Assembly (NCBI GenBank): GCA_029248525.1
Contig: JAQWJE010000049.1
Location: 124,001 to 188,000 of the forward strand
Length of the DNA: 64,000 nt
Source of the DNA: Candidatus Binatia bacterium
GTDB taxonomy: Bacteria > Desulfobacterota > Binatia > UBA12015
Reading direction: 5' to 3'
Part shown: positions 1-64,000 of the stretch, piece after piece
How positions within the stretch are numbered: the first letter of the stretch is position 1
Layout of the letters: every line of letters starts with the position of its first letter
Made by a program: the position numbers and the translations under genes
The notes under the pieces: generated by a model
The model's database searches: none
What the model saw: the letters and a program-made list of their open reading frames with translations, nothing else
What the model was told of the DNA's origin: nothing

Positions 1-855
1 ATAAACAGGTCCCTCGGGTGCGAGATAATCCATCAAGTCCGCGCGTCCACCCAAGGCTGCCAGCGGTAATCCTCCACCGATCACCTTGCCGAGTGCGGTC
101 AGGTCAGCCTTGATCCCGAAGAGCTCCTGAGCGCCACCCCGAGCCACGCGCAAGCCCGTAATCACCTCATCGAAAATGACCAGACCACCAGCAGCGTGGG
201 TCGCTGCCACCACCGCCTCGAGGTAACCGGGGTCGGGAGGAACCACCCCCATATTGGCAGCGATGGGCTCGATTATCACCGCAGCTACAGGGTTTTCTTC
301 GGCCAGGGAGGCCTGCAGTGCCTCGAGGTCATTGTAGGGGACGACGCTGGTCAGAGCACCAATATCCGGTGGGACACCCGCGCTATCCGGTACGCCGAGT
401 GTCGCCGCACCCGAACCGGCCTTCACCAGGAGGCCGTCGCTATGCCCGTGATAGCAGCCGTCCATCTTTATGATGCGATCCCGTCCCGTAGCCCCCCGGG
501 CGAGTCGGATGGCGGTCATGGTTGCTTCCGTTCCGGAAGTGACCAGACGCACTTTCTCGATCGAGGGAAATGCTTCCACGATGCGCTCGCCCAATTCGAT
601 TTCAGGAGGCGTTGGCGCCCCGAAGCCTGTCCCTCGTTTCGCCACATGCAGCACCGCGTTGACCACATCGGGGTGGGCATGACCCGCGATCAACGGGCCC
701 CAGGCGCAGACCATGTCGAGATAGCCATTCCCATCGGCATCGAAGACCTCGGCTCCACGCCCTCGAACCAGAACGAGCGGATCTCCACCAACCGCGTTCC
801 AAGCCCGAACGGGACTGTTCACACCCGCGGGCGCGACCTTGCGCGCTCGCTCCAT
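1..855 (-). CDS. hemL: Glutamate-1-semialdehyde 2,1-aminomutase, 3'-truncated by window edge
   Basis: PLP-dependent enzyme that turns glutamate-1-semialdehyde into 5-aminolevulinate in C5-pathway tetrapyrrole synthesis. Reading leftwards, the frame gives the HemL N-terminal signature [11 protein letters not shown], then [32 protein letters not shown], the PLP aspartate region [16 protein letters not shown] and the lysine segment [16 protein letters not shown]. About 285 codons are present; the C-terminal third lies outside the window. The start is uncertain. ATG at 855 leaves only ten residues before the VNSPVRA motif, whereas E. coli HemL has about 16; an in-frame TTG at 879 would give a more usual length but has no well-placed ribosome site. 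Divergent from dnaA. Confidence 0.93.
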
Positions 856-1213
856 CAGCTTCTTCGATGTCTCCTGCAAACCAATTCTGACAATATCGAA
901 ATTTTTTCCTTTGCAAAATTGGTGGCCTAAGGAATTCATCGGAACGAGGTCTTGAATCTTCTCCAAGGTCGGCTTAAAAAGCGCCTTCCGCGGCAAACCG
1001 ACGCGGTTCCAACATTCATTTTTTTGCTTTACATTTTCGACAGACTTCAGCTGTTTTCAGCAGATGAAGTGGGTCGGAAACACCTACGTTATACCCCAGT
1101 GGAAAACTTTGCGTCGGGAAACCTGTAACATCCCGAATCTTCTGCGGAATTTATACTTTCCCACACCCCCTGTGCGGCTGTGGAGAAGTAGGAGAAAGGT
1201 CGTTGGTATAGGC
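856..1213. promoter_or_regulatory. hemL-dnaA divergent intergenic region with a DnaA-box-like site
   Basis: This 358-bp gap contains no convincing gene. It has AT-rich patches near 885-930 and 1010-1050. A site TGTGGAGAA at 1179-1187 differs by one base from the DnaA-box reverse complement TGTGGATAA. Weaker two-mismatch versions lie at 1098-1106 and 1157-1165. The location just before dnaA would suit autoregulation by DnaA. An open frame does extend dnaA upstream to 1064, but those 50 codons do not resemble DnaA domain I, so I leave them out. Confidence 0.45.
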
Positions 1214-2563
1214 ATGGAGAGCTGGCAAAGAGCTCAGCGGATACTCCGCCAGAACGTTGGTGAAGAGCACTACGATGCTTGGATCAAACCCCTGCGTTTG
1301 GGAAGCCTGGTGGCCGGTCGTGCGGTGATCCATGTACCAAGTAAATTTTACCGCGATTGGGTGAGCCGGAACTATCTCGAGCTCCTCCAGGCGTCACTTC
1401 GAGAAGGTGACGGGCCGGATCCCGAAATTGTTTTCGAGATCGACGGCGGCAAACAACACGAACTCTTCGCGGCCCGGCAGGCCGATCAACCGGCACCCGC
1501 ACGCAAGCGTGCGCCCCGATCCCGCGCCCGCCGCGGCAATTTGGTCGAACGCTATACCTTTGAATCGTTTGTCGTCGGGCCGAGTAACCAATTCGCCCAT
1601 GCGGCCGCGCTCGCTGTCGCCTCCAAACCCGGTGAACTTTATAATCCGCTCTTCATTTATGGATCCGTCGGCATCGGAAAGACTCATTTGGTCAATGCGA
1701 TCGGGCATCGCGTTCTAGAAAAAAACCCGATGGCCAAAATCGCCTACCTGTCCAGTGAGTCCTTCGTAAATGATCTGATCACTTCGTTGCGACAGGACAA
1801 GATGGCAGATTTCAAGACTCGGTTCCGGAAGGTGGACCTCCTGATCCTCGACGACGCCCAGTTCCTGGCGGGCCGCGAGAGGACACAGGAAGAATTCTTC
1901 CATACCTTCAATTCCCTGCACGAATCTCATAAACAAATCGTCCTGACATCCGATAAATTCCCCAAGGATATTCCTGACTTGGAAGAACGTCTGCGAAATC
2001 GATTCGAATGGGGCCTCACCGCAGATATCCAGGCGCCCGAGATCGAGACCCGAGTCGCCATTGTGCAGGCCAAGGCGATTCAGGCCGGTCTCAAGCTCCC
2101 CAACGACGTCGGTGATTTTGTCGCCGAGTGCGTCGGTGACAACGTCCGAGAGATCGAAGGTGCCATCACCCGCCTCGGTGCCATGGCCTCCCTCACGGAC
2201 CAGACAATCAATCTCGCGTTCGCGCGCGAAGTCCTTTCCCGCCAGACGCGCCGCGCGGTCACGCCGACCAGTATCGCTGAAATTCAGGATGCGGTTGCCA
2301 GTCATTTTCGTCTCTCGGTATCCGAAATTTGCTCCAAGAGGCGCACGCAGCATATCGCCCTGGCCCGCCAGATTGCGATGTATCTGGCCCGGGAGATCAT
2401 CGGAACCTCCTACCCGGCGATCGGCGACGCTTTCGGCGGACGAGACCATTCCACGGTGATTCACGCCTGCGACAAGATTCGCAAGGGAATCCATCGGGAT
2501 ACGGGTTTGAGCCAGACGGTTCAGACGCTCGATCAAGCTGTCCGCCGTCCCGCGACCAACTGA
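1214..2563 (+). CDS. dnaA: Chromosomal replication initiator protein DnaA
   Basis: Binds DnaA boxes at oriC, oligomerises with ATP and opens the duplex. The 449-residue product is of normal length. Domain I begins MESWQRAQRILRQNV; residues about 70-110 form a short basic linker. The AAA+ domain has Walker A GSVGIGKTH (150-158) and Walker B LLILDDAQ (209-216). The C-terminal helix-turn-helix ends in the box-binding signature GRDHSTVIHA. ATG 1214 was chosen because it matches the family N-terminus; a purine-rich AGGAGAAAGG lies about 14 bases upstream, a little far. It heads the + strand series dnaA, dnaN, gyrB, gyrA. Confidence 0.97.
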   Translation: MESWQRAQRILRQNVGEEHYDAWIKPLRLGSLVAGRAVIHVPSKFYRDWVSRNYLELLQASLREGDGPDPEIVFEIDGGKQHELFAARQADQPAPARKRAPRSRARRGNLVERYTFESFVVGPSNQFAHAAALAVASKPGELYNPLFIYGSVGIGKTHLVNAIGHRVLEKNPMAKIAYLSSESFVNDLITSLRQDKMADFKTRFRKVDLLILDDAQFLAGRERTQEEFFHTFNSLHESHKQIVLTSDKFPKDIPDLEERLRNRFEWGLTADIQAPEIETRVAIVQAKAIQAGLKLPNDVGDFVAECVGDNVREIEGAITRLGAMASLTDQTINLAFAREVLSRQTRRAVTPTSIAEIQDAVASHFRLSVSEICSKRRTQHIALARQIAMYLAREIIGTSYPAIGDAFGGRDHSTVIHACDKIRKGIHRDTGLSQTVQTLDQAVRRPATN

Positions 2564-2876
2564 TTCCGGATTATCGGCCTTTTGGATGGTGCAGGGGCGA
2601 TCCCGGGAAGGGCTTCGTGTTATCCCCTATGTGGAAAATCTGTTTGAAAGTTGAGTGCTACCCGGGGAAAGATTCTTCGGTTTGCTTCTGGACGCAATTC
2701 CGGGGATTTTCATGAACGGATTATGGACAGCCCTTTCCCCTTGGCAGTCTAGGTGATTCGTTAGTTTTCCACCGAATCCACAGCCTCTACTACTACTAGT
2801 TAATTAATTTAGACTCATAAGTAGTTTAGAGGGTGCAGGAGCTGAGGGAGCTTCCGACAAAGGAAATTACAAGATC
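2564..2876. other. Candidate chromosome origin (oriC) between dnaA and dnaN
   Basis: The 313-bp gap has no gene. DnaA-box-like sites include TGTGGAAAA (2630-2638, one mismatch to TGTGGATAA) and, with two mismatches each, TTATCCCCT (2620-2628), TTTTCCACC (2765-2773) and GAATCCACA (2774-2782). The last two abut. They are followed by a short GCCT spacer, the trinucleotide run at 2787-2798 and AT-rich sequence to about 2825. This order (boxes, GC spacer, CTA/TAG trios, AT-rich) matches the basal unwinding system known from bacterial origins. Position between dnaA and dnaN is typical. No replication data are available here. Confidence 0.75.
2787..2798. repeat. CTA x4 trinucleotide run, candidate DnaA-trios
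   Basis: CTACTACTACTA, read on the other strand as TAG repeats, lies four bases after the second of two abutting DnaA-box-like nonamers and is followed by GTTAATTAATTTAGA. In Bacillus subtilis, 3'-GAT-5' trios placed the same way next to boxes stabilise DnaA filaments on single-stranded DNA. The role here is inferred from position and repeat register. Confidence 0.65.
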
Positions 2877-3992
2877 ATGGAATTCACAATCGACAGATCA
2901 GATCTCATGCAAAGTCTGGGACTCGCGCAGGGTGTCGTCGAGAGACGCAACACGATGCCGATTTTGGCTAACGTCCTTCTCGAAGCTGAAGGAGACAGCC
3001 TCTCGATCTCTGCCACCGACCTTGAGGTTCATTTAAAGCGAACCTGTGGAGCCAAGATCAAGAAGCCGGGATCGGCAACGGTAGGCGCTCGGAAACTTTT
3101 CGAGTTGATCCGCGAACTCGGTGCCGGCGAAGTAACAATCCGTTCGCTTGATAATGACTTCGTTGAGGTGACGTCCAATCGGTCGAAAGTAAAATTGGTT
3201 GGTCTCGCGCCGGCTGATTTCCCGACATTTCCAACCGGTAGCGCAAAGGGTGGAACCACCATCGAACTCGCCGTTGAGAGCCTTCAGTCGGCCATAGACA
3301 GGACTTTATTCGCTGTTTCGACCGACGATACACGATCACATTTAGGAGGCGTTCTCCTGACCCCGATCGATGGAGGATTCCGGTTTGTGGGGACAGACGG
3401 GCATCGATTGGCTCTAGCTGATGTCCAAACCGGGAAAAGCGAGAAGGATTCGGTTGAAAAAGGAATTATTCTGCCGCGAAAAGGTCTCGCGGAACTGCGA
3501 AAACTTCTCGATGAAGCCGAAGGGAAGGCGAATATTCGCTTGCTTGGAAACGCGATCCGCGTTGAGCAGAGCAACGTGGACCTGGTGATGCGGTTGGTGG
3601 ACGGAGAATTTCCGAATTACGAACAGGTTGTCCCGGAAAGCACGAAGATATCGGTCGCTGTCGACAAGGGAGAGCTTTTTGCAGCGCTGAAACGCGTATC
3701 GGTCGTTGCCAGTGATCGGGCGCGCGGGGTTCGTCTGAATCTGGAAAAGGGAATGATGCAAGTTTCCGCCAGCAGTCCGGATTTCGGCGAGGCCAGTGAA
3801 GAACTGGCCGTTGAATACCAGGGAAGTGCTGTCGAGGTCGGTTTCAATGCCCGGTACCTCACAGATGTGCTTGGTGTTCTGGCTGAGGATCAGAGAGTTG
3901 TTCTGGGGCTTTCCGATGAAACCAGCGCCGGTGTCATTTCGACCGAAGAAGACGATTCCTACCGTTATGTCGTGATGCCGATGCGTCTCTGA
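2877..3992 (+). CDS. dnaN: DNA polymerase III beta subunit (sliding clamp)
   Basis: Ring-shaped clamp that tethers the replicative polymerase to DNA. The 371 residues match family length and fold into three topologically similar domains. Recognisable segments are MEFTIDRSDLMQSLGLAQGV and RNTMPILANVLLEA at the N-terminus, GTDGHRLALADV in the middle, VDGEFPNYEQVVP opening domain III, and the C-terminal YRYVVMPMRL that forms part of the partner-binding cleft. AAAGGA precedes the ATG by about ten bases. gyrB follows after 164 bp without the frequently intervening recF. Confidence 0.97.
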   Translation: MEFTIDRSDLMQSLGLAQGVVERRNTMPILANVLLEAEGDSLSISATDLEVHLKRTCGAKIKKPGSATVGARKLFELIRELGAGEVTIRSLDNDFVEVTSNRSKVKLVGLAPADFPTFPTGSAKGGTTIELAVESLQSAIDRTLFAVSTDDTRSHLGGVLLTPIDGGFRFVGTDGHRLALADVQTGKSEKDSVEKGIILPRKGLAELRKLLDEAEGKANIRLLGNAIRVEQSNVDLVMRLVDGEFPNYEQVVPESTKISVAVDKGELFAALKRVSVVASDRARGVRLNLEKGMMQVSASSPDFGEASEELAVEYQGSAVEVGFNARYLTDVLGVLAEDQRVVLGLSDETSAGVISTEEDDSYRYVVMPMRL

Positions 3993-4114
3993 TGCTCTGA
4001 ATTACGCCGGAAAAAGAAGATCCGGGAAGATCGGGGAGGATCCTCGGAGCGGAGCTTTGGAAACCCCGTAAAACCAGGCTCAATTCCCTTTGGATCGGGC
4101 TCTTCTTCTGCTAA

Positions 4115-6595
<2,481 letters not shown>

Positions 6596-6605
6596 GGGAA
6601 TCTCG

Positions 6606-9107
6606 ATGGCGCAGCGCATACCGGTAAGCATCGAAGACGAAATGCGTCAGTCCTATATGGACTACGCGATGAGCGTGATCATTGGGCGCGCACTGCCCGA
6701 TGCACGCGATGGACTGAAACCGGTCCATCGACGTGTTCTCTTCGCGATGAACGAACTGGGCGTGCAGTGGAATCGCTCCTATAAAAAGTCCGCGCGAATC
6801 GTGGGCGATGTGATCGGCAAATATCACCCCCACGGGGATGCTGCGGCCTACGCAACATTGGTGCGAATGACTCAGGATTTCGCGATGCGTTATCCATTGG
6901 TCGATGGTCAGGGAAACTTTGGCTCCGTCGACGGAGACTCGGCAGCAGCCCAGCGTTATACCGAAGCTCGTCTTGAGCGAATCGCAAGTGAAATGCTCGA
7001 AGATATCGATCGGGAGACGGTCGATTTCATCGCGAACTACGATGAGAGCGAACATGAGCCAGCGGTTCTCCCGGCAAAAATCCCGAACCTTTTGCTCAAC
7101 GGCGCCTCGGGGATCGCGGTCGGTATGGCGACCAATATCCCTCCCCATAATCTCAACGAGGTGGTGGATGGATGCGTAGCTCTCCTCGCGCAACCAGAGT
7201 TGAGCTCGCTCGATTTGATGGAGTATATTCCGGGCCCGGATTTTCCGACAGGCGGGTTTATCTGTGGGCGCGCGCCCATTCGTGAAGCCTATGCGACCGG
7301 CCGAGGAATTCTGCAGGTCCGTGCGAGCGCGGAGATCGAGGAAAACGAGAAGACCGGACGCGAGAAGATCGTCGTCGATGCCATTCCTTATCAGGTGAAC
7401 AAGGCTCGCCTGATCGAGCGCATCGCCGAACTGGTCAACGACAAGAAGATCGAGGGGATTTCGGACCTTCGTGATGAGTCGGATCGCAGCGGGATGCGGA
7501 TTGTTGTCGAACTGAAGCGCGACGCGAACTCGCAGGTCGTTCTGAACCAACTCTATCGTCACACTGCGATGCAGGATTCCTTTGGTGTGAATCTTCTTGC
7601 GATTGTCGAAGGGCGTCCCAAGCTTCTGAATTTACGAGAGGCACTGGTTGTCTTCCTCGATCACCGGCGTGAAGTCGTTACGCGGCGAACACTTTTTGAT
7701 TTGCGCAAGGCAGAGGAACGGCTTCATATTCTCGAGGGTCTGAAAATTGCGCTGGATAATCTTGATGCCGTGATTGCCTTGATTCGAGCATCCAAAAGCC
7801 CGGTCGAAGCCAAGAACGATCTGATCGGGACCTTCGCTCTTTCCGACCGTCAAGCGCAGGCAATTCTGGATATGCGTCTGCAGCGTTTGACCAACCTCGA
7901 ACGCGACAAGATTCTCGAAGAGCACCAGGAAATGGTCGAATTGATCGGCCGTCTCAAGCATATCCTCGCAACGCCATCCGAGATCGACGGCATCATTCGC
8001 GGCGAGCTCGAAGGCATCAAGGAGCGCTACGGGGACGAACGAAGGTGTACCATCATCGAGGCCGCCGGCGATCTCTCGATGGAAGATCTTACGCCGCGCG
8101 AAGACGTGGTCGTGACGGTCTCACACGCAGGCTATGTGAAGCGAATTGAGGCAACAGAGTATCGAGCCCAGAAACGAGGCGGGCGCGGGAAGAAGGGCGC
8201 GACCGCGCGAGACGAAGACTTCATCGAGCAGGTTTTTGTTGCCTCGACACATGATATCCTGCTGTTCCTCACCAACTCGGGAAAACTTCATTGGCGCAAG
8301 GTGTATGAGATCCCACCCGGAAGTCGAATCGCTCGCGGCAAGGCGATCGTCAATTTGTTGCAGTTGGAGTCTGGCGAGAAGGTCTCGACATTCCTTCCCA
8401 TTCACGAGTTCAGCGAGGGCCCGCACGTTTTGTTTGCGACTCGAAAAGGGACGGTCAAGAAGACGCCCCTGATGGCTTATTCGAGGCGACGGACAGCCGG
8501 CATCATCGCAATCAACCTCGATGAGGACGACGAACTGATTGGTGCGTCCCTGGTCGATCCGGGGCAAGAGGTTCTGCTCTCGAGTCGCAACGGGATGGCT
8601 ATTCGCTTCCCGCAGGAAGGCGTGCGCTCGATGGGTCGCTCGGCTGGTGGCGTTCGCGGTATTCATCTGAGCACGGGCGACCAGGTGGTCAGTCTCGAGA
8701 TTCTTGCAGCCGAAGCTCGTCTTCTGACGGTTTCGGAGAAGGGGCAGGGAAAACGCAGCGCTCTGGAGGATTATCGAAGTCAGTCGCGCGGTGGCAAGGG
8801 CATCCGCACGATGAAGGTCGGTACCAAGACGGGTGACGTTGTCGCTGTCGTGCAAGTTTCGGACGATGACGAATTGATGCTGGTCACGGATCGTGGCCGC
8901 CTGATCCGCCTTCGTGTTGAAGATATTCGTGTGGTCGGAAGAAACACTCAGGGTGTGAAGCTGATTGAAATCGATGATGGCGAGAGGCTGGTAAGTCTCG
9001 CACGGGTCGATGACTCGAACGAATCCGAGGAGTCTTCCGAGAGTGGCACGGATGTCGAACCCGGGCCGACGAGCACAGGTCCGTCGACCGAGACATCCGG
9101 GGATTAA
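6606..9107 (+). CDS. gyrA: DNA gyrase subunit A
   Basis: DNA-cleaving and rejoining subunit of gyrase. The 833 residues comprise the winged-helix/tower breakage-reunion domain with catalytic tyrosine 118 in AQRYTEARL, and a C-terminal beta-pinwheel. The GyrA-box is present as [10 protein letters not shown], near residue 520. The tail after about 800 is acidic and Ser/Thr rich. The quinolone-determining stretch reads [15 protein letters not shown], with Ala79 and Ala83 at the positions of E. coli Ser83 and Asp87. It ends three bases from the convergent dihydrouridine synthase gene. Confidence 0.97.
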
Positions 9108-9110
9108 GTC

Positions 9111-10178
9111 CTAGCTGCGCAAGGTCGTTCTCTCGGTCATATGTTGGGGCTTGGCAAAGAAGTCGTCAGAGATTTCAGCCATGCTGTCGAGGTCCGGAGC
9201 CGAATTGACCCGACGCCAAAATTCGTGGCCGAAGGCGAGCCAACGTCCACCCCAATGAACAAAAAACCTCGATCGCCGACGAGCATCTTCGGGGGAGAAG
9301 AACTCCTCGGCGACCTCGCGAAATTTACGAAAGGCCTCGGGGTACTCCGCACCTTCAGCATACCGCCCCTTCGGGGCGCCACCGTCGCGTCCCGGGGGTG
9401 GCGCGAACCCTGCCATCTCGCCGATTTGCCATAAAATCCAGGGACGGGCTACCGCTGCGCGGCCGATCATCACGCCATCGCATCCGGTCCGGCGCAAGAG
9501 ATCGAGAGCGTCATCGGCTGTCTGTACGTCGCCGTTACCGATGACGGGGATTTGCACAGCGTCGCGCACTCGAGCCAGATAGTCCCAACGGGCGAAGCCG
9601 CGTCTTTTTTGGGAGGCGATACGTGGATGGACAGTTAGCCACGACGCACCAGCACTCTCGAGCATGCGCGCGAAGTCCAATAGATAATCAGGGTCGTCTT
9701 TCAAGCCGGTTCTCAACTTGACGGACACCGGTCTCGTGGAGTGGCGAACGGTGGCGCGAACGACTTCCTCTGCGTATTTTGGGTCGCCCATCAGGGCGAC
9801 TCCCCAGTTATGCTTCAGTGCCTTGTCCACGGGACAACCCATATTGATATCAATAGCCGCGGGTCGCATGGCCTCGAGTTTCTCGAGCGCGATTTCAATG
9901 AAGCGCTCTTCGTTGGCGAGCAACTGAGGAACCAGATTGGTCTCCTCGGCAGTATGGCGAGTTTCGGGTCGATCGCCCACACGCTCGGCTGACAGGCGTC
10001 TCGAAGAGAGCATTTCGGTGAACACCAATGATTTGGCGCCTTCAGGAGTATAGGAGCGCAGGGTCTCACGAAGCGCAACATGAGAAAGCCCAACCATCGG
10101 GGCGAGAAAGAAGGGAAAGTTGACCTGAATTCCCGAGTTCTCAAGCGCAGCCCAGCGTTCGCGCGGAAAGAGCGTCAT
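9111..10178 (-). CDS. tRNA-dihydrouridine synthase (Dus family)
   Basis: Flavoenzyme that reduces specific uridines in tRNA to dihydrouridine. The TIM barrel starts PFFLAPMVGLSHVALR. The catalytic cysteine is in DINMGCPVDKALKHNWG, FMN-phosphate and tRNA contacts are in VSVKLRTG and VHPRIASQKRRG, and the last barrel strands are IPVIGNGDV and DGVMIGRAAVARPW. At 355 residues it is of family length with the usual helical C-terminal domain. Overall it is closest to the DusB/DusA-type architecture; I do not assign a specific uridine position. The gene converges on gyrA. Confidence 0.9.
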   Translation of the reverse strand: MTLFPRERWAALENSGIQVNFPFFLAPMVGLSHVALRETLRSYTPEGAKSLVFTEMLSSRRLSAERVGDRPETRHTAEETNLVPQLLANEERFIEIALEKLEAMRPAAIDINMGCPVDKALKHNWGVALMGDPKYAEEVVRATVRHSTRPVSVKLRTGLKDDPDYLLDFARMLESAGASWLTVHPRIASQKRRGFARWDYLARVRDAVQIPVIGNGDVQTADDALDLLRRTGCDGVMIGRAAVARPWILWQIGEMAGFAPPPGRDGGAPKGRYAEGAEYPEAFRKFREVAEEFFSPEDARRRSRFFVHWGGRWLAFGHEFWRRVNSAPDLDSMAEISDDFFAKPQHMTERTTLRS

Positions 10179-10292
10179 TGGATCAAGTGTCGCGATCGCG
10201 GGCTACAGGCGCAAGACCTCGGTTGAAGCGGCTGCTTCGGTGGTGCAAGATGGCGGAGGTTCTTTGCAGAGACTCCAAGGAGGGAAAAGATC

Positions 10293-11066
10293 TTGCGAGT
10301 GATCCCGGTCCCCGTTCTTCAAGACAATTATAGCTACCTCATCGTTCCACCGGACGAACCGATCGCGGCGGTGGTCGACTGTGTTGAAGTTGCACCGGTC
10401 GTGGAGGCCGCCAGGGAGATCGGCGTCGAGATCACCGCCATCCTGTCGACGCACCATCACTGGGATCACGTAGGCGGTAACGCGGAGCTTGCCGAGGCGC
10501 GGAGTGTCGAGGTTTACGGTAGCGCCGACGATGCGGACCGTATCCCGGCAATTACGCATCAAGTTCGGGAGGGCGACCAGCTGCATATCGGTTCGCTGAC
10601 GGCCGAGATTCTCTTGATACCGGCACATACCAGCGGGCATATCGCTTATTATTTTCCACAGGAGAGAACCGTGTTTACCGGCGATACGCTCTTCGCAGGG
10701 GGTTGTGGACGCTTGTTCGAGGGGGACGCCGGGCAGATGATGCGATCGCTCGAGAAGCTGAATCAGCTGCCGTCGGACACCAAGGTTTATTGTGGTCACG
10801 AATATACGATCCGAAATCTGGAGTTTGCCGAGACACTGGAACCGCGCAGCAAGGCAATCCAGGATAAACTTGTGTGGTCGCGAGCCCGCCGCCGGGAGGG
10901 GCAACCAACCGTACCGACCACCTTGGCCTCGGAGCGTGAGACGAACCCTTTTTTGCGCACAGGGAGTCCGGAACTACGCGCGACTCTCGAACGCCTTTTT
11001 CCCGATACCGAGGATCAGGATGAGACGCGCTTTGCACAAGCTCGACTTCTGAAAGACGAGTTCTGA
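10293..11066 (+). CDS. gloB: Hydroxyacylglutathione hydrolase (glyoxalase II)
   Basis: Metallo-beta-lactamase-fold thioesterase that hydrolyses S-D-lactoylglutathione in methylglyoxal detoxification. The sequence has the binuclear metal motif THHHWDHVGG, a second metal histidine in PAHTSGHIAYY, the aspartate/histidine set FTGDTLFAGGCGRLFEG, and CGHEYTIRNLEFA typical of the C-terminal glutathione-binding domain. The 257 residues match GloB. The start is a TTG preceded by a strong AAGGAGGG (10277-10284), which decides the start. Presence of glutathione is supported by gshA at 52.7 kb. Confidence 0.93.
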   Translation: MRVIPVPVLQDNYSYLIVPPDEPIAAVVDCVEVAPVVEAAREIGVEITAILSTHHHWDHVGGNAELAEARSVEVYGSADDADRIPAITHQVREGDQLHIGSLTAEILLIPAHTSGHIAYYFPQERTVFTGDTLFAGGCGRLFEGDAGQMMRSLEKLNQLPSDTKVYCGHEYTIRNLEFAETLEPRSKAIQDKLVWSRARRREGQPTVPTTLASERETNPFLRTGSPELRATLERLFPDTEDQDETRFAQARLLKDEF

Positions 11067-11084
11067 GCGGGTCGGGCCAATCGG

Positions 11085-13151
11085 TCAAGAACTTCCGCGG
11101 AGAATCTCTTCCAGAGTCTCGGCTTGGGCAATAGGTGCTGAGCAGGTCTGATTCTGGCAGACGTAGGCAACGGGGGCCTCGGAAAGTTTTCCGCGAAGAA
11201 TTTCAACAGGCTCACCTTCCGTTTTCTCCTGGCGGGCAACAATCACAACCTCGCCAGGTTGGGAGTGGGTAAAAGCAGCAAGGCGAAGATCTCTGGTTTC
11301 GTCGCGTTCGCCAACAATGACGATTTCTCTTGGTGCTTCGAGTTGGTCCTCGAGGACATTGATCATGGCTGCTGTTCCGAAGGGCTGTTTCTCCATCGGG
11401 TAGCCATGCGCTTCGAGGGTTTTTTGAGCCGCGTCCGTATATCGGCTGGAGCCGGTGAACCTTCCCAAACGCAAAAGAACTTCGGCCGCGACGGCGTTTC
11501 CGGAGGGCAGGGATCCGTCGAGGAACGATTTCGAACGATCGACGAGAACCTCATGGCGGGTGCCGGTGAGAAAGAAACCGCCATTTTCATCGTCCGGGAA
11601 TTCCGAAAGTATCTCGTCAGCCAGCTTGCCCGCCTGGGTGATAAATCGAGAGGCACCCGTAGCTTGCCACAGGTCCAGGTTTGCGGCTGCCAGGTATGCG
11701 TAATCGTCGAGACACGCTTGGTGGCGCGCCAGGCCCTTCATCCAGGACCGCAGCAAACCGTCGGGTTGTCGCATTGCTTCATTGATGAAGTCGGCGCAGC
11801 CAATCGCTGTCTCCAACCACTCCTCGCGGTCGAAAATATTTGCGGCGTGAACAAATGCGCGGATGGTGAGAGCGTTCCACGAGGTCAGAACCTTTTCGTC
11901 TCGTCCCGGTTGCACTCGCCGTTCGCGAGTTTCGAGGAGGCTTTCGTCGGCGAGTCGGACTGATTCATGAACTTGATCCTGAGTCCGCCCGAAACCCTCG
12001 GCCAAAGCGCTGGCGCTTTCGCCGCGGTGGAGGATATTGCGCCGGATCGGGTCGTCAGGCTCGGCGAAATTCCCGGCCTCGGTGACGCCATAATATCGGC
12101 AGAGCAGTTCGGCGTCCTTGTCACCAACGACCTTCCGGAACTCCTCGGCCTCCCAGAGGTAGGTCATTCCCTCGGCACCTTCGGTATCCGCGTCCTGCGT
12201 CGAATAGAAACCGCCGGCCGGATCTCTCATTTCCCGCTCGAGATAGTCAAGGGTCTCATGCACGACGCGGGAGTATTCGGCTGATTGTGTCAGTCGGTAG
12301 CCATCAGCGTATAACGGGATGAGTTGCGCGTTATCGTAAAGCATTTTTTCAAAATGGGGAACGAGCCATCGGGCGTCCACTGAGTAGCGATGGAAGCCTC
12401 CACCGATCTGGTCATAGAGGCCACCTTTGCTCATCGCATCCAAAGCCTGAAGGAATGCTTCCCGAAAGCGCTCGCGCCCGCTGGCATGGTATCGGCGATG
12501 CAATAACTGGAGTGCGGGAACATTCGGGAACTTTGGTTTGTCTCCGAAGCCACCGTTCTCATCATCGATTTGCCCGAGGAGTTTTTCACCGGCTCGAGCG
12601 ACCGTATCGGTATGTAGGGCGTCTGGTGCCGGCGGAATTGCCCTGAGTTGGGCAAACCCGTCAATGACTTTTCCGGCAGACTCTTCGATTTCGTCACGAC
12701 TCTCTGCCCACGCCTTGGCAAGGGTCTCCAGGACTCGAGCGAAACCGGGCCGTCCGTAACGATCCTCCGGGGGAAAGTAGGTTCCCGTGTAGAAAGGTCG
12801 CCCGTTGGTGTCGAGGAATGCTGTGAGAGGCCAGCCTCCCGAGCCAGTCATCATCTGGAGAGCATTCATGTAGACGGCGTCGACGTCGGGGCGTTCCTCG
12901 CGGTCCACTTTGATGTTCACAAAGTGGGCGTTCATCAAGGCGGCGATTGCCTCGTTCTCAAACGATTCCCGCTCCATCACGTGGCACCAATGGCAGGCGG
13001 AATAGCCAACCGAGAGCAGAATGGGGCGGTCTTCGCGTCGGGCGAGGCTGAGAGCCTCGTCGCCCCATGGGTACCAGTCGACGGGGTTTCCCGCGTGCTG
13101 GAGAAGGTAGGGGCTTTGCTCCCGAGAGAGTCTGTTTCCGCTCGTATCCAT
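11085..13151 (-). CDS. DUF255 thioredoxin-like / six-hairpin glycosidase-like protein (YyaL/SPATA20 family)
   Basis: Member of the large family with an N-terminal thioredoxin-like domain and an (alpha/alpha)6 barrel resembling N-acylglucosamine 2-epimerases; its biochemical role is not settled. The diagnostic start [24 protein letters not shown] is followed by the CxxC-type [15 protein letters not shown], a [11 protein letters not shown] stretch and [13 protein letters not shown] 13151 gives 688 residues, in line with family size; an upstream extension of 94 codons has no homology-like features and is left out. No clear Shine-Dalgarno site is visible. It stands between gloB and two small hypothetical genes. 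Confidence 0.88.
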
Positions 13152-13300
13152 CAGCGAAGGATACTGGACGGGGCGCCGAGAACCTAAATTCGGATTCAGG
13201 TTCTCGCGGCGGCATTCGGTGGAAGGAATATTTAGTTGGGTGAATGTTCCGTTGTTAGCGTTCGTCGCCGGTACTTTCGGAACGCTCCGGCGAGGCCTGT

Positions 13301-13540
13301 TCAGGCCTCCGTGGAGTGTTCGAGCGTGGCAGAGAGGACGAGCGCGTTGAAAAGAGATTCCCAGTCGCCGGAAGAGGCATATTCTTCGAGTTCTTCCTCG
13401 GACCACCCGAAGGGGATTTCCGCATTTTCCCACAACTCGACGGGTTCGCCCGAGACGTAGTAGAATTTGCGATCCTTGCGGGCCGACGAAAGGAGAGCCT
13501 GAAGATTCGGCGATAATTTACGGTTTTCAGGCGTACGCAT
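13301..13540 (-). CDS. Small hypothetical protein, second gene of a two-gene unit
   Basis: Encodes 79 residues, not recognised. The sequence is acidic in its second half ([22 protein letters not shown]) and begins with [28 protein letters not shown]. There is no signal peptide or membrane segment. Its ATG overlaps the end of the upstream small gene by 14 bases, and a GGAG inside that gene sits seven bases before the ATG. This coupling is the main argument that it is real. No function is proposed. Confidence 0.6.
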
Positions 13541-13694
13541 GAGCTTGCTCCATGGGTTGGGCCTGTATTTCCGACCGGATCTCGACCTGACCGCTTTTGA
13601 TCAGGTGAATGACGGTCGCGATGAGTTCGCTCTCTGTCTGAGCGAATTCGGATACGATCTCCACGAGATCGACGAGTGTGACGTATGGTTTCAT
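13527..13694 (-). CDS. Small hypothetical protein, first gene of a two-gene unit
   Basis: 55 residues starting MKPYVTLVDLVEIVSEFAQ, then a helical segment ESELIATVIHLIKSG and a short tail. AAGGAG lies seven bases before ATG 13694, which I prefer to an upstream in-frame start at 13739. The helix-rich profile with VxxLVxxV and VxxLIxSG spacing resembles short unannotated proteins I have seen in deltaproteobacterial genomes, but no function is known to me. The downstream small gene overlaps its 3' end, so the two products are probably made together. Confidence 0.65.
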   Translation of the reverse strand: MKPYVTLVDLVEIVSEFAQTESELIATVIHLIKSGQVEIRSEIQAQPMEQAHAYA

Positions 13695-13999
13695 GATTTT
13701 CTCCTTGCGCTGTTGCAAGAAGTTAATTGCAAGCCTCATGCCATTTGCGGCTGCTGGGGAGCGTCAGGCATGGCTATCCATAAGGCACGAAAAAAACTAA
13801 GGATTCTGGAAATGGACGAAACCAATATCAGAACGCATGTCGCGTGCGGTACAAAAATGGCGTTCGAGAAGTGACACTTGTGTACATTTGCACATAGGGG
13901 AATACCCCTATTCAGGGTCTGGCGGAGCATCGGTTCCGGTGGGAATTTCCCCAGCGACTGGTAGGTTCCCTGCATCCCTCTGACCGACAGGAGTGCTCA
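13695..13999. other. Intergenic region between divergent units, with one inverted repeat
   Basis: No gene is seen in these 305 bases. They separate the small-gene pair (-) from the amidohydrolase (+). The only clear structure is the inverted repeat ATAGGGG-AATA-CCCCTAT at 13894-13911, with TGTGTACATTTGCACA just before it (13879-13894). Confidence 0.5.
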
Positions 14000-15175
14000 T
14001 TGGAAACACCGCAGACACCACTTTTCGACCAATATCGCGTGATCGACATCGATACGCATGTGACCGAGCCGCCCGATGTCTGGGAGGGGCGCGTGGCCAA
14101 GCGTTGGGGGAATCGCGTTCCTCATATTCAACGGGTGGGTGACCTGGATTTATGGATGATCGGCGATCAGCCAATCGGGATGCCCGGTGCCTACTCGGCT
14201 GCCGGGTATCACGGGACTTTTCCGGACTTTCGGAAAACTTACGATGATATTCCGAACTCCATGTACGAAGCTTCGGCGCGTCTGGCGTTTTTGGATGAGG
14301 AAAAGATTCAGGCCTGCGTCCTCTATCCCAATGTCGGCGGTTTCGGGATGGGTGGTTTCCTCAAGATGGGGGAACCCGAGTTGATGCTGGATTGCGTTCG
14401 CGCCTATAACGATTGGCTGCTGGAGTGGTGCTCTGCGGATGGTTCCCGACTGGTCCCGGTTATGGCGAGCCCTTTCTGGGATGTTCCGGAAGCTGTTCGG
14501 GAGATCCAGAGGTGCGCTCTCCTCGGGTACCGCGCGGTTTTGATGTGTAACCAGCCTCAGGATCATGGCCAGCCGCTTTTGCGCGACAGGCATTGGGATC
14601 CAATCTGGGCGGCGGCCGAAGAAGCCGGGATGTCGATCAGTTTCCATGTCGGCGGTGGTGATATCTCCGATGTCTCAAACGATGTCGCCGGGATCGGCGC
14701 CAAGACCAATTTCGCGCGCGCGTCCGCAATGGCATTTCTGGACAACGGTCGTTGTCTCGCGGATATCATCATGGGTGGGATTCCCCATCGTTTTCCCCGA
14801 CTGAAAATGGTTTCGGTGGAAAGCGGTGTGAGTTGGTTGCCCTTTGTCATCGAAGCTCTGGATTGGCAGTGGAAAAATAACGGGGTCGCCAAAGAGCACC
14901 CGGAATACGACCTTCTGCCAAGCGAATATTTCCGGCGCCAGATTTACGGCAGCTTCTGGTTCGAGGAGCGCGGGATCGCGACAGCCTTGGAAATGTTTCC
15001 GGACAATATCCTGTATGAAACCGATTTCCCCCACCCCACCTGTCAGGCACCCGGTCCGGCCAGCGCCGGCACCCACCCCCACCTCTATGCCAGTCGCGTT
15101 CTCGCGGATATTCCGTCCCCGACCGTGAGCAAAGTCCTGCACGATACGGCGGCTGAGCTTTACGGGCTTGCCTGA
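14000..15175 (+). CDS. Amidohydrolase-family metal-dependent hydrolase (amidohydrolase 2 type)
   Basis: TIM-barrel hydrolase or decarboxylase of the family that includes ACMSD and gamma-resorcylate decarboxylase. Visible features are the first-strand metal motif VIDIDTHVTEP, PEVMLDC-like helix PELMLDCVRAYNDWL, metal histidine in SFHVGGG, VSVESGVSWLPFVIEAL, and the final-strand aspartate in YETDFPHP. The 391-residue length fits. The start is TTG 14000 with ACAGGAG 5' of it. The CoA-transferase gene begins inside or directly at its stop, so the two are likely co-transcribed and may act in one catabolic route. Substrate cannot be told from sequence. Confidence 0.85.
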   Translation: METPQTPLFDQYRVIDIDTHVTEPPDVWEGRVAKRWGNRVPHIQRVGDLDLWMIGDQPIGMPGAYSAAGYHGTFPDFRKTYDDIPNSMYEASARLAFLDEEKIQACVLYPNVGGFGMGGFLKMGEPELMLDCVRAYNDWLLEWCSADGSRLVPVMASPFWDVPEAVREIQRCALLGYRAVLMCNQPQDHGQPLLRDRHWDPIWAAAEEAGMSISFHVGGGDISDVSNDVAGIGAKTNFARASAMAFLDNGRCLADIIMGGIPHRFPRLKMVSVESGVSWLPFVIEALDWQWKNNGVAKEHPEYDLLPSEYFRRQIYGSFWFEERGIATALEMFPDNILYETDFPHPTCQAPGPASAGTHPHLYASRVLADIPSPTVSKVLHDTAAELYGLA

Positions 15176-15176
15176 G

Positions 15177-17552
15177 ATGCCGTTCGATAGTCTAGCCAAA
15201 TTCCGAGTCATTGATTTCTCATCCAATATCGCTGGACCGTATGCCACAAAACTTTTTGCCGATGCGGGTGCGGATGTCATCAAGGTCGAGACTGCGTCTG
15301 GCGATCCGCTTCGCCGTTGGTCGTCGACCGGCGGTGATCTGGCAGGGCGCGACAGCGCGCTTTTTCGCTTCCTGAATGCATCCAAACGTTCGGTGGATGA
15401 TGCGCCAACGACCGTTGACGAGTTGATTGCTTCTGCGGACCTCGTCGTCGAGGACCAGGTGGAGAGCTTTGGTTTTGATCGTGCGGGACTTTGCGCGCGC
15501 CATCCGCAACTAGTCATCCTCTCGATTTCACCTTTTGGTTTGACCGGACCTCTGGCCGAGCGAGCGAGTACGGAATTCACAATTCAGGCGGAAGCTGGCA
15601 GCCTGGCGATTCGTGGCTTGCCCGGAGCGGAGCCTTACCAGGCGGGCGCACGAACGACTGAGTGGATGGGGGGCACCTTCGCCGGCGTTGCCGCTTTGGG
15701 TGCACTGCGCCGCGCTCGGAGGACCGGTCTTGGCGAGCATATCGACTTCTCTTTGCAGGAAGTCATGGCTCTCGCTTCGACGACCTATCTGGATTTGATG
15801 TGGGGCCTCCTCGGGCGACCACCTGTCACCGGTTCGGTGCAGAATGTAGAAACGCCATCCATCCACCGCACCCGGGATGGCTTCGTTGGTTTCAATACGA
15901 ATACCCAACAGCAGATTCAGGACTTTCTCGTGATGATCGAACGAGCGGATTTGATGGCGACGGGTGAATTCAACCAGGTGCCGGATCGCATGGCGCGGCT
16001 GGAGGAGTGGGAAGGTATCGTGAATGCCTGGACCGCGACCAGAGACACGGCCGAGATTGTCGAATTGGCTTCGGCCTTGCGGGTGCCGGTAGCACCCGTA
16101 GCCAATGGCAAGACCGTGCTCGAGCACGAGCATCTCGTGGCGCGCGGAATCTATACAGAAGATCCGTCGGGAGGGTTTCTTCGGCCGAGGCCGCCATACC
16201 GCGTCGACGGTGAAGAATTGCCGCCCGCACGGCCGGCACCGCGTCTTCACGAACACTCCGGCAAGATCGACGCGCGCATGCCCAAAAGGTCCGACGGTCA
16301 GGCAGTGGATGATCTTCCCTTGCGGGGGGTTCGCGTGCTCGATGTCTCCAACTGGTGGGCAGGCCCCTCGGCCAGCCATTTCCTTGGTTGCCTTGGTGCC
16401 GAGGTGATTCATGTCGAATCGACTCGCAAGCCGGATGGTGCGCGAATGATCGGTGGGATGTTTGCCGGACAACATGAGAAGTGGTGGGAGTGCAGCACCT
16501 TCTTCCTGTCGGCCAATACGAACAAGCAGGATCTTGCGTTGAACTTGAACGAGCCCCGTGGGCGCGAGATCTTTGGCGCATTGGTCGGCGAAGCGGACAT
16601 CCTCCTCGAGAATTACAGTCCCCGCGTGATGGACGGTTTTGGTTTCTCTCGGGGAGAGGTCGCGGAGCTCAACCCGAGTTGTATTTACGCGCGAATGCCG
16701 GCGTTTGGTCTCGATGGTCCGTGGCGGGACCATGTGGGTTTTGCCCAGACGATGGAGCAGTTGGCGGGGTTGGCGTGGCTGACGGGTCATCAGGAGGATC
16801 AGCCCCGTATCCAGCGCGGACCTTGCGATCCGCTGGCTGGCGTTCACGCGGCGTTTGCGATTCTGGCGGCTTTGGAACGTCGCTCCGACACGGGGAGAGG
16901 CGCGTTTCTGGAGTGCGCGATGATCGAGGGTGCCCTGAATGTGGCTGCCGAGCAGGTGATCGAGTTCACGGCTTATGGAAACTTGATGGAACGTCAGGGC
17001 AACCAAACGGCGGAGGCAGCACCACAAGGCCTTTTCCGAACTCTTGAAGAAGAAGGTGCGACAGCCCCGAGTTGGATGGCGCTATCGATCGAAACAGTGG
17101 CGCAATGGGACGCGTTGCTCGATTTGCTTGGTGATTCGCGTTTGTCGCGCGGTTGGAAAGGGGCCGATCTGCCGCGCCGGAAGGCCGACGAGAAGGCGCT
17201 GGTGGGGTTGCTCGCGGATTTATTTGCCGAGCGCGACCGAGAATCGCTGGTGGAGCAATTACAGCAAGCAGGTGTCCCGGCTGCGGTGCCGGCAGATCCG
17301 AGATGCTTGTCTTCCCATCCGCAATTTATGCATCGCGGCACCTATGAGGAACTCGTTCATTCCGTTGTAGGGCAACAGAAATTTATCGGAATGCCGTTTC
17401 GTTTCGCCGGCGTCGAGCGTTGGCTGCGTGAACCTGCGCCCTTGTTGGGCGAGCATAATGAGTTGATTTTAAAAGATCTCGGCAGGAGCTCCGAGGAAAT
17501 AGACGAGCTGGCGGCAAGTGGCGTGATCGGCAATTTGCCAGACGGTCTCTAG
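15177..17552 (+). CDS. Double-length CaiB/BaiF family III CoA-transferase
   Basis: Family III CoA-transferases move CoA between acyl groups and carboxylates and are usually about 400 residues. This 791-residue protein holds two such units in one chain. The first begins FRVIDFSSNIAGPYATKLFADAGADVIKVE, the second at about residue 385 begins RGVRVLDVSNWWAGPSASHFLGCLGAEVIHVE; each has its own downstream FGLxGP element (ISPFGLTGPLAE, MPAFGLDGPWRD). ATG 15177 follows the amidohydrolase stop by one base; TTG 15168 is an in-frame alternative. A tandem fusion could replace a two-subunit enzyme or reflect one inactive half. The substrate is unknown. Confidence 0.9.
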   Translation: MPFDSLAKFRVIDFSSNIAGPYATKLFADAGADVIKVETASGDPLRRWSSTGGDLAGRDSALFRFLNASKRSVDDAPTTVDELIASADLVVEDQVESFGFDRAGLCARHPQLVILSISPFGLTGPLAERASTEFTIQAEAGSLAIRGLPGAEPYQAGARTTEWMGGTFAGVAALGALRRARRTGLGEHIDFSLQEVMALASTTYLDLMWGLLGRPPVTGSVQNVETPSIHRTRDGFVGFNTNTQQQIQDFLVMIERADLMATGEFNQVPDRMARLEEWEGIVNAWTATRDTAEIVELASALRVPVAPVANGKTVLEHEHLVARGIYTEDPSGGFLRPRPPYRVDGEELPPARPAPRLHEHSGKIDARMPKRSDGQAVDDLPLRGVRVLDVSNWWAGPSASHFLGCLGAEVIHVESTRKPDGARMIGGMFAGQHEKWWECSTFFLSANTNKQDLALNLNEPRGREIFGALVGEADILLENYSPRVMDGFGFSRGEVAELNPSCIYARMPAFGLDGPWRDHVGFAQTMEQLAGLAWLTGHQEDQPRIQRGPCDPLAGVHAAFAILAALERRSDTGRGAFLECAMIEGALNVAAEQVIEFTAYGNLMERQGNQTAEAAPQGLFRTLEEEGATAPSWMALSIETVAQWDALLDLLGDSRLSRGWKGADLPRRKADEKALVGLLADLFAERDRESLVEQLQQAGVPAAVPADPRCLSSHPQFMHRGTYEELVHSVVGQQKFIGMPFRFAGVERWLREPAPLLGEHNELILKDLGRSSEEIDELAASGVIGNLPDGL

Positions 17553-17561
17553 ACCGCAGAC

Positions 17562-17597
17562 GAGAAAAAGGGGGCCACGCCCTGAGGCGGGGCCCCC
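17562..17597 (-). terminator. Intrinsic terminator of the tetR-acyl-CoA dehydrogenase operon
   Basis: Read on the - strand, a GC-rich hairpin with arms GGGGGCC and GGCCCCC (plus inner GCC/GGC pairing around TCA) is followed directly by TTTTT. It lies just after the stop at 17611. The U-run is only on the - strand, so it should act on the leftward operon rather than on the CoA-transferase gene. Confidence 0.8.
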
Positions 17598-17610
17598 CGA
17601 TCGATCACCC

Positions 17611-18828
17611 TCAGGAGAGTTCTTTGCTCGAATAACCGAGGATGCGTCTGGCAACGATCAGCATATTGATCTGCTGCGTGCCCTCAAAGATATCGTTGAT
17701 TTTTGCGTCTCGCATCCATTTCTCGAGAAGCAGTTCTCTCGAGTACCCCTGCGGTCCGAGAAATTCGACCGCTTTTTGTGTGGCGCGAGTCACAGCCAGG
17801 CCCGCCTTGGCCTTGGACATGGAAGCTTCCAGACTGTTTCTTTTGCCACGGTCCATCATCCAGGCTGCGCGCCAGGTGAGGAGGCGTGCCGCATGAAGGT
17901 CGCTTTCGGCCTGCATGAAATCAGATTCCAGAACAGTCAATTGCGAGTCGGCCAGACCATAACGGATCTTGACGCCCCGCTTTTCGAGTTCTTCGCGCGC
18001 CATATCCAACGCGGCCTGCCCGATTCCCAGAGCACTCGCAGCGACTAGAGGTCGAGTGGCATCGAAGGTGGCCATCGCCCCCTTGAAGCCTTCGGTGGTC
18101 TTGGCGACCGCGGGATCACCAAGGACGTTGTCCGCCGGTATTCGACAGTCCTCGAAAACAATCATTGCGGTATCCGATGCACGGATCCCCATCTTGTCCT
18201 CGATCTTGATGACCTTCATGCCCGGTGTGTTGTTTTCGACGACAAACGATTTGATCCCGGCGCGGCCGGCTGTCTTGTCGACGGTCGCCCATACCACGAC
18301 AAAGCCGTCAGATTTTTCACCGGCCATCAGTCCGGCGGTGCAATAGATCTTGGTACCGTTGATGATCCACTCGTCGCCCTCTCGGGTGGCGGTGGTGCGC
18401 AGAGCAGCCGAATCAGAACCGCAATGTGGCTCCGTAATGGCCATGGCCGCCCATTTGGGATCGCCACCGCTGAAGCGAGCGAGGAAACGTTTTTTCTGCT
18501 CGGGAGTACCGGCGGCTGCGACGGCTGCGCCCCCGAGGCCGGGATTTGGCACCGAGAGGTAGAGCCCGGCGTCACCCCAGGAAAGTTCTTCTACGGTAAT
18601 ACAGGCAGCGACGTTGCTTTCCTTGGGTCCACTTTTGGCATCGCCGGAATCATCGATTCCCATCGGCTTGCCCCCGCTAACTTGCCACATGAATTTCCAG
18701 AATTCCTCCGGCATGGCGTGCTCGTTTTCATCGTACTCACGGGAAATCGGGCGCATGGCATCGACAGCGACGCTGTGAATCAGTTCTTTTGAAGCTTTGA
18801 CTTTATCGGAGTGTTGAAAGCTGATCAT
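17611..18828 (-). CDS. Acyl-CoA dehydrogenase
   Basis: FAD-dependent alpha,beta-dehydrogenase of an acyl-CoA, passing electrons to ETF. The 405-residue protein has the middle-domain flavin signature MAITEPHCGSDSAALRTTA, VINGTKIYCTAGL-like strand WIINGTKIYCTAG, helical C-domain FLGPQGYSRELLLEKWMRDAKI and the catalytic glutamate in NDIFEGTQQINMLIVAR. Start ATG 18828 has AAAGGA eight bases upstream. It is the last gene of tetR-ACAD-ACAD, 14 bases after the preceding dehydrogenase, and is followed by a strong terminator. The chain-length specificity is not visible. Confidence 0.94.
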   Translation of the reverse strand: MISFQHSDKVKASKELIHSVAVDAMRPISREYDENEHAMPEEFWKFMWQVSGGKPMGIDDSGDAKSGPKESNVAACITVEELSWGDAGLYLSVPNPGLGGAAVAAAGTPEQKKRFLARFSGGDPKWAAMAITEPHCGSDSAALRTTATREGDEWIINGTKIYCTAGLMAGEKSDGFVVVWATVDKTAGRAGIKSFVVENNTPGMKVIKIEDKMGIRASDTAMIVFEDCRIPADNVLGDPAVAKTTEGFKGAMATFDATRPLVAASALGIGQAALDMAREELEKRGVKIRYGLADSQLTVLESDFMQAESDLHAARLLTWRAAWMMDRGKRNSLEASMSKAKAGLAVTRATQKAVEFLGPQGYSRELLLEKWMRDAKINDIFEGTQQINMLIVARRILGYSSKELS

Positions 18829-18842
18829 GAGATGAATCCTTT

Positions 18843-19934
18843 CTAAACGAGAGCCATGCCTTCGAAGCTGGAGAAACCGCGCGCGTTGCGCAGCCACAGT
18901 TCGACGGGAAAGTCGCGGATATAGCCATGGCCGCCAAGGACCTGAACCGCGTTATCAGTAATTTTCAGACAGGCCTGCGCGGCATAGCGTTTGGCGAGAA
19001 AGCATTCTCGGGAGGCGTCTTCGCCGCTATCGAGTTTATGCGCGGCTTCCCAAAGAAGGAGTCGTGCAGCATCGACTTCGATCGCCATGTCGGCGAGCAT
19101 GAAGGCCACGGCCTGCTTCTGTGCGATTGCGACGCCAAATGCCGTGCGATCCTTGGCATAGTCGAGCGCAAATTCGTACGCGCCTCGTGAGACACCAACG
19201 GCCAACGCGGCGAGTGCCAGACGAGCCTGATTCGTCATACGCTGCAAGTCAAAATTCGATCCCTCGCCCAGCTCGGCACTCAGAGGGACCTGAACATTTT
19301 CGAGGAGGACTTCATGAGTGGCCAGCGCCTTGATCCCCATGTTTTTCTCGCGTTCCCGAACGGTCACGCCGGGAGTATCGCGGTTGACCAGAAACGCGGC
19401 GACACGGCCACCAGCGTTCGCGGTAACCAGCAGGACGTCGGCGTCCGCGGCAAGGGGTACGAAACATTTTTCACCGTTGATGACCCACGACCCGTCTTCC
19501 TGGCGGGCTGTGGTGTCCGGGCATGCAGGGTCGAAGTCGAAGCGTGGTTCGACGACAGCCGCTGTAGCGGCGCGAAATTTTTCGCTGAACCCGGGAAGGT
19601 ATTGCGCCTGCTGGGCATCGGTGCCGCCGTCGATCAAGGGGTAGGCCACGAGACGAGGGCTGAGCAGGTGAAGTGCGATCGAAAGGTCTCCGCACGCGAG
19701 CTCTTCGGCAACGATACAGCCGGTGACGGCGGAGCGTTCTTCGCCGAACCCGCCGTGTTGCTCGGGGATTGCTGATTGGATCAATCCCAGCTCGAAGCCC
19801 TTTTGCACAACGGCGTCGGGGATTGAACCGTTTTCATCGCAGTCTCGTGCAATCGGGCGAATTTGCTCGCTGGCAAAGCTTGAGACAGTTTCGCGGATGA
19901 GCTCTTGCTCTTCCGTCAGTCCGAGGTCGAACAT
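18843..19934 (-). CDS. Acyl-CoA dehydrogenase, second paralogue of the operon
   Basis: A 363-residue acyl-CoA dehydrogenase with N-terminal LTEEQELIRETVSSFASEQIRPIARDCDENG, VLGGHGYIRDFPVELWLRNARG in the C-domain and a probable catalytic glutamate in FSSFEGMALV, where the chain ends. The usual 15-20 residues after this motif are absent. The flavin loop is altered: where its partner has TEPHCGSD it has VEPRFDFDPACPDT, so the enzyme is a divergent member. GGAGG precedes the ATG. The start is one base after the tetR stop. The two paralogues might form a hetero-oligomer, as is known for some steroid-degrading dehydrogenases; that is only an inference. Confidence 0.9.
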   Translation of the reverse strand: MFDLGLTEEQELIRETVSSFASEQIRPIARDCDENGSIPDAVVQKGFELGLIQSAIPEQHGGFGEERSAVTGCIVAEELACGDLSIALHLLSPRLVAYPLIDGGTDAQQAQYLPGFSEKFRAATAAVVEPRFDFDPACPDTTARQEDGSWVINGEKCFVPLAADADVLLVTANAGGRVAAFLVNRDTPGVTVREREKNMGIKALATHEVLLENVQVPLSAELGEGSNFDLQRMTNQARLALAALAVGVSRGAYEFALDYAKDRTAFGVAIAQKQAVAFMLADMAIEVDAARLLLWEAAHKLDSGEDASRECFLAKRYAAQACLKITDNAVQVLGGHGYIRDFPVELWLRNARGFSSFEGMALV

Positions 19935-19935
19935 T

Positions 19936-20583
19936 TTAGGAACCTCCCTTATGGCTCGCGGCTTTCACGCCCGAAGTGGGGCGCAACCAGGCGAGCTGCT
20001 GGTCGACCAGCGTGGCGAGAGCTCGATCCAGATCGAAGTTCTCGCGGTCCTGGTAAAATTGAACTTCTGCACCGAGGATGCTGCCGACCATCAGTTCGGC
20101 GCCGGCTTGTGCATCGCAGTCGTCGCGAAACGTGCCAGCCTCCTGACCGGTGCGGATCAGGTACTTCAGAAAGCTGCGGAAGCGCCGCAGCATTGCTTCG
20201 AACTCTTGAGATAGTTCGTCGTTGGTATCGATGGCTTCGACCATCATGGTGAGGATAAATTGTCGCTGGCTATCGGTCTGCGCATTGCTTGCGCAGAGGG
20301 CGGCCACCTGACGAAGCGCGTCGGCTGGGTCGTCGGCCGGGTCGATGCGATCGGCGACAGAAGTCTCGAAGTCCTGAATCCGCTCCTTGACGGCGGCAAA
20401 CAGGAGTTCGTCCTTGTCGCGAAAATGATAATAGAGCGCCCCCTTGGTGACGCCGGCTGCGCGCGCAATTCGATCGATCGATGTGCCCGCGAAACCGTAC
20501 CGGGCAAAGCAGTCGATGGCGGTGCGTAGAAGCCCCTCCTTTCCGGGTACATTCCGGCGAGAGACGGTGGCGGCCGTGGACAT
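19936..20583 (-). CDS. TetR-family transcriptional regulator
   Basis: 215-residue regulator. The N-terminal helix-turn-helix reads LLRTAIDCFARYGFAGTSIDRIARAAGVTKGALYYHFRDKDELL in order, a textbook TetR DNA-binding domain; the rest is a helical ligand-binding and dimerisation domain. It is the first gene of an operon with two acyl-CoA dehydrogenases, so the ligand may be an acyl-CoA or its precursor. A perfect 16-bp palindrome overlaps the start codon, suggesting autorepression of the whole operon. Confidence 0.93.
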   Translation of the reverse strand: MSTAATVSRRNVPGKEGLLRTAIDCFARYGFAGTSIDRIARAAGVTKGALYYHFRDKDELLFAAVKERIQDFETSVADRIDPADDPADALRQVAALCASNAQTDSQRQFILTMMVEAIDTNDELSQEFEAMLRRFRSFLKYLIRTGQEAGTFRDDCDAQAGAELMVGSILGAEVQFYQDRENFDLDRALATLVDQQLAWLRPTSGVKAASHKGGS

Positions 20584-20598
20584 ACTAAACGTTTAGTA
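20583..20598. promoter_or_regulatory. Palindromic operator for the adjacent TetR regulator
   Basis: TACTAAACGTTTAGTA is a perfect 16-bp palindrome overlapping the first base of the tetR ATG (complement of 20581-20583) and extending into the gap before the divergent AAA+ gene. Its length and position fit a TetR dimer site that would block leftward transcription and possibly also rightward transcription. Binding is inferred. Confidence 0.75.
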
Positions 20599-20658
20599 CC
20601 CGGCGTGATCGACCGCAACCGGCTAAGGCTACCAAGGGATCGGTCGATAATTCCTCTG

Positions 20659-21774
20659 ATGAATGATCAGGGATCCATGACAGGCACCGCTCCGGCGGTG
20701 GAGCAGGATAAGCGTGCGGACGTTTCGCCGCAGACGTCGACAGCCAAGGTTCTCCGTCCAGATCGTCTCGGGCCGGAAATCGAAGGTTTTCGGGCTTCTT
20801 TGGCGGAAATGGTCATTGGCCAGGAGCCAGCGGTCGAGGCCGTAACGCAAGCCTTCCAGATTTATCGGGCGGGTTTGGCAAGCTCGGAGCGACCCTTGGG
20901 ATCGTTTCTCTTTCTGGGACCTACCGGCACAGGCAAGACCAATCTGGTGGAGTCGATCGTGGAAACTTGCTTCGGAGATCGCAAAGCGATGCTCAAGATT
21001 GATTGTGCCGAGTTCAGCCACAGTCACGAAGTCGCCCGACTGATCGGCTCACCGCCGGGGTATCTGGGGCATCAGGAGACGAACCCCTACCTTTCGACGG
21101 CGAATATTACCCGGAATCAGACGCCGGAATGTCCGTTTACGGTGATCCTTTTTGATGAGATCGAAAAGGCGAACGATTCTCTCTGGCAATTGCTCCTGGG
21201 CATTCTCGACAAGGGTCGTCTGACGCTTGGAACCAACAAGGAAGTCGACCTCTCGCGATGTTTCATTTTCCTGACCAGCAATATTGGTAGTCGTTCGGTC
21301 AGCGATATTCTGGCACCCGGAATGGGTTTCGTGAGCGAGGCCAAAGAGCCGGATGAAAAGATTCACCAAAGAATCGAGGATGCGGTTCTTTGGAGCGCGA
21401 AGCGGACCTTCGCACCGGAGTTCCTGAACCGTCTTGATCATAAAGTGGTCTTTCAGAGACTGACGACTCCCGAAATGCGGAAGATTCTCGATCTGGAACT
21501 CTGCAAGATCGAGAACCGGCTGGGCCAACGCGGTGAAGCGATCCAGTTCATATACTCGGATCGGGCGATCGACCGTTTGATGGAAGCGGGCACGGACCCC
21601 GAATTGGGGGCGCGACCGATGAAGCGAATCCTCGAACAGCACCTCGTGTTTCCGCTCGCCCGACTTTATGCCTCAGAGCAGCTTCTCGGCGGAGAGACGG
21701 TTTGTGTTGATTGGCCGGAAGGCGGCGAAGAAATCGAGTTTTCGCTAGCGGAACCGACGAGAGCGACTGGTTGA
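20659..21774 (+). CDS. Single-module AAA+ ATPase resembling ClpB/ClpA D2
   Basis: 371 residues. After a 35-residue disordered start comes MVIGQEPAVEAVTQAFQ, typical of the beginning of a Clp D2 module, then Walker A GPTGTGKT (87-94), the pore-loop-like GSPPGYLGH (130-138), Walker B VILFDEIEK (162-170), sensor TSNIGS, FAPEFLNRLD with the arginine finger, and a C-terminal D2-small domain ending near GARPMKRILEQHLVFPLA. There is no N-domain, D1 or coiled-coil middle domain, so this is not ClpA, ClpB or ClpC. A GTG at 20605 would lengthen it by 18 residues. It overlaps the convergent subtilase gene by 30 bp. The role is unknown; an unfoldase or remodeller is likely. Confidence 0.85.
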   Translation: MNDQGSMTGTAPAVEQDKRADVSPQTSTAKVLRPDRLGPEIEGFRASLAEMVIGQEPAVEAVTQAFQIYRAGLASSERPLGSFLFLGPTGTGKTNLVESIVETCFGDRKAMLKIDCAEFSHSHEVARLIGSPPGYLGHQETNPYLSTANITRNQTPECPFTVILFDEIEKANDSLWQLLLGILDKGRLTLGTNKEVDLSRCFIFLTSNIGSRSVSDILAPGMGFVSEAKEPDEKIHQRIEDAVLWSAKRTFAPEFLNRLDHKVVFQRLTTPEMRKILDLELCKIENRLGQRGEAIQFIYSDRAIDRLMEAGTDPELGARPMKRILEQHLVFPLARLYASEQLLGGETVCVDWPEGGEEIEFSLAEPTRATG

Positions 21775-23448
21775 TCCCGGCTCGATCGATCGAAGGGCAC
21801 GGCCGGCGTCCAGAATTCCCGCTCCGCAAGAATGAGGTCCGAAGTTCGTGCACGCAGCGACTGCGTCTGCAGGGAAGTCACGGGCCGAGAGAGTTAATAC
21901 GTTGAAAAGCTCTCCGGGTTCCAGGTCGGGGCTTGCCGCCAGAATTAACGCTGCAACGCCGCTCACATGGGGCGCCGCCATACTGGTTCCCAGTTTGTAT
22001 CCGTAATGATCCTTCATCGGGCGAGTGACGCCCTCATTGATTGTGGAAAGGATCGCATTCTCTGGCGCTCCGCCGGCGCTTCCGCCGGGCGCGGCGAGAT
22101 GAACCCGTCCGTAGTTGGAGTATGCTGATCGAGCGCCGCGTCGGTTGGTCGCATAGACCGAGAGGACGCCGGAACAATTCGCCGGATAGTATTGCTCGGC
22201 TGACGTCGCGTGGTTTCCGGCGGCAGCAACGACCAAGGCGCCGGCTGCCAGCGCGTCACTGATCGCATCCTGAACGTAGGGTGGGCACGCTCCGGCGAAG
22301 CCGATGCTGAGATTGATGATATCCGCCGGGTAAGGGTTGGCAGGGAGACTTTCATGCGAGGGTACCGTGCCGGCGGCCCAGCGAATGCCGTCTGCCAGAT
22401 CGATTGGGTCAATCCCACATTTGCCACCGATTCGTATGGGAAGCAGCCTTGCCGACCAGTCCACACCTGTGATTCCGAGCTGATTATCGGCTGCAGCGCC
22501 GATCGTTCCGGCGACATGAGTGCCGTGCCAACTCGAAGGGGAGGGCGGGGCTCCGGGAGCACACTCGGCATTTCGCGCGGCGTCTCCGGGGTCGGCGGCA
22601 TCGGGGTCGCGACCGTCATAGTCGCCCGACCGCCAGACATCACTCACGAAGTCGTACCCCGGCAAAACGCGCGACTTCAGGTCGGGGTGTTGGGCGCGCA
22701 AGCCGGAGTCCAGAACGGCGACGGTGATATCAGACGATCCAGTCGTGATTTCCCATGCTTGAGGCGCTTGAATTCCGGCGACAGGATCATGCAGCGGCCA
22801 TTGGTCGGCGTAGAGCGGATCGTCGGGATCGTTTTGAAATCGGCCCCGAACAGCGGGCACGACCCAACTCACGGAATCGTCAGCCCCGATTCGTTCGGCG
22901 ATTGCCTGGACGGAAGCAACGGGCATCCGCTGGAAGAGTCGGATCACCCAGGCACCTCCCGACATCGGTCGTTCGATATAGAGAGGAACCCCGGCTCGAC
23001 GGATCAGAGATTTTTTATCTTGAGCGGGGAAGTCGTTGTTGCGGTCGGAAAGGTCCCGCAGTCGGGGGCTTCGGAAGAGGATGACCAGCCTGTCGAGAGT
23101 CTGGCTGCCCTCGGTTGTCGGGTCGTAAATGGATGGTGGTGGCCGGTCGACGTACAAGACGTCCGGGTGCGCGCGGAGTCTGGTCAGAATCGTTTCGCGT
23201 GTCGGTCCATCGTCGGCGCTCTCGGGAAGGTGGATCAGGTGAGAGCCATCGCGTTGTATCGGACCGGCGACGAGTCTGACGCCGGCGGTCGTCTGGAGAG
23301 CTTCCAGCTGCTCGGGGTCAAGTGCGATCCGTCGCAGGTCGGCGTCGCGATGGGAATGGCCTCGCATCAGCAGAACAATGCTGTCTTCGTCTGCGGCAGA
23401 AGCTGGCGCGGCGCAAAGAAGGAAGCACAAAAAGAAAAGGATCCACAC
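21745..23448 (-). CDS. Exported subtilisin-like serine protease (S8)
   Basis: 567 residues with a signal peptide (MWILFFLCFLLCAAPASAA) and the full S8 triad: Asp247 in VAVLDSGL, His308 in WHGTHVAGTIGA, and Ser489 in GTSMAAPHVSG. GNHAT near 411 supplies the oxyanion region. Between signal and catalytic domain there are about 190 residues that look like two successive I9-type inhibitor/propeptide units, each ending in a helix followed by a VxxV strand (ILTRLRAHPDVLYVDRPP and VQAIAERIGADDSVSWVVP). The protein is probably secreted to periplasm or outside and matured by propeptide removal. No C-terminal anchor is seen. Confidence 0.93.
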   Translation of the reverse strand: MWILFFLCFLLCAAPASAADEDSIVLLMRGHSHRDADLRRIALDPEQLEALQTTAGVRLVAGPIQRDGSHLIHLPESADDGPTRETILTRLRAHPDVLYVDRPPPSIYDPTTEGSQTLDRLVILFRSPRLRDLSDRNNDFPAQDKKSLIRRAGVPLYIERPMSGGAWVIRLFQRMPVASVQAIAERIGADDSVSWVVPAVRGRFQNDPDDPLYADQWPLHDPVAGIQAPQAWEITTGSSDITVAVLDSGLRAQHPDLKSRVLPGYDFVSDVWRSGDYDGRDPDAADPGDAARNAECAPGAPPSPSSWHGTHVAGTIGAAADNQLGITGVDWSARLLPIRIGGKCGIDPIDLADGIRWAAGTVPSHESLPANPYPADIINLSIGFAGACPPYVQDAISDALAAGALVVAAAGNHATSAEQYYPANCSGVLSVYATNRRGARSAYSNYGRVHLAAPGGSAGGAPENAILSTINEGVTRPMKDHYGYKLGTSMAAPHVSGVAALILAASPDLEPGELFNVLTLSARDFPADAVAACTNFGPHSCGAGILDAGRALRSIEPGSTSRSRRFR

Positions 23449-23505
23449 AAGTGAATCCTTCCTCTTCCGGCGCTGCTTGTCGAGTTGGCTTTTTCGAAGC
23501 CGCGA

Positions 23506-23907
23506 TCAGTTTGCGGAAATACCCGCCACGCTTGCGCGGTTTTGGGCCCTTCTCAGCGAGGCCAGGCAGTCATCGTGCTCCGGTGTTCCCGGAAGCAATT
23601 CTTCGATTCCTTCCAGAGCGGCTTCCTCGGCGACCCGGGCGCGGTCGACATCAATATCGTCGCGACGCTCGGCTGCATCGGCGAGAACGGTTATGGAATC
23701 GTCCAGAACTTCGGTGAGCCCGCCGGAAATCGCCACAAAATCATCCTTGCCCTCGGCACGATAGCGCAGGACGCCGACGTCGAGCGAGGTGAGGAAAGTA
23801 ATATGTTGCGGAAGAATGCCGAATTCCCCATTGGTGCCCGGCGCATAGACCTCCTCGACTTCCTGATCGAGAACGGCCCTGTCCGGTGTGACGATCTGCA
23901 AACGCAT
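23506..23907 (-). CDS. atpC: ATP synthase epsilon subunit
   Basis: F1 central-stalk subunit that couples and regulates rotation. 133 residues with the usual N-terminal beta-sandwich: MRLQIVTPDRAVLDQEVEEVYAPGTNGEFGILPQH, then FVAISGGLTEVLDDSITVLADAAERRDDIDVDRA and a two-helix C-terminus. It is last in the leftward atp cluster, 12 bases after atpD. Confidence 0.95.
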   Translation of the reverse strand: MRLQIVTPDRAVLDQEVEEVYAPGTNGEFGILPQHITFLTSLDVGVLRYRAEGKDDFVAISGGLTEVLDDSITVLADAAERRDDIDVDRARVAEEAALEGIEELLPGTPEHDDCLASLRRAQNRASVAGISAN

Positions 23908-23919
23908 GATGATTTCCGG

Positions 23920-26221
<2,302 letters not shown>

Positions 26222-27730
26222 TTATTTCACGAAAACGTTCTTGAAGTCAGCGATGACTTTTTCGAGGCGACCCTCGAGCGCATCATCGAGTTTGCTCTGT
26301 TCCCGAATATCATTCAGGAGCGACTCGTCCTTGGTCTCCGTGTAGGCGTAGAGCTCGCTTTCGAATGCAGCCAGATCCGATTCGTTGATATCATCGAGGA
26401 AACCGCCGTTGGCGGCGAAGATGATCATGATCTGTTTCTCGACCGGGAGAGGCTCGTATTGCTTTTGCTTCAGGATCTCGATCAGTCGGCTACCACGCAC
26501 CAATTGTTGCTGCGTGGCTGCGTCGAGATCGGATCCGAATTGCGCAAAGGATTCCAACTCACGAAACTGGGCCAGATCGAGTCGCAGGGAGCCGGCGACT
26601 TGCCGCATACCCTTCACCTGCGCCGAACCACCGACGCGAGAAACCGAGATACCCGGGTTCACAGCGGGTCGCACGCCTGAGTTGAAGAGATCAGTTTCGA
26701 GGAAGATCTGACCATCGGTGATCGAAATCACGTTGGTCGGGATATAGGCAGCGACATCACCTTCCTGGGTTTCAATAATCGGAAGAGCTGTCAGCGAGCC
26801 ACCGCCCTCGGCGTCGGACATTTTGGCGGCGCGTTCGAGGAGACGGGAGTGAAGATAGAACACATCTCCCGGGTAGGCTTCGCGGCCCGGAGGACGTCGG
26901 AGCAGAAGGGAGAGCTGGCGGTAGGCAACGGCCTGCTTGGAGAGATCATCGTAAATGACCAGTGCGTGCTGACCATTGTCTCGGAAGTATTCGCCCATCG
27001 TGCATCCCGTATAGGGTGCGATGAACTGAAGTGGTGCTGACTCCGAGGCGGTGGCGGCGACAACGATGGTGTACTCCATCGCGCCTTCTTTGGTCAGACG
27101 GTCCACAACCTGCGCTACGGTGGACCGTTTCTGGCCGACAGCAACGTAGATACAGGTAACGTCTCCACCCTTCTGGTTCAGAATGGTGTCGATCGCGACA
27201 GCGGTCTTGCCGGTCTGGCGATCGCCAATGATCAGCTCGCGCTGGCCCCGACCGATGGGAATCAAGGCATCGATTGCCTTCAAGCCGGTCTGCATGGGCT
27301 CGGTTACAGGCTGGCGCTTGACGATGCCTGGCGCCTTGATTTCAATTCGGCGATTCTGGCCCGAAGAGATCTCGCCCTTGCCATCGATGGGTTGACCGAG
27401 AGCATTGACCACACGGCCACGCAGCTCCGGACCGACGGGTACCTCGGCAATGCGGCCGGTTCGTTTGACTTCATTGCCCTCCCCGACTTCGTGAGCTTCT
27501 CCAAAGAGAGCGGCACCGACGTTGTCTTCGTCAAGGTTCAGAACCATGCCGTAGATATTGTTGGGGAATTCCAGCAGCTCACCCACAGCTGCGCGTTCGA
27601 GCCCGTAAATACGAGCAATGCCGTCACCGGTCGAGAGAACGGTTCCGGTTTCCCGCACTTCGAGGGACTTTCCGTATTCCTCAAGCTGCTGGCGGAGGAT
27701 GTCGCTGATTTCTGCGGCGCGAATCGCCAT
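26222..27730 (-). CDS. atpA: ATP synthase alpha subunit
   Basis: Non-catalytic nucleotide-binding subunit of F1. ATG 27730 ([21 protein letters not shown]) gives 502 residues, the usual size, and has AAGGAG about nine bases upstream; an upstream in-frame start at 27793 adds 21 residues not found in the family. Motifs are P-loop [18 protein letters not shown] and the alpha/beta signature [17 protein letters not shown]. It lies between atpH and atpG. Confidence 0.97.
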
Positions 27731-27802
27731 CTCGTGATTCTCCTTAACTTGTCCTGAATTCAGGCTTCCCGGCAAATTGCTCCGGGACCCCATGCATTTG
27801 GT

Positions 27803-28351
27803 TCAGCTGGCGCCCTCTCCTCGGGTGAGGGCACGTGCGAGCTCGACAAGCTGCGTGCGTACGCTGCCGTCATAGACTCGACCTTCGATTTCTACCGTAA
27901 GTCCGCCGACCAGGGATGCATCGGTTTCGGTGTTGAGGAGGACCTCCAGGCCGTGTGCCTTGGAGAGTCCGGAACGAATTTCTTCTGTACTCGCATCGGG
28001 AAGCGGGCGAGCGGTTCGAAGCTCACCGCGGACGCGACCGAGCTCCTTGTCGACAAGGTCTCGATAGGAACGATCGATGCCGACAATTTCATTGATGCGA
28101 TGGTTCGCGACCAGCAGGGCGAGAAAATTTTGCGTCAGTTCCGAGAGCTTCAGGGAAGCAGAGAGCTCGGCGAGAAGTTTGTCTCGGGCATCGGCGGCGA
28201 TAATCGGGGATGCGAGAGCCGCTCCGAGTTCCGGATCCTGAAGCCATTCAGAGGCGGACGCGAGTTCTCCGGCGACTTCCTCGAGGCGATTCGCGCTCCG
28301 GGCTGCCCCGGCCAGTGCGCGCGCATAGCGCTTGTCGAGAGCACCATTCAT
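27803..28351 (-). CDS. atpH: ATP synthase delta subunit
   Basis: Peripheral-stalk cap linking the b subunits to F1 (OSCP-like). 182 residues: MNGALDKRYARALAGAARSANRLEEVAGEL at the N-terminus, FLALLVANHRINEIVGIDRSYRDLVD in the middle, and the C-terminal DASLVGGLTVEIEGRVYDGSVRTQLVELARAL. Its ATG overlaps the atpF stop by four bases (ATGA type). Confidence 0.95.
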   Translation of the reverse strand: MNGALDKRYARALAGAARSANRLEEVAGELASASEWLQDPELGAALASPIIAADARDKLLAELSASLKLSELTQNFLALLVANHRINEIVGIDRSYRDLVDKELGRVRGELRTARPLPDASTEEIRSGLSKAHGLEVLLNTETDASLVGGLTVEIEGRVYDGSVRTQLVELARALTRGEGAS

Positions 28352-28926
28352 GATCCGGCCTCCGTGTCCTTCAGGAATTCGCCAACGAAGCGCTTCTGGT
28401 CGTCGTCGGACATTTCGCGGGTCACGATTTCGCCGGCAACCTTGGTGATGAGATGCGCGCTTTCTTCTTGCAGGGATCGCTTTGCTCGCGCGACCTCCTG
28501 GTCGGCCAGGAGGCGGGCATCCTTCCGCAGGCGATCTGCCGTTGCCTCTGCGTGAGCGAGAGCCTTGGCTGCCTCGCGTCGGGCGATTTCCAGAAGCTCC
28601 TCACGGGCCTTGGCTGCTTCGGTCTCGAGTGAGGCCATCTTGCTTTCGAAGTCGGCCTTCAAGGCTTCGGCCTCGCTCTTGGCGGTTGCTGCTGCTTCCA
28701 GCGCCTGAATCGTTTCCAGGCGGCGGGTCTGCAGGTACTCGACAACGAAGGGCCAGGCGAACTTCCAGAGAATGAGTACGAAGATCCCGAAGTTGGCGAA
28801 GCCCCAAAGGGTCATCGACCAGCTGGCTTCGTGGCCCCCGCCCCCACCGGCAGCGCCTGCCGACGAGACCCAACTCGAGTCCAGGCTGGCCTGAAGGGCA
28901 AGGAATCCTGCGATCAGCTTTTTCAT
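28348..28926 (-). CDS. atpF: ATP synthase b subunit
   Basis: Membrane-anchored stator subunit of F0. 192 residues: an N-terminal hydrophobic stretch and a glycine-rich GGGGG segment, one clear transmembrane helix (FANFGIFVLILWKFAWPFVV) and then a long charged Ala/Glu/Lys-rich coiled coil to the end. The hydrophobic, Ala-rich first 26 residues look like a cleavable signal, as seen in some deltaproteobacterial b subunits. The start overlaps the end of the b' gene by four bases. Confidence 0.92.
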   Translation of the reverse strand: MKKLIAGFLALQASLDSSWVSSAGAAGGGGGHEASWSMTLWGFANFGIFVLILWKFAWPFVVEYLQTRRLETIQALEAAATAKSEAEALKADFESKMASLETEAAKAREELLEIARREAAKALAHAEATADRLRKDARLLADQEVARAKRSLQEESAHLITKVAGEIVTREMSDDDQKRFVGEFLKDTEAGS

Positions 28927-29360
28927 GCGCTCACCTGACGTCCGAGGATCTTGTTTGCGGCGACTTTGGCGAGGTCGTTTGATTGTGAATTCAGGGAGTT
29001 GCGCGCTTCGTCGGTCTCGGACGCGATCTCGGCGCGAATGGATTCCAGAGTTTGCAGGGCATCCTTGCGAGCAGCATCGAGCATTTGCCGTTCCGAGGCT
29101 TCGGCTTCGCGACGGATCTGATCTCCGCCACTGGCGCCAGCGAGTCGAGCATCATTCAATGATTTCTCGAAGGCCTCTCCCATCGCCGTGACCTCGTCGC
29201 GCATGGCGAGAGCTTCGGCCTGCGCGCCGCTGGTCTTTTCGGCCCGGCGGGCAAGGACTTCAAGCGTCGGGCGGAGAATCAGCGGAATCATGATCCAGGC
29301 GAAGGCGAAGAAGACTACGATTTCGACGTAGAACCCAAGCTTTGGGGGTAGTTCGAGCAT
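28923..29360 (-). CDS. atpF': ATP synthase b' subunit
   Basis: Second, divergent b-type stator subunit, 145 residues. It has one transmembrane helix (FYVEIVVFFAFAWIMIPLIL) followed by RPTLEVLARRAEKTSGAQAEA and a long amphipathic coiled coil. Genomes with b and b' build an asymmetric peripheral stalk. This is the first atp gene of the cluster. The a (atpB) and c (atpE) genes are not adjacent. Confidence 0.9.
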   Translation of the reverse strand: MLELPPKLGFYVEIVVFFAFAWIMIPLILRPTLEVLARRAEKTSGAQAEALAMRDEVTAMGEAFEKSLNDARLAGASGGDQIRREAEASERQMLDAARKDALQTLESIRAEIASETDEARNSLNSQSNDLAKVAANKILGRQVSA

Positions 29361-29399
29361 TTCTTCGGTTGCCTCCTGTCGCTTCCTGAACCGGGAGCC

Positions 29400-29969
29400 C
29401 TAGCTCTGTCCCTTGGCGCGCGCGGTTTCTGTCGCGGCGGGTTTGTCGTCGCCTGCGAGGAGAGTGACCTTCTTGCCACGTTCCTCGGCGGCACCCATCG
29501 AGCAATGTCCCTCGAACACGACACCTTCTTCGATAACCACACTGGGGGTGATCACGTTTCCGAAAAGCTTCCCGGGGGAGCGGATCTCGAGTTTCTTGGT
29601 GGCACGGATATCCCCGGTCACATTGCCGTGAATGACGACGTGGGTGGCCGAGATCTGGGCGTTTACAACCGCCGAGGCCCCGATCATCAGGGTGCCGTTG
29701 GCGATGATCTCACCCTCGACCTCCCCCTCGATGCGCGCCATTCCTTCAAACGAGAGCTTGCCGGAAATACGCGTGCCCTTGCCCAAAAGGGCGGTTTCGC
29801 GCCCTCCTCCGAGCTCGGATCTCTGTTCTGCCGCGCCTGTTCCTGCCATTCCGTCCCTCTCTCGACCCGAAGACTCCTGATTTTTCTGGGGAATTTGGTC
29901 CCCGCCGTTTCGAGAAGGCAATGCAGGATCGTTTTCTGCGTTGCTACGGTCCTTCTTGAAGAGAGCCAT
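29400..29969 (-). CDS. Bactofilin (polymer-forming cytoskeletal protein)
   Basis: Small beta-helical protein that polymerises without nucleotide. ATG 29969 gives 189 residues: a polar disordered N-terminus (to about 65) starting MALFKKDRSN, the bactofilin core from GKGTRISGKLSFEGMARIEGEVEGEI through GDIRATKKLEIRSPGKLFGNVITPSVVIEEGVVFEGHCSM, and a charged tail. It lies directly downstream of parB. In Myxococcus, bactofilins scaffold the ParABS system, so a link to chromosome segregation is plausible here but inferred from position. Confidence 0.92.
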   Translation of the reverse strand: MALFKKDRSNAENDPALPSRNGGDQIPQKNQESSGRERDGMAGTGAAEQRSELGGGRETALLGKGTRISGKLSFEGMARIEGEVEGEIIANGTLMIGASAVVNAQISATHVVIHGNVTGDIRATKKLEIRSPGKLFGNVITPSVVIEEGVVFEGHCSMGAAEERGKKVTLLAGDDKPAATETARAKGQS

Positions 29970-30165
29970 CGGGTTCCGTTTCCAGTTCGATATCTTTGGG
30001 TGTTGCTCTGGCCGGGAGCCTATCAAGCAACCTCCACGACGTTTAAAAGCCGCAGGAAGAGTGCTTTTCCCGACCCAAAGTTGGTACCAATCAGCAGAAG
30101 TGATGTCAAAAACCGTCCATGGTTATTAGGACTTCGCATACTGCCTTGGATTCAGGCGGGAAAAA

Positions 30166-31107
30166 TCAGGTCAAGGGTTGGGAGCGGCGACCGGCGGCCA
30201 GCAGGATATCGCTCAAGCGGCCGAGGTCGTCATTCGAGAAAAACGCAATCTCGACCCGGCCTTTACCGGCATCGCCACGCAGTTGAATCCCGACTTTCGT
30301 GCCCAGGGTCCGGCTCAGATCCTCTTCGAGCCGGACGACGTCTGGGTCGCGCCGTTGGCTGGTTTTGGTTCCGCGGGCTGTTTTGGCTGCTTTCTCCGTG
30401 TCGCGGACCGAGAGGTTCCGGCGCAGAATTTCAGCTGTCAGTGATTCGCGGGCCTGCTCGCTTTCCAAAGCGAGGATCGCGCGCGCATGGCCGGCGCTGA
30501 TTCGACCTGCAGTGATCTCGGTTTGGGTGCTCTCGGGCAGGTTCAGGAGCCGGAGAGTGTTGGCGATCGCCGAGCGACTCTTGCCGACCCGATCGGAAAC
30601 CTCTTCCTGAGTCAGGGCGAATTCAGCGATCAGCGCACGGAAAGCTCGAGCCTCCTCGATCGGACCGAGGTCGGCACGCTGCACGTTCTCGACCAGAGCC
30701 ACGACGAGGCTTTCCTCATCGGCGAACTCTCGCACGAGCGCCGGGATTTCGGTCTTCCCGGCACGCTGGCTTGCGCGCCATCGACGTTCACCCGCAATCA
30801 GCTCATAGGTGCCATTGGTGCCGGTCCGGACGAGAATTGGCTGCAGCACACCCTGTTCGCGGATGGATCGGGTGAGGTCCTCGAGGTGCTCTTCGGTAAA
30901 GAGTGTCCGTGGCTGCCTTGGGTTGGGTACGATCCGCTCAATGGAGATCGATCGCACTTGATCCTGAGGATCGCTTTCGGCGACCGTCGCAGGCGCTGTC
31001 GCCACCGCCGCGGCTGCACCCGAGGCCGTGGGGAGACCATCGGTCGAACCCCTTGTCCCTGCTGTCGGAATCAATGCTCCGATTCCCTTTCCTAAAGCCC
31101 TTCGCAT
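30166..31107 (-). CDS. parB: Chromosome-partitioning protein ParB
   Basis: CTP-dependent DNA clamp that loads at parS. 313 residues: N-terminal RRALGKGIGALIP (the ParA-stimulating segment), a low-complexity linker, CTP-binding boxes GERRWRASQRAG and ENVQRADLGPIEEA, the helix-turn-helix around LTQEEVSDRVGKSRSAIANTLRLLNLP, and a C-terminal dimerisation domain. parA lies 31 bases upstream, and two perfect parS sites are within 1.9 kb, so all three parts of ParABS are present together. Confidence 0.96.
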   Translation of the reverse strand: MRRALGKGIGALIPTAGTRGSTDGLPTASGAAAAVATAPATVAESDPQDQVRSISIERIVPNPRQPRTLFTEEHLEDLTRSIREQGVLQPILVRTGTNGTYELIAGERRWRASQRAGKTEIPALVREFADEESLVVALVENVQRADLGPIEEARAFRALIAEFALTQEEVSDRVGKSRSAIANTLRLLNLPESTQTEITAGRISAGHARAILALESEQARESLTAEILRRNLSVRDTEKAAKTARGTKTSQRRDPDVVRLEEDLSRTLGTKVGIQLRGDAGKGRVEIAFFSNDDLGRLSDILLAAGRRSQPLT

Positions 31108-31138
31108 GTTCGTACGCTCCGATGAAACTCAGTCAGTT

Positions 31139-32134
31139 CTATTTTTCTGTATTGACGTTGCCGGTGGCATTGCCGGCGGCGGCCGCAGCCACTGCCGTTC
31201 CTGTCTCGGTGCCTGTCTCGGTGCCTGTCTCGGTGCTTGTCTCGGTGCTCGCCTCGAGCGGCGCGGGTGAGGACTGGGGGTAGGCTTCAGCGACGGTCGC
31301 TTCTTTCGTGTCGATCGAGGGTGCGGGAGCCGCTGGAGTTGAGGGGGTCTCGGCCGCGGCTTCTGCGCTGCCTTCGAGACGTTTGATCAGTTCTTTCGCG
31401 ATGGCTGCGTAGGCCTGCGCACCTTTGGAGGATGGGTCGTAGAGCAGAGCGGGCAAGCCGTGACTGGGGCTTTCGCTCAAGCGCACATTCCGAGGAACGA
31501 CGGCGTCAAATACCTTGTCGGGGAAATGTGTCTTGACGTCGTCAGCGACCTGCCGGCAGAGGGTATTGCGACCATCGAACATGGTGAGAATCAGGCCGTC
31601 AATCGCGAGAGCTCCGTTCAGGTTGTCGCGAACAAGAGATACTGTCGAGAGAAGCGAGCTGAGTCCCTCGAGGGCGTAATATTCGCACTGCAGAGGGATC
31701 AGCAGGGAGTCGCAGGCGGTGAGCGCGTTCAGAGTCACCAAGCCGAGCGAAGGTGGGCAATCCATGATGATGAAATCGTAGCGATAACGAAGGGTTGCGA
31801 GAGCATCGCGGAGACGACTCTCGCGATTTTCCAATTGCACGAGCTCAATCTCTGCTCCGATGAGGTCCTGGCTGGCACCGATGACCTGCAGCTTTGGCAG
31901 CATGGTGCGGCGCAGCGCCCGGTCGGCCGTCGAATTGCCCAGAAGAACGTCATAGGTAGAAGCCTCAGTACTTGTAAGGCGAATCCCTAATCCGCTGGTG
32001 CCGCTGCACTGCGGGTCCATATCGATCATCAGCGTTGAACGATTGTTCATCGCGAGTCCGGCGCTGAGGTTTACGGCCGTGGTCGTTTTCCCCACGCCGC
32101 CCTTCTGGTTTACGATCGCAATCACCCGTCCCAT
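31139..32134 (-). CDS. parA: Chromosome-partitioning ATPase ParA with extended C-terminus
   Basis: Deviant-Walker ATPase that moves ParB-parS complexes. The 331 residues begin MGRVIAIVNQKGGVGKTT (P-loop KGGVGKTT) and contain the Walker B region FIIMDCPPSLGLVTLNAL and YALEGLSSLLSTV. The usual fold ends at about residue 260 (IAKELIKRLEG). About 70 residues follow that are rich in Ala, Pro, Ser, Thr and Glu, including a TETGTETGTETG tract made by a 12-bp DNA repeat. Such a tail is not typical of chromosomal ParA. Confidence 0.95.
   Translation of the reverse strand: MGRVIAIVNQKGGVGKTTTAVNLSAGLAMNNRSTLMIDMDPQCSGTSGLGIRLTSTEASTYDVLLGNSTADRALRRTMLPKLQVIGASQDLIGAEIELVQLENRESRLRDALATLRYRYDFIIMDCPPSLGLVTLNALTACDSLLIPLQCEYYALEGLSSLLSTVSLVRDNLNGALAIDGLILTMFDGRNTLCRQVADDVKTHFPDKVFDAVVPRNVRLSESPSHGLPALLYDPSSKGAQAYAAIAKELIKRLEGSAEAAAETPSTPAAPAPSIDTKEATVAEAYPQSSPAPLEASTETSTETGTETGTETGTAVAAAAAGNATGNVNTEK
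31201..31248. repeat. 12-bp tandem repeat inside the 3' end of parA
   Basis: Three exact copies of CTGTCTCGGTGC and a fourth with one change (TTGTCTCGGTGC) lie head to tail. They encode the Thr-Glu-rich repeats of the ParA tail. Copy number changes would keep the frame (12 is a multiple of three), so length may vary between strains. Confidence 0.9.
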
Positions 32135-32227
32135 GAGACTTTTTCCTAACAGATGAATGCTCGCGGGTTAAACGTTGCCAGCGAAATAAGGGCGCTTTTT
32201 GCGTTTTAATCGTAAAATCGGGCGACA

Positions 32228-32243
32228 TGTTTCACGTGAAACA
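32228..32243. promoter_or_regulatory. parS: parS site 1
   Basis: TGTTTCACGTGAAACA, a perfect 16-bp palindrome identical to the widely conserved bacterial parS consensus. It lies in the gap between the parA start (32134) and the rsmG stop (32249). Confidence 0.95.
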
Positions 32244-32248
32244 ATCGC

Positions 32249-32971
32249 CTATGCGGAATCCGGGAACCTTCGCCAAAACCGCAACTCATGTTCCCGGTCG
32301 CTTTCGGGCAGTACGTAACGAAACGGCGACAGATCCTCGAAATGCTCGAGCCCCGCTCGCAGTTCGACTTTCGGCGCGGATGCCGAGCAGAGGACCATGA
32401 CCAGGCCTCCAGGGCGGAGGAGGGGCAGGCTGCCCTCGAGAAGATCGCCGACGTCCGAGAAGGTGGCGCGGGAGACGAGAACATCCACGTTCATCAAGCC
32501 GGCGGTCGCCTCAAGTCGGAGATTTTCCACGCGGACGTCGTCACGCTTCCATCGCCGTAAAACCGACCTGAGAAAATGCGCCCTGCGCTGGCGGGGCTCG
32601 ACGAGCACCGTCTCCTCAGGACGAAGTGCTGCGGCCAGAGGCAGGCCCGGGAAACCCGCCCCGCTGCCGATATCCATCAAGCGACCGATCGAGCTGCCAA
32701 ACCGCTCGCGTAGCGGCTCGACAGCCAAAAGACTGTCGAGGAAGTGGCGGCGCAGCCATTCATCTCGAGTCCCCTCGCCCACCAGATTCAGTCGCGGTGC
32801 CCACAGCGAGAGCTCGTCGAGGTGATGTGAAAGCAGTGGAGCGATCTGGGTGAGGTCCGCGTTGAGGGATGCCGGAAGGTGCCGGGCGAGGAAATCCCGC
32901 TCTGAGAGCGAGAATCCTGAGTTTTCCGGCCTTGCAGCCTGCTTTTCGTCCAATTGTTTCACGTGAAACAC
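32249..32971 (-). CDS. rsmG: 16S rRNA (guanine527-N7)-methyltransferase
   Basis: SAM-dependent methyltransferase acting on G527 of 16S rRNA. 240 residues; motif I is MDIGSGAGFPGLPLAAA, preceded by WLRRHFLDSLLAV, and VLVEPRQRRAHFLRSV and VLVSRATF follow. The start is GTG 32971, 11 bases after the mnmG stop. The first six residues MFHVKQ are encoded by the parS palindrome, so the true start could also lie a little inside; no better ATG exists before the conserved helix. Confidence 0.95.
   Translation of the reverse strand: MFHVKQLDEKQAARPENSGFSLSERDFLARHLPASLNADLTQIAPLLSHHLDELSLWAPRLNLVGEGTRDEWLRRHFLDSLLAVEPLRERFGSSIGRLMDIGSGAGFPGLPLAAALRPEETVLVEPRQRRAHFLRSVLRRWKRDDVRVENLRLEATAGLMNVDVLVSRATFSDVGDLLEGSLPLLRPGGLVMVLCSASAPKVELRAGLEHFEDLSPFRYVLPESDREHELRFWRRFPDSA
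32955..32970. promoter_or_regulatory. parS: parS site 2, overlapping the rsmG start
   Basis: A second exact TGTTTCACGTGAAACA, 727 bp from site 1. It covers the first codons of rsmG. ParB loading here would spread over rsmG and into mnmG and parA. Confidence 0.95.
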
Positions 32972-32982
32972 TGGCCTGAGCC

Positions 32983-34848
32983 TCAGGCCCTCGAGCTCTG
33001 GCGCTTGAGGTGGATACCGAGAAGGTTTACGGCAGCCGGGGTCACGCCCGGGATCCGCAAGGCCTGGCCCAGCGTTTCCGGGCGAACTCGCTCAAGCTTT
33101 TCCTGGACTTCCGCTGACAGACCTTTGACGGCTGCGAAGTCTGTAGCCATCGGCAAGCGAGTCTTCTCGAGCCGGGCGCTCCGTTTGGCGACTAAAGTCT
33201 GCTGCCGCAGGTAGCCGGCGTATTTCAGGTCCAGCATCAGGGTGATATGACGATTGGCGTTGGGCGGAAGGCTGACACCAGCCAGCTCCAGCATCTCCCA
33301 ATCGACGTGGGGCCGGCTCAGGAAATGGTCCGCCGGGACGGAATCCCGAAGCCTGTCGACCCCGTGACTGGCGAGAAGACGGTTCAAGGCCTCTCCCGTC
33401 CTGACCATTTTGCCGGCCAGGTACTGTCCGAGTTCCTCGGCCTCCCGTTCGTCCTCCTGGAATCCATTCCAGCGAGAATCGTCAAGAAGTCCAGCCTCGC
33501 GGCCCAGCTGACTCAGGCGATGTCGGGCATTGTCCTCCCGAAGGAGAAGTCGGTGCTCTGCCCGCGAGGTGAACATCCGGTAGGGTTCGCCTCCGACACC
33601 CTTGGTCACGAGATCGTCAATCAGGACCCCGATATAGGCCTGATCTCGACCCAGCCGGAAGGGTTCTCTACCGCGAAGGCGGGCAACCGCGTTCATGCCG
33701 GCCATCAGGCCCTGCGCTGCGGCCTCCTCGTAACCGGTCGTCCCATTGATCTGACCTGCCAGAAAGAGCCCCGGCATCCGACGAGTCTCGAGCGAGTGAC
33801 CGAGCTCGAGCGGGTCGATATAATCATACTCGATCGCATAGCCCGGTCGGACAATCTCCGCGTTTTCGAGGCCCGCAATCGAGCGCACCATCGGGATCTG
33901 TACCTCGAGGGGAAGCGCTGTGGAAAGACCATTTGGATAGATCTCGAATGTGTCGAGGCCCTCGGGTTCGAGGAAGATTTGATGGCGATCTCGGTCGGCA
34001 AACCGGACGATCTTATCCTCGATGGACGGGCAGTAGCGCGGTCCTCGGCTTTGGATTCCACCACCGTAAATCGGCGAAGATTTTAAATTTTCCCTAATGA
34101 TATTATGGGTTTGTGGGTTAGTATACGTGATATGGCAGGAGATTTGCGTCAGGGGAATCGAGCGCGAACCGAAGGAGAAGGGAACCGGCTTCGGGTCGCC
34201 GGGCTGTTCGGTCAACTGGGTGAAATCGATCGTGCGGGCATCCAGTCGCGGGCAAGTCCCTGTCTTCAGACGTCCGATCGGAAAGCCGAGTTCGGCAAGG
34301 TGCGCGCTCAGGCCCTGCGATGCTGTGTCGCCGGCCCGTCCGCCTGCCTCCTGATGGCTGCCGATATGCATCAGGCCTCGCATGAAAGTGCCTGTCGTCA
34401 AGATCGTGGCCGATGCCCGGTAGGAGTCGCCGTCGCGAGTTTCGACGCCTACCGTCGATCCGTTCTCGACCAGAAGCCTCTCCACCATCGCCTCGCGAAC
34501 CACCAAATTGCCGGTATTCAGCACAACCTGGGTCATCTGGCGTCGGTAAGCCTCCTTGTCCGCCTGCGCTCGGCTGGCTCGGACCGCGGGCCCCTTCCGC
34601 GTGTTGAGGGTCCGAAACTGGATTCCCGAGGCGTCGATGGCGCGCGCCATTTCGCCACCAAGAGCATCGATTTCCTTGACCAGATGTCCCTTGCCCACCC
34701 CGCCGATTGCCGGGTTGCAGGACATCTGCCCGATATGATCGATATTCGAGGTCAGCAGCAGCGTTTGCGCACCCATGCGGGCCGCCGAAAGCGCAGCTTC
34801 AATTCCGGCATGGCCGGCACCAACCACAATTATATCTAGACTTTTCAA
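32983..34848 (-). CDS. mnmG: tRNA uridine-5-carboxymethylaminomethyl modification enzyme MnmG
   Basis: FAD-containing partner of MnmE that modifies U34 of certain tRNAs. 621 residues: dinucleotide fold [20 protein letters not shown], the MnmG signatures [22 protein letters not shown] and [15 protein letters not shown], and a helical C-terminal domain with [16 protein letters not shown] and [17 protein letters not shown]. mnmE lies 16 bases upstream; together they form the usual pair. Confidence 0.97.
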
Positions 34849-34864
34849 TTATTTACGATCTTTT

Positions 34865-36247
34865 CTACTTGCCGATGCAGAACTTTTCGAAAATTCGGTC
34901 GAGAACATCCTCGGGCGAGGAGAGCCCCACCAGCGCGTCCAGAGCTGCAGTTGCGGTCTGGAGTTCGCAAGCAACCAGATCCAGCCCCTCGTCGTTCTCG
35001 AGCAGCAGGCTCGCGGCGATAACGGCTTTGCGGGCGTCTTTCAGGGCTGCCTGATGTCGCTCTCGGGTGACCAGCACTTCTTCGCTCTTGTCTTCTGTCT
35101 TCCACGATAGCATTTCGAGCGCCTTCTGGCACAGGCCTTCCAGGCCGATCCCCTCGGTCGCGGAGACCGTCACGACCGCGTGGCGCCCAAGCGCATCGCT
35201 TTCCCAGGCCAGCGGTTGATCGCATTTATTGCGTACGATCAGGAATTTTCTCTCGGGCAAACTGTCGAGAAGCGCCCGATCCTGGTCGGTCAGGGGGTTC
35301 GAACCGTCGGTCACAACAAGGAGGAGGTCGGCGGCGTCGATCTGGCTTCGGCTCCGCTCGACGCCCGCTTTTTCCAAAGCGTCGGTGGTTTCGCGCAGCC
35401 CTGCTGTATCCGAGAGCAAGGCCTGCAGATTGCCCAGCGCCAGTGGTTCTTCCAGATAATCTCTCGTTGTTCCGGCGACATTGCTGACCAGAGCCCGGCT
35501 GCGTCCCAAAAGCGCGTTCATCAGGGACGATTTCCCGACGTTCGGCTTCCCGACCAACGCCAATCGGACGCCGTCGCGAGCCAGGCGACCCCGGTTGAAA
35601 CTCTCGGCCAGGCGCTGGAGCTCCCGGCTGACCGTCTCGAGTCCCAGTACGAGCTCTCGGGCCGTTGCGGCAGGAATCTCGTCATCGGGGAAGTCGAGGT
35701 GGGCTTCGAGCAGAGCGCGGTTATCCAGCAATGCATCCCTTTGTGCGAGGACTTTGCGGGATAGATTCCCCTCCAAAAGCTGCCAGGCAGCCTTCAGACC
35801 CGCTTCACTGGTCGCTTGAGCGAGATCGGCGACCGCCTCTGCCTGACAAAGGTCGAGACGCCCATTGAGGAAGGCTCGTTCGGTGAATTCGCCGGGTCGG
35901 GCTGCGCGAGCACCGGCGGAGAGCGCCGCGGCGAGTGCTCGCTGGCTAAGTAGCTGCCCTCCATGGCAGTGAATTTCCACAACATTTTCGCCAGTTGGGG
36001 ACCGATCCGCATGCATGGGCAGGAACAGAACGTCGTCAATGGGGCTCCCATCGTCGGGAGACCGGAGAACCGCTCGACGTGCCCGGTGCGAAGCGCTGAA
36101 GTTTGGGGGAACCTCCTCGCGTCGCCCGCGGAGCATTGCGGCGGCGACTTCGAAGGACTCGCGTCCGCTCAGACGGAGAATCGCTATCGCGGCGGGGCCG
36201 GTGGCCGTGGCGATTGCCGCGATCGTATCTTCGGGATAGCCCGCCAC
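34865..36247 (-). CDS. mnmE: tRNA modification GTPase MnmE
   Basis: 460-residue GTPase that works with MnmG in cmnm5U34 synthesis. The N-terminal folate-binding domain begins DTIAAIATATGPAAIAILRLSG and holds VEIHCHGGQLLSQRAL and RPGEFTERAFLNGRLDLCQAEAV. The G domain has G1 GKPNVGKSS, G2/G3 VAGTTRDYLEEPL and DTAGLRE, and G4 NKCD. The C-terminal CIGK with the reactive cysteine is intact. yidC lies upstream; jag/khpB, which often separates them, is absent. Confidence 0.97.
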   Translation of the reverse strand: MAGYPEDTIAAIATATGPAAIAILRLSGRESFEVAAAMLRGRREEVPPNFSASHRARRAVLRSPDDGSPIDDVLFLPMHADRSPTGENVVEIHCHGGQLLSQRALAAALSAGARAARPGEFTERAFLNGRLDLCQAEAVADLAQATSEAGLKAAWQLLEGNLSRKVLAQRDALLDNRALLEAHLDFPDDEIPAATARELVLGLETVSRELQRLAESFNRGRLARDGVRLALVGKPNVGKSSLMNALLGRSRALVSNVAGTTRDYLEEPLALGNLQALLSDTAGLRETTDALEKAGVERSRSQIDAADLLLVVTDGSNPLTDQDRALLDSLPERKFLIVRNKCDQPLAWESDALGRHAVVTVSATEGIGLEGLCQKALEMLSWKTEDKSEEVLVTRERHQAALKDARKAVIAASLLLENDEGLDLVACELQTATAALDALVGLSSPEDVLDRIFEKFCIGK

Positions 36248-36272
36248 CTGTTCTTTCCTGCCTCAGTCGTCC

Positions 36273-37946
36273 TCAGGTTTCCGGAGTTCGTAAATTCAGC
36301 CATTGCTGGCCAATCGTGAGGATATTTTGGGTCAGCCAATAGAGGGTCAGTCCCGCCGGGAAGTTGATGAACATGAAGGTGAATACGACTGGCATCAGCA
36401 TCATGATCTTTTGCTGGGTGGGGTCCGCCGCGCTGGGGGTCATCTTCTGCTGGAGGAACATCGAAGCACCCAGCAGCAACGTCAGGACCGGGATCCCGTA
36501 GCCGGCAATCATCAACCTTTCGGGCGCAGCCAAGTCCGTGATCCAGAGGGCGAAGGGAGCGTGTCTTAATTCGATGGTGTTCTGTAGAAGCTGATAAAGT
36601 CCAAAGAAAACAGGCATTTGGAGAAGCATCGGGAGGCAGCCGCCGAGTGGATTGACCTTGTGGCGCTTGTAGAGCTCCATCGTCTCCTGAGAGAGCTTTT
36701 GTTGGTCGTCGGCGTAGCGTTCCTTGATTTTCTCCATCTCGGGCTGGAGTTTCTGCATTGCCTTCATCGAATCGAAACTCTTCTTGGAGAGAGGCCAGAA
36801 GACAGCTTTCACGAGGACGGTGAGTAGAATGATGTCCACGCCCCAGTTGCCGAAGATCCGATGCAGGAATTGCAGGATGTCCAGCAGCAGCAGGGAGATC
36901 GGACCGAACCAGCCGAGATTCAGGGCCTTTTCGTATTGATGGCCTGCGCCCTCGAGCAGAGATCGCTCTTTTGGCCCAAAATAGAGCGTGTAGCCGGTTT
37001 CGGTGGGACCGCTGGCGTTGCGGGTGGTCACAATTCCCGCTTGCAGAGCTTTCGCGCCTCGTCTTCGCAGACGCAGGGCATCGGCACGCTCAGGGGCCGC
37101 TGCCGTCAGAAAGTAATGATCTTCGAAACCGGCCCAGCCGATTGTGCCAGTGATGGTTTCGGGTTCCTCGAAGTCTTCGCGAGGCGTGGACTCCAGTTTT
37201 CCGTCGATAAGCGCGGAAACGCCTTCGTATACGGTGCCATCTTCCTTCGGCTTGGCGCCGCGGCTCAGGGTCAAGGCGACCGCTGGCGGAGAACCATCGG
37301 GGCCATCCTGCGCGAGGGATACAGGAAGGGCGCTACTGCCGGGGACCCGCGTTGTCAGATCAATCGTATAGAGTCCGGCGTGGAACGTGAATTCCTTCTC
37401 GATCGGTTGGCCGCCGATCGTGGCCCGCAGAACCAGACGTCCCGTTTCGCCCGGGTTCACCGAAACGGAATTCTGGCTGGCGTTATAAAGGGTCGTCTGG
37501 TCACTCCATACGCGAGCGCCGCGCAATTCGATCCCCAGCGGATTCTCGATTTCAGGAGCGGGAACAACGAGCTCCAATTCGGGGCTCTCGGCGGATGAGT
37601 CCTCGCGGAAGTTTTTCAGAACGAAGCTCTCGAGGCGTCCACCGCGGGTATTCAAGGTCGCACGATAGAGATCGGTCTCGACCTGAATGCGTCGGCCCTG
37701 GATTATCGGCGCTTTCGGCTCTTCCTGTGCGGTTCCCAGGGGCTGGATCGATTCCGGCGCCAGTGGTGCCGCTTCACTGACGGTGATGGGAAGATCCTCG
37801 GAAACCGTCTCGCCAGGGGTGACCGTCTGCTCGGCAACATCACCCACAGCGACGGGTGCCGGCATCTGTGGATTGATCACAAACTCCTGATAAACCAGAA
37901 GAATTGTGGCTGAAATGACAAAGAATAAAAGTGTGCGACGGTCCAT
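36273..37946 (-). CDS. yidC: Membrane protein insertase YidC
   Basis: Inserts membrane proteins with or without SecYEG. 557 residues with the Gram-negative layout: N-terminal helix (TLLFFVISATILLVYQEFVI), a large periplasmic beta-domain (about 60-350), and five conserved transmembrane helices with PLSKKSFDSMKAMQKLQPEMEKIKERYADD and GGCLPMLLQMPVFFGLYQLLQ. The presence of the P1 domain supports a two-membrane cell envelope. It lies 12 bases after yidD. Confidence 0.97.
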   Translation of the reverse strand: MDRRTLLFFVISATILLVYQEFVINPQMPAPVAVGDVAEQTVTPGETVSEDLPITVSEAAPLAPESIQPLGTAQEEPKAPIIQGRRIQVETDLYRATLNTRGGRLESFVLKNFREDSSAESPELELVVPAPEIENPLGIELRGARVWSDQTTLYNASQNSVSVNPGETGRLVLRATIGGQPIEKEFTFHAGLYTIDLTTRVPGSSALPVSLAQDGPDGSPPAVALTLSRGAKPKEDGTVYEGVSALIDGKLESTPREDFEEPETITGTIGWAGFEDHYFLTAAAPERADALRLRRRGAKALQAGIVTTRNASGPTETGYTLYFGPKERSLLEGAGHQYEKALNLGWFGPISLLLLDILQFLHRIFGNWGVDIILLTVLVKAVFWPLSKKSFDSMKAMQKLQPEMEKIKERYADDQQKLSQETMELYKRHKVNPLGGCLPMLLQMPVFFGLYQLLQNTIELRHAPFALWITDLAAPERLMIAGYGIPVLTLLLGASMFLQQKMTPSAADPTQQKIMMLMPVVFTFMFINFPAGLTLYWLTQNILTIGQQWLNLRTPET

Positions 37947-37958
37947 GGTTTGGAAGCC

Positions 37959-38210
37959 CTATGGTTTCTCGGGGGGAACCGGGTCGTACCCGTGATCGCC
38001 CCAGGGGTGGCAGCGCAGAAGGCGCCGCAGCCCGAGTCGAGTCCCTCGGATCGGTCCATGGAGCGCTATGGCCTCATGGCAGAAGACGGAGCAACTGGGT
38101 GCGAAGCGGCAATGCGCGCCCAGAAGCGGCGAAAGGGCGATCTGGTAGATTCGAATCAAACCCATCAGAATCCTTGCGGAAACGGTCGCGACTTTTTGCC
38201 CGAGGCTCAA
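37959..38210 (-). CDS. yidD: Membrane protein insertion efficiency factor YidD
   Basis: Small membrane-associated helper of YidC. 83 residues with the family core [31 protein letters not shown] and [14 protein letters not shown], including conserved cysteines and the amphipathic N-terminal helix. The start overlaps the rnpA stop by four bases. Confidence 0.95.
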
Positions 38211-38590
38211 GAGCGGGCCTCGGCAAGCAAAATGGCCTGAATTTCCGCCTGAATCTCGCGGGGCAAAAGGTCAGCAGAGCCTCTCTGGGCGATAACCAGA
38301 ACTTTGCCTCCCAGCGGCATCTTCTCCCGGATATGCCGGAAGCCTTCGCGAACGCCGCGCTTGATTCGATTGCGTGCGACGGCGCCTCCGATTTTCTTGG
38401 TCACCGTGATCCCCAACTGCACGGGGACTTCACCTGCGAGATGGCGTACGAACAAAAAGTTCTTACTCCGCATACGTTTTCCCGTATGGCGTAGGGCCAG
38501 AAACTCGCGCCTTTTCCGCAGCCGTACCTCTTTGGGGAAGGAATGCGACCGGGGAAAGCGGGAAGCTCCGTCGGTAGGCCGCACGGCCAA
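38207..38590 (-). CDS. rnpA: Ribonuclease P protein component
   Basis: Basic protein that aids the RNase P RNA in maturing tRNA 5' ends. 127 residues: [23 protein letters not shown], the central [26 protein letters not shown] with the RNR motif, and [12 protein letters not shown]. It lies two bases after the rpmH stop in the invariant rpmH-rnpA pairing. Confidence 0.95.
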
Positions 38591-38592
38591 CC

Positions 38593-38751
38593 TCAGCGGG
38601 CTTGCTTCGGAGGAATCGAGACGGTGAGACGCTTGCGTCCCTTGCGGCGACGACGTTTGATCACCTGTCGTCCCGTAGGAGTGGCCATACGGGCACGGAA
38701 ACCATGGGTGCGTTTTCTGCGGCGATTGCTTGGCTGATACGTGCGCTTCAT
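38593..38751 (-). CDS. rpmH: Ribosomal protein L34
   Basis: 52-residue highly basic protein of the large subunit, [20 protein letters not shown] and then [19 protein letters not shown], close to E. coli L34 with a slightly longer C-terminus ([11 protein letters not shown]). ATG 38751 fits the family start; the upstream in-frame extension to 38844 is rejected. It is the first gene of the leftward block. Confidence 0.96.
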
Positions 38752-38908
38752 CGATCTTTTCCGTCGTTTCTCAGAGCTGGGCTGTTCCCGTCGGGCATGG
38801 AACGGCCAAGCGGAAAGGGAACCATTCGAAAGGCCCGGTGTCAATGCCGTCCGGGCGGCTTTTTCTGGTGGAGGTGACGGGGCTCATGTGGATGGGTCTG
38901 GGTCGGTT

Positions 38909-39907
38909 CTAGGAGAATTCAGGCTTTAATTGTCGACTCATCAGGTCGACCATCGCAGCAGATGCGGTTTTATTCTCGAAGAGAAGTGCCCTCATCTGGC
39001 TGGTAATCGGGAGTTCAACTGCGAGGTCTCGGGCAAGGTCATCGATCGCAAGGGTATTGCGAACGCCCTCGGCGACTTGCTGCATATCGCCAAGGATTTC
39101 TTTCAGGCTTTCGCCCTCGCCCAATCGCAGGCCCACCGAGCGGTTGCGAGAAAGGGAGCCCGTGCAGGTCAGGACCAGGTCGCCCATCCCCGAGAGACCG
39201 GAGACCGTCAGGGGATCGCCGCCCAACCGAGCGGCGAGGCGACTGATTTCCGTCAGGCCTCGGGTGATGAGTGCGGCACGAGCGTTATGTCCCAGCCCCA
39301 GACCATCACTTACCCCGGTTGCGATCGCGATCACGTTCTTCACCGCACCGCCAACCTCGACTCCGATGACATCATCAAGGGCGTAAACGCGAAACATCGC
39401 TGATGCGAAATAGTGCTGCACGAATTCGGCATGCGCCATATTGCTCGCAGCGGCCGTAAGCGCCGTAGGCATCGCTTCAGCGACTTCGCGGGCAAAGCTC
39501 GGCCCCGAGAGGACGGCGACCCGTTCTCCGGCGCCGGTCGCCTGCGAGATCACCTCGCTCATCCGCTGTGCGGTCTCCTCCTCGATTCCCTTTGAGGCGC
39601 TGACAATGATCGCTGTGTCGGCAATCCAGGGCCTGGCCCGCTCGAGGGTTTCGCGAACGGCATGTGAGGGAACGGCGCACACCAGAAGTTCGTCGGCTGC
39701 GCGGACGACCGCCTCGAGATCCGCGCTCGCGTGCACCCCTTCGGGAAACGGACATCCGTTCAGGTACCGCTTGTTCTCCCCGGTCCGCTGTATCTCTCCG
39801 ATATGAGCGGCGTCACGAGCCCAGAGCGACACGGAATGGCCCGCTCGGGCCAGCTGCATCGCCAGCGCTGTTCCCCAAGATCCTGCACCGATCACCGAAG
39901 CACCCAT
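38909..39907 (-). CDS. gpsA: Glycerol-3-phosphate dehydrogenase [NAD(P)+]
   Basis: Reduces dihydroxyacetone phosphate to sn-glycerol-3-phosphate for phospholipid synthesis. 332 residues from ATG 39907: VIGAGSWGTALAMQLARAGH dinucleotide fold, SASKGIEEET, LSGPSFAREVAEAMPTALTAA, VGGAVKNVIAIATGVSDGLGLGHNARAALITRGL with the catalytic lysine, and LSGMGDLVLTCTG. An alternative ATG at 39940 would add 11 residues; neither has a strong ribosome site. Confidence 0.95.
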   Translation of the reverse strand: MGASVIGAGSWGTALAMQLARAGHSVSLWARDAAHIGEIQRTGENKRYLNGCPFPEGVHASADLEAVVRAADELLVCAVPSHAVRETLERARPWIADTAIIVSASKGIEEETAQRMSEVISQATGAGERVAVLSGPSFAREVAEAMPTALTAAASNMAHAEFVQHYFASAMFRVYALDDVIGVEVGGAVKNVIAIATGVSDGLGLGHNARAALITRGLTEISRLAARLGGDPLTVSGLSGMGDLVLTCTGSLSRNRSVGLRLGEGESLKEILGDMQQVAEGVRNTLAIDDLARDLAVELPITSQMRALLFENKTASAAMVDLMSRQLKPEFS

Positions 39908-39982
39908 CTCGACAGGCTGGCATGGGATCGATGGATACATCAAGCCCACGCGCCATTTGTTCGCGCATGATAGAGTCAGGCA

Positions 39983-40906
39983 ATGTCCGTGGACGTCTCT
40001 CCCAAGGCTGCGGAAAGCGGTCACGATCGCGCACCACGGGTGCGCGTACTGCGGTCCGCTGATTTGCCGGCGGTCGGGGATATTTTCCGGGAAGCCTTCA
40101 ACCAGATTTATATTCGGCGGGGTTTCGAAAAAGTTGTGAGGGACCCGGATACCGGCCTCGCGATCGCACGAGCGTATCTGGCCCATGATCCCGAGCATTG
40201 TCTCGTCGTGGAATCAGAAGGCGTCGTCGCCGGTAGTGCCTTTCTCCACCCGCGCGGGAATGTTGCCGGTGCAGGACCGATTACCGTAGCGCCAGCATTG
40301 CAGGGTTCCGGACTGGGATCGCTTCTTGTGGATGAGTTGTGTCGGCGAAGCGATGCGCTCGGTGTGCCATCGCTTCGTTTGATTCAGGATGCGTTTAACG
40401 AAGAAGCCTATGCTCTCTATAGCTCCCGAGGTTTCGTGGTTCGCACCGTTTTTGCCCGCGCCAGTTTTCGTTCGGAGGGTGCGGCGAAACCGATCCTCTC
40501 GCGGGGTGCCCGTTTCTCGGATCTCCCCCGGATAGGCTCTCTGGAACAGGATATGCTTGGGTTTGCGCGCAGGCGTGACTATGAATTGCTTCGCCGCCTT
40601 GGCGAGATTCGTGTTCTCGAGGGTCGCGATGGCCTCGAGGGCTGGATTGCCAGAATGGTACAAGGTCGAGCCGCGGCCATCGGTCCGGTTCTGAGTCGCT
40701 CGAAGGCAGGTCTCGAGCAGCTCTTGCTTGACGCCACGTCAGACCTGGCGGCGGGGACTGAAGTCCGGTTTCTGCTCCCGTCAGGCTGCCGGGTATCGGT
40801 GCCCGGTCGAGTCCGGCTGCACTCCTTGTGCAACTATATGGTACGAGGTTCGTTCGCGGGTCTGGCCCCGAATTATATTCCCACACTTTTTCCCGAGTCA
40901 GGATGA
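39983..40906 (+). CDS. Two-domain GNAT-family acetyltransferase
   Basis: 307 residues. The first half is a clear GNAT fold: VRVLRSADLPAVGDIFREAF, the acetyl-CoA loop PITVAPALQGSGLGSLLVDEL (motif A with Q/RxxGxG/A) and AYALYSSRGFVVRTVF. A second, weaker GNAT-like half follows (RGARFSDLPRIGSLEQDMLGF to the end) without an obvious CoA loop. The gene runs divergently from gpsA with a 75-base gap. Substrate unknown. Confidence 0.85.
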   Translation: MSVDVSPKAAESGHDRAPRVRVLRSADLPAVGDIFREAFNQIYIRRGFEKVVRDPDTGLAIARAYLAHDPEHCLVVESEGVVAGSAFLHPRGNVAGAGPITVAPALQGSGLGSLLVDELCRRSDALGVPSLRLIQDAFNEEAYALYSSRGFVVRTVFARASFRSEGAAKPILSRGARFSDLPRIGSLEQDMLGFARRRDYELLRRLGEIRVLEGRDGLEGWIARMVQGRAAAIGPVLSRSKAGLEQLLLDATSDLAAGTEVRFLLPSGCRVSVPGRVRLHSLCNYMVRGSFAGLAPNYIPTLFPESG

Positions 40907-40969
40907 GCCTGATCCGGTGGCGTTCCAACTTCGGCGAACACCAGTTGTTCCTGGCCGTAAGAGAATTCA

Positions 40970-41455
40970 ATGTCAAAACAAAATACTTTGTTGCTGCTTA
41001 TGGTGCTGTCATTTTTTCCTGGCTGTGCCGGCGGCCCACAGGGACCGATCGCAGGAGGGCGCTTGGTTGGGCTCCCGGCTTCGGGTGCGATCCATGACTG
41101 GAACTTTGCGTCGCCCGAGGAGTACGTCGACCTCGAGGTTCGCGGGACAGACCCCTACTCCGTGACGATTCATTACTACGTTGTCGATGGTGCGCTTTAT
41201 GTGGAGGCGGGTGATAATTATTGGAGTCGCTGGCGTCCCATGCTCTGGGCGGATCCAATCGCTCGGGTTCGCTTTGACGGCAGGGTCTACCCGGTGCGAG
41301 CCGTGGAGGTCACGGCACCTGCAGAGGTCGCGCGCGTGCTTCCCGAGTTCTACAAAAAAGATCGTGATGAGCCGAGTGCAGCATGTCGGGTGAACTGGGA
41401 CCCCGATGTTTGCGCGTTCAAGGGGCGGTTCTACAGACTCGATTCACGGGGCTGA
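40970..41455 (+). CDS. Exported hypothetical protein, possible lipoprotein
   Basis: 161 residues with an N-terminal signal (SKQNTLLLLMVLSFFPGCAGG). The cysteine at about position 19 could be a lipidation site, but FPGC is not a good lipobox. The mature part is Trp/Tyr-rich, with HDWNFASPEEYVDLEVRGTDPYSVTIHYY and FKGRFYRL, suggesting a small beta-rich periplasmic domain. I do not recognise the family. It ends 13 bases from the convergent dsbD gene. Confidence 0.7.
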   Translation: MSKQNTLLLLMVLSFFPGCAGGPQGPIAGGRLVGLPASGAIHDWNFASPEEYVDLEVRGTDPYSVTIHYYVVDGALYVEAGDNYWSRWRPMLWADPIARVRFDGRVYPVRAVEVTAPAEVARVLPEFYKKDRDEPSAACRVNWDPDVCAFKGRFYRLDSRG

Positions 41456-41468
41456 GGAGACCTGCGCG

Positions 41469-43316
41469 TTACTGGGCCACGACGATCTCTGCGTCCGTCT
41501 TCTCGGTGGCTGTCGGAATCAGTTCGGTTGTTGGTTGTCTCCGTTCTCGGAATTCGGGTGCCGGTGCCGTCGGGCGGCTCGGAATGGATTGCATCATCTC
41601 GAGCATTTGTTTCGCGCTGACATAACCCACAAGCCGCTTCCTCTCGCGTCCGCTGGCATCGTAGAAGATAATCGTCGGAACTCCGGAGACTCCGAACTCC
41701 TCGAGGAGTTCGGTATTCTCGGTACTTTCCTCGGTGACATCGGCTTGCAGCATCGAGAAGCGCTGTGATTCTCTCGCTACGATCGGATCACGAAAGGTGG
41801 TGTTCTCCATCTCGACACAAGGCAGGCACCATTCGGCACCGAACTCGACGACCGCGGGGCGTCCGTTGTCGATGGCGCTGGAGAGCGAGTTCGGAGAGAG
41901 AGGCGTCCATTGGAGGCTCGCGGCCATCGGTGCGCCAGGAAGGGCCAGCCAGATCCCGAGGGCTAGCCCGGCGACGCCGAGTGCTCGCTTGGCGCGCCGG
42001 AAAGCGCCCAGCCCATTGCCTGCGGGTTCCAGAAAGCCCAGATAGATACTGCCGGCAGCGACCAGCAAGGGAAGGGCAATTTCTTCGATTTCCTGAGGAA
42101 TCAGAGGCGTCAGAAAATAATAAGCCATTCCGAGTAAAAGTACGCCAAAAAGTCGGTTGGTCCAACGCAACCATTCGCCCGAGCGTGGCAGGTTCGAGAT
42201 GGAGCCCGCCGCCGAAGCCAGACCGATATAAGGCAGACCCATGCCAAGTCCCATGGCCGCAAAGAGCGAGAGCCCGAGCACCAGATCTTTTTGGCTGCCG
42301 ACGTATACCAGCAGACCAAGCACCACGGGTCCGATGCAGGGGGCCGCGACAATGCCCATCGTCAGACCCATCAGAAAAGCGCCACCCTGACCTGTTTGTG
42401 CGGAGCCGACGCGGTTGACCAGACCCGATGGGGCTCGGAGCTCGTATAGACCGAAGCACGACCCCGAGAGCGCCAGAAGGACGCCGGCCAGTCCGAGCAG
42501 GACCAATGGGTTTTGGAGGGGTGCACCGAACAACCCGCCAGCAAGCGCGGCCGAGGTGCCGAGCAGGGCAAAGCTCAGAGTGATGCCCAGCACGTAGAAG
42601 ATCGAAAGCCGGAAGCTGGAGGTGCCGGAATCGCTCTGGCCGCCAAAATAGGCGAGCGTGACCGAGATCAGCGGATAGACACATGGCGTGAGGTTCAGCC
42701 CGAGACCGAGCAGCAGCATCATCCCCAACTTCGCGGGCATGCTCGCACCAGTCAGCCACTGTTCCAACCAGCTTGGGTCGCTTGGATTCATTCCGGATGG
42801 CGCGGCTTTCGGGGCCGGCGCGGCTTCGGAGCCGATCGTGATCCGCACCGTTTTTGGCGGCAAGCAGTTCTGGTCATCGCAGGCCTGGTAGCGCAATGCG
42901 ACTTCAATCGGCTGTGACGCAGGCGGCGAGGCGAGAGCGGTCATGAAAAAGGTACCCTCGTAAACCAGAAGTGTCTTCCCCGGAGCAAAGGCGAACTCTG
43001 CCTCGAGGGGATCGGGGTATTCGAAGTCTGCGAAGGAAACCCCCGGGCTCACCAGAGAGAGAGTTGTGGGGATCAGCCATTTTTCAGCCGGGAGGTGAGC
43101 GTTGACGTGAAAGCCGTGTGCAATGGTCGCGCGCACCTGCACCAGGGAGGAACCGTCCCTTGCCGGTGCGAGGGTCCCGCTAATCTCGACGATCGGTTCT
43201 CGAGCCGAACTCGGGGAGGCAGAGCCCAGGGAAAAAACCAGAAGCAGCCCGATCCAAAGCCGGACAAGCACCCGATTCGATAAGGCCACGCGCTGGACGA
43301 TGTCGGCATTGCTCAT
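41469..43316 (-). CDS. dsbD: Thiol:disulfide interchange protein DsbD
   Basis: Carries reducing power from cytoplasmic thioredoxin to the periplasm. 615 residues with all three modules: a signal/anchor near 15-36, a periplasmic alpha domain with its CxxxxC pair (Cys146 and Cys151 in ACDDQNCLPP), an eight-helix membrane beta domain with the paired cysteines in NLTPCVYPLISV and AAPCIGPVVLG, and a gamma thioredoxin domain with GAEWCLPCVEM. The start overlaps the stop of the upstream TetR gene by four bases, so both are likely under that regulator. Confidence 0.94.
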   Translation of the reverse strand: MSNADIVQRVALSNRVLVRLWIGLLLVFSLGSASPSSAREPIVEISGTLAPARDGSSLVQVRATIAHGFHVNAHLPAEKWLIPTTLSLVSPGVSFADFEYPDPLEAEFAFAPGKTLLVYEGTFFMTALASPPASQPIEVALRYQACDDQNCLPPKTVRITIGSEAAPAPKAAPSGMNPSDPSWLEQWLTGASMPAKLGMMLLLGLGLNLTPCVYPLISVTLAYFGGQSDSGTSSFRLSIFYVLGITLSFALLGTSAALAGGLFGAPLQNPLVLLGLAGVLLALSGSCFGLYELRAPSGLVNRVGSAQTGQGGAFLMGLTMGIVAAPCIGPVVLGLLVYVGSQKDLVLGLSLFAAMGLGMGLPYIGLASAAGSISNLPRSGEWLRWTNRLFGVLLLGMAYYFLTPLIPQEIEEIALPLLVAAGSIYLGFLEPAGNGLGAFRRAKRALGVAGLALGIWLALPGAPMAASLQWTPLSPNSLSSAIDNGRPAVVEFGAEWCLPCVEMENTTFRDPIVARESQRFSMLQADVTEESTENTELLEEFGVSGVPTIIFYDASGRERKRLVGYVSAKQMLEMMQSIPSRPTAPAPEFRERRQPTTELIPTATEKTDAEIVVAQ

Positions 43317-43930
43317 TTCGTGCTCTCTCTTGTCAGGATCGCCTCGACACCTCGCACCCAGGCGCGTTGCGTCTGTTGGGGACTGCGATCGAAGGCTCGC
43401 CGAAAATGCTCCCAGGATTCAACTGAAGTCACGCTGGCAATGAGGGCGACGGTATCCTCGGCTTCTGCCTCGGTCAGCGTCGAGATCTCCGGGGCAAAGT
43501 GCTTTCGTGCTTCCTGGGCCATCACTCTTCGAACGGTGTCAATCATCTCGGCTGCGCCCGGGTCGCGCAAGGCCAGGCTGCGTTGGAGTTGCGCCAGAAG
43601 ATGGAGTTTCTCGGTCGCCGCAAACCGACTGGCGACAAAGCGATCGACGCGTTCTTTTCGCGTACCATGCCCCGGATCTGCAATCGGGATCAGCGGAAAG
43701 CGCTCAATCATGCGCAGAAAGGCCGCCGCACGAAGTTGGTCCAAAGTGTCAAAATAACGAAAAAGAGTCGCTGCGGAGATCTCGGACCGCTCGGCGACCA
43801 GGGCTGTGGTCGGCGGCAGATGGCCCTCGAGAACCAGATCGATGAACGCATCGATGGCCTTCGCTCGCCGAGGGCTTTTGTCGTCGTCGGGTTTTGCGTT
43901 GACGAGTTCGTTGATCGCGGATTCGTACAT
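43313..43930 (-). CDS. TetR-family regulator coupled to dsbD
   Basis: 205 residues. The helix-turn-helix lies at about 25-70 (RAKAIDAFIDLVLEGHLPPTTALVAERSEISAATLFRYFDTLDQLRAAAF in order), with the TetR-typical FRYFD/LFRYF recognition helix end. The C-terminal part is helical and acidic. It begins 18 bases after two tandem inverted repeats that are probably its operators. Its ATGA overlap with dsbD suggests control of periplasmic disulfide reduction, possibly with a small toxic ligand; the ligand is unknown. Confidence 0.88.
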   Translation of the reverse strand: MYESAINELVNAKPDDDKSPRRAKAIDAFIDLVLEGHLPPTTALVAERSEISAATLFRYFDTLDQLRAAAFLRMIERFPLIPIADPGHGTRKERVDRFVASRFAATEKLHLLAQLQRSLALRDPGAAEMIDTVRRVMAQEARKHFAPEISTLTEAEAEDTVALIASVTSVESWEHFRRAFDRSPQQTQRAWVRGVEAILTRESTK

Positions 43931-43948
43931 TGCGCCTGCTGATACCTG

Positions 43949-43967
43949 ATGAGAGTACCACTCTCAT
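43949..43967. promoter_or_regulatory. Inverted repeat operator 1 upstream of tetR-dsbD
   Basis: ATGAGAGT-ACC-ACTCTCAT, a perfect inverted repeat with eight-base arms around a three-base spacer, beginning 18 bp upstream of the regulator's ATG. Confidence 0.75.
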
Positions 43968-43974
43968 CTTGATT

Positions 43975-43991
43975 TGAGAGTCTCACTCTCA
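43975..43991. promoter_or_regulatory. Inverted repeat operator 2 upstream of tetR-dsbD
   Basis: TGAGAGT-CTC-ACTCTCA repeats the same half-sites (GAGAGT/ACTCTC) with the same three-base spacing, centred 25 bp from operator 1. Two equal sites suggest cooperative binding by two dimers. Confidence 0.75.
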
Positions 43992-44059
43992 CTCCGTGAT
44001 GTCAAGATTTTTGGTCGGGAGGCGGTCTTCGGAGGTCCCCGCGGGGCCTGTCCCCGGTT

Positions 44060-45256
44060 CTATTTGCTCGAGTCCAGAGGGACATGCTCGACGATTTCGA
44101 GTCCATAGCCGGGGAGATTTACGAGCCTTCGTGGATAATTCGAAAGCAGACGGATTTTGCCCAGGCCCAGATCGCGCATGATTTGTGCCCCGATCCCGTA
44201 CTCCCGAAACTCCTGGAGAGTGGCACCCGCCATGGTGCTCGGTCCCGATGTGTCGTTGTCCCCATCCGTTCCGGCGGAAGCCGCTGAGCTACCACGCGGC
44301 GCGAGCATATCGCTGCCGTGCTCTCGTTTGAGATAGAGAATCACGCCGCAGCCCTCTTCGGCGATTCTTTCCATCGCGCGATGCAGCAAATTACCCGTGT
44401 TCCGACTGGCCGAGGCAAAGACATCCCCGGGGAGATATTCCGAATGAGCGCGGACCAAAGTGGGTTGGTCGGGCTGAATATCTCCCTTGACCAGAGCCAT
44501 ATGCTCCCCGCCGTTCACGTCACTGCGGTACACGCAGGCTCGGAACTCGCCCCCGTAGCGGCTCTCGATCGGAGCTTCGGCGACCTTATGAACCAGAGAA
44601 TCATGCCGCAGTCGGTATTGGATCAGGTCGGCAATGGTCACGAGTTTCAAATTGTGGAGAGCTGCAAATTCTCGTAATTCCGGAAGGCGCGCCATGGTGC
44701 CGTCCTTGTTCATGATCTCGCAGATCACGCCGGCGGGACGAAGTCCGGCCAGCCGCGCCAGATCGACGGCGGCTTCGGTTTGTCCGGTTCGTACCAGAAC
44801 TCCCCCATCGCGTGCCCGGAGAGGAAAGATGTGGCCGGGTGTTTTCAGATCACTGGGTTGTGCCTGGTCAGCACAGGCGGCGAGAATTGTTGTCGCCCGA
44901 TCACTGGCAGATACGCCACTTTGAATCCCGACGCGTGCATCAATCGATGCGGTGAAGGCGGTTTCCAGTGGTGCGGTGTTTTCGGTGGCCATCATGGGCA
45001 GGCCCAGAGTTGCCAATTTATGTCCCGTCACGGGCATGCAGATCAGCCCGCAGCCTTCGGTCGCCATGAAATTGATGGCTTCGGTCGTGACCTTTTCGGC
45101 GGCCATGCAGAGATCGCCCTCGTTTTCGCGGTCCTCATCATCCATGACGATGACCATGCGGCCCGCGCGGTACTCGGCGATGGCCTCCTCGATGGTGGCA
45201 ATTTCACCAGGCGCGGTCACCTGATCGGTCAAAGTGTCGGATGAGTTTGTGGACAT
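44060..45256 (-). CDS. ribB: 3,4-dihydroxy-2-butanone-4-phosphate synthase with degenerate GTP cyclohydrolase II-like domain (RibBX type)
   Basis: Residues about 15-215 are a complete DHBP synthase, which makes the four-carbon precursor of riboflavin from ribulose 5-phosphate: MVIVMDDEDRENEGDLCMAAE, ATEGCGLICMPV, GHIFPLRARDGGVLVRTGQTEAAVDLARLAG and GVICEIMNKDG. The second half resembles GTP cyclohydrolase II, but the three zinc cysteines of SEC...CDCG are gone (AHSEYLPGDVFASASRNTG). A Ser/Gly/Asp-rich insert replaces part of the domain before EFREYGIGAQIMRDLGLGKIRLLSNYP. It therefore should lack RibA activity. ATG 45256 fits the family start; longer upstream frames do not. Confidence 0.9.
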   Translation of the reverse strand: MSTNSSDTLTDQVTAPGEIATIEEAIAEYRAGRMVIVMDDEDRENEGDLCMAAEKVTTEAINFMATEGCGLICMPVTGHKLATLGLPMMATENTAPLETAFTASIDARVGIQSGVSASDRATTILAACADQAQPSDLKTPGHIFPLRARDGGVLVRTGQTEAAVDLARLAGLRPAGVICEIMNKDGTMARLPELREFAALHNLKLVTIADLIQYRLRHDSLVHKVAEAPIESRYGGEFRACVYRSDVNGGEHMALVKGDIQPDQPTLVRAHSEYLPGDVFASASRNTGNLLHRAMERIAEEGCGVILYLKREHGSDMLAPRGSSAASAGTDGDNDTSGPSTMAGATLQEFREYGIGAQIMRDLGLGKIRLLSNYPRRLVNLPGYGLEIVEHVPLDSSK

Positions 45257-45358
45257 TCTTACTCGAATGAACCTGCAGCGTGCCCGTCTTGCAAGGGGGA
45301 AAATCCATCGAAACTGCAGGACTTGATCTTCTGGCCGGAACCGGGCACCGACTGCGGG

Positions 45359-46561
45359 ATGGCTGGACCATTGGAAGGTATTCAAATCGTGGAGTTGGGT
45401 TTCTGGGTAGCGGGTCCCGCGACCAGCGGGATTCTTGGAGATTGGGGGGCGTCGGTGATCAAAATCGAGCCCCCGGTCGGTGATCCGATGCGGGCGGTTC
45501 TCTCGACCGCAGTCGGCATCGATGTCCCGATCAACCCCGCTTTTGAACTCGACAACCGTGGCAAGCGCTCCATCGTCCTCGATCTGAAAAAAGAACAGGG
45601 CCGAGCGATTGCCGGCGATTTGATTGAGCAGGCGGATATTTTTGTGACGAACCTTCGTGCGGGTGCCCTCGCCGGTTTTGGGTTGGACTACGAATCGCTT
45701 TCGGCACGAAATCCCCGCCTGATCTACGGGGCGGTGACCGGTTATGGCAGTGGGGGGCCCGACAGTGATCGCGCCGCATACGACATCGGAGCGTATTGGG
45801 CTCGCGGTGGCGTCGCCGCCATGCTCACGCCCGAGGGCCATGAGCCGCCCGTGCAGCGCGGTGGCATGGGCGATCATACCACCGCGATGACAGCGGCTGC
45901 AGCGATCAACGCGGCGTTGGTTGCCCGGGAGAGGACCGGCAAGGGGCAGTACCTCGAGACCTCACTTTTGCGGACCGGCGCCTATACCGTTGGCTGGGAC
46001 CTGGCGACGCGTTTGCGCTTTGGTCGCTTGCAACCGCCGAGCGACCGAAGCGAAGCGCCGAACCCGATTGCGAATTCTTATCGCGCATCCTGCGGGAAAT
46101 GGTTCTGGTTGATCGGCCTCCAGGCAGATCGGCATTGGCCGGATGTTTGCCGGGCGATGGGACGCGAGGATTTGATCGACAGCGAACGGACGAAAGATAT
46201 CGTCAGGCGTCGAGAGAATGCAGGCTACGTGGTCGGTCTTCTGGACGAGATCTTTGCTACGCGCACCCGGGCCGAATGGGGCGAGCTTTTCGATGCGGCG
46301 GGGGTCTGGTGGGCGCCGGTCCAGGATTGCAATGATCTGGCGCAGGATGCGCAGCTTAGAGCCACGGGAGGCGTTGTTCCGTTCGAGAGTGGCGAGGGTC
46401 TCCCCGAGCAAGTTGCGACGCCGGTCGATTTCGCCGGGACACCGAATGTCTTCGCGACCACGGCACCCGAATTGGGGCAAAATACCGAGGAAATCCTTCT
46501 CGAGATGGGTCAGGGTTGGGAAGAGATCTCGGTTCTCAAGGAACGCGGGGTCATCCCCTAG
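45359..46561 (+). CDS. CaiB/BaiF family III CoA-transferase
   Basis: 400-residue single-unit CoA-transferase. LEGIQIVELGFWVAGPATSGILGDWGASVIKIEPPVGDPMR opens the fold in consecutive segments; NKRSIVLDL-like NRGKRSIVLDLKKEQGRAI, FVTNLRAGALAGFGLDYE and AVTGYGSGGPDSDRAAYDIGAYWARGG follow, with FDAAGVWWAPVQD in the small domain. ATG 45359 has no strong ribosome site. Divergent from ribB with a 102-base gap. Its relationship to the fused CoA-transferase at 15.2 kb is paralogous only. Confidence 0.93.
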   Translation: MAGPLEGIQIVELGFWVAGPATSGILGDWGASVIKIEPPVGDPMRAVLSTAVGIDVPINPAFELDNRGKRSIVLDLKKEQGRAIAGDLIEQADIFVTNLRAGALAGFGLDYESLSARNPRLIYGAVTGYGSGGPDSDRAAYDIGAYWARGGVAAMLTPEGHEPPVQRGGMGDHTTAMTAAAAINAALVARERTGKGQYLETSLLRTGAYTVGWDLATRLRFGRLQPPSDRSEAPNPIANSYRASCGKWFWLIGLQADRHWPDVCRAMGREDLIDSERTKDIVRRRENAGYVVGLLDEIFATRTRAEWGELFDAAGVWWAPVQDCNDLAQDAQLRATGGVVPFESGEGLPEQVATPVDFAGTPNVFATTAPELGQNTEEILLEMGQGWEEISVLKERGVIP

Positions 46562-46627
46562 TCGGGTCGGCGGGGGGCTTCCAGCAGAGGTTTTCGGACC
46601 ATCGAAGGGAGAGTTTCGTTCCCTGCT

Positions 46628-47674
46628 CTATCCGCGGTTGCCCGGGTACGGGCGCAGGCCCAAAAGAGTCTCCGCTCTTTCGGTCAGCGGCTTGGCTGCC
46701 AACCCGGTGTCGGTGAACTCGGAGAGGTGGCCAACCACCGAGGCGTAGACAGCTTCTCTGGTCTGACCCGTGTCGATTTCAATGCATAGCCCCATGCTCT
46801 GGAAGAGCTCGACCGTCGGTAGAGTTTCGGCTTTGAACGTATCGAATCGCAGCTTCATGCTCGCGACGTTATCGTCGCTGCGACCAGAGTATTTCGCACG
46901 GCCCATGATGCGCTTCTCGAGGATATCGTAGGGACATTCGAGGTAGAGCATTTTGGGTAGCTCGGTCTCGCGGCCGAAGATTGCGTACCAGGCCTCGAGG
47001 TTGTCCAGCGAGCGCGGGAAACCATCGAGCAGAAAATTCGTTTTGCCGGTGGTTCTGGTGATCGATTCCATGGCGTCCTGCAGCAGGGTGACGACGATTT
47101 CGTTGGGCACTAATTTCCCATCGGTAATGAACTCCTCGATGGTTGTGCCGGTTGGCCCTCCGGCCTCTCGTGCGGTGCGCAGCAGATCGCCGGTGGACAA
47201 ATGAGTCCAACCAAGTTGTGACTCCGCGAGTTCACACATGGTTCCTTTTCCCGCGCCGGGACCTCCCAGAACAAAAACAACGTTGGGCTTCGGGCAAGCC
47301 TCTCGGGGATCGCAGTGGTGGACGACTAATTTGGGTGCCGGAGCGACGCCCATTTTATAAACGTGCCACTCCGTTTGCGTGGGCGGGAGTTCGTCCTCGC
47401 AGGTCATATCGTACGCGAGGTGCCCATCCAGACGGCAGATTCTCCACGATTTGTAGCTGTCGGAATAGGAGATGGCCGGGCTTCGGGAGGATTTCCCATC
47501 CGCTCGATCCCATGCCATCCGGCCATTCCAGTAGCCGGGGCTGGATACGGTTCCGGATTCGGATTTCTTCGCGGGTGCTGTGGAAGGCACGAAGAGGCCG
47601 TCGACCTCGGGAAGACCGGAGCCAGACACCTCGATAAAAAACGTATTCGGCTTCAACGTGTTCATTTCAAGCAT
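46628..47674 (-). CDS. Eukaryote-like UMP/CMP (adenylate-type) kinase with extra N-terminal domain
   Basis: 348 residues. From about 130 the protein is a P-loop nucleoside monophosphate kinase: VVFVLGGPGAGKGT (137-145), HLSTGDLLRTA, DGKLVPNEIVVTLLQDAM, FLLDGFPRSLDNLEAW and the short-lid motif SGRSDDN (263-269). GGPGAGKGT plus SGRSDDN with a short lid is the pattern of eukaryotic UMP/CMP kinase rather than bacterial Adk, Cmk or PyrH. Residues 1-125 form an extra module rich in Trp/Tyr/Gly (FIEVSGSGLPEVDGLFVPS, SYKSWRICRLDGHLAYD, PTQTEWHVYKMGVAPAPK), of a kind I associate with protist and algal proteins. Start uncertain: ATG 47674, ATG 47665 or TTG 47680. Confidence 0.87.
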   Translation of the reverse strand: MLEMNTLKPNTFFIEVSGSGLPEVDGLFVPSTAPAKKSESGTVSSPGYWNGRMAWDRADGKSSRSPAISYSDSYKSWRICRLDGHLAYDMTCEDELPPTQTEWHVYKMGVAPAPKLVVHHCDPREACPKPNVVFVLGGPGAGKGTMCELAESQLGWTHLSTGDLLRTAREAGGPTGTTIEEFITDGKLVPNEIVVTLLQDAMESITRTTGKTNFLLDGFPRSLDNLEAWYAIFGRETELPKMLYLECPYDILEKRIMGRAKYSGRSDDNVASMKLRFDTFKAETLPTVELFQSMGLCIEIDTGQTREAVYASVVGHLSEFTDTGLAAKPLTERAETLLGLRPYPGNRG

Positions 47675-47676
47675 TC

Positions 47677-47955
47677 TCAAAATTTTCGGTAGTTGAACGG
47701 ATTCGAAATAGCATTCTGCAGATCCGTCCGAAAGGCTGTTTTCAGGCGACCTCTGTGTTGGAATCGGAAAAGGGCGAGGGCGAATATCAGGACATGCAAC
47801 GGGATCCCGAGAGGGGCAGGCTCATGAAGGCCCTCTCCGATCGCGAGGCCTCGGTACCAGGGCATCGTTATGGCCGTCGTCTCGAAGCCCGGAAGAAGAC
47901 AGAGCCCGTGAAACGCCCCCCCCCCAATTGCGATCGTCGTTAGAAACCTGTTCAT
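47677..47955 (-). CDS. Doubtful small membrane protein
   Basis: An open frame of 92 residues from ATG 47955, with two hydrophobic stretches (FLTTIAIGGGAFHGLCLLPGF and LGIPLHVLIFALALFRF) and a basic tail. It ends at the start of the kinase gene, the stop touching the kinase's possible TTG start. It fills an otherwise gene-free 378-bp gap between glmS and the kinase. I do not recognise it, and coding potential is unproven. Confidence 0.35.
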   Translation of the reverse strand: MNRFLTTIAIGGGAFHGLCLLPGFETTAITMPWYRGLAIGEGLHEPAPLGIPLHVLIFALALFRFQHRGRLKTAFRTDLQNAISNPFNYRKF

Positions 47956-48052
47956 TTTCTGACCACTGATTGCCGCAACGCCGGAATATCGACTTGACGG
48001 CCAGGGATTCGCGAGCGATCGAAGCGGAAATATGACGATTCCTTCCATCACC

Positions 48053-49885
48053 TCATTCTACAGTGACGCTTTTGGCGAGGTTGCGGGGCTGGTCGACGTC
48101 GGTACCGCGATAGCAGGCGATCTCGTAGGCGAGCAGCTGCATGGGGATCGTCAGCAGGATCGGAGCGAGCAGGTGATGCGCTTGGGGGATGGTCACGACC
48201 TCCCAGGCAATCTCTTCGAGCTCGGGTGTCGGCGCATCGGTGATCGCGATGATGCGTCCGCCGCGCGCCTCGACCTCCTTCAAATTTGAAAGTGTCTTGG
48301 GATACATCGGGTCCCGCGGCAGGAGAACGACCACAGGTAATTGCTCGTCAATCAGGGCAATGGGTCCGTGTTTCATCTCACCCGCAGGATAGCCTTCGGC
48401 GTGGATGTAGGAGATCTCCTTCAACTTCAGGGCTCCTTCGAGCGCGACTGGATAGTTGACGCCGCGACCGAGGTAGAGAAAGTCCTCCGCATGACCATAT
48501 TTCCGGGCGATCTTCGAGATCTGCTTGGAGCACTGCATGGACTCGGTAACGAGTTGCGGCAGGTTCACCAGATTGTGAACGAGCGCCCTGCCCTTCTCTT
48601 CATCGAGTCGACCGAGGTGTCGTCCGACGTGCAGGGACAGTAAATAAAGGGCAGTGAGCTGCGTGGTAAACGCTTTGGTGCTGGCGACCGAGATTTCGGG
48701 TCCGGCGTGCGTGTAGAGCACGGCATCGGATTTTCGCGCGATCGACGAATCGACGGCGTTGCAGATCGAAAGAACATGGGCGCCCTGCTCTTTCGCTTCT
48801 TCGACAGCGGCAAGTGTGTCCGCGGTCTCGCCGGACTGCGAGATGGCCAGCAAGAGTGTGTCCGGCCCGAGAATGGGGTTTCGGTATCGGAACTCACTGG
48901 CGTAATCGACGTCGACCGGAATGCGGGTCATTTCTTCGAGAACGAATTTTCCGACCAGGCCGGCATGCCAGGATGTGCCGCAGGCGGTCAGGTAGATTCG
49001 TTTGATCTTGGACCAATCGGTTCCCAGGGCTTCGATCTCGGGAAGCGCGACGTCGCCCTTTTCCTGACGAATGCGTCCCAGCATCGTATCGATCAGGGCC
49101 TGAGGTTGTTCGTCGATCTCCTTGCGCAAGAAGTGCTTGAAGCCGCCTTTTTGTGCGGTCACCGGATCCCAGCTGATATGCGTGGCCTCGCGCTCGACAG
49201 GTGTTCCGTCAAAGGTACTGACCACGACACCTTCGCGGGTAACCTCCGCCATTTCGCCGTCCTCGAGGTAAAGGACTCGACGGGTATGCTCGAGAATCGC
49301 CGGCACGTCCGAAGCGACGAAGTTTTCTCCTTCGCCCAGGCCAATCACGATCGGCGTCGCAGTTTTTGCTGTCAGCAGGCGGCTGCGGTCGTCGTCGGAC
49401 AACACCACGATGGCAAAGGATCCTTCGAGTTCCTGCACGGCGGTGCGCGCCGCTGTCATGAACTCCATCCCTTCGTCCATATGATGGTCGATCAATTGCG
49501 AGATGACCTCGGTGTCGGTTTCCGAATGGAATGTCCGGCCGCGATCTTCGAGAGACTTTTTCAACTCGAGAAAGTTCTCGATGATGCCGTTGTGGATCAC
49601 AACGACCTTCCCCGCGCGGTGCGGGTGGGCGTTTTCTTCACTAGGCGGGCCATGTGTTGCCCAGCGCGTATGCCCGATGCCGATGTGGCCGGCCAGCGGC
49701 TTCTCGGACAAGGCATCCTCGAGGTTGGCCAATTTTCCGACGGTGCGCCGCATATCGATGCTGCCGCTTCCGTTGAGGGTGGCGACGCCGGCCGAGTCGT
49801 AGCCTCGATATTCCAACTTCCTGAGGCCGTCGACCAGAATGCGGCTGGCATCCTGATCACCGATATAACCCATGATACCGCACAT
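48053..49885 (-). CDS. glmS: Glutamine--fructose-6-phosphate aminotransferase (isomerizing)
   Basis: Makes glucosamine-6-phosphate, the first step to UDP-GlcNAc. 610 residues: the N-terminal glutaminase with nucleophile Cys2 in MCGIMGYIG, IGHTRWATHGPPSEENAHPH and HNGIIENF; then two SIS isomerase domains with ACGTSWHAG, SQSGETADTLAA, KEISYIHAEGYPAGEMKHGPIALI and the C-terminal loop NLAKSVTVE. glmU is 136 bases upstream on the same strand, so the two UDP-GlcNAc genes are neighbours. No glmS ribozyme-like fold was noticed in the leader. Confidence 0.97.
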   Translation of the reverse strand: MCGIMGYIGDQDASRILVDGLRKLEYRGYDSAGVATLNGSGSIDMRRTVGKLANLEDALSEKPLAGHIGIGHTRWATHGPPSEENAHPHRAGKVVVIHNGIIENFLELKKSLEDRGRTFHSETDTEVISQLIDHHMDEGMEFMTAARTAVQELEGSFAIVVLSDDDRSRLLTAKTATPIVIGLGEGENFVASDVPAILEHTRRVLYLEDGEMAEVTREGVVVSTFDGTPVEREATHISWDPVTAQKGGFKHFLRKEIDEQPQALIDTMLGRIRQEKGDVALPEIEALGTDWSKIKRIYLTACGTSWHAGLVGKFVLEEMTRIPVDVDYASEFRYRNPILGPDTLLLAISQSGETADTLAAVEEAKEQGAHVLSICNAVDSSIARKSDAVLYTHAGPEISVASTKAFTTQLTALYLLSLHVGRHLGRLDEEKGRALVHNLVNLPQLVTESMQCSKQISKIARKYGHAEDFLYLGRGVNYPVALEGALKLKEISYIHAEGYPAGEMKHGPIALIDEQLPVVVLLPRDPMYPKTLSNLKEVEARGGRIIAITDAPTPELEEIAWEVVTIPQAHHLLAPILLTIPMQLLAYEIACYRGTDVDQPRNLAKSVTVE

Positions 49886-50021
49886 GAACCGGGAATCCTT
49901 CTTTCTGAACGAATCTTCGCCCCCAAGCGGGTCGAAGAGTTTTGCTGAACTGGAGAGAGACTACCCTGAGTTCTTCGACACGGGCAACGCGCTAGTTTAG
50001 TCGGGCTTTCGGACCTCGGAT

Positions 50022-51416
50022 CTATTTTCGCTTGCGGGCCCGGAAAGTTTCGACCCACCCTTCTCTCTTCTTGTCAGGTTTGGGATTGAAGGCGAGCGCG
50101 CCTGCGGGCACATCGTGGCGGACGGTTGTCCCCGTCGCGACGTAAGCATCGTCGCCGATAGTGACAGGAGCGACCAATTGGCTATCACTGCCGATCTGGA
50201 CCCGATCACCGATGGTGGTCTGATGCTTGCCGAACCCGTCGTAATTGCAGGTGATGGTCCCCGCGCCGATATTGGACTCGCTTCCGATTTGAGCATCGCC
50301 CAAATAGGCCAGATGATTGGCTTTGGTGCCTCGACCGAGCGTAGACTTCTTGACTTCAACGAAATTCCCGACATGGACATCTTGTTCGAGGTGAGCGCCT
50401 GGCCTCAGGTGCGAGAAGGGGCCGAGAACAGCGCCGCTTTCGATCTCTGCATCGTCGACGACGACGTTTTGTCGAATCAGGACTCGATCGCCGACACGGG
50501 CGTTCCTTAGATGAGCATTCCCCAGAAATTCGCAGTCGACCCCGATTTGCGTCGCGCCTCGGAGTTGGACCTGAGGTCCGATCACGGTGTCAGCGCCGAT
50601 TGTGACCTCGGTTTCGATCAGAACGCTGGTCGGATCGAGGAAGGTGACGCCGGCATCCATGTGTTTGGCCACGGTCCTGTCGCGCAGCACGGCCTCGAGT
50701 CGGGCCAGGTCGGCCCGTGAGTTGATCCCCTCGACTTCGGCTGCCGGGACGATCTGGGTAGCGACTTTCAGCCCCTGTTCGACGGCGAACGCAACAATAT
50801 CGGTGACGTATAGCTCTCCCTGAGCATTATTGGTCTCAAGGGCCTCCAGCGCGGGAAAAAGCAGGTCGCTGGAGACGCAGTAGATTCCCCCGTTCGCCTC
50901 GCCGATGGCCAACTCTTCTGGCGAACAGTCGCGAGCTTCCACGATTCGTTGCACGGCACCCTCGGGGTCGCGCACGATCCGCCCGTAACCCATGGCGTCG
51001 TCCAACTCCATGGTGAGCATTGTCAGTGCCGCTTGCTCGTTCCGGTGCATTTCAAGGAAACCCGTCAGGGTTTCGGTCGTGAGCAACGGCGTATCTCCGT
51101 AGGTAATCAGCACATCGCCAACGAAATCCTGCAGGCAGGTTTCCCGGGCGATCTGCACGGCGTGACCAGTTCCGTTCTGTTCTTCCTGCAATGCAAATTC
51201 GGGCCCCTGCTCGTCCACCACTGCCCGCACAGCGTCTGCTTGGTGCCCGATGACGACGACTGTGCGCGCCGCGCCGAGCGGACGAAGAGCCTCGAGAACG
51301 TGGAGCAAGAGCGCCTTACCCCCAAGAGGGTGAAGAACCTTGGCTTTTTCGGAACGCATGCGCGTTCCCTTTCCTGCCGCCAGAACGACCGCGGCGATGG
51401 GTTTTTCCTGCTTCAC
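50022..51416 (-). CDS. glmU: Bifunctional GlmU (N-acetylglucosamine-1-phosphate uridyltransferase / glucosamine-1-phosphate acetyltransferase)
   Basis: Catalyses the last two steps to UDP-GlcNAc. 464 residues: uridyltransferase domain with AAVVLAAGKGTRMRSEKAKVLH, YGDTPLL, GIYCVSSDLLFPAL and YVTDIV; then a left-handed beta-helix of hexapeptide repeats with GNAHLRNARVG, HLRPGAHLEQDVHVGNFVEVKKS, NHLAYLGDAQIGSESNIGAG and YVATGTTV. The start is GTG 51416 with AGGGGAG about nine bases ahead; the long upstream extension is not part of the family. Confidence 0.96.
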   Translation of the reverse strand: MKQEKPIAAVVLAAGKGTRMRSEKAKVLHPLGGKALLLHVLEALRPLGAARTVVVIGHQADAVRAVVDEQGPEFALQEEQNGTGHAVQIARETCLQDFVGDVLITYGDTPLLTTETLTGFLEMHRNEQAALTMLTMELDDAMGYGRIVRDPEGAVQRIVEARDCSPEELAIGEANGGIYCVSSDLLFPALEALETNNAQGELYVTDIVAFAVEQGLKVATQIVPAAEVEGINSRADLARLEAVLRDRTVAKHMDAGVTFLDPTSVLIETEVTIGADTVIGPQVQLRGATQIGVDCEFLGNAHLRNARVGDRVLIRQNVVVDDAEIESGAVLGPFSHLRPGAHLEQDVHVGNFVEVKKSTLGRGTKANHLAYLGDAQIGSESNIGAGTITCNYDGFGKHQTTIGDRVQIGSDSQLVAPVTIGDDAYVATGTTVRHDVPAGALAFNPKPDKKREGWVETFRARKRK

Positions 51417-51555
51417 GCCTGCATCTCCCCTAGTTGACCACAAACCGGGTTTTCGGTCGGGTTCGGATAAACCTTTATCGGCAAGGAAACCCTGCAGGTT
51501 TCCGTGCTGGCTGGTTCTCGGATGCCTGTTTGGACACCTTGAAACAAAGCATGCA

Positions 51556-52032
51556 TCAAGCGAGGTCCCGGTAGCCACCCCGGAAATAGATCAGGGGATT
51601 GGCCTCATGGTCCATCTGCAGATCCTTCACTTCGCCGAGGAAGATCGTATGGTCACCCGCATCGAAGGATTCCCGGACCTCACAAACCATATGCGCGACC
51701 GAATCCCCTAGGATCGGGGCGCCATTTTCGGCAAGGTGGTAGGCTACACCGGCAAATTTGTCCGGACTTGATTTTGCGAAGGTACGGGACAGCGATTCCT
51801 GCTCCTTGGTGAGAATATTTACGTTGTATACGCCGGAGGCGAGCAGGGCAGGATGGCTTTCCGCTTTTTTGTCGACACAGACCAGGACCAATGGGGGGTC
51901 GAGAGAGACGGAACTGAAGGCATTGGCGGTCAGGCCGAAAAAGGCACCTTTGTCGTCGTGGGTGGTGATCACGGTCACCCCGGTGGCGAAATGCCCCATG
52001 ACGGTGCGAAATTCGTTGGAATCAAATGACAT
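51556..52032 (-). CDS. Flavin reductase-like protein (FMN-binding split barrel)
   Basis: 158 residues of the HpaC/ActVB-type flavin reductase family, which supply reduced flavin to two-component monooxygenases: FRTVMGHFATGVTVITTHDD, GLTANAFSSVSLDPPLVLVCVDKKAESHPAL, FAKSSPDKFAG and HTIFLGEVKDLQ, ending in the Y-rich YFRGGYRDL. ATG 52032 with AAGGAG 13-8 bases ahead is preferred. No monooxygenase partner lies nearby, so the partner is unknown. Confidence 0.92.
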   Translation of the reverse strand: MSFDSNEFRTVMGHFATGVTVITTHDDKGAFFGLTANAFSSVSLDPPLVLVCVDKKAESHPALLASGVYNVNILTKEQESLSRTFAKSSPDKFAGVAYHLAENGAPILGDSVAHMVCEVRESFDAGDHTIFLGEVKDLQMDHEANPLIYFRGGYRDLA

Positions 52033-52127
52033 TCTCGGACTCTCCTTGGGCGAGTGGTTGGCCTCTGCAGCGGTTGTAGCTGCGCTTTCCCTCGCTTCGC
52101 AACGAAGGAACCTGTAAGCGCGAAACT

Positions 52128-52688
52128 GTGAGGCGGTTTTTCGCACTTTTCCGGCTTTTCTGCCTGTTGGCGTTGGCCGCACCGACGATGGCGGCCGACA
52201 TCGCGGCGGCGGGCCTGATTCCTGCCGAAGACAGGCGACCTCTCGCCTGGGCTGCCGAGGAGCCTGTCTTTGTTGTGGTCGAGCGTAGTTGCCGAACGGT
52301 CACCGTGTATCGGAAAGGTCTCTGGCACCGAACCTATCGCGGGGCCGTTTTTGGCCGCGGCGACGGCTCCAAGGTGCATGAAGGAGACCGGCGCACACCG
52401 AACGGATTGTATCGGATTCAGAGCCGCCGGCTGCACGGTCGCTGGTCCCGGTTTTTGCTGCTGGATTATCCGAACAGTAATGATCTTCGCACGAATCAGG
52501 CGGCTCGGGCTGCCGGCGCAACCGATCAGGGCCCCGGAGGTGAGATCGGGATCCACGGCAGCGATGAGCCCACCCTGAACCGATCTGACGTCGACTGGAC
52601 GTTGGGGTGCATCTCGCTCCTCGATTCTGACGTCGAGGATTTGTATCGATGGGTGCCTGTGGGGACGCCCGTTTGGATTCGTCCATGA
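52128..52688 (+). CDS. Exported L,D-transpeptidase (YkuD fold), short form
   Basis: 186 residues with a signal peptide (FFALFRLFCLLALAAPTMAA). The YkuD domain includes VVVERSCRTVTVYRKG, GRRTPNGLYRI-like GDRRTPNGLYRIQSR, a His in GEIGIHGSDEP and the catalytic cysteine in DWTLGCISLLDSDVEDLY. Such enzymes make 3-3 peptidoglycan cross-links or attach proteins to peptidoglycan in the periplasm. The start is GTG 52128, divergent from the flavin reductase with a 95-base gap. It differs from the LysM-containing member at 54.8 kb. Confidence 0.9.
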   Translation: MRRFFALFRLFCLLALAAPTMAADIAAAGLIPAEDRRPLAWAAEEPVFVVVERSCRTVTVYRKGLWHRTYRGAVFGRGDGSKVHEGDRRTPNGLYRIQSRRLHGRWSRFLLLDYPNSNDLRTNQAARAAGATDQGPGGEIGIHGSDEPTLNRSDVDWTLGCISLLDSDVEDLYRWVPVGTPVWIRP

Positions 52689-52743
52689 ACTTCGCCGGTC
52701 AGACCTTGTTTCGCGGCTAGGGGACTCATAGGGTTTCGCCACC

Positions 52744-54141
52744 ATGAGCGATTATATCGCCGATGAGCAGGGCCCCGATGCCGAGCCGATTTCCGGCCTC
52801 GATCAACTCGTGGCTCACATCCTGAGGGGTTCCAAGCCCGAGGCCGATTGGGTCGTTGGGACCGAAGTCGAGCGGGTGGGGCTCGACCCGACCACGGGCG
52901 CAGCACTTCCGTTTTCGGGTGATCGCGGAGTTGAGGCTATTCTGCGGGGGATGTGCGAGCGGTTTGGCTGGGAGCCGAACCAGGAGGGGGACCGAATTAT
53001 CGGCCTTTCGCGCGGAGATTCGTCCATCACGCTCGAACCCGGTGGTCAGGTAGAGCTGGCTGGGAGACCCTTCCGATCGCTCCTCGACGGGGCTGCTGAA
53101 TTGCAGGCGAATGGCGAGGAACTATCGAATATTGCAGAGGAAATTGGTGCTGTATTCGTGGGATTGGGTGTTCAGCCCGTGACGCCTGTGGAGGAGATCG
53201 AATGGGTTCCCAAGGGCCGCTACGGAATTATGGGCCCTTATATGAAGCAAGTCGGTGCACTCGGTCAGCGAATGATGAAGCAGACCGCCACTGTTCAGGT
53301 GAATCTCGATTTCAGCAGTGAGGCCGATGCGATCGAGAAAATGCGGGTAGCGACGGGCATCGGCCCGATTCTGAACGCAATTTTTGCGAATAGTGCCATC
53401 AGTGAAGGCCAGCCGAATGGGTATCTCTCCTACCGGGCGCACGTATGGACAGATACGGACCGGGCACGGTGCGGGATCCTGCCGTTTCTCTTCACCGAGA
53501 GTGCCGGCATCGTGGACTATGTTGAATGGGCACTCGACGCACCCATGTACTTCATCCGACGCGCCGATACCTACCTCGACCTGAGCGGGCTTCCCTTTCG
53601 CGAGTTCTGGGAAAAGGGCGCGAGCGGAACACGGGCAACCGTGGGGGATTTCGCCCTTCATCTATCAACTCTTTTCCCGGAAGTACGGTTGAAGACCTGG
53701 ATCGAATTGCGCATGGCGGACAGCCCGCCACCCGACTCCGTCCTGGCGCTTTCGGCAATGGCCAAGGGGGTCCTCTACGAGCCGGATTGCCGAATGGGGG
53801 CCTGGGACCTGGTCAAGGAATGGCCTCTCGAAGAGCGACACGCACTTCTCGAAACAGTGGCCCGCGGTGGCTTTGCGGCTCGAGCCGGCCGTCACAGCAT
53901 CGCCGATCTGGCGCGGGAACTGGTTGTGATCGCCGAGGAGGGCTTGAACCGACTCGCACGGGCTGCGGGAGAGTCGGGGGGTGAGGCTGCCCTTCTCGAG
54001 CATACGATCGATCGAGTCCGCCGGGGGCGTACGTCAGCCGAGGAGACTCTCGACATCTGGAAGCTCGGCGGCGCCAACCGAGTGACTGATCTCGTGCGGC
54101 ACACGGCCTATTCCGCCAGCCGGAGCGATCAGGCCGGCTGA
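52744..54141 (+). CDS. gshA: Glutamate--cysteine ligase, plant/alphaproteobacterial type
   Basis: First enzyme of glutathione synthesis. 465 residues with the family's core: WVVGTEVERVGLD, IIGLSRGDSSITLEPGGQVELAG, FVGLGVQPVTPVEEIEWVPKGRYGIM, the strongly conserved TATVQVNLDFSSEADAIEKMRVA, LNAIFANSAISEGQPNGYLSYRAHVWTDTDRARCG, FTESAGIVDYVEWALDAPMYF and ELRMADSPPPDSVLAL. This is unlike E. coli GshA. No gshB is adjacent. It fits with the gloB gene at 10.3 kb. Confidence 0.93.
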   Translation: MSDYIADEQGPDAEPISGLDQLVAHILRGSKPEADWVVGTEVERVGLDPTTGAALPFSGDRGVEAILRGMCERFGWEPNQEGDRIIGLSRGDSSITLEPGGQVELAGRPFRSLLDGAAELQANGEELSNIAEEIGAVFVGLGVQPVTPVEEIEWVPKGRYGIMGPYMKQVGALGQRMMKQTATVQVNLDFSSEADAIEKMRVATGIGPILNAIFANSAISEGQPNGYLSYRAHVWTDTDRARCGILPFLFTESAGIVDYVEWALDAPMYFIRRADTYLDLSGLPFREFWEKGASGTRATVGDFALHLSTLFPEVRLKTWIELRMADSPPPDSVLALSAMAKGVLYEPDCRMGAWDLVKEWPLEERHALLETVARGGFAARAGRHSIADLARELVVIAEEGLNRLARAAGESGGEAALLEHTIDRVRRGRTSAEETLDIWKLGGANRVTDLVRHTAYSASRSDQAG

Positions 54142-54436
54142 GTCCCGCGGATGCCCGCGATCAATGTCCCGCATAGTGGGAATTCGCGGATGCTTAAAGG
54201 GAAGCACCTATTGTTGGCTCGTGCGATAATTTGCAGGCGCTACCGAACTTTTTTCAAAAAAAGGATTAGCCACAGTTATTCGTCATGATAGGTTAATTCA
54301 TTTATTGGTGGTGGAGTGCGCGGGGTAACTTCCGCGCTTCCTGAGGGTTGTCGTTTCGGAGCCTTTAGAAACGGGAAAACCTTCAGTTGGGAGGATGAGG
54401 CACATGGGTGGGACTATGCGTGTAAGAGGTGGGGGA
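54142..54436. other. Intergenic leader with small inverted repeats
   Basis: No gene is seen. It is notably AT-rich around 54210-54310. Visible structures are the near-palindrome CTTTTTTCAAAAAAAG (54248-54263) and a hairpin with arms GCGCGG and CCGCGC (54318-54337) about 100 bases before the next start. These may belong to the gshA 3' end or to the promoter and leader of the next gene. No classic T-run follows the GC hairpin. Confidence 0.4.
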
Positions 54437-54805
54437 ATGCAGGATCGATCGGGAGGACTCTTTGAGCCAGACGTGCTCTTGCCAACGCAGTTCTCGTCGT
54501 ACTTCCGAAAGGAAGTTGGTTTTGACCGGGAGCGTCGTCTGATGCTCGCGGTTCTCGAAGATGCCATCGACTGCTTTCAGAAATACGCGCACACCGAAGA
54601 CGTGCGCGGCAAGCAACTATTTGATGAATCCTGGGAATGGATCGTTTCCGACGATACTCGTTGGCTCTTTTCGTTCGAGAATATCTGCCAGATCGTCGAC
54701 ATGAACCCGGACTATATTCGGCAGGGGCTCAAGACCTGGCGTAGTACGAATTCTGTCGAACAGTTGGCAGCCCAAGGCCCGGTCGCCGCGGGCCTCGGCC
54801 ACTAA
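54437..54805 (+). CDS. Conserved hypothetical protein
   Basis: 122 residues from ATG 54437, which follows AAGAGGTGGGGGA; an earlier ATG at 54395 has GGGAGG immediately adjacent, too close for good initiation. The chain contains LFEPDVLLPTQFSSYFRKEV, ERRLMLAVLEDAIDCFQKY, LFDESWEWIVSDDTRWLFSFENICQIVDMNPDYIRQGL. I have the impression that similar short proteins with this FEPDVLLP...ERRLMLAVLEDA...FSFENIC pattern occur in deltaproteobacterial genomes, but no function is known to me. The acidic, helical profile and the NPDYIRQGL segment, which looks like a helix-turn-helix end, suggest a cytoplasmic regulator or adaptor. Confidence 0.75.
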   Translation: MQDRSGGLFEPDVLLPTQFSSYFRKEVGFDRERRLMLAVLEDAIDCFQKYAHTEDVRGKQLFDESWEWIVSDDTRWLFSFENICQIVDMNPDYIRQGLKTWRSTNSVEQLAAQGPVAAGLGH

Positions 54806-54822
54806 GTTTTCGGTTGCGATCG

Positions 54823-55842
54823 TCAGCGATCCTCACTGCTTGCGGGGGTCGCTGACGGCAGACTTTGTCGTGGGGAAGCCGAGCGGCTGATGTCGATCGG
54901 ATAGCCCCGTTGTTCCTCGAGTGCGACCAGAAGTTTGGCCGCGTCGATCTTTTCTTCGATCCCACGCTCGCGCAAAATTTTTGTTGCCCGGCGCCATCGT
55001 CCCGGTTGGAGACCGTACAGGTCGGGGTGCACCTCGACGAAGATGCGTCCGGACTTCTCGCCGAATTTGATCGTCTCATAGACAAAAGCGCCAGCTGCAT
55101 TTTTGGGAACGAGCGGGAAGAGTTCGCGAATGTCCTCGGGGTACATCCGCACACAACCATGACTCACCGACATGCCGACACCCCAGGGAATGTTTGTTCC
55201 ATGGATAGCGTAGGAGGGCATCGAGAGACGCAGCCGAAACTCTCCAAGCGGGTTGTCCGGGCTCCCGCCTTCGATGAATTTTTCGCTCGAACCCGATTCC
55301 CGCATGCGCTCTTCCCGAATGGATTCCGGAATCACCCACCGCGGGTTACGCGCCTTTTCGATCACGCGGAAATCACCCTGAGGAGTTCGCCACTCCTGGC
55401 GTCCCAGACCGACGGGGAAGGTAAGCACGGTCGGGGCCGCATCGGCGACTTTGGGGGGGTACCAATAAAGCCGCATTTCGGGCAGGTTCACAACGAGCCC
55501 TTCGTACTCGCAGCAGGGTAGAATCCAGAAAGTCGGGATTGTCAGCGGTTCCTTGGCGGTGTGCGGGATCCAGCCATCGACGCCCGGGTTGGCTGCCTCC
55601 ATGGAGTTCAGGCCAAGGTCGAAATGCCGGCCGATATCGAGGAAGGTATCACCCCGTTCGGAGTTCCAGGTTTGCAGCTCCCCGATCACGGTACTGGTTC
55701 GGCGCTCGGGTATCCCGTCTTGCGGCGGCTGGAAGGAATAGGGCCGAAGATCACGTTTCTCGAAGTCTGCTTCGGACCACTCCTTGGCGGCAACCGGAGT
55801 CGCGATCAATACGATCAAAAGGGTAAGCCAGCCAAGGATCAT
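54823..55842 (-). CDS. Exported LysM-containing L,D-transpeptidase (ErfK/YbiS-like)
   Basis: 339 residues: signal peptide (MILGWLTLLIVLIATPVAA), a LysM-like peptidoglycan-binding region (about 50-105, with RGDTFLDIGRHFDLGLNSMEAANPGVD), then a YkuD catalytic domain with LPEMRLYWYPP, RTPQGDFRV, SYAIHGTNIPWGVGMSVSHGCVRMYPEDI (catalytic cysteine in SHGCVRM). A charged C-terminal extension of about 80 residues follows. In the periplasm it should form 3-3 cross-links or anchor lipoproteins. It is divergent from the carboxypeptidase gene with a 116-base gap. Confidence 0.93.
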   Translation of the reverse strand: MILGWLTLLIVLIATPVAAKEWSEADFEKRDLRPYSFQPPQDGIPERRTSTVIGELQTWNSERGDTFLDIGRHFDLGLNSMEAANPGVDGWIPHTAKEPLTIPTFWILPCCEYEGLVVNLPEMRLYWYPPKVADAAPTVLTFPVGLGRQEWRTPQGDFRVIEKARNPRWVIPESIREERMRESGSSEKFIEGGSPDNPLGEFRLRLSMPSYAIHGTNIPWGVGMSVSHGCVRMYPEDIRELFPLVPKNAAGAFVYETIKFGEKSGRIFVEVHPDLYGLQPGRWRRATKILRERGIEEKIDAAKLLVALEEQRGYPIDISRSASPRQSLPSATPASSEDR

Positions 55843-55958
55843 TCCTCATGATATCGACGCCGTCCGATATCGACAACTCGGCCTTCCGTCGAGCAGCCGA
55901 AACCGGTACAAGGTGGTTCGGGCCGCAGGGGCGGCCGTAAAGCTGGATCGAGTACGGG

Positions 55959-57101
55959 GTGGTTGTGGTGAGGGTGATACAAGCGAGATTCGTATTTTGT
56001 TTTGTGTGGTTCGGGCTGATGCTCGCTACGGGACTCCCCGCCGAGGCCCGCGCCCCCAAGGTAACGGCATCAGCTGCTGTAGTCATGGACGCCAGGACGG
56101 GTGAGTTGCTCTGGTCCAAGAACCCCGACAAGAAGAGAGCGCCGGCGAGTACTACCAAGATTTTGACGACGGTTCTCGGTCTCGAAGCTGAACGCATGAA
56201 CGATTATTTTCGGGTCAGCAAACGAGCGCAGCGACAGCAGCCGTCCAAGCTCTATCTCAGTTCAGGCCAAAAAGTTCAGCTTCGCGAGTTGCTCTATTCC
56301 CTGATGCTGAAGTCGGCGAACGATTCTGCGGTGGTTGTTGCCGAAGGCGTGGATGGAAGTGTCGAGAAGTTCGCAAAGAGGATGAACGCGCGAGCGCGCA
56401 AGGTGGGTGCTCGCAACACCCATTTTCGGAATCCGAACGGGTTGCCGAACAGACGTCATTTGTCGACCGCACGCGACATGGGTCTCATCTTGCGAGATGC
56501 GCTTGATGTCGACGGCTTTCGCCGTATTGCCGGCACCACCAAACGGAAGATTCGCGTCAATCGGGGATCGAAGACCAAACAGATCTCGGTGCGTAACAAG
56601 AATCGACTTCTGAATGGTTATTTCGCCAAAGTCATTGGCAAGACCGGCTACACACGCGCGGCGGGCAAATGCTTTGCCGGCGCCGCAGAGTGGCGGGGTC
56701 GGGAAGTCATCGTGGTGGTTCTCGGATCTCGCGACCTCTGGGGGGATACGAGAACTCTGGTGAAATGGGCCTTCAAGGGGGACGGACGCCACGGCTTGCC
56801 GAAGACTCGCATGGCAAAGGCATCCACGTCGGCCGGAAAAGTTGCGGCGAATCCAAAGCCCGTAGCGAGGAAAACGGCACCGGTGGTGGCGCGCAAGGCC
56901 CCGGTGAAAGCGGCAGCCCCGAAACGGACCGAGGTTGTTCGCGTTGCTTCAGCTCGAACCTCCACGCGGACCTCTCCGCCAGCTCAGGTGGCGCAACCCG
57001 GAGTGCATCAGGTCCGCCACGCATCCAGTTCCGGAGTGATTCGCCGGGGCTGCACCGGCACGGGCTGTGACCGGTGGCTTCGCTACGGACTCAGTCGCTG
57101 A
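55959..57101 (+). CDS. D-alanyl-D-alanine carboxypeptidase (penicillin-binding protein, S11)
   Basis: Trims the terminal D-Ala of peptidoglycan stem peptides. 380 residues: signal segment (VFCFVWFGLMLATGLPAEA), AAVVMDARTGELLWSKNPD, the serine motif in APASTTKI (SxxK), the second motif SANDSAVVVAEGV, and KTG in IGKTGYT. After about 285 a basic Ala/Lys/Pro-rich tail replaces the usual C-terminal beta-domain and amphipathic membrane anchor. The start is unclear: several GTG codons (55959 to 55974) precede the signal. The 3' end overlaps the convergent Spy-like gene by 11 bp. Confidence 0.9.
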   Translation: MVVVRVIQARFVFCFVWFGLMLATGLPAEARAPKVTASAAVVMDARTGELLWSKNPDKKRAPASTTKILTTVLGLEAERMNDYFRVSKRAQRQQPSKLYLSSGQKVQLRELLYSLMLKSANDSAVVVAEGVDGSVEKFAKRMNARARKVGARNTHFRNPNGLPNRRHLSTARDMGLILRDALDVDGFRRIAGTTKRKIRVNRGSKTKQISVRNKNRLLNGYFAKVIGKTGYTRAAGKCFAGAAEWRGREVIVVVLGSRDLWGDTRTLVKWAFKGDGRHGLPKTRMAKASTSAGKVAANPKPVARKTAPVVARKAPVKAAAPKRTEVVRVASARTSTRTSPPAQVAQPGVHQVRHASSSGVIRRGCTGTGCDRWLRYGLSR

Positions 57102-57633
57102 GGCCGGCTTCAGGTCCTCTTGTCGGATCGGGTCGCACCCGTCGCCGAGAAAATCCTCCTCGGTCCTTCATGCTGCGCTTCTGGATACGACGAGCCTTTT
57201 TGAGCTGATCGGGCTCGAGAACGTTGGTGATCTCGATCAGCATCTGAAGGTGCTGTGTCTTGATCGTCGTTTCAAGCCGAAAGAGCCTTTCCGTCGCTTG
57301 CAGGGTTTCGATCTGATCGATGGGAGTTGCCGTCAGTAGCTTTCGGATCGTTTCGGTTTGCGCGGCCAACTCCCAGCGGGTGTCCTGAATTGTGCTCCGC
57401 GTTTTTCGAAGCACCTTCTGGACCGATTTTCGCTGCGACTCGGAAAGCTCGAGGCGGGCCTGGTGGCGCATGATCGTTTCGGGCTGGATCAGAGACCGGG
57501 TAAACAGAGGTGCGACTTTTGGTCCGCGCGCCGCTCCCCCTGATCCACCTTCGGGTCCATGCGGTGGGCGTGCGCCTGCTGACGTCGTGATTGCGAGAAG
57601 CAGGCACAGAGAAATCAGAAAGGTTTTTTTCAT
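57091..57633 (-). CDS. Exported Spy/CpxP-like (metal-resistance type) helical protein
   Basis: 180 residues with a signal peptide (MKKTFLISLCLLLAITTSAGA), a glycine-rich spacer, and then a long helical hairpin typical of the Spy/CpxP/CnrX group: LELSESQRKSVQKVLRKTRSTIQ, QTETIRKLLTATPIDQIETLQATERLFRLETTIK, QMLIEITNVLEPDQLKKARRIQ. Its ATG overlaps the anti-sigma stop by four bases. As the third gene of a sigma/anti-sigma unit it could be a periplasmic sensor, as CnrX is for CnrY/CnrH. The ligand is unknown. Confidence 0.8.
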   Translation of the reverse strand: MKKTFLISLCLLLAITTSAGARPPHGPEGGSGGAARGPKVAPLFTRSLIQPETIMRHQARLELSESQRKSVQKVLRKTRSTIQDTRWELAAQTETIRKLLTATPIDQIETLQATERLFRLETTIKTQHLQMLIEITNVLEPDQLKKARRIQKRSMKDRGGFSRRRVRPDPTRGPEAGLSD

Positions 57634-58196
57634 GTCAGTTTCCCGGACTCGATCTCAAGGAACGATTCACGATTTTCCATCGAGCCCAAACAGTCTTGGT
57701 CGTCGTAAAGGCATTCGAAAGCAGGGACGTTATTGATGGGGTCGAGCGAAACGACGTTCAGCAAGACGTCACTCGGCATATCCCAAACGAACGAAGAGTC
57801 ATCCAGATTCAAGCCGGGGGCGGCCGCGAAGTTGGTCATTTGTCCGGAATCGGGCGGTGTTGCGGGGGCGATCCAGAGCGCCAGAAGCGCGGCCGCCGCA
57901 AGCGGAAGTATCCATAGGGGGCGAGGCCTGAGCGTGGCCGGGCCCTTTCTGAGCTGCGGGGCGGGCCTCTCGGGTAATTCGGCGATAATCCGGGCTGCGA
58001 GCGCAGGGTCCGGATTGGGCTCCGGCAATTGGTCCAGCCAGCGGTCCAGTTCAGCGGCCTCAGCGACAGCTGCCCGCGCTTCGGGCGAGTTGGCGACAAA
58101 GCTCTCCATCGCGTCTCGGGACTCTGCAGGCCAATTCCGCGGATCGGAGCCGCAGGTTTCGAGAATCGAGATCAGATTTTCCAGCTTTGCTTTCAT
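57630..58196 (-). CDS. Single-pass membrane anti-sigma factor
   Basis: 188 residues: a cytoplasmic N-terminal helical part (about 1-90, with GSDPRNWPAESRDAMESFVANSPEARAAVAEAAELDRWLDQLPEP), one transmembrane helix (LWILPLAAAALLALWIA), and about 75 periplasmic residues containing ECLYDDQDCLG. It does not show a zinc HxxxCxxC motif. Its start overlaps the sigma factor stop by four bases (ATGA), the standard coupling of cognate pairs. It should hold the sigma factor at the membrane until a periplasmic signal arrives. Confidence 0.82.
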   Translation of the reverse strand: MKAKLENLISILETCGSDPRNWPAESRDAMESFVANSPEARAAVAEAAELDRWLDQLPEPNPDPALAARIIAELPERPAPQLRKGPATLRPRPLWILPLAAAALLALWIAPATPPDSGQMTNFAAAPGLNLDDSSFVWDMPSDVLLNVVSLDPINNVPAFECLYDDQDCLGSMENRESFLEIESGKLT

Positions 58197-58894
58197 GTCT
58201 CTCCCTGCAGAAGGTCGGGTCCGATGCCGGACAGTTTCTTTTTCAAACCGCGACGCCCTCGGGCGAGCAGGGATTCGACGGCTTCAAGGCTGAGATTCAT
58301 GATCGAGGCGGCCTCACTGTTTTTCCATCCTTGATAGTGGCAGAGGTTGATCGCGATCCGTTGTTTTTCGGGCAACTCCTGCAGAGCACGGTTCACGTGC
58401 CAGCTCAATTCCTTTTGCGCAATTTGCGTCGCTGGCAAGGCTTGGTCGCTAGCCGGCTCGGCTCTTCCCTCGAGCGTGGTTTCGCGATGTTTTGCAATTC
58501 GGTTCAGACAGAGATTCATCGCGATACGAAACAGCCAGGTCGTTACTTTTGCCTCGGTAGGTTTCCAACGAGAGGCATGCAGCCAGACGCGAGTGAAGAC
58601 TTCTTGCGACACCTCCTCGGCCTCGCTGCGGTTTCCCAAGGTCCTCTCCGAAAATGCGAGGATGCGGTCGAGATGTCGCTCGACAAGCAGCTGACAGGCG
58701 TCCCGGTCGCCTTGTCCAATTCGCTGCATCAGTTCCTGATCGGAATCGACCACCGCGCCTACCTTGGCCGGGGTGCTCGTCGAGCGCAACCGTGCGACCC
58801 GGGTTCCCGATTTGGTGGGCCTTTCCGAGGACTTGCCGACCATGGCCAGCGCCGTTGCTCCCCATCTCGGGAGTATCGGTGAAGTCGTCGTCAT
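58193..58894 (-). CDS. ECF-type RNA polymerase sigma factor
   Basis: Region 2 reads DRDACQLLVERHLDRILAFSERTLGNRSEAEEVSQEVFTRVW in order with WKPTEAKVTTWLFRIAMNLCLN following; region 4 is ALQELPEKQRIAINLCHYQGWKNSEAASIMNLSLEAVESLLARGRRGLKK. These are the two DNA-binding regions of an ECF sigma-70 factor. The start is unsure: ATG 58894 gives 233 residues with AAGGG close by, but the first 50 residues are not conserved; ATG 58843 is also possible. It leads the sigma/anti-sigma/Spy-like unit. Confidence 0.9.
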   Translation of the reverse strand: MTTTSPILPRWGATALAMVGKSSERPTKSGTRVARLRSTSTPAKVGAVVDSDQELMQRIGQGDRDACQLLVERHLDRILAFSERTLGNRSEAEEVSQEVFTRVWLHASRWKPTEAKVTTWLFRIAMNLCLNRIAKHRETTLEGRAEPASDQALPATQIAQKELSWHVNRALQELPEKQRIAINLCHYQGWKNSEAASIMNLSLEAVESLLARGRRGLKKKLSGIGPDLLQGET

Positions 58895-59209
58895 CGGCCC
58901 TTGAACCGCCACCGGCCGAAAACCTGTCGAAGAATTTCATCCGGGACCTTTCCACCTGGTCGCTACGGCTGATAGGCTCGGGATTGCTGGGTGCGGCTCC
59001 GACGTTCCGCCTACAATTTTGTGGCAGGGAATCACCACTGATCGCCTGAGGGCAGGCCCGATTCACGGGAAGTCCATGGCGAGCAAGCGGTTCCCCCCTT
59101 TCGTTCAGTATGGCTTCGGACGAGGAGGGGTTCGCACCCAGCTTTTGCCCTTTCCCCCGAAAGATTGTGGGATGGATTGCTCCAAGATATCCTCAGGTCA
59201 GGAGGCCTG
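58895..59209. other. Intergenic region between the ECF sigma gene and algH
   Basis: No gene with convincing features is seen in these 315 bases; short open frames here lack ribosome sites and family motifs. It should contain the divergent promoters of the sigma unit (-) and algH (+). I could not pick out a clear -35/-10 pair. Confidence 0.4.
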
Positions 59210-59788
59210 ATGGAAGAGATGGAGACGGGACCGACGCTGTTGCTGGCGATGCCCCAAATGACGGACCCGAATTTCAATCGTTCGGTCATCCTTCTCTGCC
59301 GGCATGATGACGAAGGTGCTCTCGGCTTCGTGATCAATCGGCCCATGCGGATTGATGTCGCTGAATTGCTCGAAGGGGACTTTACGTTGCCGGAAAAAGT
59401 TCTTCTGACGGCTTGGGAGGGGGGTCCCGTCAGTCCGGAACGGGGTTGGCTGATTTGTCGGGAGGCCCCGCTTCTTGCCGAGAGCGACGAAGAGGAATTT
59501 CTCGAGGTTTGTCAGGGCATCTATATGTCCAGTTCCCAGGCTCATTTGCGCAATATTCTGTCCCGCGAGTCGAGCGACGGCGATGTGGATCGAAGCCGAC
59601 TGCTGCTCGGATACGCAGGTTGGGGGCCAGGTCAGTTGGAGGCAGAGTTGATCGCTTCCGCCTGGCTGCAGATACCGGTCGACAATACGCTGATTTTCGA
59701 GACAGAGGCCGATGAGGTTTGGGACAAGGGTATTCGGTCTCTGGGCGTGGACCCCTTGTCAATTGCGCCCGGTCCCGGTCTCCACTGA
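59210..59788 (+). CDS. AlgH/YqgE family protein (UPF0301)
   Basis: 192 residues from ATG 59210, preceded by AGGAGG; an upstream in-frame ATG at 59165 is less likely. The fold signature is clear: TGPTLLLAMPQMTDPNFNRSVILLCRHDDEGALGFVINRP, then GGPVSPERGWLI, YMSSSQAHL, RLLLGYAGWGPGQLEAELIASAWLQIP. The family is conserved in Proteobacteria; the biochemical role is not known, though it is named for an effect on alginate genes in Pseudomonas. cbbQ-like gene follows after 55 bases. Confidence 0.93.
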   Translation: MEEMETGPTLLLAMPQMTDPNFNRSVILLCRHDDEGALGFVINRPMRIDVAELLEGDFTLPEKVLLTAWEGGPVSPERGWLICREAPLLAESDEEEFLEVCQGIYMSSSQAHLRNILSRESSDGDVDRSRLLLGYAGWGPGQLEAELIASAWLQIPVDNTLIFETEADEVWDKGIRSLGVDPLSIAPGPGLH

Positions 59789-59843
59789 AACAAGCGGCTC
59801 TCCTCGACGTTGCGCTTTTTTTCGAGACGTCTAGCCTCATGGC

Positions 59844-60656
59844 ATGAGTGCAACCGACGACAAGGCTCCCTACTATCTGCCCATTCAGGATGAGGTCGAG
59901 ATTTTTACCCAGGCGCATAATTCTCGCCTGCCGGTTCTGCTCAAAGGTCCGACGGGGTGTGGGAAGACCCGATTCGTCGAGTATATGGCACATAAGCTCA
60001 AGGGGCCTCGCACGGGCGAGGGAGACTCTCTGGTGACCGTGGCCTGTCACGAAGACCTGACCGGTTCCGATCTTGTCGGTCGATATCTGATTCAGGGAGA
60101 TGATACGGTATGGATGGATGGCCCGCTGACGCAGGCCGTTCGTCGTGGCGCGATTTGCTATCTCGACGAAGTCGTCGAAGCTCGCAAGGATACCATCGTC
60201 CTGATTCACCCGTTGACGGACCACCGCCGCATGTTGCCGATCGATCGGCGGGGTGAGGTTGTCGAGGCAGATCCGAGCTTTCTTTTGGTGGTGTCCTACA
60301 ATCCCGGATACCAAAGCGTTCTCAAGGATCTCAAACATTCCACGCGACAGCGCTTTGTCAGCCTGGAGTTTGATTATCCACCGCGGGATCGCGAAGCAGA
60401 AATCATTGCCCACGAAAGCGGATTGGACGCCGATACCGCGCTGACCCTTGCCACTCTTGGTGAAAAGGTTCGTGCATTGCGCGGATCGGGCTTGGGGGAG
60501 GGGGTCAGTACCCGCCTTCTGGTCTATGCAGGCCAGCTGATGGCGCGGGGCGTTCCCGCGAGAAGAGCTTGTACGGTAGCCGTGACGAACTCACTGACCG
60601 ACGACCCGGAAATGCTGCGCGCCGTCGGAGAGGTTGTGACCGCACTTTTTGCCTAA
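59844..60656 (+). CDS. CbbQ/NirQ/NorQ-type AAA+ ATPase (MoxR group)
   Basis: 270 residues: Walker A GPTGCGKT (35-42), [32 protein letters not shown], Walker B AICYLDEV (103-110), sensor [23 protein letters not shown] and the CbbQ C-terminal segment [33 protein letters not shown]. Such ATPases form rings that, with a CbbO/NorD VWA-domain partner, remodel or activate metalloenzymes (Rubisco, nitric oxide reductase). Neither Rubisco nor nor genes are in this window. A probable partner begins 1.45 kb downstream. Confidence 0.93.
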
Positions 60657-60671
60657 GTGCGGTGCCCAAGT

Positions 60672-61202
60672 TTACCAGAAGATATGGCGCCAGTTCGTCT
60701 TGCGGCGGTTCCAGGTACTATCGTCGAAGAAAGAATCGTTGCCGATGACAAAAGATGTCGTCATCTGGGGGTCTGTTGCCGCCGACATATCTGCGTAGGC
60801 GCGAACGTAGATCACGTAGCCCCCGGCAAGCCCACTCGCTTGCTGTATAGTCACCGAGTGAATCCCGCCGTTGACCGGCGCGAGGGGGTCCTTGTAGGTC
60901 CAGCGACGACCATTGGCTGACTCGGTCATGGTGAAAGCGGGCAAGCTTTGATTGAAGAGACTGCCGCTGCTGTTCTGCAGCCCGAAGGTGAAACCATCAT
61001 CAAAGGGGTTCATCGCGCTGGTGGGCTGAACCCGTGTGCCGATGCGGATCAGATCCGGCTTGCTTCCGGCCCGGTATTTGATGTTGCCGTTGCAACCGCA
61101 GCAGTTTCCATTGAAGGGTTGCGGGGCTTCCTGAGCCTCGACAGCCACGGTTCCGAAACTCCATGAGAATAAAGCTAGAAAAACAAACGTTTTCAGGATC
61201 AT
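60672..61202 (-). CDS. Exported hypothetical protein with CCGC motif
   Basis: 176 residues from ATG 61202, which has GGGAGAGG upstream. The signal peptide is ILKTFVFLALFSWSFGTVAVEA; the mature protein starts QEAPQPFNGNCCGCNGNIKYRAGS, with three closely placed cysteines that could bind a metal or form disulfides. The rest looks like a beta-sandwich (FTFGLQNSSGSLFNQSLPAFTM, GIHSVTIQQASGLAGGYVIYVRAYADM). I do not recognise the family. It ends 15 bases from the convergent CbbQ-type gene. Confidence 0.75.
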   Translation of the reverse strand: MILKTFVFLALFSWSFGTVAVEAQEAPQPFNGNCCGCNGNIKYRAGSKPDLIRIGTRVQPTSAMNPFDDGFTFGLQNSSGSLFNQSLPAFTMTESANGRRWTYKDPLAPVNGGIHSVTIQQASGLAGGYVIYVRAYADMSAATDPQMTTSFVIGNDSFFDDSTWNRRKTNWRHIFW

Positions 61203-61317
61203 AACCCTCTCCCTCGTGCGGTGTCCCGCAGCTTCCCCGAGCCTCGCTCGTACCCCCGAGCGCGCCCTTCCTCTTCCCGCCATCGACCTTTGCTTGGAAT
61301 CTCTTTAGAGAAAGCGC

Positions 61318-62070
61318 ATGAACCTAAGTCGATCCATCAAGGGAAGTCGAGCTATCGTCACTGGTGCAGCGAGCGGAATCGGGCATGCGACAGCAGCGCT
61401 TTTAGCCGAGGAGGGGGCATTTGTCGGGGCTTTGGACCGTCCCGGCAGCGGTCTGGAAGCATCTCTCGCATCCCTGCCGGATAACGCCAAGGTCGAGACC
61501 CGTCTGGTTGATGTGACTGATGACGCGCTGGTCTGTGCGGCCGTCAACGATCTGGCCGGAAAGTTTGGTGGCCTCGATATCGTGATCAATTGTGCGGGGG
61601 TCAGTCTGCCCGCGGCGATTGGCGATGAGGAGGCCTGGGAGCGGACCATGCAGGTCAACCTTTACGGGGTTCATCGGGTCGTTCGGGCAAGCCTTCCCTA
61701 TCTGGAAAAAAGTACGGCCGCCCGGATTGTGAATGTGGCCTCTACCGAAGCCTTGGGGGCCCAACCCTTTGTCAGCGCCTACACTGCAAGCAAGCATGGG
61801 GTGCTCGGGTTCACACGGGCGCTCGCCGTGGAGTTGGGTCGCCGAGGGATCACGGCGAATGCGATCTGCCCCGGACCGATTCATACCGGGATGACGGCGA
61901 ACATTCCCGACGAAGCCAAGGAGAAATTTGCACGCAGAAGGGTTCCTTTGGGGCGATATGGGCAGCCGGAAGAAGTGGCCCATGCGATCCTCGGTCTGGT
62001 CTTGCCCTCGTCCTCATTCATCACCGGAGCGTGTCTGAGCGTGGACGGCGGCATGTCGATTCAGAACTGA
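61318..62070 (+). CDS. Short-chain dehydrogenase/reductase
   Basis: 250-residue classical SDR: cofactor motif TGAASGIG with GxxxGxG spacing, LVDVTDD, NCAGVS (NNAG equivalent), catalytic Ser in NVASTEALG, Tyr and Lys in YTASKHG (YxxxK), CPGPIHTGM and the C-terminal GACLSVDGGM. The acidic residue after the second strand (ALDRPGSG) suggests NAD(H). GAGAAAG precedes the ATG. Substrate unknown. It lies between the exported protein (divergent) and the large partial gene (39 bases downstream). Confidence 0.93.
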   Translation: MNLSRSIKGSRAIVTGAASGIGHATAALLAEEGAFVGALDRPGSGLEASLASLPDNAKVETRLVDVTDDALVCAAVNDLAGKFGGLDIVINCAGVSLPAAIGDEEAWERTMQVNLYGVHRVVRASLPYLEKSTAARIVNVASTEALGAQPFVSAYTASKHGVLGFTRALAVELGRRGITANAICPGPIHTGMTANIPDEAKEKFARRRVPLGRYGQPEEVAHAILGLVLPSSSFITGACLSVDGGMSIQN

Positions 62071-62109
62071 TGCATGGCAACACCCCTCAAATTAGATACC
62101 GTAGGGGTG

Positions 62110-64000
62110 ATGGACGAAATGACGCGCGGAGAAAGGATGGGGGCCCTCGAGGACCTCGCGACCGAACTGGAGTCTACCAGTCCCGGTTTTGCCACCCGCC
62201 TGCGTCAGTTTGGTGCGAAGGTTCAACCGCAGCAGAGTCCTGAGGCCTTCCGGGATCTGTCCGAAAGCCTGGCCCGGGTGGTGCGTCTGGAGGGGGTCGC
62301 TCGCGAGGCCGGTTTGGCGCTCCTGACTCTGGACACCGGGGACGTTCTGCGCTTGCAGGGGCCGGTTCTGCGGGGCTGGGCAGACGCCATTTGCGAGATC
62401 GGTTCGGTTTCCGTGCGTGCGGGGCAATCGTTCGGGGCCGCGGTGCTCCCCGCCTTGCCCGGCGCGGCTCCGGATCTTGCGGACCGTCTGGCGACCACCG
62501 CCACGGCGCTGCGAGAATTCGTGGGCGCTCACCCGGGGGAACCGATCGTGAACCGTTGCGCGACTTTCCTCGGGGAAGCTTTCATTCACCACCCGACGCT
62601 CGTCCATCAGGCGTGGCTTCGCTACGCGACCGCGGTCGCGTTTACGCCGCGACGGCCGCTCGATGTCCTTCGAGAATTGCCGAAGTCGATCGCGTTGAAT
62701 CCGGAAGAGCTCGCAGCAATCCTCAATGTCGTGGCTCGTTGCGCCAGCTGGGATGTTCGTGAAGCACCCGCATGGTTTGTCGAAGCGCCGCATCTCTTGA
62801 CCGGATTGCCCGGAGATAGTCGCGCCGGGTTGCTGGAAATTCTCGACACATTAAAGGACGACGCGGTTTCGGTTCTGGATCTCCTTCGTGGGGCAGGCCC
62901 TGTGCTCCGCAGACTTTCGGCAGACGAGCGTGCACTCGTGCTGACGCACACCCTCGCAGTAGCAGTCGTTGCCCCGAAGGCGGCGCCGCGTTTTCTGCGA
63001 GGGGTGCTTCGAGTGGTTGAAGCTGTCGGCTTCGGGGAGGAACTGGAAGTCTTCGTGCAGGAAGGACTCTCCCTGGCGGAGATTCAGGAAGTCGCGGCCG
63101 AAGCGTTCTTCTCCCTCGAGTCCCGCGGCGCGAAGGCTTTTCTTGCGCGCCACGATACGGCCGTGCGCTTTGAGGATATCGAGACCACCCTTCGAGGTTA
63201 TCTTCGGATCCTCGAACGGAGAGCACCGAACCTGGTAGCCGTCGATCTTGGGGGATTGTTTCCCTTTCTGGACAATCGCAAGATCATCCCGGTGAGTGCC
63301 CGGTCGGGGACGTTTCCGACCTGGGAAGAAAACTTCATACTTCTGAAATTACAGGCAACACTGGCAACTCTCTGGGACGAGGCCGGGACTCGATCTTTCG
63401 ATCTGGGTCAATGGCTTGGGGAGGAGGCGGACGGCGGGTTCCGGGAACTCTATGCCCGTTTCGAGCTTCCGGAGGCGGCCGCCGGAATTCTGGCCCATGT
63501 GGAAGCAGCGCGGCTCGCGCCCTGGGTCAAGGAGAGGTTCCCCGGGCTGGCCGGGGATCTCGCCGACCTGCGCGCCCATGCCTTTCGCGGAGACTGCGTC
63601 CCTGCCGATGCGAGCGAACCCGAGGCGTTGCTCTTCCTTGCCCTGGGGGGATCATCCGAGCACATTGATTTCTCCTCGGAGGGAGCGGGGCTCGAAGGTT
63701 TCGCACGAATCGCGGCCGATCGGACGGCGACGATCTACGATAGTGTGAATGAAACGGTCCGAATGACGCGTCTTCTCGAGGCCGGCGAACTCATTCGCGT
63801 CACCAACCTCGAGGACCTTTTCCTCGAGGATCCGACGATGTCGTATTTGCTCGACGATGCCGACGAGGATGGAGGCCCCCCGCCGCCGGCGCCACCAAAC
63901 CCGGACAACCAGCCGATGGATGAGGCGAATATTCCGCAGGGCGAGCGATCGGAAGATACATCACCCGCGTCCGCCGTGGACCCGGAGCTACTGAAGGCCT
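62110..64000 (+). CDS. Large helical protein, probable N-terminal part of a CbbO/NorD-like VWA protein; truncated by window edge
   Basis: At least 630 residues from ATG 62110, which follows GTAGGGGTG; the frame stays open to the window end. The visible part is a repeated helical solenoid (ETVLREL-like LDVLRELPKSIALNPEELAAILNVV, LSLAEIQEVAAEAFFSLESRGAKAFLARH, RGYLRILERRAPNLVAVDLGGLFPFLDNRKIIPVSARSG), ending with an acidic, Pro-rich linker from about residue 585 (LLDDADEDGGPPPPAPPNPD). CbbO/NorD proteins have this kind of long helical region and acidic linker ahead of a C-terminal VWA domain. The VWA part would lie outside the window, so the identity is inferred, helped by the CbbQ-type gene nearby. 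Confidence 0.7.
   Translation, partial: MDEMTRGERMGALEDLATELESTSPGFATRLRQFGAKVQPQQSPEAFRDLSESLARVVRLEGVAREAGLALLTLDTGDVLRLQGPVLRGWADAICEIGSVSVRAGQSFGAAVLPALPGAAPDLADRLATTATALREFVGAHPGEPIVNRCATFLGEAFIHHPTLVHQAWLRYATAVAFTPRRPLDVLRELPKSIALNPEELAAILNVVARCASWDVREAPAWFVEAPHLLTGLPGDSRAGLLEILDTLKDDAVSVLDLLRGAGPVLRRLSADERALVLTHTLAVAVVAPKAAPRFLRGVLRVVEAVGFGEELEVFVQEGLSLAEIQEVAAEAFFSLESRGAKAFLARHDTAVRFEDIETTLRGYLRILERRAPNLVAVDLGGLFPFLDNRKIIPVSARSGTFPTWEENFILLKLQATLATLWDEAGTRSFDLGQWLGEEADGGFRELYARFELPEAAAGILAHVEAARLAPWVKERFPGLAGDLADLRAHAFRGDCVPADASEPEALLFLALGGSSEHIDFSSEGAGLEGFARIAADRTATIYDSVNETVRMTRLLEAGELIRVTNLEDLFLEDPTMSYLLDDADEDGGPPPPAPPNPDNQPMDEANIPQGERSEDTSPASAVDPELLKA

Follow-up and report, generated by a model that had tools for sequence, protein, structure and literature searches.

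Gene context and anatomy of the dnaA-dnaN gap

The 64-kb stretch of DNA that was analysed (the window) carries genes in the order dnaA-dnaN-gyrB-gyrA, and the element described here lies in the intergenic gap between dnaA (1214..2563, + strand, 449 amino acids) and dnaN (2877..3992, + strand, identified by tblastn to dnaN of relatives). Read along the + strand, the gap contains two abutting DnaA boxes, an upstream one (TTTTCCACC, 2765..2773) and a proximal one (GAATCCACA, 2774..2782), with a 9-bp pitch that is common to six of nine family members. These are followed by a spacer of 4 nt, GCCT (2783..2786), of the same length as in class relatives and in Firmicutes, and by a CTA run (2787..2798; CTACTACTACTA on the + strand) that corresponds to four DnaA-trios, 3'-GAT-5', on the - strand. 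Directly 3' of the CTA run is GTTAATTAATTTAGA (2799-2813, + strand). According to nearest-neighbour calculations, the predicted duplex unwinding element (2790..2829) has the lowest stability among the 63,961 40-mers of the window. Besides the CTA run, no further (CTA)3+ or (TAG)3+ run occurs on either strand of the 64 kb.

The strings and coordinates of the boxes, spacer, CTA run and AT-rich stretch given in an initial annotation of this DNA proved exact letter for letter, as did its count of two mismatches between each box and the E. coli consensus TTATCCACA. Its description of the boxes as weak agrees with these mismatches but does not hold for the proximal box within its clade, because the proximal boxes seen most often in the class (ATATCCACA, AAATCCACA, TTATCCACA and GAATCCACA) share the ending ATCCACA and because the proximal box, a good fit to the class consensus, ranks fourth to fifth in the window under a class matrix. 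Further box-like nonamers with no more than two mismatches are located at 2620..2638 (two facing each other, TTATCCCCT on the + strand and TTTTCCACA on the - strand) and at 2721..2729 (TTATGGACA, + strand), so that positions 2620-2782 contain five such nonamers of the 121 found window-wide (Poisson P ~2e-5), the densest cluster in the window.

A cluster of four box-like nonamers (1034+, 1098-, 1157+ and 1179-; 1034..1187; Poisson P ~2e-4) is also present 5' of dnaA. These nonamers are weak (1-2 mismatches), and the cluster is predicted to be, possibly, a second DnaA-binding lobe, which hints at a putative bipartite origin. The oriC of B. subtilis is bipartite, with oriC1 and oriC flanking dnaA (PMC13220808); the window likewise has box-like clusters 5' (1034-1187) and 3' (2620-2782) of dnaA, although its upstream boxes are weak and their role is putative.

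Location of the chromosomal origin

The cumulative GC skew over 248 contiguous kb of contig C49 reaches its minimum at window position 2567, in agreement with the skew inversion that had been anticipated around 2.7 kb. Upstream, where the contig was divided into 20-kb blocks up to 120 kb, the skew is negative in all six (-0.04 to -0.07); downstream, every sample is positive to about 800 kb off (contig 920 kb). The skew was followed on one contig of 951 kb and not around the whole circle, because the draft genome is split into 59 contigs. Two perfect parS sites (32228-32243 and 32955-32970), the only two in the genome, are situated about 30 kb off, where they flank rsmG beside parA-parB, with mnmE and gidA adjoining (gene names in this region were read from translations). 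The features by which an oriC is recognized, namely a skew switch, a box cluster beside dnaA/dnaN and parS near by, are all present here.

Conservation of the box-spacer-trio block

The published search rules for a basal unwinding system (BUS) ask for a pair of boxes, the better with at most two and its partner with at most four mismatches, followed after a spacer of up to 16 bp by at least three NAN trios in the same strand and orientation (PMC8287927). The window, with boxes of two mismatches each, a spacer of 4 nt and four GAT trios, falls within these rules, and easily melted DNA lies beyond the trios as expected of a BUS. When dnaA-dnaN spacers were dinucleotide-shuffled (5,800 shuffles in all), 2.6% of the shuffles contained any combination of box and trio, with a maximum score of 4.7 under a fixed scoring rule that gives the window 8.0.

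A 28-column box-spacer-trio matrix was fitted to 106 dnaA-dnaN spacers of the class, with shuffle controls that were needed because the fit began from the window's own motif. Scores above 20 bits were obtained for 74 of the 106 class spacers and for none in five refitted shuffled sets; a 10-bit cut-off was unsafe, since with refitted matrices it let through 34-44 of 106 shuffled spacers, and was abandoned in favour of 20 bits. When a matrix built from 82 sites of other families was run over both strands of the window, it scored 34.3 bits at 2774, 6.6 bits at the overlapping position 2765, and at most 5.2 bits elsewhere. Thus the trio run is retained in most class members in the same register, 4 nt past the box, as the initial annotation had proposed should be looked for in relatives. 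About a dozen class members (in families f4, f6, f10 and f15) have no clear box-plus-trio match in the dnaA-dnaN gap, although family f6 visibly retains CTA runs; the block was not recognizable between dnaA and dnaN in L021, L024, L197 and L206 (f4), L207 (f10), or L203 and L210 (f15). Members that lack it may have their origin in another place or a diverged form of the block.

When the two parts of the class matrix are ranked separately in the window, the trios come first and the box fourth to fifth, and relatives such as L003, L004 and L019 have a degenerate box but keep the trios. The earlier suggestion that the trios may carry more of the specificity than the boxes is plausible on these grounds.

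These comparisons bear on two other explanations of the block. The origin could be real and yet be opened, as in E. coli, by the AT-rich stretch together with box-bound DnaA (by loop-back or by cooperative boxes), the CTA run being a passive part of easily melted DNA. Such an arrangement would accord with the AT-rich stretch being the least stable in the window and with the second box cluster 5' of dnaA, but it is very unlikely, given that the register of the trios and their 4-nt spacing are kept across families while the flanking AT sequence is not, and that the centre of the second trio varies only from T to G (top strand, 91 sites, described below) and not freely. That the CTA run and the sequence following it are instead a control element of dnaN (a leader hairpin or operator) with no replication signal, as their position 79-90 bp 5' of dnaN and the strong inverted repeats there in some relatives (L015-L017, L019, L020 and L026) might suggest, is extremely improbable: inverted repeats beat shuffles (at most 3/60) in only six of 27 relatives, that of the window is matched by 31 of 60 shuffles, an Rfam search gave no match, and the block goes together with DnaA boxes, with the skew minimum and with the weakest duplex.

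We conclude from the observed location and layout of the element, its conservation and the residues of the window DnaA (described below) that positions 2765-2829 are very probably the unwinding core, of the B. subtilis BUS type, of the chromosomal replication origin. The BUS layout that the initial annotation had recognized is upheld by the conservation and the skew minimum, with its function assigned by analogy to B. subtilis.

DnaA, helicase loading and the predicted mode of opening

The window DnaA is the sole match to PF00308 in its genome, and the solved structure closest to it is that of B. subtilis DnaA in complex with the BUS (8btg, E 4e-124). The trio-contact residues of B. subtilis DnaA, N187, I190, I193, R202 and E228, and its arginine finger R264 (PMC10721633) correspond to N186, I189, L192, K201 and E227 and to R263 of the window DnaA, which thus has the single-strand DNA-binding and arginine-finger residues expected of a BUS; K201 (for R) and L192 (for I) are the usual states in the class. 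Many class members (G018, G023, G030, G031, G037, G038, G094-G101 and others) encode a second DnaA homologue with approximately 40-47% identity to the query, whereas the window genome has one DnaA only.

By extrapolation from B. subtilis as regards the oligomer, the choice of strand and the opening, the two abutting boxes would serve as a double-strand platform for DnaA, from which an oligomer of ATP-DnaA would extend from the proximal box over the 4-nt spacer to the minus strand, each protomer capturing one 3'-GAT-5' trio. Base capture would stretch the minus strand so that the adjoining AT-rich DNA opens, and helicase would then be delivered to the DnaA-bound strand.

In B. subtilis, the second helicase is placed via a DnaD/DRE route (PMC10201434). 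The window genome has no match to the DnaD family PF07261, for which the controls B. subtilis and L. lactis were positive, and it does encode DciA. In a genome with DciA but no DnaD, the DnaD/DRE route cannot operate, and loading of the second helicase must differ from that of B. subtilis.

Comparison with known basal unwinding systems

The element of the window shares with the B. subtilis BUS (PMC6669920, PMC8287927, PMC10721633) the tandem boxes, the short GC-leaning spacer, the location in the dnaA-dnaN gap, the 3'-GAT-5' trios on the same strand with AT-rich DNA beyond them, and a DnaA closest to 8btg in which the trio-contact residues are kept; it differs in having four uniform CTA units and in belonging to a genome with DciA in place of DnaD. 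The order of box, 4 nt and trios is also that of Firmicutes, but the boxes of the window abut with a 9-bp pitch whereas those of the Firmicutes loci examined mostly have an 8-bp pitch, as judged by eye. A BUS has been predicted in 1755 of 2070 bacterial species (PMC8287927), and the window, which conforms to the same search rules, differs from these in coming from an uncultured lineage labelled as deltaproteobacterial (a family member is VFKT01000153.1, Deltaproteobacteria bacterium isolate Bin_38_12). A literature search for DnaA-trios with Deltaproteobacteria found no paper. The kind of system is already known, and the window would be a well-supported further example of it in an uncultured lineage.

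Central-cytosine trios in relatives

Variation within the trios was examined in 91 class sites, which were found with a matrix favouring T or G at the centre of the second trio and include some at 10-20 bits, where shuffles also score. The middle base of the first trio (top strand) is T in all 91; that of the second is T in 80, G in 11, and A or C in none. On the strand of the trios, a top-strand G reads as C. All 11 of the G sites belong to families f1, f4 (one doubtful site), f7, f8, f9 and f14, and tracts of central-cytosine trios (CTACGACGACGA on the top strand) are present in L025, L027, L029, L179 and L209 (all of f8), in L168, in L177 and L200, in L211 and in L013. All five located sites of f8 use central-cytosine tracts (for example CTACGACGACAACGA), and the outgroups L083, L095 and L073 have similar ones. 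Five or six families with central-cytosine trios amount to few independent events.

In engineered B. subtilis trios, replacement of the central A by C is functional and replacement by G or T is not, and homologs using other trio sequences have been proposed (PMC10721633). Judged by their sequences, the central-cytosine trios of the relatives may be naturally occurring equivalents of the engineered A-to-C trios. No report of natural central-cytosine trios was found in the literature searched, which does not prove absence; such trios escape the published search program (PMC8287927) because it demands NAN.

Mirrored tracts and palindromes

A trio-like run on the opposite strand, in the 60 bp past the trios, was found at p < 0.05 relative to shuffles in 29 of 87 class members (approximately 4 expected), a count that relatedness inflates and to which palindromes could also contribute. 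The same-strand control gave 3 of 87 class members, and outgroup loci gave 4 of 48. Mirrored tracts without boxes occur 25-40 bp past the forward trios in L015-L017, L026, L154, L171, L178, L185, L189, L198 and others. In L015-L017 (family f5), a near-perfect palindrome of about 51 bp, TACTACTACT...AGTAGTAGTA, lies directly past the boxes and spacer. A hairpin spanning the trios did not find support as a generally conserved feature, since it beats shuffles in only 6/27 relatives, the window not being one of them, and the window itself has no mirrored trio tract (p = 0.70). The mirrored tract is possibly a DnaA site for the second strand or possibly part of a palindrome, and is to be regarded as a lead and not as a finding.

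It may tentatively be imagined, although it is rather unlikely to be correct as a whole, that the BUS has been elaborated within the class, of which the window is a member without DnaD: central-cytosine trios would have arisen several times, as the chemistry of base capture predicts, and the opposite-strand tract approximately 25-40 bp further on in many members might allow DnaA to tag the other strand for the second helicase, the window representing the plain form with one tract.

Implications

With this analysis, the origin of an uncultured lineage is placed, and the example lends support to the proposed antiquity and wide retention of the BUS as a device for origin opening. The central-cytosine trios and mirrored tracts merit more attention than the origin of the window: the relatives make two points testable, the acceptance of central-cytosine trios by DnaA in nature and the placement of the second helicase where DnaD is missing.
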